Virus record (IMG/VR): IMGVR_UViG_3300025087_000255
Span: 1-29,550 of that record
Reading direction: 5' to 3' (one strand)
Length of the DNA stretch: 29,550 nucleotides
From: a virus
In this document: positions 1 to 29,550 of the stretch, one piece after another
Position numbering within the stretch: the first letter of the stretch is position 1
How the letters are laid out: the number at the start of each line of letters is the position of its first letter
Position numbers and translations under genes: made by a program
The notes under the pieces: model-generated
What the model saw: only the letters and a program-made list of their open reading frames with translations
What the model was told of the DNA's origin: nothing
Databases searched by the model: none

Positions 1-153
1 CTCTTTCTCCTGACGGTAAAGCTCACTTCTCCTGGCCCGGAGCTCGCGAGCCCTCTCACTCGTAGTTATCATGCCGGACGGCTTCACCGTCGACTGTGCC
101 GTAACTGTCGGCTCCGGGACAGTTTCCTTGCCTTGTTCTCCGTCTTGTCCCAT
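1..153 (-). CDS. Hypothetical protein, N-terminal part only (runs off left edge)
   Basis: An open frame of 51 codons starts at the ATG at 153-151 and is still open at the window edge. The visible part is hydrophilic: an acidic, Thr/Pro-rich start (MGQDGEQGKETVPEP) then a basic helix-like stretch (SERARELRARRSELYRQ). It lies just after the small basic gene at 162-281 and is probably co-transcribed with it. The site before the ATG (GGTGAG, then eight bases) is a weak ribosome binding site that overlaps the preceding stop, suggesting coupling. The family is not recognised; a DNA-binding or packaging protein would fit the basic helix but is only a guess. Confidence 0.6.
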   Translation of the reverse strand, partial: MGQDGEQGKETVPEPTVTAQSTVKPSGMITTSERARELRARRSELYRQEKE

Positions 154-161
154 TATGTTAC

Positions 162-281
162 TCACCGTTTCGACCCACGACGCTTATACAGCCCGCCCTT
201 GCTCCCTGGACTAAGACGGGATGGCCATAAAGGCTTCCTTGGCCCTTTCTTTCTACCTTGTTTCACTGGCCTCTTTGTCAT
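162..281 (-). CDS. Small highly basic protein, 39 residues
   Basis: Begins MTKRPVKQGRKKGPRKP and ends YKRRGSKR, with about one third Lys/Arg and no acidic residues. A strong purine-rich Shine-Dalgarno region (AGGAAGGGGG) lies about ten bases before the ATG, and the TGA is eight bases before the next start, so it fits into the leftward operon. A charge pattern like this is typical of nucleic-acid-binding tails, so DNA or RNA binding is inferred, not shown. No homologous family is recognised. The frame is short and could be fortuitous, but the ribosome binding site and spacing argue for a real gene. Confidence 0.6.
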   Translation of the reverse strand: MTKRPVKQGRKKGPRKPLWPSRLSPGSKGGLYKRRGSKR

Positions 282-342
282 TCTTCTACCCCCTTCCTAT
301 TAGCTAGCCGACCAGTATGTGCCATTGCGCAGGACAACAGGC

Positions 343-357
343 GCAACTGTCAGTTGC
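343..357. promoter_or_regulatory. 15-bp perfect inverted repeat, possible operator
   Basis: GCAACTG-T-CAGTTGC, seven-base arms around one central base, lies in the 106-bp gap between the gene at 388-624 and the basic gene at 162-281. The one-base centre makes a hairpin in RNA unlikely, so a dimeric repressor site is the better reading. No clear -35/-10 pair was found beside it. Function is inferred. Confidence 0.35.
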
Positions 358-387
358 ACGACAATTTCCCTTTCAGGCTTCTGTTCA

Positions 388-624
388 TCAGTCACCCATA
401 TCCTCTATGCTTAGACAATAGATTGCCAGGCACTTATCACAGACATCGAACACCGCCTTCTTGCGCGGAGACCGCACCACCATAAACGGCTCTGCACAGC
501 CCCAGTCTACAGGTGTGTGCTCACATACGCCCGGCGCCTCAAGAGCCGGCCTTTCGGTCGGCTCGCTGGGGAGGTCATCCACCTCTACTGGCATTGAGCC
601 TTGGTGGTTATCCTCGATGTCCAT
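388..624 (-). CDS. Small acidic Cys-rich protein, 78 residues
   Basis: First gene of the leftward group at the left edge. An acidic N-terminal third (DIED, EVDD) is followed by possible zinc ligands: CEH, a single Cys about nine residues later, then CDKC and a last Cys, so a small zinc-binding fold is plausible. The ATG at 624-622 is chosen because a near-consensus promoter would start transcription one base before it; the frame also opens upstream at a TTG, but that codon lies inside the -35 box. A second ATG ten codons in is preceded by AAGG and could serve if leaderless initiation is not used. No family is recognised. Confidence 0.6.
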   Translation of the reverse strand: MDIEDNHQGSMPVEVDDLPSEPTERPALEAPGVCEHTPVDWGCAEPFMVVRSPRKKAVFDVCDKCLAIYCLSIEDMGD

Positions 625-631
625 TGCAAGG

Positions 632-660
632 ATTATAGCACACGTGCGCATTTCGTGCAA
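632..660 (-). promoter_or_regulatory. Strong sigma70-type promoter, apparently leaderless
   Basis: On the minus strand: TTGCAC, a 17-base spacer, TATAAT, preceded by TGC (extended -10). The -10 ends at 632. Counting seven bases downstream puts +1 at 625, directly before the ATG at 624, so the mRNA would begin AAUG without a leader. This is the best promoter match in the window. Confidence 0.75.
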
Positions 661-743
661 GGGCTCAAGGCCGCGTACGCCCTAGTACTTTTCTTTAGGT
701 TCACCGAGCCGTTTCGGGTGTACTATGTAGGCAGGAACCCAAG

Positions 744-1043
744 ATGCGAACCGTAAACGTCCTCTTCAGGTGCAAGCAATGCCAGGCGGTCACCCGGCAA
801 GCAATGGAATGCGATAGTTGTGGTAACTTCCCTCGCCCGGCCAATGTATCTCATCCCGGCGAATTCGATGCCCGCGCATTCCATCAATGCAGCTGTGGCG
901 GGTGGGTTGTCGGAAGAGTCGTCGCAGGCAAGTACAATTCCGCAATCGCCTGCGACGGCCGCTGCATGGGCGCCACTGGCCTCAATTGTGAGTGCTCATG
1001 CGGTGGTGCTAATCACGGTGCTAATCACGCCCAGGAGGCATGA
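744..1043 (+). CDS. Multi-zinc-ribbon phage protein, 99 residues
   Basis: First gene of the rightward accessory operon. It carries CKQC and CDSCG near residues 10-27, HQCSCGG near residue 48, and a C-terminal CDGRC...CECSCGG.NHG motif. The last pattern (Cys-x3-Cys, then Cys-x-Cys-x-Cys-Gly-Gly with Asn-His-Gly) recurs in phage and actinobacterial small proteins of unknown function. Probably a structural zinc protein that binds DNA or protein, but the role is inferred. AGGA lies seven bases before the ATG. A weak promoter-like pair (TTCACC, 15 bases, TACTAT, ending near 726) precedes it. The gene ends with EA*, the TGA overlapping an ATG in the junction cassette. Confidence 0.85.
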   Translation: MRTVNVLFRCKQCQAVTRQAMECDSCGNFPRPANVSHPGEFDARAFHQCSCGGWVVGRVVAGKYNSAIACDGRCMGATGLNCECSCGGANHGANHAQEA

Positions 1044-1046
1044 CCC

Positions 1047-1268
1047 ATGACCACAACCATGAAATTTGTACAAGGGCGCACTTGCCCTCTCTGCGCCGAA
1101 TACAGATCCTTCCGGTGCTTGAGCTATTCCCTCGACGCCATAGATCAGACCCGAACCTGCCGCGAAGGCAGAAACCCCACCGCGTGGCACCATGTCGGCC
1201 GTCTCGGCAAATTTCTTCATGAGCAGGCCAAGGCATGGAAGACGGCTCAAGAACCCAAGGAGGCATGA
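1047..1268 (+). CDS. Small phage protein with CPLC motif, 73 residues
   Basis: Begins MTTTMKFVQGRTCPLC and ends in KEA*. The ATG at 1047 follows AGGAGGC by nine bases; an ATG at 1040 overlaps the previous stop but opens a different frame that lacks the zinc-type motif. Cysteines at CPLC, RC and TC could bind a metal; the C-terminal half is Arg/Lys/His-rich and helical. No family is recognised. It is translationally linked to its neighbours through the repeated GGAGGCATGACC junction. Confidence 0.75.
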   Translation: MTTTMKFVQGRTCPLCAEYRSFRCLSYSLDAIDQTRTCREGRNPTAWHHVGRLGKFLHEQAKAWKTAQEPKEA

Positions 1269-1495
1269 CCATGACCACACAGCACACGCCTACACCGTGG
1301 ACAGCCAGAGGAGAACGCATTGTTGCCGACAGGCCCATAGGATTTGGCGGCTACAACGAGGACGACATACTATCCTTGGCGAGGTCGCCGGAAGTGCGAA
1401 GGGCCAACGCCGCCTTTATCGTCCTGGCCTGTAACGCACACGAGCAGTTAGTGGAGGCACTACGCAAAGCTGAGCACGGTGCCAACGAGGCATGA
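1265..1495 (+). CDS. Small phage protein of the HTPTPW / [13 protein letters not shown] type, 76 residues
   Basis: The N-terminus HTPTPWTA and C-terminal [20 protein letters not shown] form a pair of motifs seen in many small proteins of siphoviruses and prophages, where the C-terminal helix reads NA.LI..A..LLEAL. Function is unknown. Two in-frame ATGs occur in the junction, at 1265 (overlapping the previous TGA) and 1271; AAGGAGG sits better for the second, giving MTTQHTP. The gene ends NEA* and its TGA overlaps the next ATG. Confidence 0.85.
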
Positions 1496-2058
1496 CCATG
1501 ACCACACTCACCGATCGCTCGGGAAAGACGTTCGGGGCCATCCTCGCATGGCCCCACCTGTCCGGGGCCAACCTGTCCAGGGCCGACCTGGCCGGGGCCG
1601 ACCTGGCCGGGGCCTACCTGTTCGGCGCCCGCCTGTCCAGCGCCAACCTGTCCGGCGCCGACCTGTCCAGCGCCTACCTGTTCGGGGCCAACCTGACCAG
1701 GGCCAACCTGACCAGGGCCAACCTGTCCGAGGCCGACCTGACAGGCGCCGACCTGACCAGGGCCAACCTGTCCAGGGCCGACCTGTCCAGGGCCGACCTG
1801 TCCGATGCCGTCCTGACAGGTGCCGACCTGCCCGAGGCCGACCTGACAGGCGCCCACCTGACCAGGGCCAACCTGACCAGGGCCAACCTGTTCGGGGCCG
1901 ACCTGACAGGTGCCGACCTGACCAGGGCCAACCTGACCGACGCCAACCTGTTCGGGGCCAACCTGACGGGTGCCGACCTGTCCGGGGCCGCCTTCAACCG
2001 CCTCACCTCGTGGCCAGCCGGGTTTGACCCCATCGCTCATGATGCTAAGGAGGCATGA
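1492..2058 (+). CDS. Pentapeptide-repeat protein, 188 residues
   Basis: From about residue 24 to 175 the protein is an almost unbroken run of A(N/D)LXX pentapeptides ([15 protein letters not shown] and so on), roughly 28-30 copies, the signature of a right-handed quadrilateral beta-helix. Some relatives mimic B-form DNA and shield gyrase (Qnr, MfpA), but most have no known role; nothing here fixes the target. At DNA level the 15-base units are very uniform, with Leu nearly always CTG, so the block can slip or recombine and creates long spurious open frames on both strands. In-frame ATGs at 1492 and 1498 both lie in the junction cassette. Ends KEA*. Confidence 0.93.
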
Positions 2059-2285
2059 CCATGAAAACCGTAGACGAACTAAACCTATCTGAATATGAAA
2101 AGACTGCGGGAGAAAGGAAAGAAAAGGGCATAAAATGGATCGAAGGACAGAAATGCCCGGATTGTGGAGATCGTGTATTTGAGGACGCCGGCCGGGTATG
2201 GTGCCGAAGCGCTCTATACATGGAAGGTCCATGCCCTCCTGTTACTCTGCGCCCCACAAGTATCACTCGCCCCAAGAAGGCATGA
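2055..2285 (+). CDS. Small zinc-ribbon protein, 76 residues
   Basis: A charged helical N-terminal half ([18 protein letters not shown]) is followed by [18 protein letters not shown] and a further Cys, a compact zinc-ribbon-like arrangement. The codon mix in the N-terminal half is more AT-rich than its neighbours, which may point to separate acquisition. Two in-frame ATGs, 2055 and 2061; AAGGAGG favours 2061. It ends PKKA* and overlaps the next start by four bases. No named family is recognised. Confidence 0.8.
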
Positions 2286-2473
2286 CCATGAACGCGGCCA
2301 CAAAACCCCCCACCAAGCGCGCCCAGGAACTAGCCGCCGCCATGCTGGCCGGCTATGAGGATGACCCGAGAACCTACTTGCGCCTGCTTGTCCAACGCAA
2401 AGCCACCAGTATGGCAGACCTTGAGAAAGCCTACGATCAGGGCAAAGTTGCCCGCCAGAAATCCGGGAGGTAA
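2282..2473 (+). CDS. Hypothetical helical protein, 63 residues
   Basis: Begins [18 protein letters not shown], with ATGs at 2282 and 2288 in the junction cassette (AAGAAGGC here, one base weaker than the other copies). The rest is predicted helical: a small Ala-rich segment, DDPRTYLRLLVQ, then MADLEKAYDQGKVARQ, giving a helix-turn-helix-like or dimeric coil outline. Function unknown. The stop is two bases before the next ATG. Confidence 0.7.
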   Translation: MTMNAATKPPTKRAQELAAAMLAGYEDDPRTYLRLLVQRKATSMADLEKAYDQGKVARQKSGR

Positions 2474-2475
2474 CG

Positions 2476-2661
2476 ATGAACGACATTGAGCATAGAGCTA
2501 GGCACTTGAAACTCCATGAGGCCCTGCACGAACTTGTCGCAGACTGGATTATCCATAGAGAAGAGGGCCAAAGACTATCCACGCTCTCTCTCTTGCACTT
2601 CATTGAGTGGTCTGCGCAGCAATGCTCCAGCCCCATGGGCCAATTGCACCAGGAGAAATGA
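2476..2661 (+). CDS. Hypothetical protein, 61 residues
   Basis: Starts MNDIEHRARHLKLHEALH after a good Shine-Dalgarno (GGGAGG, six bases before the ATG). All-helical and His/Leu-rich, with no motif recognised. It ends HQEK* and its TGA overlaps the next ATG (ATGA), so it is coupled to the membrane protein gene that follows. Confidence 0.7.
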   Translation: MNDIEHRARHLKLHEALHELVADWIIHREEGQRLSTLSLLHFIEWSAQQCSSPMGQLHQEK

Positions 2662-2948
2662 TGCCGCTCCTCGTCGCCTTTCAGCTGCTCGACACTCTCA
2701 CTACCTGGATCGGCGTGACCCAGTTAGGCGGCCGAGAGATCCATCCTTATATTGCCTGGCTCATCTCTAGGGGCCGCTGGGATATGGTCATCCTGGGGAA
2801 GCTGGCGTGGTGCGGCCTGTTCTACCTGGCGCTCAAGTGGTTCCATGTGCCCCCAAAGTGGGAGCGCAACAGCATCCGCCTGGCCACGGCCATCAGCTCA
2901 TTCGCCGTGCTATGGAATACCGTCGGCATCCTGACAGTGATACTATAG
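2658..2948 (+). CDS. DUF5658-like small integral membrane protein, 96 residues
   Basis: The N-terminal segment LLVAFQLLDTLTTWIGVTQLGGREIHPYI carries the features of the DUF5658 family: a Leu-Asp-x-x-Thr-Thr motif in the first membrane helix and a GG.E.(N/H)P loop. Two further hydrophobic segments follow (around residues 45-60 and 76-95), so three membrane helices are likely. The biochemical role of the family is unknown. ATGs at 2658 and 2661 are adjacent; AGGAGAA precedes both. Confidence 0.8.
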   Translation: MMPLLVAFQLLDTLTTWIGVTQLGGREIHPYIAWLISRGRWDMVILGKLAWCGLFYLALKWFHVPPKWERNSIRLATAISSFAVLWNTVGILTVIL

Positions 2949-2957
2949 GGTGATACT

Positions 2958-3131
2958 ATGAATGACTTCGAGAAGGCCACTATGCAAACGCTCGACCGGG
3001 ACTACCAGATGTGGCAACTCTTGGAGATCCTCGGCCCGGACCCGAACTACTGGCCTGTAACCGTCCGTGAATGGACAATTGATTGCCTGGTCGCTAGCCT
3101 GAATTCCGAAACAGAGGCAGGTCCCGATTAG
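2958..3131 (+). CDS. Hypothetical small protein, 57 residues
   Basis: Begins MNDFEKATMQTLDRDYQM and ends SETEAGPD. GGGTGA lies six bases before the ATG. It is acidic and mainly helical, with a Trp-rich middle (QMWQLLEILG, YWPVTVREW). It is last in the rightward operon, and its 3' end overlaps the convergent methyltransferase gene by 38 bp. No family is recognised; the frame is supported by the ribosome binding site, codon use and position. Confidence 0.65.
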   Translation: MNDFEKATMQTLDRDYQMWQLLEILGPDPNYWPVTVREWTIDCLVASLNSETEAGPD

Positions 3132-4092
3132 CCCCGGCGGCCTGTTTCCCCTCGGCCCTCGGTAACGCCAGCTCTCGTAGATATTTCATGGACAGGTCTA
3201 GCCCCACAAACTGCCGCCCATGCAGGCGGCAGACTTGTCCTACCGTTCCGCTGCCGCAGAAGGGGTCTAGCACAAGACCGCCCCGCTTACTGCCGGCCAG
3301 GACACACGGCTCCACCAGCGCCGGCGGGAAGGCGGCGAAGTGAGCACCCCGGTATGGTGTAGTCGGGATCGTCCACACGTCGCGACGGTTGCGGGTGGGA
3401 TATGGGCGCGGGTGGCCCAGCTTGTTTTGTTTTCGTGGTCGGACACCGGCAATCTTTGCGGATGGCATCCTCTTTTGTTTATCGCCCGCCCGTCCCTTTC
3501 GATCATCCTCAGGATAAACGCTTGGTTCCTTGATAGCCTCGGCGTCGTAAAAATAGTGGGGGGCCTTCGCCAGCAGGAACAGGTACTCGTGCGCCTTCGT
3601 CGGCCTGTCCCTCACGCTCTCCGGCATTGGGTTCGGCTTGTGCCAGATGATGTCCGACCGCAGATACCATCCGTCCGCCTGCAATGCGAACGCCACGCGC
3701 CAGGGGATGCCTACGAGGTCCTTGGGCTTGAGGCCGGGCTTGGTGAAGTCCTTGGCCCGTCCTTTCATCATCTCGCGTGCTTCCATCGCGTGTCCCCGAG
3801 CGTTGCCCACACCGAACTGCGCCTCCCGCAGACCCTTCGCCGTGTTGCCGCCGAATGCCCCGTAGCTGTCCCCGAGATTCAGCCACAGAGTTCCATCCGG
3901 CCGTAGTACCCGCCACACCTCCCGGAACACGGCGACAATGTTGGCGACGTACTCCTCGGGGGACTTCTCCAGGCCGATGCCGGCCCCGTTCAGACCGTAG
4001 TCCCGCAGCCCCCAGTATGGCGGCGACGTTACGCACATATGCACGCTCTCATCGGCCAGTGGAATGCGCCGTGCATCAGCCTGGGCAATCAT
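3094..4092 (-). CDS. DNA methyltransferase, beta class (N6-adenine or N4-cytosine), 332 residues
   Basis: Motif IV (TSPPYW, residues 23-28) lies near the N-terminus and motif I (DPFCGSGTVG, near residue 275) near the C-terminus, the order of beta-class amino-methyltransferases. The SPPY form is common in N4-cytosine enzymes but also occurs in N6-adenine enzymes, so the target base is uncertain. LRPDGTLWLNLGD and IPWRVAFALQADGWYLRSDIIWHKPNP are usual family blocks. No restriction gene lies beside it, so it is probably an orphan that protects or marks phage DNA. The ATG overlaps the preceding stop (ATGA), with GAGG upstream. Confidence 0.93.
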   Translation of the reverse strand: MIAQADARRIPLADESVHMCVTSPPYWGLRDYGLNGAGIGLEKSPEEYVANIVAVFREVWRVLRPDGTLWLNLGDSYGAFGGNTAKGLREAQFGVGNARGHAMEAREMMKGRAKDFTKPGLKPKDLVGIPWRVAFALQADGWYLRSDIIWHKPNPMPESVRDRPTKAHEYLFLLAKAPHYFYDAEAIKEPSVYPEDDRKGRAGDKQKRMPSAKIAGVRPRKQNKLGHPRPYPTRNRRDVWTIPTTPYRGAHFAAFPPALVEPCVLAGSKRGGLVLDPFCGSGTVGQVCRLHGRQFVGLDLSMKYLRELALPRAEGKQAAGANRDLPLFRNSG

Positions 4093-4289
4093 CGTTGCCT
4101 CAGTAGCCTGCGCACCTTATCCGACGCCCGGCAATCCTCGCACATTCCCCCAGCATAATGGCACTGCATCGTTGATGGCAACCTGGTGACCTGCCAGTAG
4201 TGAACCAGGGCATCATTCAGCTCAGACAGGCGCCGAACATCCGCCAGAAGATTCGCCTGTAGCCGCTGGGCGAGGATAAGGTTCTTTAT
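4089..4289 (-). CDS. Open frame of 66 codons without a standard start, Cys-rich C-terminus
   Basis: Between the stop of the metalloprotease-like gene and the methyltransferase ATG, one frame stays open with protein-like content: an amphipathic helix (KNLILAQRLQANLLADVRRL), then QCHYAGGMCEDC, a possible metal site, and a basic tail. Its TGA overlaps the methyltransferase ATG. There is no ATG, GTG or TTG between the upstream in-frame stop and the helix. The best-placed candidate is ATA at 4289, overlapping the previous TAA and seven bases after AGGGGG. Other options are a CTG further in or a -1 frameshift from the upstream gene. Confidence 0.5.
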   Translation of the reverse strand: MKNLILAQRLQANLLADVRRLSELNDALVHYWQVTRLPSTMQCHYAGGMCEDCRASDKVRRLLRQR

Positions 4290-4687
4290 ATCTCCACCCC
4301 CTCTGATTGTAGGGCCTTACGGAGTCTATCCAGATGCCACGACCCCATCTTCCAGCGAACCAGCGCAAAGTATGCCTTGAAGAACAACGGCCCATGTCCC
4401 GTCTTGGGGGCCATCAGATGGGCCATCTCGTGGAGAACCCATGCCTCATTCAGAAAGCCCCGGGTGATGTCAACGTAACCTAGACCGTCCTTGATCCAGG
4501 ACTGGGAAAATCTCTTCTTGACCGCATAGCTCAGCCTCACCTCTGCAATAGGGCACCTGCCCTGCCACCATCTAGAAGCAAGGATCTCATTGATATATCC
4601 CTGAGCATCATCCACGGACAGAAACTGCCGACACGGGAAAAGCGAAATCTCCTCCGCCCGATACAGCCCATCCGTCCGGTCAGCCAT
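4286..4687 (-). CDS. Zinc metalloprotease-like protein (HExxH; TIGR04338/SprT-like), 133 residues
   Basis: VLHEMAHLMAPKTGHGPLFF gives the HExxH zinc motif followed by a third His in GHGP, as in SprT-like and TIGR04338 metallohydrolases. The upstream AQGYINEILASRWWQGRCP resembles the Y(V/I)..(V/I)L....W...RCP block of the TIGR04338 family known from actinobacteria and their phages. Substrate unknown. The ATG at 4687 has GGAGG six bases upstream; a TTG one codon earlier is less likely. It overlaps the end of the 178-residue gene by eight bases. Confidence 0.75.
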   Translation of the reverse strand: MADRTDGLYRAEEISLFPCRQFLSVDDAQGYINEILASRWWQGRCPIAEVRLSYAVKKRFSQSWIKDGLGYVDITRGFLNEAWVLHEMAHLMAPKTGHGPLFFKAYFALVRWKMGSWHLDRLRKALQSEGVEI

Positions 4688-5216
4688 CAATGTCCTCCAG
4701 CGCCGCCAGGGCTATTCTCGCCTTGGCCCTCTGTGTCGGCTCTAGTAGCGGGATGGCCTTCAACAGATTGCCCATAGCGCGCCCGATGTACTGCTCAACT
4801 GTCACGATTTTGGACGGTTTCGGCGGCTCCTCTAACCATGCCTCCAGCAGGGCAAACGCCTGCCCTCGTATGTCATCTGTGACATATTGGCCCGGCCGCC
4901 AGCCAACTCTCTGCCTTGCCATCGATGCGCTATGCCAGGAGATGCCCAGGGGTATCTCCTCGTGAACGTCGCCCCAAAAAGCCCAATTGGAAGCATAAGA
5001 GGAAAGCACAGATCGCGGTATCCCAATCTGCCGCGCAATCCAACTGATGGTATGTATCTCCTCCGCGATAGGTCTCCCAGATTTTCTATGAGGAACGAAC
5101 CAGTTCACTAGAGCCCCCAGAAGCCATCGCCCCTCATCGGCTTGTTCCCTCAGTTCCGCCGCGACCTGAACAACGTCCTCGGCAGTTTTGAGCTCGGAAA
5201 AATCAATCATACTCAT
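4680..5216 (-). CDS. Hypothetical protein, 178 residues
   Basis: Starts MSMIDFSELKTAEDVVQVAAEL; predicted mostly helical. WIARQIGIPRSVLSSYASNWAF (about residues 59-80) resembles a helix-turn-helix, so DNA binding is possible but not established. The C-terminal part (ALLEAWLEEPPKPSKIVTVEQYIGRAM) may be a second helical domain. No family is recognised with confidence. Its ATG overlaps the stop of the GIY-YIG gene and its end overlaps the metalloprotease-like gene, so it sits inside a coupled operon. Confidence 0.75.
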   Translation of the reverse strand: MSMIDFSELKTAEDVVQVAAELREQADEGRWLLGALVNWFVPHRKSGRPIAEEIHTISWIARQIGIPRSVLSSYASNWAFWGDVHEEIPLGISWHSASMARQRVGWRPGQYVTDDIRGQAFALLEAWLEEPPKPSKIVTVEQYIGRAMGNLLKAIPLLEPTQRAKARIALAALEDIDG

Positions 5217-5782
5217 GATAGCCCATGATCTCTGGCCTGGCGGGCCCTTTGGGAGATGGACATATGGAGCCTGGCATCAATCGTTGCCAACTTGCCTTTG
5301 TTCCATGGGGGACCCATCTTTTTGCCTTTGTTCCATGGTGCGCGCCCTATATTGCATGCAGACATCTTCGCCCTGGCATCTGGGGAATGGCGTTTTCCTC
5401 TTCGCGCGGCCGCAATATTGGCTCTTTGTTCTGGCGAGCGGTTCCGCGCGGCGGCGGATTGCTTGGCCCTGGTTTCTGAAGAATGTTTCCTACCAAACAT
5501 CGGAGCGCCAGCCCTAAATGAGATGTTATATTCCGGCTTCTCATTATCCAAAAGCTCCTGTTCTCTATCTAAAAGCATCTCCGGAGCACATTCCTCAATC
5601 AGCATAAATTGAAATCTATTCTCGCCGTGCATATTCCATGCCGCTTGCAAATTCTTATTCCTGTGAATGCCTACCCGCAAATCGTGCCGGTGTCTACGCC
5701 ATCTTCGGGCCAGATCTATAGCTGATCCGATATAACGCTCACCCGTGGCAGTGTTCGTGATGGCGTATAAACCTGAAGTCAC
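5213..5782 (-). CDS. GIY-YIG homing endonuclease with NUMOD3 repeats, 189 residues
   Basis: The N-terminal GIY-YIG domain (about residues 1-90) shows GLYAITN, ERYIGSAIDLARRW with the catalytic-type Arg, HRNKNLQAAWNMHGENRF, and the conserved Glu in LLDREQELLD. Residues 95-170 contain NUMOD3-type DNA-binding motifs (MFGRKHSSETRAKQS, KRHSPDARAKMS and two PWNKGK elements). This layout is that of free-standing phage homing enzymes such as the SegA class. The start is GTG at 5782, because an in-frame TGA sits two codons upstream. It is a mobile gene within the operon. Confidence 0.93.
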   Translation of the reverse strand: MTSGLYAITNTATGERYIGSAIDLARRWRRHRHDLRVGIHRNKNLQAAWNMHGENRFQFMLIEECAPEMLLDREQELLDNEKPEYNISFRAGAPMFGRKHSSETRAKQSAAARNRSPEQRANIAAARRGKRHSPDARAKMSACNIGRAPWNKGKKMGPPWNKGKLATIDARLHMSISQRARQARDHGLS

Positions 5783-5838
5783 TTCTCATCCCTCAGATGC
5801 CAGTACACCAGTAAGCCAATGATGAGCCAGGAAGGTCA

Positions 5839-5958
5839 TCAATCCGCCTCGGCATCGCCGTCCCATGGTCCCCAAATGTCTTCATGTGGGGCGGGTGGCT
5901 TTGACAATCTCCATAAGCACCACAGCGAAAGCAGGACAAGAATGAGAACCGTAATCAC
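5839..5958 (-). CDS. Tiny single-span membrane protein, 39 residues
   Basis: GTG start with AGGAGG five bases upstream. The N-terminal half is one hydrophobic segment (ITVLILVLLSLWCLWRL); the C-terminal tail is acidic (HEDIWGPWDGDAEAD), giving an N-out or N-in single-span outline. Its TGA overlaps an ATG that opens only a 17-residue frame. After its double stop, the same frame continues as a second membrane-like stretch that ends on the GTGA of the GIY-YIG gene. Function unknown; lysis accessory proteins of this size exist in phages. Confidence 0.6.
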   Translation of the reverse strand: MITVLILVLLSLWCLWRLSKPPAPHEDIWGPWDGDAEAD

Positions 5959-5967
5959 CCTATCCTC

Positions 5968-6054
5968 CTACTCCAGCGGCGGCCAGTCCGGCGGGACGGG
6001 GTCGCTCCTGATCACTAAAAGGAACAGATTGATCACCAAATGTGACCGCCTCAT
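5968..6054 (-). CDS. Tiny membrane-type protein, 28 residues
   Basis: The ATG overlaps the stop of the DUF551-like gene (ATGA). The peptide has a short basic start (MRRSH), a hydrophobic stretch (LVINLFLLVI) and a Pro-rich acidic tail (DPVPPDWPPLE). The stop is followed after nine bases by the next GTG. Shortness makes the call uncertain, but the coupled start and next-gene ribosome binding site fit an operon gene. Confidence 0.5.
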   Translation of the reverse strand: MRRSHLVINLFLLVIRSDPVPPDWPPLE

Positions 6055-6299
6055 TTCGGCTTCCGGTAGGGCTTGGGCAGCTCTGCCCAGGCAATCACTG
6101 GCCCATAATCCTCATGAGCCCAGGGAGAATGCCAAGGAAACCTGCGGCGTTTGGGAAGTAGCTCATCAACTGCCACAATGTGCTTGCGGCCGCATATAGC
6201 CGTGACCAAATATAGGCCAGCCCTCGGGGGTAAACCAGCCAGCTCTCTATTCATGTCTCCGTCGTTCCACCACTCGCATGGATGCCATTTCACGTTCAT
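6051..6299 (-). CDS. DUF551-like small phage protein, 82 residues
   Basis: The sequence follows the DUF551 outline: an early Trp region, LPPRAGLYLVTA (PP..G.YLV), and a C-terminal GPVIAWAELPKPY that matches the family's V..W.PLP.P ending. The family is widespread in phages and has no known role. It overlaps the end of the nuclease gene by four bases and the next tiny gene by four, so it is fully coupled. Confidence 0.75.
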   Translation of the reverse strand: MNVKWHPCEWWNDGDMNRELAGLPPRAGLYLVTAICGRKHIVAVDELLPKRRRFPWHSPWAHEDYGPVIAWAELPKPYRKPK

Positions 6300-6631
6300 T
6301 CGAGCACCTCATCTGCCATCCTGCCGGCCAGAAGCGCCAGCATCTCGTTGGGGTTGCGTATGACGTGAACCGTTATCCCTACGGCGGCCATCTTCTGGGC
6401 GAACTCCACCTGACCCTCCTCTAGTTTCGCCTTGTCGGTCTTGAATTCAACCAGCCATAGGTTGCCCCTATAGCCGATCACGGCATCCGGGAAACCTTTG
6501 CCGAGCTGGTGAGTATCGAAAACGAATGCGCCGATGCCTCTCGCCACCTTCCGACAGCCATCCGTGCTATCATCAACCCTGGAGATTGTTCTAGGCGACA
6601 TCCTCTCCCTCTCCCGGTCTCTGCTATTCAT
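6296..6631 (-). CDS. VRR-NUC / PD-(D/E)XK nuclease, 111 residues
   Basis: The core GFPDAVIGYRGNLWLVEFKTDKAKLEEGQ (residues 46-74) holds the PD...(E)xK nuclease signature: Asp in FPD, then Glu and Lys in VEFK, followed by the L..GQ helix typical of VRR-NUC proteins in phages. Such enzymes act on branched DNA or recombination intermediates; a Holliday-junction-type role is inferred. ATG at 6631 has AAGG nearby. A second ATG ten codons in (MSPRTIS) lies right after a GA-rich stretch and is an alternative start. Confidence 0.88.
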   Translation of the reverse strand: MNSRDRERERMSPRTISRVDDSTDGCRKVARGIGAFVFDTHQLGKGFPDAVIGYRGNLWLVEFKTDKAKLEEGQVEFAQKMAAVGITVHVIRNPNEMLALLAGRMADEVLE

Positions 6632-6645
6632 CTACCTTGGCGATG

Positions 6646-6738
6646 TTATGGGGGGCCATCGAAAAGCATGATTACGAGCCCAGCAGCGAGAGCGGCCACC
6701 AGGGACACGATGAAATAAACGACTATCATTTCGCCCAT
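6646..6738 (-). CDS. Tiny single-span membrane protein, 30 residues
   Basis: MGEMIVVYFIVSLVAALAAG, then a short tail ending FDGPP. AGGAGG lies five bases before the ATG in the cassette GGAGGCTAAGATG. Its hydrophobic segment aligns with that of the upstream neighbour (MIVIYAIALLIAIVAAI), so the two look like a tandem duplication in which this copy lost the second membrane segment. Function unknown. Confidence 0.65.
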   Translation of the reverse strand: MGEMIVVYFIVSLVAALAAGLVIMLFDGPP

Positions 6739-6739
6739 C

Positions 6740-6928
6740 TTAGCCTCCTGCCAAATTCGAGCCAATTACAATACCGAGAATGATCCCCGAGACCCAAGCG
6801 CACAGACCATAGACCCACGCCTCCGACTCATCCACGCGTCTCATCTCGACCGAATCATCACCGCAGAACTCCATTAGGATGGCAGCGACAATGGCAATCA
6901 GAAGTGCGATAGCATAGATGACTATCAT
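6740..6928 (-). CDS. Small two-span membrane protein, 62 residues
   Basis: Start chosen at the ATG 6928, after GGAGGCTAAG; an ATG four codons earlier overlaps the previous gene and lacks a site. Two hydrophobic segments (IVIYAIALLIAIVAAILM and LCAWVSGIILGIVIGSNLA) flank an acidic loop (CGDDSVEMRRVDESEAW). It directly follows the lysozyme-like gene, so a role in lysis as a holin-type or spanin-like partner is possible, but the clearer holin lies at 18142-18414. Confidence 0.7.
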   Translation of the reverse strand: MIVIYAIALLIAIVAAILMEFCGDDSVEMRRVDESEAWVYGLCAWVSGIILGIVIGSNLAGG

Positions 6929-6929
6929 C

Positions 6930-7727
6930 TTAGCCTCCATGCGTATGTGCCTTCTGCTCCAGCGCAGTCACCCGCTCTTCCAGCGTCGGCGGTGGCGGTC
7001 CCATCTGGAACCAGTCGTAGAACAGCGCATCATCGGCCAGCCAGACGTTCATATCGTAATTATGCGCCGTCCCGTCCAGCCACAGCCGGCTCTCGAATTG
7101 GCGCATCACGATGTTGGTGACGCCGGTCGGGGTGGCAACAGGATCGGCTAGGACATCCGGGATCAGTTCGGCGAGGGCGTCAGCGTCGATGGGCATGATG
7201 CCGACGGTCCTGCCGTAGAAGTAGTAGTCCGCGATGATAGCCGGCTTGTCTCCGATCCAAGGCCCCAGGATGGGACAGTAGGACATCGTGAACCATCGGG
7301 CAGTGTAGTGAGCAATAGGCTTGGGGTCGTTGCGCCGCTTCACGATCTCATAGATGGTGGCGATGTTGTCTCGGATCCGCGTCGCCGGCGCCTTGCTTAC
7401 AACCTTGCCGGCCCAATACTCCGACCACAGCATCCAGTACTGCTCCTCGTCCAACACCAGCACGGCAGGATCATAGAGGTCAATCTGACGCTGGAAGTGG
7501 TCGGCTTGTGTTGGCCACTGGCTCACGGATGAAGATGGATCACACCAATGCGTACCGGCTATGCCCCAGCCCGCATCACGCTGGGCTTTGATGTCGATGT
7601 CGATTTCCGAATCTGGCCCGAGTTGCATGGAGAACTTGCGATAGGCCGCCTTGAAGCCGGCTTCTCCGAAGACTGCAAAATTTGGTTGCCGGTTCCCAGA
7701 ATAGAAATCCAATAAAAGCTGGGTCAT
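6930..7727 (-). CDS. Glycoside hydrolase GH25-like protein, probable endolysin, 265 residues
   Basis: The outline resembles GH25 lysozymes: an opening beta-strand (LLLDFYSGNRQPNF), GFKAAYRKFSMQ, then GIAGTHWCDP...QADHF, AVLVLDEEQYWM (acidic pair in the place of the family's D.E), IAHYTARWF, and PAIIADYYFYG. The family cuts peptidoglycan between MurNAc and GlcNAc. A C-terminal coiled coil (TLEERVTALEQ) ends in HTHGG. Sequence identity to classic GH25 looks weak, so the call is moderate; a tail-associated glycosidase is the main alternative. The ATG overlaps the previous stop. Confidence 0.55.
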   Translation of the reverse strand: MTQLLLDFYSGNRQPNFAVFGEAGFKAAYRKFSMQLGPDSEIDIDIKAQRDAGWGIAGTHWCDPSSSVSQWPTQADHFQRQIDLYDPAVLVLDEEQYWMLWSEYWAGKVVSKAPATRIRDNIATIYEIVKRRNDPKPIAHYTARWFTMSYCPILGPWIGDKPAIIADYYFYGRTVGIMPIDADALAELIPDVLADPVATPTGVTNIVMRQFESRLWLDGTAHNYDMNVWLADDALFYDWFQMGPPPPTLEERVTALEQKAHTHGG

Positions 7728-8008
7728 GGCTGCCTCTCTCGTCTTCCGGTTGTGTATAGTCCACCACCCTCAACGGCTGTTGTGTAAGGCGATCCACCGC
7801 GCAGGGCGGCCCCACAATACGGGCAGAAAAGCAGGTTGTTGTCGCTTGGCCCCCCATCAGTAAAGACAAAGGCATTGCCACATTCCGTATCCCAAACGCC
7901 GTCGTCATCCTCTGTCCATTGGCAACTTCGCTTCTCCAGCGCATCGATGCGAGCTTTCAAATCTACAATCAGGCCGTAGGCATCTGCAAGTTCCCTGTCC
8001 GTTGTCAT
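7724..8008 (-). CDS. Small phage zinc-ribbon protein, 94 residues
   Basis: A short N-terminal coiled coil (ADAYGLIVDLKARIDALEKR) precedes C.W.EDDDGVWDTECGNAFVF and FCPYCGAAL, a pattern repeated in many phage proteins of unknown function, where the four cysteines bind zinc. GAGGAG lies five bases before the ATG, which overlaps the preceding TGA. A Gly/Thr/Arg-rich tail follows the zinc motif. Confidence 0.8.
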   Translation of the reverse strand: MTTDRELADAYGLIVDLKARIDALEKRSCQWTEDDDGVWDTECGNAFVFTDGGPSDNNLLFCPYCGAALRGGSPYTTAVEGGGLYTTGRRERQP

Positions 8009-8562
8009 GGCTTCTCCTCAAGGAGGGCGCCGTGTTCTTCAACGGCAATACGAAGGTCGCCCAGGTCCAGCGCCCCCTCCAATACGCGCTTGGCAACAAA
8101 GAATAGGCGACTCTGACTATACAGTCTCTCCAATGCCACGCGCCGGGAGATGTCAGCATCCCAGGTGGCAGCACACCGTGCCAAGAAGCCCTTGGGGCCG
8201 CTGCTGAACATCCTCAATGCGGCCGGCGTGATCTCTTTCAGGCCAACTAAGACGTCCCGATCGGCATCGGTCTTGTCACTCATGCTGGGCTCCTCGCCGC
8301 GTAGGGCAGTCACATACACAGACTTTGCCTCGGCATAACAGTCCCCCGCATCACCGCCCTCCTGTGCGTCGTATCGACCCTCCGCGGCTCTAATGAATAA
8401 GGCGCAAGCCCGCTCCAGCGCCTCCCGCCGGGCGATGTCAGCCTCCCAGGCGGCGGCAGCGGACATCATGCGCAGAACATAGGTTTTCTGCACACTATCG
8501 CTGATCTCGTCGGCGTCTTCTCGCAACCTCGCCGGCGTCATGTAATGCTGCAGCGTTATCAT
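8005..8562 (-). CDS. Fused two-domain helical protein, 185 residues
   Basis: The protein is two related halves. Half one has TPARLREDADE then AAAAWEADIARREALERA; half two, from Met at 8283, has TPAALRMFSSG then CAATWDADISRRVALERL. The junction is a gene boundary lacking one base: GAGGAG-CCCAGCATGAGTGA, against GAGGAGGCCCAGCATGAGTGA at 9409-9429, where the reading frame stops. Loss of one G therefore joins two genes. The Shine-Dalgarno and ATG at 8283 remain, so the second half may also be made alone. Start taken at ATG 8562 (after GGAGGC). Function unknown. Confidence 0.8.
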   Translation of the reverse strand: MITLQHYMTPARLREDADEISDSVQKTYVLRMMSAAAAWEADIARREALERACALFIRAAEGRYDAQEGGDAGDCYAEAKSVYVTALRGEEPSMSDKTDADRDVLVGLKEITPAALRMFSSGPKGFLARCAATWDADISRRVALERLYSQSRLFFVAKRVLEGALDLGDLRIAVEEHGALLEEKP

Positions 8563-8993
8563 GTCGCCTCCCATTCATACTCCAGCCCACAACTCGGGCA
8601 GCTCGTCGGGTTGTCCTTGGTTGGGTAGTCTACTCCGGTCTGACAGTCCTCGCAGGGAAACTTCGGGGTGGGCGGCGCCGACTTCGGCTTATGCTTGATG
8701 GCGTAGAAGAGCACGGATCCCGGCGAAGTCACGTCCAGCATCCGGTCCTCGGCATACCTGTTCGCCCGCCTCAGCAGCTCTAGCGCCTGCCCTTGGTTCT
8801 CCTCGTACCACTGTCTTGCACCGTGCACCCGCTGCTTCTTGGACTGGACACTATGAACCTCGCCCCTCAACTCGTCCCATAGGTCCAGGATGGGCCTCAG
8901 ATGTTCTGGACTACGCGGCCAGTTAGTCTTTGTCACGGTAATCGGCATTTGTGCCGAGTTTCGTTCACCGAAATGATCATCGAGGGCCGTCAT
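8559..8993 (-). CDS. Hypothetical protein with C-terminal zinc ribbon, 144 residues
   Basis: Start at ATG 8993 (MTALDDHFGERNSAQ), six bases after GGAGG and inside the end of the preceding gene. The central part is helical (LRPILDLWDELRGEVHSV, QALELLRRANRYAEDRML). The C-terminal segment FPCEDCQTGVDYPTKDNPTSCPSCG is a four-Cys zinc ribbon. It ends YEWEAT*, overlapping the next ATG. Family not recognised. Confidence 0.75.
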   Translation of the reverse strand: MTALDDHFGERNSAQMPITVTKTNWPRSPEHLRPILDLWDELRGEVHSVQSKKQRVHGARQWYEENQGQALELLRRANRYAEDRMLDVTSPGSVLFYAIKHKPKSAPPTPKFPCEDCQTGVDYPTKDNPTSCPSCGLEYEWEAT

Positions 8994-9411
8994 GATGGGC
9001 CTCCTCCAGAGCGGCCTCGATCTGGTTGAACCTTGCGACCTTCTCATCGTCGTCCCATGGCTCTTGCCCCTTGGCGAAGTCCATTACCCACCGCAGGTCC
9101 CTCTCCAGCTCTTCAATGCGCTCGCCCCGTTTTATTGCCTCTCGGCCTCGCTCGTTGGAGACAGCCATCGCAAGTTCGATCGTCTTCTCCAGCACATCGA
9201 TGCGGGCCACGAGATTATGGTTCAGCTCATCTTGGGATGTCATCATCTTATCCTGCGCCTCCCGCTGGGCGATGTCATCCTCCCAGGCGGCGACTAGATC
9301 ATACAGTTTCCGGGCGTGCTCGTCTAGCCACCCTCGATTGATACGAACAAGCCGCCAATTCAAAACATCTCTGGCAATGCGCCTCAGCGTATCCGGCGTG
9401 TACTCACTCAT
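8977..9411 (-). CDS. Coiled-coil protein with TP..LR / AAWE.DIA.RE motif, 144 residues
   Basis: Start at ATG 9411 (MSEYTPDTLRRIARDV), six bases after GGAGG. The N-terminal 55 residues share TPDTLR and LVAAWEDDIAQREA with both halves of the fused protein at 8005-8562, so this is a third paralogue. The rest is coiled coil (ARIDVLEKTIELAMAVSNER, GERIEELERDLRW). It ends EEAHHDGPR*, running 17 bases into the next gene because the junction cassette has lost the early stop. Role unknown. Confidence 0.75.
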   Translation of the reverse strand: MSEYTPDTLRRIARDVLNWRLVRINRGWLDEHARKLYDLVAAWEDDIAQREAQDKMMTSQDELNHNLVARIDVLEKTIELAMAVSNERGREAIKRGERIEELERDLRWVMDFAKGQEPWDDDEKVARFNQIEAALEEAHHDGPR

Positions 9412-9583
9412 GCTGGGCCTCCTCTGTCCGGCCCATAAGATCCAGTAGGTCCTGCGCAACGTATGCCCATGCTGGTAATTTAGCCCCATGCATCGTACCC
9501 AGAGAGTGCAATGCGGCCTCCAGGGCAAGACGAAGTTCAAGCAGGCGCCGTTCTCTCGCTTCAGGCGGGTCTGCTTTTCTCAT
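9404..9583 (-). CDS. Small helical protein, 59 residues
   Basis: Start at ATG 9583 (MRKADPPEARERRLLELRLA) five bases after GGAG. The first half is a charged helix; the second (GAKLPAWAYVAQDLLDLMG) is amphipathic. It ends TEEAQHE*, the stop lying in the GAGGAGGCCCAGCATGAGTGA junction. It overlaps the preceding frame by 23 bases. Unknown function. Confidence 0.65.
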   Translation of the reverse strand: MRKADPPEARERRLLELRLALEAALHSLGTMHGAKLPAWAYVAQDLLDLMGRTEEAQHE

Positions 9584-9764
9584 TTCGGCTCCATTCAACT
9601 GTTGAATTGGCGACAATTGACCACGGCGCCAACCTGTCCTCCATGATGTGGTTCGCCAAGAAGGACAGGCAAACCACCATGGCGCTGGCCTCCTTGTCGC
9701 AGAAACCGCTCAATGGCCGGCGGCAGCGGCCGGCGATGGTGGGGTATCTGACTCGCTTATCCAT
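9561..9764 (-). CDS. Hypothetical protein, 67 residues
   Basis: Start at ATG 9764 (MDKRVRYPTIAGRCRRP), overlapping the end of the upstream zinc-protein gene by eight bases; the Shine-Dalgarno is weak, so translation probably depends on coupling. Cysteines occur in GRC, FC and VC, but no clear motif. Codons are GC-rich at third positions as in neighbours, which supports coding. The C-terminal tail is hydrophilic (EWSRNEKSRPA). Family not recognised. Confidence 0.55.
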   Translation of the reverse strand: MDKRVRYPTIAGRCRRPLSGFCDKEASAMVVCLSFLANHIMEDRLAPWSIVANSTVEWSRNEKSRPA

Positions 9765-9945
9765 CTTTGACTCGGGCCAGCCCGGGTAGAGATGATGGCG
9801 GTGAGCCCCTCCAGCCATCTTTGGAGAAGACTCGCTCCTGCAACAGTTGGCGAAATTCCCGCTGACATAAATCACAGATGCGAAGCGCACCAATCTGGTC
9901 ACTTAGAGATGCCGTGGTTTTTGTGTTGCAGATATCACATTCCAT
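9757..9945 (-). CDS. Small zinc-finger protein, 62 residues
   Basis: Start at ATG 9945 (MECDICNTKTTASLSDQ), seven bases after GGAGG; an upstream in-frame GTG-like extension is less likely. CDIC...CDLC with about 20 residues between forms a treble-clef or zinc-ribbon outline, and REFRQLLQERVF continues as a helix. A Gly/Ser/Pro-rich tail follows. Probably nucleic-acid or protein binding; not assigned to a family. Confidence 0.7.
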   Translation of the reverse strand: MECDICNTKTTASLSDQIGALRICDLCQREFRQLLQERVFSKDGWRGSPPSSLPGLARVKDG

Positions 9946-9955
9946 TCTCTGCCTC

Positions 9956-10228
9956 CTATTTCGCCAACTCCGCATAGCGGCGCAAACCTTCGAGAAGTCT
10001 ATCTTCCCATTCGTAAAACGGAAATTGGTGCACCACGGTACCGCCCGATTGCAAAGAAGAGATGGCCGTGTCTATGATATCCGCTGTCAGCCCAGTAATC
10101 TTCGCCGTCGCCCTCACTATGACAGCCTCCCATTGATCCAGACGGGCGTCGGTATCGCCCTCTTCCGCCCGACGCGGCAAATGCGCCAACAGGATGTTTA
10201 GCCTTAGCGCTCGGTTCTCATGTTTCAT
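9956..10228 (-). CDS. Hypothetical helical protein, 90 residues
   Basis: Begins MKHENRALRLNILLAHLPRR, with AGGAG about eight bases before the ATG. Alternating amphipathic helices (DARLDQWEAVIVRATAKI, WEDRLLEGLRRYAELAK) suggest a small helical bundle. It ends in TAG ten bases before the next gene's start. No known family recognised. Confidence 0.7.
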   Translation of the reverse strand: MKHENRALRLNILLAHLPRRAEEGDTDARLDQWEAVIVRATAKITGLTADIIDTAISSLQSGGTVVHQFPFYEWEDRLLEGLRRYAELAK

Positions 10229-10237
10229 CTTCGTCTC

Positions 10238-10843
10238 CTAGCCCTTCCCATATTCGTGGGTCTCCGTACGGAGGTTGCGCCATCTTGACCATCCGCCCTG
10301 AGTCTTGTTATCGGAGCCCCTTAGGCAATTATCGCAGAGCCTCCAATATGACTTTAGGGGCGTAAATTCAATTCCACAATGGGAACAACGGCGGTTGCCA
10401 TTTGCCACTCGTGGCCGCCCACGGACTCGCAAAGAGGAATGGTCCAATAGCCTCTCCGCATTTGGAAAGCAGGCTGCCAGTTCATTCAACCTGGAGTCAT
10501 CCAGCTCAAACAGTTCCCCTGATGTGCGACACTCGGCGAATTTCGTGTGTAGTGCTCTCTCGAAGGCATGCCTAGACTTCACCTTGAGGGCGAATGTCAG
10601 GCTTAGATGCGGATTGGACGCCATAAGACTCTTCATTCTCGCCTTCACATCAATACTACAACCTATCTTGTACAGATTCCCCATACCCAAGCGTATGACG
10701 TAGACAAAGCCGTCCCCGTCTGCGTCGTCCACCAATATCTTGCCGGACATGATTGCATTGGTCGCATTCCTCTCCAGTTGCTTTATGGCTCTACTTCTTC
10801 CTTTTCGGTACTGTCTTCGATATCCTTTTGTGTTCTTCGGCAT
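10238..10843 (-). CDS. T5orf172 / MUG113-type GIY-YIG protein with C-terminal zinc finger, 201 residues
   Basis: Residues 45-125 follow the T5orf172 pattern: GFVYVIRLGMGNLYKIGCSIDVKARMKSL, a variable loop, AFERALHTKF and the final GELFELDD, where the acidic residue completes the GIY-YIG active site. A C-terminal CSHCGIEFTPLKSYWRLCDNC is a four-Cys zinc finger likely to aid DNA binding. A basic N-terminus (KGYRRQYRKGRSR) is present. AAGGA lies upstream of the ATG. It may be a mobile nuclease and stands next to the hairpin-rich region 10916-11301. Confidence 0.88.
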   Translation of the reverse strand: MPKNTKGYRRQYRKGRSRAIKQLERNATNAIMSGKILVDDADGDGFVYVIRLGMGNLYKIGCSIDVKARMKSLMASNPHLSLTFALKVKSRHAFERALHTKFAECRTSGELFELDDSRLNELAACFPNAERLLDHSSLRVRGRPRVANGNRRCSHCGIEFTPLKSYWRLCDNCLRGSDNKTQGGWSRWRNLRTETHEYGKG

Positions 10844-10885
10844 TCTTTTCCTTTTCGTGCCGGGCGCCTGGAGGGAGGCCCAAGT

Positions 10886-10915
10886 GTCCTACTATCCTAG
10901 GTTGGATAATAGGAC
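10886..10915. repeat. Inverted repeat, 12-base arms with one mismatch
   Basis: GTCCTACTATCC - six bases - GGATAATAGGAC. The arms match in 11 of 12 positions. It separates the T5orf172 gene leader from the hairpin-rich block. It is AT-rich compared with the surroundings, contains -10-like hexamers on both strands (TATTAT, GATAAT) and has no T-tract, so an operator or an RNA processing stem is as likely as a terminator. Confidence 0.5.
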
Positions 10916-11301
10916 AAAGAGGTGCCGGTATGCCTGTCGGTCAGCCCTTTTTTGTCCCCGGCGCTATCTGCCTCTACACCCTGCGCCGACAGGGCCGAGA
11001 CTCGGGTTGTCCCCGGTAGATCAATGTCTCGTTGCCTAAGCGGACTAAGCCGCTCCGGTCATTGGGCCGGGACGATTCGATTGTTTAGCACAATTGCTAC
11101 TCATCTGAGATGGCGGGGCCGGGCTTGAGTACCGGCTTCGGGGGAAATTACACCCCCAAGGTGCAGGCGGTTGATCCCGCCTAAGACGTGTCCTTCCACG
11201 CCGCCCGCCATTCTTTTGCCTGCCCACAGCGCCCGTCTGGGTCGCCGGCCGAGCGTGGCCGGTCCTTCCGGGAGGCGCCTCACAGGCTTGGCCCAGTCAG
11301 T
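10916..11301. ncRNA. Hairpin-dense stretch without a convincing gene, possible structured RNA
   Basis: About 390 bases hold only short, poorly supported frames but many perfect stems: 10933-10940 with 10986-10993 (CCTGTCGG, eight bp), 10997-11001 with 11026-11030 enclosing CGGG/CCCG, 11039-11043 with 11050-11054, 11140-11144 with 11153-11157, 11165-11170 with 11177-11182 and 11245-11250 with 11257-11262. It lies between the 57-residue gene and the GIY-YIG gene, so on the minus strand it would be part of that transcript. The pattern is not recognised as RNase P RNA, tmRNA or a group I intron core. Strand and function are unknown. Confidence 0.4.
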
Positions 11302-11475
11302 TCATCCCTTCGCCGGAGGCGAGGGTTCATGTCCGAGGTATATCCGCATTGCGGCAGCGAGGATGTCGTGAACCACAATCCACATTTCCTTGGCCCTCAC
11401 TGGATCGCTCAGCCCGATCATCCAAGGAGGCTTGTCATTCTCGTCAAATGGGCACTGCATAACTATCTCGCCCAT
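11302..11475 (-). CDS. Small hypothetical protein, 57 residues
   Basis: Begins MGEIVMQCPFDENDKPPWMI and ends PSPPAKG. AGGGA lies eight bases before the ATG, immediately after the stop of the HTH-HNH gene. The middle (AKEMWIVVHDILAAAMRIYLG) is a mildly hydrophobic helix. The last residues echo the PPAKGN end of the upstream gene because the same CCGGCGAAGGG string occurs at both ends. Function unknown. Confidence 0.65.
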   Translation of the reverse strand: MGEIVMQCPFDENDKPPWMIGLSDPVRAKEMWIVVHDILAAAMRIYLGHEPSPPAKG

Positions 11476-11476
11476 C

Positions 11477-12136
11477 TCAATTTCCCTTCGCCGGAGGGCG
11501 GGGAAGAGCCGCCCCCCGGCTAACCAAGGAGGAGACGGAAACATCGGGAAGTTCGGCCCAGCGCTTCCGGGTCTCTTCCCGTGGTTCCTTGCCGAAAGCC
11601 TTGAATCTGCCCTTTCTCATGGAATCGTGCGTGTTGGCTCTCTGCGTTCCAAGAAATAGGTGTGCGGGATTTACGCACCAGGGATTATCGCATTTGTGAA
11701 GAACATTCATTTCCTCGGGCACTGGCCCATTGAACATGATGTAGACAATCCGATGCGCATAGTTCTCGCCGTAGTGCTGGGCCATACGGCCACGACACGC
11801 GCCGTATCTGTGCGTTGTCGGTCCCCATTTCGCGCCACGCCATTTCCAACAGGTGGGGCCCTTCTCAACATTGGACCAGAAGGATTCGGCCGCCCGCCAC
11901 GCTCGCGCCTCTCGCTCATACGCGCCCTTGCTCAGCTTGGCGTCGATCTCCCTCCGCTTCCGATCTACAGATATGCGCATCGAGGTATCAATCAGCTGGT
12001 GAACAGCCTGCCGCGTTATCCCGTACGCCCTCCCGATCTCGGCGAGGGTCATGCCGGCGTTGTCATATAGCCACTGCATCGCCGCCAGACGCTGATCCAA
12101 TGTCTCCTTCACGGTGACACGCCCACGTTTTCCCAT
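11477..12136 (-). CDS. HTH-HNH (His-Me finger) homing endonuclease, 219 residues
   Basis: Residues 12-52 are a helix-turn-helix (AAMQWLYDNAGMTLAEIGRAYGITRQAVHQL split over two helices and a turn). Residues 85-190 form an HNH_3-type domain: TCWKWRGA, HRIVYIMFNGPVPE, then VLHKCDNPWCVNPAHLFLGT, with the catalytic His and the zinc-like Cys/His set, and NTHDSMRKGR. Such proteins are free-standing phage homing enzymes. It is first in its operon, and the promoter places +1 on the A of its ATG, so the message is probably leaderless; no Shine-Dalgarno is seen. Confidence 0.9.
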   Translation of the reverse strand: MGKRGRVTVKETLDQRLAAMQWLYDNAGMTLAEIGRAYGITRQAVHQLIDTSMRISVDRKRREIDAKLSKGAYEREARAWRAAESFWSNVEKGPTCWKWRGAKWGPTTHRYGACRGRMAQHYGENYAHRIVYIMFNGPVPEEMNVLHKCDNPWCVNPAHLFLGTQRANTHDSMRKGRFKAFGKEPREETRKRWAELPDVSVSSLVSRGAALPRPPAKGN

Positions 12137-12142
12137 GCCGAC

Positions 12143-12171
12143 ATTCTACCACGAGTAAACTCTGGGCGCAA
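12143..12171 (-). promoter_or_regulatory. Leftward promoter of the HTH-HNH gene, leaderless
   Basis: Minus strand: TTGCGC (12171-12166), 17-base spacer, TAGAAT (12148-12143) preceded by TGG (extended -10). Seven bases further, +1 falls on the A of the ATG at 12136. The arrangement mirrors the promoter at 632-660. The -35 box lies across the first of two TCTGGGCGC repeats, which may be operator sites. Confidence 0.65.
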
Positions 12172-12188
12172 GCCCCAATTCTGGGCGC
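12161..12188. repeat. Direct repeat TCTGGGCGC, two copies, 19-bp period
   Basis: Copies at 12161-12169 and 12180-12188 lie between divergent promoters; the first overlaps the leftward -35. Nearly two helical turns apart, they could bind a regulator on one face of the DNA. Only two copies exist, so this is tentative. Confidence 0.35.
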
Positions 12189-12210
12189 TTATTGTCTAGT
12201 CGCCGGCCTA

Positions 12211-12240
12211 TTGACAATCTGGCCATTTCTGTGCTAAGCT
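12211..12240 (+). promoter_or_regulatory. Rightward promoter of the DUF7666-like operon
   Basis: Consensus -35 TTGACA at 12211-12216, 18-base spacer, weak -10 TAAGCT at 12235-12240 rescued by an upstream TGC (extended -10). +1 would be near 12247, leaving a 17-base leader that contains AAGGAGG before the ATG at 12264. It is divergent from the HTH-HNH promoter. Confidence 0.6.
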
Positions 12241-12263
12241 GGTGGCACACAAGGAGGCTGAAC

Positions 12264-12848
12264 ATGAAAGTCTACAAGGTCCTGGGCGAAAATGGCGAGC
12301 CCGTGAACGGCGGCCATGGCAAGTGGTCCCTTCCGAATCGCGGCAAGCCGGGAAAGTGGATGCCGAAGATCGAGGGGGAACTCGTGCCCTGCGACAACGG
12401 GTATCACTTATGCCGCAGGGATGATCTCATCACCTGGTTAGGACCGACGATTTATGAGGCGGAGTATCGTGGGAGTGCCGTCAATGGCGGTAATAAGGTC
12501 GTCGTTCGAGAGGCGCGCCTGCTGCGGAGATTGTCCTGGGATGACCGCATTGCGCGGCTCTTTTCGTGTGATTGTGCCGAGTGGGCATTGTCGCTGGTAG
12601 AGAAGCCGGATCCACGGAGCCTTGAGGTTGTCCGGGTGGGCCGGCTATTTGCGATTGGTAAGGCAACACAAGAAGAGTTGAACGCCGCCAGGGCCGCCGC
12701 CAGGGACGCCGCCAGGGACGCCGCCCTGGCCGCCGACGGGGCCGCCGCCGGGGCCGCCGCCAAGGCCGCCGCCTGGGACGCCGCCAGGGCCGCCGCCAGG
12801 GAATACATAAGGGATAGACTATTCGAATACCTGGAGGGGCGGGCATGA
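12264..12848 (+). CDS. DUF7666-like protein with Ala-rich C-terminal repeats, 194 residues
   Basis: N-terminal KVYKVLGENGEPVNGGHGKW, then LVPCDNGYHLCRRDDLITWLG and IYEAEYRG, the order of blocks in DUF7666 proteins, common in phages and of unknown role. Residues 136-185 are an Ala-rich helix built from AARDAAR/AARAAAR units encoded by nearly identical GCC-rich repeats, which also generate long spurious antisense frames. The end IRDRLFEYLEGR is typical of the family. Strong AAGGAGG and the promoter above support the ATG at 12264. Confidence 0.85.
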   Translation: MKVYKVLGENGEPVNGGHGKWSLPNRGKPGKWMPKIEGELVPCDNGYHLCRRDDLITWLGPTIYEAEYRGSAVNGGNKVVVREARLLRRLSWDDRIARLFSCDCAEWALSLVEKPDPRSLEVVRVGRLFAIGKATQEELNAARAAARDAARDAALAADGAAAGAAAKAAAWDAARAAAREYIRDRLFEYLEGRA

Positions 12849-13012
12849 ATAAGACACGCCTTACCCGACTAGAGCTGGAGAGGACTGCCAAGCTGGCCCG
12901 AGAGTTGTCCGAGACTGTGCGTGACCGGCTGGAAGAGATGCGCAAACCCGTGGAGAACCAGGCGGAGATTGATGCGGCCAGTGTGGAAATGCTGAGAGGG
13001 ATGACCAAATGA
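12845..13012 (+). CDS. Small helical protein, 55 residues
   Basis: Begins MNKTRLTRLELERTAKLARE and ends EMLRGMTK. The ATG overlaps the previous TGA and its own TGA overlaps the next ATG. The whole chain is one or two charged helices (ELSETVRDRLEEMRKPVENQ), likely a coiled coil. No family is recognised, but coupling at both ends is good evidence of a gene. Confidence 0.75.
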   Translation: MNKTRLTRLELERTAKLARELSETVRDRLEEMRKPVENQAEIDAASVEMLRGMTK

Positions 13013-13359
13013 AGAACACGGAAGCGCCCGGTTTCTACATTACTCGGAAAAGCGGTTTCCACATCACCCTTGAGAATGGCTGGACAGTTTCTGTCCAGTT
13101 TGGCGGTGGAAGCTATAGCGACAATCATGATGCGCCTTGGCCCTGGGACGACGCGGCAATAGGCAAGAATGGTTCCTCCAGCGCGGAATGTGCGGCCTGG
13201 CCCCGCAGCGGAGAGATGCAGAGGCTTTGGGGGAGCGATACCGTGAGCAACCGGTCTAGTCCAGATGAAGTTCTTGCCCTTCTAAATTGGGCTGCTTCGC
13301 AACCGGCCGAGATTGCCGCGAAGATGCTGAGAGGCGAAGATGCTGACCGTGAAGATTGA
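13009..13359 (+). CDS. Conserved small phage protein (FHITLENGWTVSVQFG type), 116 residues
   Basis: The core SGFHITLENGWTVSVQFGGGSYSDN, then SSSAECAAWPR and SSPDEVLALLNWAASQP, matches a protein type common in phages and prophages, with NGW.VSVQ(F/W)G and a C-terminal P.EVLALL.W helix. Function unknown. It is coupled to both neighbours and overlaps the next gene by 20 bp. Confidence 0.85.
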   Translation: MKNTEAPGFYITRKSGFHITLENGWTVSVQFGGGSYSDNHDAPWPWDDAAIGKNGSSSAECAAWPRSGEMQRLWGSDTVSNRSSPDEVLALLNWAASQPAEIAAKMLRGEDADRED

Positions 13360-13549
13360 GGTCAACGGCAGGAGAATCGCCACCTTGACCGCTAGGCAGA
13401 CGCTAATACACGGGGATGGTGTGGCTGAGTACGACTGGAAGTACATCGAGAAGGGCATCGGAGGCGAACATCTCTTGCACTATCGAGAGAATGGCGCCCT
13501 TGCCCTCGTGACGAAACTCATTACCGCGGCTGAACTACAGGAGGAATGA
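13340..13549 (+). CDS. Conserved small phage protein (MLTVKI.VNGR.IAT type), 69 residues
   Basis: MLTVKIEVNGRRIATLTARQ followed by EYDWKYIEKGIGGEHLLHYRENGALALV. The N-terminal strand pattern with VNGR.IA..(T/N)A is shared with small phage proteins often found beside the FHI(T)..NGW type. Function unknown. AGAGG lies five bases before the ATG, and the TGA overlaps the start of the next gene. Confidence 0.8.
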   Translation: MLTVKIEVNGRRIATLTARQTLIHGDGVAEYDWKYIEKGIGGEHLLHYRENGALALVTKLITAAELQEE

Positions 13550-14436
13550 TGGACGATGACAAGGCGATCGTATTGGTTCCAGAAGCACGGCTTGGCGCTT
13601 TGACAGTCGAGCCCGAGCACATGATTGAGAGGGCCACAGCTATAGCTCGGCCCCTGGGAAAGATGATCCTGGACCGCAAACTCTACACGGAAATCCAAGG
13701 CAAGAAGTTCGTCCGGGTAGAGGGCTGGTCAACGCTGGGTGCCATGCTTGGCGTTCTTCCTAGAGAACTTGAGACGAAGAAGCTGGAGGACGGCTATGAG
13801 GCGACCGTGGAACTCATCCGGGCCTCCGATGGCTTGGTCATAGGGCGAGCCTCCGCCATCTGCCTGAAATCGGAGAGGCGGTGGGGAAAGGCGGACGAAT
13901 ATGCCATCCGAAGCATGGCCATCACGAGAGCAACGGGAAAGGCATTCCGACTCGGCTTCTCCTGGGTCATCAAGCTGGCCGGCGACTACGAGCCCACTCC
14001 GGCTGAGGAGATGGACTTTGCCCGAGAGGATGTTGTTGAGGGCCAAATTGTCGAACCGCCGACAGTTGCTAAGCCAGAGCGCCCCTATTCGGCCAAGACC
14101 GTGAAGGAGCACATGAGCGTTCGAGTGGCATATTACGCAAACAAGCCGGCAAATGACAAGCAGTATGGCTTGGCCACGGGGATGCTAGAGATGTGCTTCG
14201 CCGGAAACGAGGACAGTCGGGATCTCCGTCATTCCCTGACCATGTATCTGTTCAACGTTGGGGAACAGGAGCAGCTAACAGGAGCGCAGGTTCTTGCGGC
14301 CCTCGACTGGCTGAAGCCGGAAAGAGATAGCGGCGGCGCTTATGTGCCAGATCCGATTGCGATTTCGGAGGCACAGCGCTGTATCACGGCCCGTAGGATG
14401 GAACAAGGCCAAGAGGCACTATTCGGCAAGGAGTAA
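13546..14436 (+). CDS. Phage DNA-metabolism protein candidate, possibly single-strand annealing, 296 residues
   Basis: Key blocks are KFVRVEGWSTLGAMLGVLP, a beta-rich YEATVELI...IGRASAICLKSE and DEYAIRSMAITRATGKAFRLGFSWVIKLAG followed by TPAEEM. The RSMA.TRA.(G/S)KA.R block is frequent in metagenomic phage proteins near recombination genes and resembles the helix of Rad52/ERF-type annealing proteins (T.A..RALR). The annealing role is an inference; no catalytic motif is visible. The C-terminal 110 residues are helical. Two adjacent ATGs, 13546 and 13549; AGGAGG spacing suits the second. Confidence 0.7.
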   Translation: MMDDDKAIVLVPEARLGALTVEPEHMIERATAIARPLGKMILDRKLYTEIQGKKFVRVEGWSTLGAMLGVLPRELETKKLEDGYEATVELIRASDGLVIGRASAICLKSERRWGKADEYAIRSMAITRATGKAFRLGFSWVIKLAGDYEPTPAEEMDFAREDVVEGQIVEPPTVAKPERPYSAKTVKEHMSVRVAYYANKPANDKQYGLATGMLEMCFAGNEDSRDLRHSLTMYLFNVGEQEQLTGAQVLAALDWLKPERDSGGAYVPDPIAISEAQRCITARRMEQGQEALFGKE

Positions 14437-14492
14437 CCCACAGGCTTCCCCGCTCGCGACAATGGCGAGCCGGTTCACGATGCATGCCGGGC

Positions 14493-14567
14493 TTGGCGGC
14501 GGGGAGGCTGGGCCGCCAATCCAACCGGCGGGGCGGCGCCCGAGAACCTGCCCCGCCGGGGCGGCCC
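14493..14567 (+). promoter_or_regulatory. Two mutually exclusive GC-rich hairpins in a gene leader
   Basis: In the 149-bp gap, TTGGCGGC (14493-14500) can pair with GCCGCCAA (14512-14519). Alternatively GGGCCGCC (14510-14517) pairs with GGCGGCCC (14560-14567), enclosing a perfect ten-bp stem CCGGCGGGGC/GCCCCGCCGG (14525-14534, 14550-14559). The two folds share GCCGCC, so they exclude each other. The region ends 18 bases before the ATG at 14586. There is no T-tract. It could be an attenuator, a translation switch or just a very stable spacer. Confidence 0.5.
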
Positions 14568-14585
14568 GGGACAGAGGAGTAGACA

Positions 14586-14798
14586 ATGCTAGAATGGCTG
14601 GGCGCACACTGGTTGGCTCTTCTGATTGCGACACCATTAGTCGCCGTCGGCGGCGTGGCGGTATTTGCCGTCGGGAATGAACGCGACAATATGGCGATAA
14701 TCTTCCTGGGTCTAGCCATTATCATAATGGCACCCTCCTTGTCTATCGCCGCAACCATCGGGATCGTAGTCGCAATTGTCACTCATTTCGTCGGGTAA
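14586..14798 (+). CDS. Small membrane protein, 70 residues
   Basis: Two hydrophobic segments (WLALLIATPLVAVGGVAVFA and IIFLGLAIIIMAPSLSIAA, the second running on into IGIVVAIVTHFVG) around a short charged loop NERDN. GAGGAG lies about eight bases before the ATG, after the folded leader. Holin-like size and topology are noted, but no family match is recognised and it is far from the lysis genes. Confidence 0.75.
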   Translation: MLEWLGAHWLALLIATPLVAVGGVAVFAVGNERDNMAIIFLGLAIIIMAPSLSIAATIGIVVAIVTHFVG

Positions 14799-14808
14799 AG
14801 AGGATAAA

Positions 14809-14973
14809 ATGACAGAAGCCGAGAAATTGGTGGCACAGGCCGCTAAGGACCTTGCTCATCTGCATAAGGTCGTGAACCGACTCTACGCATTATCTGCTGA
14901 GTACTTGGAGACTATTGATGTCTTAGCCAAAGAGCGTGAGGCGAGGAACGATAGTGAAGACACTGACGCCTAG
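14809..14973 (+). CDS. Small coiled-coil protein, 54 residues
   Basis: Begins MTEAEKLVAQAAKDLAHLHK with GAGGAT before the ATG at 14809. Continuous charged helix (VVNRLYALSAEYLETIDVLA), then an acidic tail NDSEDTDA. It overlaps the next gene by 20 bases. Unknown function. Confidence 0.7.
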   Translation: MTEAEKLVAQAAKDLAHLHKVVNRLYALSAEYLETIDVLAKEREARNDSEDTDA

Positions 14974-15163
14974 TGAAGTTCAGGCATACAACAATCACCG
15001 CCTGAGCGAACCACTGCCAGATGAGTGCATAGTTGATCTGTTTGTCACCATTGGGGCCCTGGCGGAGGCGCTGAGGGCGACAGAGAATTGGCGCGCCTCG
15101 GGAAAGCTATACAGCAAAGAACGCAATGCTTGCACCCGTGTTGCCGCCTGGTTGGAGGACTGA
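14954..15163 (+). CDS. Hypothetical protein, 69 residues, GTG start
   Basis: GTG at 14954 (MKTLTPSEVQAYNNHRL) is chosen because GAGG lies seven bases upstream; another GTG six codons earlier lacks a site. Helical, with PLPDECIVDLFVTIGALAEALRATENW and a C-terminal ACTRVAAWLED. TGA overlaps the next ATG. No family recognised. Confidence 0.7.
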   Translation: MKTLTPSEVQAYNNHRLSEPLPDECIVDLFVTIGALAEALRATENWRASGKLYSKERNACTRVAAWLED

Positions 15164-15543
15164 TGTCCACCCCTCGGATTGACGGCGCAGAAGAGCGCAA
15201 GATCACCGACCGCTGCGCCTGCGGCAAACGGAAAGAGGTCGCCGACTACGTTTGCCATGAATGCTTCCGCGCGCCTCACCGTGTGCGCCCGAGTCGGGAA
15301 AGCAAGAGCCAGAATGCGAAGCGGGTAATTGTCGTCTCATGCCCCAACAACGAGTTCGACCGGGGGGCTCAATTCCTGGCCAGGGAGTTCAACTTGACGG
15401 CCAACCATGACCACGCTCCCACCACGCTGGGTATGGGCCACTGGACGCCGCATATGCGAGTCCGAGACTGGCTGGGGCGGGAGTGGGAAGTGTCAGAAGG
15501 GGCACCGCAGTATCTAAAAATGATACTACCAAAGGGAGGCTGA
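15163..15543 (+). CDS. Protein with N-terminal zinc finger, 126 residues
   Basis: Residues 15-40 hold CACGKRKEVADYVCHECF, a compact four-Cys zinc site. The rest (VIVVSCPNNEFDRGAQFLAR, HTPTT-like loop, WTPHMRVRDWLGREWEV) looks like a small alpha/beta domain. GGAGG lies five bases before the ATG at 15163. It directly precedes the metallophosphoesterase gene, and the two may act together, but this is positional inference only. Confidence 0.75.
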   Translation: MSTPRIDGAEERKITDRCACGKRKEVADYVCHECFRAPHRVRPSRESKSQNAKRVIVVSCPNNEFDRGAQFLAREFNLTANHDHAPTTLGMGHWTPHMRVRDWLGREWEVSEGAPQYLKMILPKGG

Positions 15544-16590
15544 ATGTCGGGTGTGATATGGTCCACCGAGGAAGACGCCGCACTCTTGCGGCTGGCGATA
15601 ACCGTCAAGCTCAATAACGACTTGCCGGACTGGAAAAGGATAGGGCAACTTCTCAAGAGAACGTCGCACGGCGCACGACACCACTACGCAGAAATCAGAC
15701 CTGTTTCACAGATTGCCATCTCGCCGTATCCGAAGTACGATGCGCCGCTGGTCATGGAGGGTGACTGTCTGGTTCTGCCAGACCCAGAGTTTCCGTTTCA
15801 CCACGCCGAATTTCTGAACAGGTGCTTGGACTTAGCGGACAAATGGGGCATCAAGCAGTGCAACATTGCAGGAGATACGGTTCACTTCGATAGCCTCTCG
15901 GGGTGGGAGGCGAACTGGATCAACCCCGCCGCAGAGAGCGGATTGTCCGAGGAGCACCGGGACTTGCTGGAGGCGGTTGTCCTCACTCTCCAGCCCGGCA
16001 AGCGGGATGAGCTGCTAACCATCATGGACCAGATTGCCGAGCCCGTGAGGGAGGGTTCCCCCAGCGTCTCTCAGGAGATGGAGGTTGCCAGGAAGTCCCT
16101 CAAGGTCATTGGCGAGATGTTCGACAGAGTGGATCTGGTAATCGGAAACCACGATGGGCGCCTATTGCGGGCCCTGAACAGCGCCACCTTTGCCGAGGAC
16201 TTCAAGAAGTTCCTGGATGCCACCGACCCGAAGTGGCGGATTGCGCCGTTCTACTTCTCGTATGTGATGTCCGACAGTGTTCCCTATCTGATTGAGCACC
16301 CCAAAGGGGCAGCAAAGTACACCGCCTCGCAACTGGCGGACAAGTACCAATGCCATGTTCTGATGGCGCACTCCCACAGGATGAGCATGAACCCATCGAA
16401 ATCAGGACAGTGGATGGGCTGGCAGATTGGCTGCTGTGTGGACGAGCGGAGATTGTCCTATGCCGCCCAACGGCACAATACACAGGACGCCCACGCCTTG
16501 GGGGCGGCGATCATTCGGGGCGGCTATGTCACGGTGCTAACGGAGCAGTGGACGGATTGGAAGAGGCTCCTCGGCGGAGAGCAGGGCTGA
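15544..16590 (+). CDS. Calcineurin-like metallophosphoesterase with Myb/SANT-like N-terminus, 348 residues
   Basis: Residues 5-55 (WSTEEDAALLRLAITVKLNN, then IGQLLKRTSHGARHHY) resemble a Myb/SANT DNA-binding helix set. The catalytic domain shows GDTVHF near residue 109, VIGNHDGR near 202 and MAHSHR near 278, the metal-binding motifs GD, GNHD and (G)H.H of the metallophosphoesterase fold; the first DxH motif is not clear. Likely a phosphodiesterase or nuclease acting on DNA or nucleotides. GGGAGG precedes the ATG. It is last in the operon and overlaps the convergent HNH gene by 54 bp. Confidence 0.8.
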   Translation: MSGVIWSTEEDAALLRLAITVKLNNDLPDWKRIGQLLKRTSHGARHHYAEIRPVSQIAISPYPKYDAPLVMEGDCLVLPDPEFPFHHAEFLNRCLDLADKWGIKQCNIAGDTVHFDSLSGWEANWINPAAESGLSEEHRDLLEAVVLTLQPGKRDELLTIMDQIAEPVREGSPSVSQEMEVARKSLKVIGEMFDRVDLVIGNHDGRLLRALNSATFAEDFKKFLDATDPKWRIAPFYFSYVMSDSVPYLIEHPKGAAKYTASQLADKYQCHVLMAHSHRMSMNPSKSGQWMGWQIGCCVDERRLSYAAQRHNTQDAHALGAAIIRGGYVTVLTEQWTDWKRLLGGEQG

Positions 16591-17046
16591 TGACCTCTCA
16601 TGCGGACAGAAGCCATAGTGTCCGCGTGAACCATTGCAATTGTGACATAGGATCCTAAAGCCCTCTGGAAATCCGCTTCTAATCAACCATACATAAAACC
16701 ACGTTCCCGAACTCGTTCCGATTGTCCTTCTATGTGCCTCGCCGCCGCCATCTATGTGATCTACTGCCAAGAAATGAGGATCTGCCTCTCCACAACAGGC
16801 ACACTTGCCCCCATAATGACGGAGGACGGTAATTCTGTTTCTGGAATGCTTTAAACGTGCGCGCTCGTTAATCTTGTCTCTGTTCTGTTTGCGGCTTGCA
16901 TTCTGCCGACTCCGTATTTCCTCCCTGTGTTTGACATAATATTGCTTAACATAGGCCAGAACCCTCTCACGATTCCTTAGATACCATTGTCGCCTGGCGA
17001 TCCTGCGTTTTTCCTGTGTGGCCTCGCTGTATTTGCGTTTCCCCAT
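16537..17046 (-). CDS. Free-standing HNH endonuclease, 169 residues
   Basis: A long basic N-terminal region (RRIARRQWYLRNRERVLAYV and more Arg/Lys helices) precedes the HNH core: CACCGEADPHFLAVDHIDGGG, WLIRSGFPEGFRILCHNCN, GFCPH. The two CxxC pairs bind zinc, and DH supplies the catalytic His. The family's usual end is about at CPH; the last 25 residues read into the convergent phosphoesterase gene. Start at ATG 17046 after GGAGG. It is a mobile gene, and it overlaps the end of the upstream HNH-like gene by 80 bp. Confidence 0.9.
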   Translation of the reverse strand: MGKRKYSEATQEKRRIARRQWYLRNRERVLAYVKQYYVKHREEIRSRQNASRKQNRDKINERARLKHSRNRITVLRHYGGKCACCGEADPHFLAVDHIDGGGEAHRRTIGTSSGTWFYVWLIRSGFPEGFRILCHNCNGSRGHYGFCPHERSSALLSAEEPLPIRPLLR

Positions 17047-17416
17047 CTGTGCCTCCAGAATAAAGTTTATCACATTCTAGAGGCGCAAGCAAGGCGGGGA
17101 GCGTCCATTCGTGAGGCCGACTCTTCGTTAGGTCCCTGAGTCCCTCCAACACATCGGAGCAGTATTCTGCCCCGAAAATCGAAACCCGCGCTTTCAATAG
17201 TGAGGCGCGGGCTTCCTTTGTGTCGTGAGTTCTTCCAGTGTTATGAGAATGGCACACGACGGCGAGGAGAATTTCGGAGTTCTTCTCGACATAGGCAAGT
17301 GCCCCGCGGACATTCCGCAGGGCACTTCTATTGAGGATGTGCGCCCCCTCTAGTGGCCCGCCACAGCCCCCCAGGTGGCGCAGCTCACATAGCGCGTTCG
17401 TAGGTGATTTGGGCAA
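16967..17416 (-). CDS. HNH-like protein, C-terminus probably altered, 149 residues
   Basis: CELRHLGGCGGPLEGAHILN, then AVVCHSHNTGRTHDTKEARA resembles a compact HNH fold (paired Cys, AH, then C..H....H). No ATG is available near the N-terminus: TTG at 17416 is the best start, 32 bases inside the upstream gene. The last 30 or so residues are low-complexity and lie in the same DNA as the start of the next HNH gene, so the native end may have been replaced when that gene inserted. The HNH call is moderate. Confidence 0.55.
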   Translation of the reverse strand: MPKSPTNALCELRHLGGCGGPLEGAHILNRSALRNVRGALAYVEKNSEILLAVVCHSHNTGRTHDTKEARASLLKARVSIFGAEYCSDVLEGLRDLTKSRPHEWTLPALLAPLECDKLYSGGTDGETQIQRGHTGKTQDRQATMVSKES

Positions 17417-17933
17417 GGAACCAACTACCCGGTTTGGCCCAGGTGCCCGGCGGGAAGATCTTGGTCAGATAGCCAGAAGAGGCCGCCAGGGGGCTCCAGA
17501 ACAAGCAGAGAGCGTAGTACGGGGGTGTAGCCGTCGCCTGGTACACGAGTCGGCAATTGCCCCCCGTAATCGTTCCCTTGCCTTCCTCGTAAACCGTCAG
17601 GTTGCCGACACTTCTTCGGACGGGCTGGAGTTCCTCAGGCAGGTAGAAGTACCAGGCGCTCTCAGACGGCCAGGTAACGGCACTGCCCATCTTGCCATAG
17701 ACCTCCAGCGTCACCGAGTTGCCGGAGACCAGGGCTGAGACCTTGTATTCCCCGCCAGATCCCAGGTCGGGCCACTGCCGCAGCCCCTTGAAGCCCCATA
17801 GAACCTCGCCAGTGGCATCCTCCCAGGCGCCGATCGGGACGGGATAGCCCCCGGTTTCAATCTGGTCGATGCGGTTTTGAAGTCGGTCTTCGAGGTCAAT
17901 CAGATCATCTTGCGTTGCAAGTTCAAGAGGCAT
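17385..17933 (-). CDS. Hypothetical protein, possibly virion-associated, 182 residues
   Basis: Start at ATG 17933 (MPLELATQDDLIDLEDRLQN) after GAGGAA. A short coiled coil (residues 8-28) leads into a beta-rich domain with many aromatic and Gly residues (GSAVTWPSESAWYFYLPEEL, IFPPGTWAKPGSWFLAQI). Such a coil plus beta-domain plan is common in phage fibre and head decoration proteins. It lies downstream of the holin in the virion transcript. No family is recognised. Confidence 0.6.
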   Translation of the reverse strand: MPLELATQDDLIDLEDRLQNRIDQIETGGYPVPIGAWEDATGEVLWGFKGLRQWPDLGSGGEYKVSALVSGNSVTLEVYGKMGSAVTWPSESAWYFYLPEELQPVRRSVGNLTVYEEGKGTITGGNCRLVYQATATPPYYALCLFWSPLAASSGYLTKIFPPGTWAKPGSWFLAQITYERAM

Positions 17934-17954
17934 GGGCTTCCTCTCTGTGTGAGT

Positions 17955-17988
17955 AAGTTGGCACAATCGCCAAGATTGGCGCCAACTT
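17955..17988. repeat. Nested hairpin in the leader of the gene at 17385-17933
   Basis: AAGTTGGC (17955-17962) pairs with GCCAACTT (17981-17988), and inside it GCCAA (17969-17973) pairs with TTGGC (17976-17980). On the minus strand it ends 22 bases before the ATG. No T-tract, so translation control or RNA stability is more likely than termination. Confidence 0.5.
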
Positions 17989-18095
17989 CATAACAGAATA
18001 ACCGGCGGTGGGGAATTGCACCCGCTTCCGCTGTAAGAGCTGCCAACTGGGGCAGTTTACATACGCCTGTTACGCTCGCCGGATGTTACATTCCT

Positions 18096-18134
18096 TGTCA
18101 TGTAAGTACCCATTGAACGGGTAGTTACATGACA
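18096..18134. repeat. 16-bp inverted repeat downstream of the holin gene
   Basis: TGTCATGTAAGTACCC - ATTGAAC - GGGTAGTTACATGACA, 15 of 16 positions paired. It starts eight bases after the holin stop on the minus strand. No run of T follows on either side. TTACAT/ATGTAA occurs several more times between 18050 and 18130, so it may be a protein-binding site cluster or a 3' stabilising stem. Confidence 0.6.
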
Positions 18135-18141
18135 CAAAGTG

Positions 18142-18414
18142 TTATCCCCGAATGGCCGCGTAGGTCTTGTGGATGCCAAACGCGCCAAGGATGCCAGCAA
18201 GCAGGGTCAGGACCTTCACGATGATGTCCTGAACCTCGGGGCTGGCGAGAGCCAGAAGACCCTCGGCAAAGACCAGAACGGCCGCCACAAGAGCGGCAAC
18301 TACGGCCGCCCACTTGCCGGCCAGGTCGGCGCCGAAGAGCCCGAGTAGTGCCTTGATTCCCTGGGTGACCAAGAACGCCAGTAGCGCCTTGACCTCAATC
18401 GGTAGCTCGAACAT
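18142..18414 (-). CDS. Holin-like membrane protein, 90 residues
   Basis: Starts MFELPIEVKALLAFLVTQGI with AAGGAG seven bases upstream. Three hydrophobic segments are visible (residues 9-27, 33-56 and 66-83), separated by short polar turns, and the length fits small phage holins. The phage membrane-pore role in lysis is inferred from size, topology and position beside the coiled-coil/membrane gene. The first 18 codons are repeated, as a decayed fragment, at 18725-18778. The 5' region contains a 20-bp palindrome and two structured RNA copies. Confidence 0.75.
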   Translation of the reverse strand: MFELPIEVKALLAFLVTQGIKALLGLFGADLAGKWAAVVAALVAAVLVFAEGLLALASPEVQDIIVKVLTLLAGILGAFGIHKTYAAIRG

Positions 18415-18451
18415 GGTTATCTCCTTTGACTGCTTTTCTTATACGGATGAC

Positions 18452-18471
18452 TACAATGTGTATACATTGTA
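18452..18471. promoter_or_regulatory. Palindrome TACAATG-N6-CATTGTA upstream of the holin gene
   Basis: Perfect seven-base arms separated by six bases, 38 bp upstream of the holin ATG. The dyad and spacing are typical of a helix-turn-helix repressor site. A -10-like TATAAG lies between it and the ribosome binding site without a good -35. It may control late lysis timing; this is inferred. Confidence 0.45.
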
Positions 18472-18546
18472 TCGACCATTACAAGCCCGGCTGATTGTAA
18501 GCTTCAGCTACGTCTGATTGTAAACCTCCAGTGCCGAGATTGTGAA

Positions 18547-18723
18547 CAAGGGCCGGGGCTCCAGCTCATCCTGCATTGTGAGACGACAAGGCGACTCACC
18601 GCATGGATTCCGACTCTGGTTGCCCAGTGGAGCAGTCGGGCGGATTCTTGGGCCGCCGGTGATGGGCACCGTTGGCGGCTTGTAGCAACCTACGTTCTCC
18701 TAGCCCTCTAGGCCCGGCCCCTG
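18547..18723 (-). ncRNA. Structured RNA, copy B (177 nt)
   Basis: Read on the minus strand, CAGGGGCCGGG (18723-18713) pairs with CCCGGCCCTTG (18557-18547) with one G-U, closing the element. Inside, in order: CCTAG-AGGG-CTAGG; GCCGCC..GGTG..CACC..GGCGGC; and CCGACT..CTGG-GCAA-CCAG-AGTCGG, the last with a GCAA tetraloop. A hairpin follows (ATCC..GGTGAG..CTCAC..GGAT) whose sequence is unrelated to copy A. The 108-nt scaffold differs from copy A by two substitutions and one base. No coding frame explains it. Confidence 0.65.
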
Positions 18724-18724
18724 A

Positions 18725-18778
18725 CTTGATGCCCTGGGTGACCAGGAATGCCAGCAATGCCTTGACCTCAATCGGTAG
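18725..18778 (-). pseudogene. Fragment of a holin gene (codons 4-21 only)
   Basis: Eighteen codons encode LPIEVKALLAFLVTQGIK, identical in protein to residues 4-21 of the holin at 18142-18414. There are six base differences, all synonymous. It has no proper start and runs into unrelated sequence after the Lys codon. It lies between the two structured RNA copies. Because differences are only synonymous, the fragment probably came from a related phage's functional holin by recombination and not from a fresh tandem copy. Confidence 0.8.
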
Positions 18779-18787
18779 ATTGTGAAC

Positions 18788-18956
18788 AAGGGGCCGGGGC
18801 TCCTGGTCGTCCACTAAAACCCTGTGCGGGTGGCGTGGACATTACCGACTCTGGTTGCCCAGTGGAGCAGTCGGGCGGATTCTTGGGCCGCCGGTGATGG
18901 GCACCGTTGGCGGCTTGTAGCAACCACGTTCTCCTAGCCCACTAGGCCCAGCCCTT
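18788..18956 (-). ncRNA. Structured RNA, copy A (169 nt)
   Basis: Minus strand: AAGGGCTGGG (18956-18947) pairs with CCCCGGCCCCTT (18799-18788), using a G-U where copy B has G-C. Then CCTAG-TGGG-CTAGG (18946-18933), the GCCGCC/GGCGGC hairpin (18914-18887), and the GCAA-capped hairpin (18874-18845). The variable hairpin here is GTCCAC..ACCC-GCACA-GGGT..GTGGAC (18840-18809). An upstream stem CCGAGG/CCTCGG (18989-18972) lies between it and a promoter near 19008. Function unknown. Confidence 0.65.
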
Positions 18957-19007
18957 GGTGCCAGACCCTTGCCGAGGACAAAGCCTCGGTTCGGACCCTG
19001 CGTCACT

Positions 19008-19038
19008 ATTCTACCACAGTTCTTGGTGATATCACCAA
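19008..19038 (-). promoter_or_regulatory. Leftward promoter with 16-bp perfect palindrome
   Basis: TAGAAT (19013-19008) preceded by TGG (extended -10), the same form as the HTH-HNH promoter. The palindrome TTGGTGATATCACCAA (19038-19023) lies over the -35 position, where TTGGTG gives at best a poor match. +1 would be near 19001, so the transcript would carry both structured RNAs. A bound dimer would block this promoter. Confidence 0.5.
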
Positions 19039-19047
19039 CTATCTTGT

Positions 19048-19386
19048 TTACTGTCGGCTTGCAAGTATTCCGGCTATGGCGGCCGAAACCATCCCAACCA
19101 GGCTAGCCCAGAAGCCAACCTTCCTATCACTGTGCTCAAGGACCGTAAGGCGCCCCCCTTTGCCGTCGATGGTATCTATCCGGTCAATCAGGCCGCCCTT
19201 TCCCTCAAGGCGCGTCTTGAGGCTATTGAGACCCTCCTGAAGACAGGCATACTCCCCCGCATTGGCCGTCCGGTTGGATGTAACCATGGCCAGGATATTG
19301 TCCATCTTGGATGATAGCTTACCGTCGAGTTCCATGACGGTTTCGAATAGCTGCTTCTGGGTGACGCGGGAACCGTTGGTCATCAT
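19048..19386 (-). CDS. Coiled-coil protein with C-terminal membrane anchor, 112 residues
   Basis: MMTNGSRVTQKQLFETVMEL starts a coiled coil that runs to about residue 85 (LQEGLNSLKTRLEGKGGLID), then VGFWASLVGMVSAAIAGILAS is one membrane span. The plan is like XhlA-type haemolysin or holin accessory proteins encoded next to holins. ATGs at 19386 and 19383 follow the tail fibre TAG with no gap and in the same frame; no strong Shine-Dalgarno is seen, so it depends on coupling. Confidence 0.7.
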   Translation of the reverse strand: MMTNGSRVTQKQLFETVMELDGKLSSKMDNILAMVTSNRTANAGEYACLQEGLNSLKTRLEGKGGLIDRIDTIDGKGGRLTVLEHSDRKVGFWASLVGMVSAAIAGILASRQ

Positions 19387-20472
19387 CTAGAACTCGTAGG
19401 TCTGGACAAAGCCAGTGGCTTTCTGCCCAGAGTTAGTCCACGCCGCACGTGCCGATTTGAAGAAGGCCACGGTTGTTCCAGCGCTGACGAGCTCGAAAAT
19501 GCCCGTAGCCACGAATGCGCCGTTGTCATAGGCGTATCCCAGAGCGCCATACCAAACCATGCCGGCAATGGTCGCCGCCGTGACCGGTAGAGTGGCGGTG
19601 AATGTAGTCGCATTGGATGCCGGTCCTGTGGCATCCATGTAGAGCGCCCATGTGCAGCTTTTGCCTGAGATCCGAAATCGGGAAACCGAAGTGGGCGTTC
19701 CGGCAGCGAACCCCGTGAAGGTTGGGGTGAAGGCGAACCAGTCCGGGAAGCCCTGGGGCGCTTCCTGGTAGGAGTAATACGGGCTCGTGATCGCAGCGTT
19801 CGCCAGGGTGTAGTCCGTGCCGCCCGTGATCGTCACCGTTGTATTCGGTGCGCCGTAGGAGGACCCCACAACATAGAAATACTTGACGGTCGTCTGCGTC
19901 AGCTTGAGTTTTGTGCCCTTGCGGAACTGCGTTGTGACGTCCCCAACAACCGTGAACGTCGTGGGCGATGCATAGGTCCAGGTTGCACTATCTGCCGTCC
20001 AGCCATCAATGGGGCCGTGGACATGGTCCCGTCTAGCAGCATACGTACTGGTTCCGTCCGCGGCTGTTCCGACATCCGCCGGGTTCCCCTCCGAGTCCAG
20101 GAACCACGCCTTCATCAGGTTGGCGATGGTGGCATACCTGGCCGCCGCCGTTCCTGCAGGGTCGTTTACCGTGAGCATGGCGTCATCGGTGGTCGGGGCA
20201 GTATCCGCCGTTCCCGCAATGATGGACTTGAACAGGTTTTCCGGGGTGATGTACTTTGCCCAGGTGCCCTCAAGGCTGTTACCGATCAGTAGTTTGTCGC
20301 TATCGACAACGGAGGTGGTCAACTCGGACAACAGATGCACGGCCTTCAGCAGATTTTCCACCGTCATCTGGCGCGCAAGAGGGGTCCCCGCGGGGTCGAT
20401 TAGCACGTACACAACGTCGCCAGACGCCGGTTCGATATCTGCGGTCAAATCTTGGAGTTCAGAGTCGGCCAT
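19387..20472 (-). CDS. Tail fibre or receptor-binding protein, 361 residues
   Basis: The N-terminal half repeats the pattern of short beta units separated by turns (DPAGTPLARQMTVENLLKA and DPAGTAAARYATIANLMKA are two copies). STYAARRDHVHG near residue 145 is the ARR.H.HG motif of many tail fibres. The C-terminal half has WTYASPTTFTVVGDVTTQF, TVTITGGTDYTLANAAITSP and PQGFPDWF, blocks common in environmental phage fibres. Likely mediates host attachment. The ATG overlaps the end of the previous gene by 14 bp. Confidence 0.8.
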   Translation of the reverse strand: MADSELQDLTADIEPASGDVVYVLIDPAGTPLARQMTVENLLKAVHLLSELTTSVVDSDKLLIGNSLEGTWAKYITPENLFKSIIAGTADTAPTTDDAMLTVNDPAGTAAARYATIANLMKAWFLDSEGNPADVGTAADGTSTYAARRDHVHGPIDGWTADSATWTYASPTTFTVVGDVTTQFRKGTKLKLTQTTVKYFYVVGSSYGAPNTTVTITGGTDYTLANAAITSPYYSYQEAPQGFPDWFAFTPTFTGFAAGTPTSVSRFRISGKSCTWALYMDATGPASNATTFTATLPVTAATIAGMVWYGALGYAYDNGAFVATGIFELVSAGTTVAFFKSARAAWTNSGQKATGFVQTYEF

Positions 20473-21001
20473 GAGTCAACCTTTCGGGAACCGGGATGGT
20501 GTAGTCCCGGAACGGAATCACTAGAGATGGGGCCTGGATGGATGTGCCGGAAGTGTCCTGGATGATGAGCCTGTATTTAGCATTGACTACAATTGTTGCT
20601 CCAGCCAGACCCGTTGCGACAATGCCACTCGCATTCACTGTCTTGAAGATCCCGGTCGTTGTATAGACGGCGGCCCCAATCTGGACAGAAACAGAGATCG
20701 ATTCACTCAGTGCGGAACCATTGGCATCCGTTCCCGTTATGGCAACGGTTCCGCTCGAAATTGTATCCATCATCGTCACCGTCAGCCATTGTGCCGATGA
20801 GGGCTGCGCTGTCAGAGAAAGGGTTGCCGGGCTGCCGGAAACGGGCGTCTCCGCCAGAAGAACCTCATTAGCAATCAGCAGGTAATCTGTGGCATTGATC
20901 TTCAGCAGCCCGGTAGTATACGCAGTTGTGTACGTCCGATCTCTATACTTGCTTACCGGGATGATGTAGTCTCTCGCAGGAACGGAAACCGCCGTGCTCA
21001 T
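20459..21001 (-). CDS. Virion-associated beta-rich protein, 180 residues
   Basis: Start at ATG 21001 (MSTAVSVPARDYIIPVSKYR), overlapping the previous TGA. The protein begins and ends with similar strings (ARDYIIPVSKYRDRTYT and FRDYTIPVPERLTHG). The middle is Thr/Ser/Val-rich (SGTVAITGTDANGSALSESI, IVATGLAGATIVVNAKYRL), typical of Ig-like or tail-surface domains. The position between fibre-adaptor and fibre genes supports a tail role. Family not named. Confidence 0.7.
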   Translation of the reverse strand: MSTAVSVPARDYIIPVSKYRDRTYTTAYTTGLLKINATDYLLIANEVLLAETPVSGSPATLSLTAQPSSAQWLTVTMMDTISSGTVAITGTDANGSALSESISVSVQIGAAVYTTTGIFKTVNASGIVATGLAGATIVVNAKYRLIIQDTSGTSIQAPSLVIPFRDYTIPVPERLTHGRL

Positions 21002-21312
21002 ACCCTCCCCGTTTTTTCCTTCAGGCAATCCACCGGGAGCCACCATTCGTCCGTAACGCCGTCCACTGACACCACAATGTCTATGATGTAGCTCTCGCCA
21101 CCGGTCAGCGACCCAAGTGCCTTCAGGGTTAGGTTCGTTCCACTCACGCTGTTCGAGCCAGATAGGACCGTCGAGCTCACATCCGTCCCGCTCTTGTAGA
21201 CGGACACGGAGGTTGGGGCGGATACCGTCGTGGCCCAACTGAACTGGAGCACCCACGGAATGCTCGCGTTTTCTCCCTGGTACTGCTTCGGCAGGATGTT
21301 ACTCACGGCCAC
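20998..21312 (-). CDS. Fibre-tail adaptor-like protein, 104 residues
   Basis: The sequence ILPKQYQGENASIPWVLQFS, SVSVYKSGTDVSSTVLSGSN and LKALGSLTGGESYIIDIVV matches the outline of small phage proteins annotated as fibre-tail adaptors: K.P.E...Y..D.S at the start and a final beta domain. Assignment rests on family resemblance only. It overlaps neighbours by a few bases at each end. Confidence 0.65.
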   Translation of the reverse strand: MAVSNILPKQYQGENASIPWVLQFSWATTVSAPTSVSVYKSGTDVSSTVLSGSNSVSGTNLTLKALGSLTGGESYIIDIVVSVDGVTDEWWLPVDCLKEKTGRV

Positions 21313-21749
21313 ATCTCCCTGACTGTTCTGTCGGTCTCGTCTTGGTCCTCAAGTTCACTTCCTGGGACCCTGCGTATCGGGTTCCACCCGTCATCGGCAA
21401 AGTGCTCGTTTAGGATAGCGTCCCTCAACTGATCATCGGCCTTCTTGGCAGCCGACTTGTGCACGAACGTCCCATCCACCTCCGTGGGCCAGATGTCGTC
21501 CACAACGAAGTCGATGATGTTTTCCTGTCCCGGTATTGTCGCTGGCCCCACAAACTCGTATTGGAAGATGAAGTCTCTTCCCTGCGTGCTCAGGGCTCGG
21601 GCAAACCTCTCCTCTAGGTCCGATGCCTCTTTGCCGTTCACGAAGCCGGTCAGTCTCTCGCCCTCGTTCGTCGTTTGCAACCGATTGAGCGGGAACTTCG
21701 GTGGCCGAGGGGCGGCCTTATACTTGAACGGCTTGAACTTCGGCCTCAT
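21303..21749 (-). CDS. PD-(D/E)XK / DUF559-like nuclease candidate, 148 residues
   Basis: Start at ATG 21749, after GGGAGGC. The region from about residue 45, LEERFARALSTQGRDFIFQY, then NIIDFVVDDIWPTEVDGTFVH and later DDQLRDAILNEHF, follows the DUF559/Vsr-like order: Glu helix, DF(V), (I/T)EVDG...H and D..R. The Asp and the E.D pair would be the metal ligands. A nuclease among tail genes is unusual, and it may also be a structural protein that kept the fold. It is coupled to the large tail gene by the GGAGGCATGA junction. Confidence 0.6.
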   Translation of the reverse strand: MRPKFKPFKYKAAPRPPKFPLNRLQTTNEGERLTGFVNGKEASDLEERFARALSTQGRDFIFQYEFVGPATIPGQENIIDFVVDDIWPTEVDGTFVHKSAAKKADDQLRDAILNEHFADDGWNPIRRVPGSELEDQDETDRTVREMWP

Positions 21750-24133
21750 GCCTCCCTCAGCGTTACTGCGATTGTTCCCCCGAACCAATGGTTGATTGTG
21801 TTGGCAAACTTCCTGAACACGGCCGGGCTGTCGATAACCACATGCAGGCCATGCAGCGCGGTTTCTGGGTGGTGGAGTGTTAGATCCTCCGCCTGTTTCG
21901 CCGCCTCATTGATGAATTCATAGAGATCCTTCCAGGCGTGGTCCTTTGCGCCAGTTCTGGTCCTCTGGAAGTCTGCGCTCTTCACGCGCAGGTTCCACTG
22001 CCTCTTCAGCTTCGTCCTGGCAAAGCCAGTAACAACCACTGCATTCGCGGCGGGCGGGGTAGCTGCATTGGAGGTGTTGCAGCGCAGGCGGTAACGCAGT
22101 TTCTTGCGGTTGCCCAGGTTCAGGTCCGCCGCATCATGTGGTGATTGGTAGAGCGTGGTTTGTTCTACCCAGGTGGATGTGCCCACGTCTTTGTCTATCT
22201 GGTAATCCACTCCGATGTCGCATTCGGCCCCCAAGTTGTCCGCCGACAACTCAACCGCCCTGAAGAACTTGGGCAGATGGGATGCCCCGAAGTCGTGCGT
22301 CGGGGAGGTTACGGAATACTCATGGACGAACCGACTGTCGGAGTCGTGCAGTGGGTTCATGGACTGGTCGGGTAGGGCAATGAACACCACGTCGCTGCCG
22401 ACGCTGATCCATAGTCTTGCGGGGTTGGTCGTCCCGTTCTGCGGCTGGTAGGCAATGTTGCGAACTCTTTGGCCAGCCTCCCATGCACGGAAGACTTCCT
22501 CGTAGTCCCTGCCGTTTGTGGTGAAGAAAACTGACGATGTATTTCCAGAGCCGCCGTCTATTCCGACATAGATACCGCCAATGCCAGAGCATAAACAGGA
22601 GACAACTCCCTGCCTTCCATCGGGTAGTCCGGCGCCCTTCCAGGGGCCAATGTCATCCAGGGTCCCACCGTACAAGCGCTCAATTGAGAACGACCATGCC
22701 AGATAGAGGAAAAGGTCCTTGGCAAGCAATGCGCCCGCCGAGGTCGAGGGCTCTAGGACAGCATCCAGCCCAACATCGAGACGGGATGGGCGGTCGTTCT
22801 TCACCGAATGAATACCGTCCGTGGTTCTGACCCATACCTGGTCATTGTAGAACGCCATCGCAAGTGCATTGAAGCCCTGCGGGAACTCCACGTCTGTCCC
22901 AAACACAAGGTCGGTGTTGAGCGCCTTCACGTCCGACCGTGACCAGTACCAGTTGTCGTTCTCAAATCTGGCTATCTGGGGGCCATCTACCGGATCGTTG
23001 TAGGCCAGAACCAGGTCGGCCTTATTGCCGCCGGTGGCGTCATCCTGCCCCGTTGCAGTTCCAGACACATTGGTTAGCGTCCAAATAGTCTCAGACCCGC
23101 CCGTCGTTCCCCTGGCACAGTGAGCAATGTTCTTGGAAACCGCCACAGATTTGACGGTTCCGCTTAGTGTATCTCCTGCATCCAGGGTTACGGCAACCCA
23201 TAGGTCGTTCGTCTCGTCCCACTCGAACAGGGTACTATCCCCAGAGTCCTTCTCGGTGATGATGTGGAATGTGCCGCTGATGGTAAAGAAGTGCCCCTTG
23301 AAGGCCGCATCTGCCGGAACCACGCGGAAGTACATGCTGAAGGAGGCGGCGGTCCAGGTCCCGTCAGTTGTAGCCGTGAGGGAGGCAGAACCAGTCTCGT
23401 CCACCGCCACCTCCCAGTGGTTGGCGGCGTTGTCCGTGGAGGCACCAAAGACCTTGATGTGATAGGCGGTCGAGGCAGTTAGCGCCTCTGTAGTTGTCCA
23501 GTCAAAGGCGTAGAACCGCGAGAGGGTGTCGGTGATCGTCGCGGTGGTGACGGTTATAGACTTGAGGGCAGAGGCTGTTAGTGCCGGGGTGTTATCTCCC
23601 AGGTTGGCGCACAGTTCCAGCGTGAGAGTCCCGGGGCTTCCTCTGCGGCGCAGCCAGATGTAGCACTTGTCCGCCGTCAAACCAAGCGATGTGAACTTCA
23701 CATCAATATAGCGAGTTGACCCCCTGAGCTGCTTCCACGAATGCGAGGCAAAAGCTATTGTGTCTACCGTTCTTGTCGTTGTCAGGGTGGTGCATTTGGC
23801 AAAGTCCCACCGCAACTGAGGTAGAAGCCTACCCGGAATGCGGGTCATCGCCTGCCAGGAGTCTAGATATCTAGTCTCATCGTCGGAGAAGAACTCCGAA
23901 CCTCTCCCGCCATGCCAGGAGGACTGCTCAATCTCGGTGAATGTGGGATCTCCGGTTCCCCAGCGTTTTCCCCCACCGCCAACCAGAAGCGTAGAAGGAG
24001 ACTGCGAAGTCTCTTGCATCGCCCGAACGCCACCATCCAGCCGAAGGCCCCAGACAGCCGTATCTGTTTCCAGGGCAATGTCGTGGGTGTTGCTCTTGTT
24101 CTTTGGATTGACGCTGACTTTAGTTTGTCTCAT
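21746..24133 (-). CDS. Large tail structural protein, 795 residues
   Basis: A long beta-rich chain, the largest in the window. Early blocks are MQETSQSPSTLLVGGGGKRW and WHGGRGSEFFSDD; the centre is repetitive with Thr, Asp, Gly and Trp-rich strands, several of them near-matches to beta-propeller or carbohydrate-binding segments (WTLTNVSGTATG, TDGIHSVKNDRPSRLDVG). Comparable proteins occupy the tail or baseplate position in environmental phages. If the tail is short, it could be the tubular B-type protein; no tape-measure gene is visible in the window. The ATG overlaps the previous stop. Confidence 0.75.
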   Translation of the reverse strand: MRQTKVSVNPKNKSNTHDIALETDTAVWGLRLDGGVRAMQETSQSPSTLLVGGGGKRWGTGDPTFTEIEQSSWHGGRGSEFFSDDETRYLDSWQAMTRIPGRLLPQLRWDFAKCTTLTTTRTVDTIAFASHSWKQLRGSTRYIDVKFTSLGLTADKCYIWLRRRGSPGTLTLELCANLGDNTPALTASALKSITVTTATITDTLSRFYAFDWTTTEALTASTAYHIKVFGASTDNAANHWEVAVDETGSASLTATTDGTWTAASFSMYFRVVPADAAFKGHFFTISGTFHIITEKDSGDSTLFEWDETNDLWVAVTLDAGDTLSGTVKSVAVSKNIAHCARGTTGGSETIWTLTNVSGTATGQDDATGGNKADLVLAYNDPVDGPQIARFENDNWYWSRSDVKALNTDLVFGTDVEFPQGFNALAMAFYNDQVWVRTTDGIHSVKNDRPSRLDVGLDAVLEPSTSAGALLAKDLFLYLAWSFSIERLYGGTLDDIGPWKGAGLPDGRQGVVSCLCSGIGGIYVGIDGGSGNTSSVFFTTNGRDYEEVFRAWEAGQRVRNIAYQPQNGTTNPARLWISVGSDVVFIALPDQSMNPLHDSDSRFVHEYSVTSPTHDFGASHLPKFFRAVELSADNLGAECDIGVDYQIDKDVGTSTWVEQTTLYQSPHDAADLNLGNRKKLRYRLRCNTSNAATPPAANAVVVTGFARTKLKRQWNLRVKSADFQRTRTGAKDHAWKDLYEFINEAAKQAEDLTLHHPETALHGLHVVIDSPAVFRKFANTINHWFGGTIAVTLREA

Positions 24134-25014
24134 GCCGGCGGAGGAGCGGGGATCTCGTCCTCGTCATACTCGGTGTAGCCGCCAAGGACCAGGAGTTTGG
24201 ATCTGCGCTTCGGCATCCATGCGCGCCGCTTCGCCTCGATCTCCATTCTCTTCCCGGTGGCCTTGGTCTCCGTTTGGAGCAGGTAGTCGTCCTGCCCCTG
24301 CATTCGAGCGTTCTGCCAACTGAGCGCCTCTTCAACCAGCATGCGCGTGACGAGTTCTGGGTCGAAGCCCTCGTAGATGGCGCTGTTGTACGCCTTCACA
24401 ACCGGATGGGGGCCCATGTACCAGACGTAGATTGTCCTGCCGGTAGGAAGTTGCGGCAGGAAGAGGGTGCCGGCCGTGCCCGCGGTCGCTGGGCGATACT
24501 CCCAGGAACTCAAGGGGACGGGTTGGTTGTCGTTGGCGTCGCTGGTTCTGCCCTGAACCTCGACCTTGAATGGCGGTTGCCTCTTGAGGCCCACGGCATA
24601 GTCGTACTCGGTCTGAGACGCGGCACTCGTTAGGGACGTGTCCACCAGGGGAATGTCCCCCAACGACTGCAGGGCCGCGTTGGCCAATTCAATCATGGTG
24701 TAGAAGGGATAGTAATCGCCCACAAACCCATAGGTGTCGCCGCTGGCCGGGGCGGCCGTCCAGATAGTTGTGAATTCCCCCGTGCTGTCCGTGTATCCGG
24801 TGACGAAGGACATTTCATTCTCCGGAGCGGCAAACGCCCCGGCCGCATCCCGGATGAGAAAGCAGGCTCCGTTCGCCCAGACACCATCCCCGTGCTCGCC
24901 CGCCTGTTTGCTGTCCACAAGGCTCACGGTTGAGCCGCCGGTGGCCGTAGAGACGGTAAGTTGGCCAAGGCGCATGTACGCCTTGACCAAGAGATTGCTA
25001 AGTAGGAAGGCCAT
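24130..25014 (-). CDS. Head-tail connector or tail-tubular-type protein, 294 residues
   Basis: Starts MAFLLSNLLVKAYMRLGQLT, the helix found at the start of many neck or tail-connector proteins. Middle DYYPFYTMIELANAALQSLG and LPTGRTIYVWYMGPHPVVKAY are strands, then a C-terminal helical end (LVTRMLVEEALSWQNARMQG) before a Lys-rich tail. The order next to the large tail protein suggests a connector (tubular A-like) role; family assignment is by position and outline. Confidence 0.65.
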   Translation of the reverse strand: MAFLLSNLLVKAYMRLGQLTVSTATGGSTVSLVDSKQAGEHGDGVWANGACFLIRDAAGAFAAPENEMSFVTGYTDSTGEFTTIWTAAPASGDTYGFVGDYYPFYTMIELANAALQSLGDIPLVDTSLTSAASQTEYDYAVGLKRQPPFKVEVQGRTSDANDNQPVPLSSWEYRPATAGTAGTLFLPQLPTGRTIYVWYMGPHPVVKAYNSAIYEGFDPELVTRMLVEEALSWQNARMQGQDDYLLQTETKATGKRMEIEAKRRAWMPKRRSKLLVLGGYTEYDEDEIPAPPPA

Positions 25015-25366
25015 TTAGCCCTTCTTCTTGCCGCGTAGCCGCTTTATGGCCCCCGCGATCCACTTTCGCGCTCTCCGCTTTGCCATTGCCCTTCTCCTTC
25101 CAGGGAAGCGCAGGAACACTAAACACGCTCCTGTGCCCGTCGTTCAAGCTTACATACGGCTTCTCAATAACCGATACGCTTGGGTCGTTCTTGTACTTCG
25201 CCCTCAACTCAAGGGCTAACGCCTTGTCGTACACCGTGGCGCCTGCGCTGGCGAGGTGAATGTTTCTGCCCCCCACCTCCACGTCCGTTACTTCCTGGCG
25301 GCCGCTGTTCACCACGATGTATTCCTCGCCCTTGTTCGGCGGGGGTCTCTTCCCGTACTCTTCCAT
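24998..25366 (-). CDS. Small virion-type protein, 122 residues
   Basis: Start at ATG 25366 (MEEYGKRPPPNKGEEYIVVN) after AAAGG. GGRNIHLASAGATVYDKALA, then ALELRAKYKNDPSVSVIEK resembles phage proteins annotated as head or tail decoration. It lies in the region where the glycosyltransferase frame continues without a stop for 158 bases, so its first 53 codons are overlapped by another frame. The C-terminal third is Lys-rich and disordered. Confidence 0.6.
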   Translation of the reverse strand: MEEYGKRPPPNKGEEYIVVNSGRQEVTDVEVGGRNIHLASAGATVYDKALALELRAKYKNDPSVSVIEKPYVSLNDGHRSVFSVPALPWKEKGNGKAESAKVDRGGHKAATRQEEGLNGLPT

Positions 25367-26540
25367 TACCTTTCGCCGCTTCAGTTTCACGCTTCTCCCT
25401 CAGTTCGTCCTCGACTTTTGCGAGGAAGGGTCGCATATGGGTCTTGTGGATCACGTCGAAGTCATACTGCTTCGCGAAGGCCCGGGCCTTTACGGCCATT
25501 TCCTCTTTGAGTTTCTTTGTCTCCCACAGGGCATAGCACTCTTCGAGTGCCCGAGCGCCAGCGTCGATGTCCGGTTCCCCCCAGAAGGAGTTCATAGGAG
25601 TGTAGCGCGTCCCGAGCGATGGGATCTTCCATCCTGCCCCAACCAGATCTGCTGGTGCCGTGAAGTCGGTTGTGATGACGGGCACGCCGCATGCCTGCGA
25701 CTCAATTAGAGGGACACAGAACCCCTCCCCCCGAGTGAGAAGCATCATTACGTCGAATGAGTTGTATAACTCAACCATCTTCAGGTCGGGCAGGCCGGCC
25801 GTGAGTGTCCACATATCCGGCGCGTGCAGCTTGAAGCCGAATGATTCCGCGATCTTCAGGAGGTCCAGGCCCCCGTCATCCCTAACAGGCGAAGCGTGGC
25901 AGTAGATGATGCTATTCGGATGCTTCTCGTGGAACTTCCCGAACGCCGCAAGAGTCGGATACCAGCCCTTTCGATCTAGCGGCTCAATATTAGTTGCGAT
26001 GACGCCGACCACGAATGTGTCGTCACTCACCCGGAACATGGCCTTGTTGGGCTTACGCGGCCTAAACACCTGTGTGTCCACGCCGTGCGGGATATACGTC
26101 GCCCTGTCCAGCCCCACCCGTTTCATCTCGCGGTATCCGTGCGGGCTCATGGCAATGGGGTAGGGCGCCAACTTCAGCCTGTCTACCACCTCCTGCGGAA
26201 TGGGGTCGTGGTCCACCGGCGCTATTGGAGCCCACGCTGTCCCGTACTGGCCGATCTTCTCCGCCATGTTCATGGGGAACGGCCAGATGTCAAACAGCGT
26301 GAACAGGATGTCCGTCTTGACCCGCTTCGGCCACTCCAACATCCCCTGCGCGGCGTACTTCTCGCCGCCCCCGGGTATGTGCGTGATGCCGTTCCAGGTA
26401 AAGCCCATCAGGCTTACCGTGGACATCACGACAACCTCGTGCCCGTCGTCGATCATGCGGACCACGAAGTTGCGCGTTTGAACCCCGTAGCCGGTTCCGT
26501 AGAACGCAGGCGCAGAGTGCCAAATCACCGACAGGCTCAC
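25209..26540 (-). CDS. Glycosyltransferase, GT4-like, with a spurious-looking tail, 443 residues
   Basis: GTG start at 26540 (overlapping an in-frame TGA). N-terminal IWHSAPAFYGTGYGVQTRNF is the donor-acceptor loop seen in GT-B proteins (GTGYG). RATYIPHGVDTQVFRP is the typical linker, and GEGFCVPLIESQACGVPVIT is the E...G motif (E.F...(L)IE...CG.PVI) that binds the sugar nucleotide. It probably glycosylates a phage or host surface component. The last 60 residues (from about EAAKGNGRV) are Arg/Gly/Gln-rich and out of frame with the next gene, so the true end is probably near 25390. Confidence 0.85.
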   Translation of the reverse strand: MSLSVIWHSAPAFYGTGYGVQTRNFVVRMIDDGHEVVVMSTVSLMGFTWNGITHIPGGGEKYAAQGMLEWPKRVKTDILFTLFDIWPFPMNMAEKIGQYGTAWAPIAPVDHDPIPQEVVDRLKLAPYPIAMSPHGYREMKRVGLDRATYIPHGVDTQVFRPRKPNKAMFRVSDDTFVVGVIATNIEPLDRKGWYPTLAAFGKFHEKHPNSIIYCHASPVRDDGGLDLLKIAESFGFKLHAPDMWTLTAGLPDLKMVELYNSFDVMMLLTRGEGFCVPLIESQACGVPVITTDFTAPADLVGAGWKIPSLGTRYTPMNSFWGEPDIDAGARALEECYALWETKKLKEEMAVKARAFAKQYDFDVIHKTHMRPFLAKVEDELREKRETEAAKGNGRVREETPAEQGRGIHRGEQRPPGSNGRGGGGQKHSPRQRRRHGVRQGVSP

Positions 26541-26572
26541 TCCGCATTCTCCGGGGGCATCAGTATTTCTCC

Positions 26573-27358
26573 CTATCCACCATCTACCCACCCCTCTGGC
26601 GGCATGAGTATCTCGCCGGAGTCTCCCTTCCTCACCTCTTCCCATCCATAAAGCGGCGCGAGTAGAAGCCCGCAAGCCTCCGGTATCCAGACCTCGATAC
26701 CTCTTCCGTTCGCCATTCCGCACCAGAACGCCATAGCTTCCCTCTGGTAGACGTATTCCGCCTCAAGCGCGAGCTCTATTCCGTAGACCTCGATGCGCTC
26801 AAAGCCCAGATGGACAGCTAGCGCCATCTGGTACGAGAATGTCGATGTGAACGCCTTCTCTACCGCGGCCTCGCCACGATACATCGCCCCGAGGAGAGAC
26901 CGCTGTATCTCGCGGAGAGGAAACGGAGCGCTCGCAGGGATGTCGTCGTACTTCCGTTGCATATAGATCGGGAACGGATGTTCTTGCTTGAGCCATCCGT
27001 AGTGATCCCAGCGATGCTCCTTGCTGAACGACCACTTCGGATGCAGTTGGAACCAGGCCGTCACCCCGCCCAGTTGCATCCAGGACTTGCCATGCGTCTC
27101 GTTGGAGGACCAGACCTCACATTCTCCGTATGGTGCCCACCCGCCGGTTGTGTAGGCCGACCCGACGAGGGCTACCGTTTTCTTCCCGTTGCGCTTCGTC
27201 CTAAGCCACTCCCGAAGCGGCGGAGGGCACTCCGGGGCGAGCGCGTTTGCTTCGTCTTTCTCCAGTCCTTCGTAGTGGTCCGCCGATCCGTCGGCGCGTC
27301 GAACGATGCGGACTGGCGTTCCACAGAGTTTGCATTTCTCGACAGCGGCGATGTGCAT
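26573..27358 (-). CDS. Phage protein with N-terminal zinc ribbon and Rossmann-like block, 261 residues
   Basis: An N-terminal CKLCGTPVRIVRRADGS is half of a zinc ribbon. Then TVALVGSAYTTGGWAPYGEC and EVWSSNETHGKSW start an alpha/beta domain, and FERIEVYGIELALEAEYVYQREAMAFW is a block shared with phage proteins found near glycosyltransferases, often annotated as hypothetical or DUF115-like. It may synthesise or modify a glycan precursor (inferred). After its TAG the frame goes on for 11 codons, repeating GEILMPPE, and reaches TGA exactly where the next gene starts. Confidence 0.7.
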   Translation of the reverse strand: MHIAAVEKCKLCGTPVRIVRRADGSADHYEGLEKDEANALAPECPPPLREWLRTKRNGKKTVALVGSAYTTGGWAPYGECEVWSSNETHGKSWMQLGGVTAWFQLHPKWSFSKEHRWDHYGWLKQEHPFPIYMQRKYDDIPASAPFPLREIQRSLLGAMYRGEAAVEKAFTSTFSYQMALAVHLGFERIEVYGIELALEAEYVYQREAMAFWCGMANGRGIEVWIPEACGLLLAPLYGWEEVRKGDSGEILMPPEGWVDGG

Positions 27359-27367
27359 TGATTGCCA

Positions 27368-27397
27368 CTAGGGGCGGGCTTTCTGACCCGCCCCTAG
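27368..27397. terminator. Perfect 11-bp hairpin, terminator-like
   Basis: CTAGGGGCGGG - CTTTCTGA - CCCGCCCCTAG, between the 104-residue gene and the 261-residue gene. The stem is perfect and GC-rich, but neither strand has a T-tract, so it is either factor-independent in a host that does not need one or a processing/attenuation stem. The following gene has no visible Shine-Dalgarno. Confidence 0.55.
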
Positions 27398-27406
27398 TCG
27401 TCGCAT

Positions 27407-27721
27407 CTATTCAGTTGTCGGGATGAACTTCTCGTAGATGCTCATGGCCTCCAAGGGGAGTTTCTTCTCCTTGGATAGGCGCTTGAGACCGTCCACGATG
27501 ATGTCTGTCGCCTTCTCTCCGATTGGGATGTCGGCTTCGCCGTTTTCCTTCCACTCGGTGCGGCCCGTTTCGAGGTCGCTGGTGATGCCCCACGCTTTCA
27601 ACTCTTCCTCCGAAAAGGAAAGAGCAAGCCGTAGGGCAGTAAGGATTTTCAGCGTTGCGTAGTCCCCCTCTTTGGGAAGGACTTTCGAGACCACTAGTCT
27701 CTCAAGTATCGACAGGTTCAT
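27407..27721 (-). CDS. Conserved small phage protein, 104 residues
   Basis: Starts MNLSILERLVVSKVLPKEGD with AAGGAG eight bases before the ATG. YATLKILTALRLALSFSEEEL and the C-terminal GEKATDIIVDGLKRLSKEKKLPLE follow a pattern seen in small phage proteins encoded near capsid genes (LK....LR..L..SEEE). Function unknown; helical. Confidence 0.7.
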   Translation of the reverse strand: MNLSILERLVVSKVLPKEGDYATLKILTALRLALSFSEEELKAWGITSDLETGRTEWKENGEADIPIGEKATDIIVDGLKRLSKEKKLPLEAMSIYEKFIPTTE

Positions 27722-27733
27722 CCGTTATTCTCC

Positions 27734-28366
27734 TTACGTGCAGCTATCCGGAACCATCGGGATGTTGTAGACCGAACTCCCGAACTTCACTCGTAGCGCG
27801 AACGTGGCCGCGTCGCTCACGGCGTATGCAGCAACCATGCGCGATGTTCCGATGGCGGTCGAACTTTGAATGAAGTATTCGGGGGGCGTGACACCGATGA
27901 TCCCGATGGCGCAGCCCCAAGTTCCGCTTGCGCCGGCGGATTCGACCATCAGCCCGGCGTCAAGGCCAGAGCCGACGGTAGCCGCGGCCTCTTCCGAGTA
28001 GGCGTGGAAGCCTGCCCGGTAGGTCGGAGGCGTAGCCGATGCCATGGGCGCGAAGTACACGGTGTAGCCGCTCAGGATGCCTCCGGAGGTGAACGTGCCG
28101 CTTTCCGCGATGTAGATGTAGCCCCCGGAGACCTCGCCAGCGTGCGCTCCGCCGAGGAACAGGTCTGCCGCAAACGCGTTGATTTGCGCCCCGGCTGACT
28201 CGCCCCCGGTCTGTGTGATGCTGGCATAGAACGGCTGGATGTACCCGGACGTGACCGTAGTGGCGTCCGTCAGGGTGATGGAGTGGAAGTTGTCCGCTCC
28301 CTTGTCCGTGAACGATTGGTCATTCACGTCGTACAGTGCCATTGCGAGGCCGTCGTAACCAGCCAT
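27734..28366 (-). CDS. Virion protein, beta-rich, 210 residues
   Basis: Starts MAGYDGLAMALYDVNDQSFT, after GGAGGCCTAAG. Very rich in Ala, Gly, Ser and Thr with alternating strands (TSGGILSGYTVYFAPMASAT, GSGLDAGLMVESAGASGTWG), the composition of head decoration or fibre proteins. It directly follows the capsid gene, so a head decoration or head fibre role is likely. It ends VPDSCT. Confidence 0.65.
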   Translation of the reverse strand: MAGYDGLAMALYDVNDQSFTDKGADNFHSITLTDATTVTSGYIQPFYASITQTGGESAGAQINAFAADLFLGGAHAGEVSGGYIYIAESGTFTSGGILSGYTVYFAPMASATPPTYRAGFHAYSEEAAATVGSGLDAGLMVESAGASGTWGCAIGIIGVTPPEYFIQSSTAIGTSRMVAAYAVSDAATFALRVKFGSSVYNIPMVPDSCT

Positions 28367-28367
28367 C

Positions 28368-29456
28368 TTAGGCCTCCTCGCTCACGGCAAACTCGCCGCG
28401 GTAGAGCCAGTTCTCGGAGGGACGACCATATCCGCCGTACCACTTCCAGGCGAACGAGGTCCACTGATCGGCAAGACCTTGTTTCTTCGGACCAACCAGT
28501 TCTCCGAACTCTCCGATGTCGGGCGCGAAGATCTTGGCCATGGACTGGGGCCCGCCGAACAGGATGGTGTGAACACTGTCGGCGTCCTGGACGGTTGCAC
28601 CAGCCGCGTGGGCGAACTTAAGTCCGCCGTTCGGGCCCTCGCCGACGATCACGAGAGCGGTGCTCGACCCCGAGATCACTTTCACCCGCTCATTGCCCGG
28701 GTAGAAGGTGCTCGAAGACTCTGTCCCATCCACGATGTTGAGCCACTGGTTCACGGCAAGGTTAGTCGTGGTTCCGACCGCGATGGTCCTCGCCAAGCGA
28801 GCTGCGGCCGAGGCCAGGGTTGTCGCGATGGTGTTTCCACCAGTCGAGAGCCCAGCCCCGTACAGGGTCTTGGCGAAGCCGCTAGCAACGACGCGGAACG
28901 AGTGCAGGCGTCCCACTTCGTTGTTCAGAACCATGTCCTTGTCCTGATACTGCGCGACATTGAGGACAACGGTCCCATTGGCGCCTCGGGCGATGTCGTT
29001 CAGAACGAAGTGGTCCATCAGAGCCGCCCAGGAGGTCGGCTTTCCTTCGCCTTCCCATCCCGGGCAACTGAACTGGCTCAGGCGGGCCGCAACGTTCGCG
29101 AAGACGCCATCCGAAGCATAGTGTGTCGTAGTTCCTGCGGCCAGTGAAGCGCGCGCGGCAGCTCGGTAGACCAGGGACCCGTTGAGGGCCGCCTCACCAG
29201 CTTTGAACTCCACAAACTCCATCATGTTCTGCCCGACCTTCATGGGCGAACTGGAGCCATAGTTCGTGAAGTACTGGATCAGCGCCTTCTGCGAGGTCTG
29301 GATGCCATCACCGAACATGTCCACGGTGATGTCAGTCGAGGCATCCGCAAGGGTCTGGGGAGTGATGTCCGAAATCTGGCTCAGAGGCGTGGTAGAGATC
29401 CCCATGTCTGAGAGGAAGGTAATCCGGACGGTCCCGCCCTTCGAGAGATCCGCCAT
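28368..29456 (-). CDS. Major capsid protein candidate, 362 residues
   Basis: Begins MADLSKGGTVRITFLSDMG and ends NWLYRGEFAVSEEA. The middle is Ala/Gly-rich; MKVGQNMMEFVEFKAGEAAL and FAWKWYGGYGRPSENWLYRG are typical of capsid proteins that fold like HK97, and the C-terminal aromatic block recurs in metagenomic capsid proteins (N4-gp56 type has a similar end). A portal or scaffold gene is not visible. The ATG at 29456 has no Shine-Dalgarno and lies 41 bases from a divergent gene of other origin. Confidence 0.65.
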   Translation of the reverse strand: MADLSKGGTVRITFLSDMGISTTPLSQISDITPQTLADASTDITVDMFGDGIQTSQKALIQYFTNYGSSSPMKVGQNMMEFVEFKAGEAALNGSLVYRAAARASLAAGTTTHYASDGVFANVAARLSQFSCPGWEGEGKPTSWAALMDHFVLNDIARGANGTVVLNVAQYQDKDMVLNNEVGRLHSFRVVASGFAKTLYGAGLSTGGNTIATTLASAAARLARTIAVGTTTNLAVNQWLNIVDGTESSSTFYPGNERVKVISGSSTALVIVGEGPNGGLKFAHAAGATVQDADSVHTILFGGPQSMAKIFAPDIGEFGELVGPKKQGLADQWTSFAWKWYGGYGRPSENWLYRGEFAVSEEA

Positions 29457-29497
29457 CGACTGAGCCGCACCCGCCGGCGCTCGCGTAGGGTCGGGGC

Positions 29498-29550
29498 ATG
29501 CCTCTCGACCTCGACGCGATCTATGTCGACCTGCACCGCCACCCCGAGCT
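29498..29550 (+). CDS. M20-family amidohydrolase/peptidase, N-terminal fragment
   Basis: The 17 visible codons read MPLDLDAIYVDLHRHPE, then Leu; DLHRHPEL is the signature opening of M20 amidohydrolases and carboxypeptidases (L...LH..PEL). Codons are strongly GC-rich at the third position, unlike the phage genes. TAGGGT lies six bases before the ATG, a leaderless-type promoter spacing as used in actinobacteria. It probably belongs to a bacterial chromosome, so the join near 29457 deserves checking. Confidence 0.6.
   Translation, partial: MPLDLDAIYVDLHRHPE

Follow-up and report, generated by a model that had tools for sequence, protein, structure and literature searches.

What occupies the 633-base gap between an XhlA-like frame (19386-19048) and a small holin-like gene (18414-18142) on the minus strand of a phage genome, and what might it do there? 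The gap lies in the window, by which we mean the whole stretch of 29,550 nucleotides analysed here (IMG/VR virus record IMGVR_UViG_3300025087_000255). The XhlA-like frame was named by eye, and a family search returned no match for it. A first-pass annotation had placed in the gap a tandem pair of a structured phage RNA, and both its coordinates and its assignment to the minus strand were correct.

Two tandem copies of one RNA

The gap holds two copies of one RNA of about 170 nt, copy 1 at 18957-18783 (closing stem 18954-18947 with 18798-18791) and copy 2 at 18724-18542 (closing stem P0, 18720-18713 with 18557-18550). Alignment of the copies reproduced the annotated scaffold. Between GGGC in the closing stem and AGUCGG they differ by two substitutions and one indel. 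The differences fall at the sites named before, namely a T/C exchange in the closing stem (G-U versus G-C), a T/A exchange in the loop of the first hairpin, annotated as the P2 tetraloop, and an extra A in copy 2. The segments that precede the 3' closing strand, 40 and 46 nt long, had been described as unrelated in sequence and yet both hairpins. Their identity of 50% compares with 48% for shuffled sequence, and each has a more stable predicted fold than its dinucleotide shuffles (z -3.9 and -2.3). The GCAA tetraloop that had been assigned to one of these variable hairpins belongs instead to P3, an invariant hairpin of the scaffold, and is present in every copy.

The copies are separated by an 18-codon fragment of a diverged holin gene (18725-18778, minus strand), so that copy 1 is also directly followed by holin sequence. 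Six synonymous changes had been reported between this fragment and the intact gene; we count six changed nucleotides, spread over five codons and without exception synonymous, which indicates that the source holin was under selection while it diverged. In the simplest history, a relative that also had this RNA-holin unit would have recombined with the window phage and left the holin fragment between the RNA copies. The variable hairpin of L536, a related phage described below, most resembles that of copy 2 (67%).

Relatives and distribution

Pattern scans of IMG/VR with subsequent alignment recovered the RNA in two other phage contigs, L266 (IMGVR_UViG_3300009285_001158; 83% over 172 nt, E 1e-43) and L536 (IMGVR_UViG_3300025313_000076; 86% over 175 nt, E 9e-50). 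Since identities to these contigs are 83-90%, the pair in the window is more than a chance resemblance. Each record carries one copy, which brings the set to four RNA copies in three phages. L536 comes from a relative of the window phage: its flanks are homologous, and it has a single copy at the corresponding site. L266 belongs to an unrelated phage whose proteins have no match among the window proteins; its gene order is the RNA, a small holin-like gene, and the small and then the large terminase subunit. The homologue search proposed in the first-pass annotation thus yielded relatives with compensatory changes and no common open reading frame, which upholds the claim that the minus strand encodes a structured phage RNA not recognised before.

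These records set a minimum for its distribution in IMG/VR, since the scans relied on exact short patterns and two of them cover only the matches listed. Scans with the 14-mers GGCCCAAGAATCCG and GGCTAGGAGAACGT returned chance matches only, as did ACGGTGCCCATCAC among the matches listed. A gapped pattern of the loops recovered only L266 from viral contigs and nothing real from genome contigs. With blastn, no real match was found in sequenced phages to the pair, the L266 copy or the L536 copy, nor in plasmids to the pair or the L266 copy. About 1,750 sampled prokaryote genomes in seven phylum samples contained no such RNA, a weak negative because this search had no positive control. In Rfam 15 no family exceeded the gathering threshold, and up to an E value of 10 the matches were at chance level. 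No description of this RNA was found in the open-licence literature. Three familiar explanations were rejected: ARAGORN called neither a tRNA nor a tmRNA, the group I intron core, inspected by eye, leaves no room for J8/7, and indels and stops break the reading frames of a coding sequence. We are confident that the RNA family is real and, within the searches made, undescribed.

Phages found through their capsid protein gave no match to the RNA in the parts examined, mostly short fragments. An insert of about 613 nt splits the major capsid gene of two relatives (L177, 1801-2413; L182, 359-971) between residues 340 and 341 and encodes an HNH-like protein that is 41% identical to the product of window positions 16537-17073. 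The insert looks like a self-splicing intron (a GACUA...UAGUC pairing was noted by eye) and has no Rfam match. The window phage itself carries several homing-type endonucleases in one genome; its genes include a GIY-YIG/NUMOD3 endonuclease (5213-5782) and an HNH_3 protein (11477-12136) as well as a pentapeptide-repeat protein (1492-2058) and an N6/N4 DNA methylase (3094-4092).

Secondary structure and covariation

A covariance model was built from all four copies, and the same four, when scored with it, reached 188-213 bits (188.6 for copy 1 and 213.3 for copy 2). Over 105 scaffold columns the copies agree pairwise at 90-102 positions, and their variable hairpins mostly show little or no more identity than shuffled sequence. 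In the proposed plan the closing stem P0 would hold the hairpins Pa, Pc and Pb, a probable nested double pseudoknot of P1, P2 and P3, and the variable hairpin P4. For the model P0-Pa-Pc-Pb-P1/P2/P3, 98% of the cells are paired, against 28-50% when the partners are slid.

Compensatory changes occur in two stems. In Pa (CCUAG-AGGG-CUAGG, 18699-18712 on the minus strand in copy 2) an A-U pair is G-C in L266 and L536, and in Pb (GCCGC...GCGGC with an inner GGUG-CCCAU-CACC, 18652-18679, minus) a G-C pair is A-U in L266. Pc (GUAG-GUUG-CUAC, 18682-18693, minus) shows U-A to U-G in L266 and L536. This change belongs to the one-sided changes in the closing stem, Pc and Pb, all three of which lead to G-U on the minus strand; on the other strand they would be A-C mismatches, which identifies the minus strand as the RNA strand. 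No reading frame is open in all four copies. With few sequences, the covariation score of the whole structure was reached by 26 of 500 shuffles, and each helix therefore rests on few events.

The loops GGG (Pa) and CCC (Pb) are invariant, as are GUUG (Pc) and GCAA (P3), which hints at tertiary contacts. Loop-loop pairings GGG/CCC and UUG/CAA are possible, as is an alternative helix GGUUGC/GCAACC; the bases concerned are invariant in both cases.

The probable pseudoknot core and the variable hairpin

The core of copy 2 (18610-18639, minus strand) comprises P1 (CCGACU/AGUCGG), the 5' strand of P2 (GCUCC, 18633-18629) and P3 (CUGG-GCAA-CCAG). P1 and P3 are separated by six bases, GCUCC plus A or G. 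The 3' strand of P2 (GGAGC, 18558-18562, minus) directly abuts the closing stem. The core is invariant except for P1 of L536, which has a one-base deletion and is best read as CCG[A]CU/AGCGG. RNAalifold picks the helix P2 over P1. Both can coexist and would then make up a nested double pseudoknot whose helices follow one another as in the HDV ribozyme. Such a connectivity is likely, although all bases of P2 are invariant and so lend it no covariation support.

Ribozymes of the HDV type share the helix order P1-P2-P3-P1'-P4-P2', a highly variable P4, a helix P1.1 and a catalytic cytosine motif in J4/2. The variable P4 of the present RNA fits this plan, and the proposed order of its helices would fit it too, with P2 invariant and P1 imperfect in L536. 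However, the 4-nt GCAA loop L3 leaves no room for P1.1, the joiner J4/2 (GACC, GAGC, AAGU and GAGC in the four copies) shows by eye no obvious conserved catalytic motif, a GC-rich stem encloses the whole structure, and no HDV family of Rfam matched even at E 10. A self-cleaving ribozyme is in consequence very unlikely. The same comparison holds for the HDV-like theta ribozymes of phages, which the present RNA resembles in its variable P4 and its probable nested double-pseudoknot connectivity. The present RNA differs in the absence of an Rfam match, of P1.1 and of a matching joiner, in its extra enclosing stem, and in its place near lysis genes; theta ribozymes are reported to be associated with phage tRNAs (PMC10879173).

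P4 spans 18568-18608 in copy 2 and 18809-18840 in copy 1 (GUCCAC...GUGGAC), both on the minus strand. In copy 2, L266 and L536 the predicted folds are built alike, with a 4-bp base, a 1-nt 5' bulge, 3-4 bp, a 2-nt 3' bulge and an inner stem, and their base sequences differ (AUCC/GGAU, GUCU/GGAC and UGUC/GAUG, respectively). Copy 1 has the base GUCC/GGAC and is without the two bulges. Because these three keep the architecture while their sequences differ, a structural role for P4 is likelier than a guiding one.

The first-pass annotation had compared the fixed scaffold and the exchangeable hairpin, which differs between the two window copies, with a retron-like or targeting RNA, and had seen no reverse transcriptase in the window. 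Indeed, no RVT_1 domain was found in the records of the window, L266 and L536, any of which may be a fragment; the control genomes matched. Among the Pfam-scanned window genes there is no TnpB, IscB or IS110 protein, and the P4 architecture is conserved in three of four copies. A retron-like or guide RNA is largely refuted and in our judgement highly improbable. The observation that had singled out this locus is thus confirmed and its interpretation partly supported.

Promoters, spacer and the holin-like gene

In L536 the RNA is preceded by TTGCAA-17-TATAAT with a TG before the -10 element. As this extended -10 promoter ends at 7792, transcription is expected to start at about 7799, at the base of the closing stem, which begins at 7801. 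Within a 900-base region of L536, two promoter-like sites were found versus 0.4 expected. A weaker site, GTGATA-16-TAGAAT, also with a TG before the -10 element, lies about 50 nt 5' of copy 1 (19008-19035, minus). The interval between this site and copy 1 contains a leader hairpin, CCGAGG-CUUUGU-CCUCGG (18972-18989, minus), that is missing in L536. Copy 2 has the holin fragment just upstream and no promoter-like site directly before it, and in L266 no promoter match was found just upstream of the RNA.

The spacer between copy 2 and the holin-like gene (18415-18549, minus) is conserved in L536 and contains TTACAATC-type repeats and a ACAATGTATACACATTGT palindrome. The repeat units recur about every 22-23 nt (window 18549-18415; L536 7973-8103) and together with the palindrome possibly form an operator. 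A promoter-like TTCACA-18-TACAAT is located in the window spacer (18546-18517, minus), and the L536 spacer has a second promoter-like site as well, so the holin gene may be transcribed separately. Past the end of the closing stem, the next start codon comes after 135 nt in the window, 133 nt in L536 and 135 nt in L266. The L266 spacer resembles the others no more than shuffled sequence does (z 0.9 and 0.07). In the window and L536 the spacer is of common descent, and the fixed spacing therefore counts as one independent comparison.

The gene behind the spacer (18142-18414, minus) encodes a small membrane protein of 90 aa, termed holin-like for its size, its hydrophobicity and weak PHROG matches; its holin matches have E values of 0.38-0.40. 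A relationship among the holin-like proteins would be at most very distant (L536 versus L266, BLASTP E 0.042), and in viral contigs no relative of the window protein was found. Just past the gene, a long inverted repeat without a T run (GTCATGTAACTACCC...GGGTACTTACATGAC, 18138-18093) is kept in L536 (91% over 46 nt). Further downstream, on the minus strand at 17990-18090, the window contains a tRNA-like remnant (CAGTTGGCAG ... GCGGGTGCAATTCCCCACCGC), which is absent from L536 and is called by neither ARAGORN nor Rfam.

Possible action on the lysis unit and comparison with known phage RNAs

The constant spacing of 133-135 nt and the holin sequence behind copy 1 tie the RNA to a lysis gene and favour an action in cis. 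Our best reading, tentative and a little short of an even chance, is that of a promoter-proximal structured RNA that would control the adjacent lysis or late unit in cis. Transcription, in L536 from the RNA's own sigma-70 promoter, would start at the closing stem. The RNA would fold as it emerges and act as a promoter-proximal leader on RNA polymerase, the ribosome or a bound factor, and would thereby set the expression of the downstream unit.

One special case of such a leader would be a riboswitch that binds a ligand and controls the holin-like gene, its duplication recalling some tandem riboswitches. A conserved core with a variable stem in a gene leader and the tandem copies are in line with it. 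No expression platform or terminator was recognised and no platform is conserved between the lineages, no metabolic target gene lies directly downstream, and the L266 spacer is unrelated; we consider a riboswitch quite unlikely.

The main rival to the cis leader is a trans-acting phage RNA, a 'moron' with its own transcription unit near the lysis genes, whose stable fold would bind a host or phage protein as a sponge, inhibitor, antitoxin-like RNA or regulator. The holin neighbourhood would then be merely where such cargo accumulates. This is a serious possibility, given the promoter at the 5' end of the L536 RNA, the second promoter-like site after the RNA, a scaffold strongly conserved across unrelated phages, and precedents in lysis modules, namely RCd22 of AbiF (PMC12373285) and the Pas sRNAs (PMC13192938). 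Against it stands the equal distance of 133-135 nt to the next start codon in two lineages, and no partner protein, terminator or abiF RNA match was found.

The RCd22 antitoxin RNA of AbiF (PMC12373285) is structured, lies in the lysis module of a phage, repeats a motif and has a promoter of its own, traits that recur in the present RNA. Its motifs are hairpins of 33-35 nt, unlike those described here; the abiF model RF03085 gave no match, and no Abi_2 protein was present among the Pfam-scanned genes. The Pas prophage sRNAs of E. coli (PMC13192938) act by base pairing and lie beside a holin/lysozyme operon. The present RNA shares the position beside a holin but is a compact, highly folded molecule whose loops are nearly invariant. 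For an action in cis, the put RNA of phage HK022 offers an analogy: it mediates antitermination downstream of a sigma-70 promoter with no dedicated protein factor and occurs in two similar copies per genome (PMC9378689). The window genome likewise has two similar copies, and a promoter-proximal position is apparent in L536, weaker for copy 1 and without a match in L266. However, put is about 70 nt long, consists of two stem-loops and follows early promoters, whereas the present RNA is about 170 nt long, multi-helical and probably pseudoknotted, and precedes a holin-like gene. Put, RCd22 and Pas have position or habit in common with it, not sequence or fold.

The timing of phage lysis is generally attributed mainly to holin proteins. 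A bolder form of the cis reading, which we regard as unlikely, is a class of multiply pseudoknotted RNAs that would set lysis timing or late transcription directly and without a protein factor, as a ligand-sensing, polymerase-modifying or catalytic leader of the holin-like gene. If two lineages of phages indeed have a strongly conserved, highly folded RNA at one distance ahead of holin-like genes that are otherwise unrelated, this would suggest either an additional, RNA-based layer of control or an RNA effector carried in the manner of a moron.
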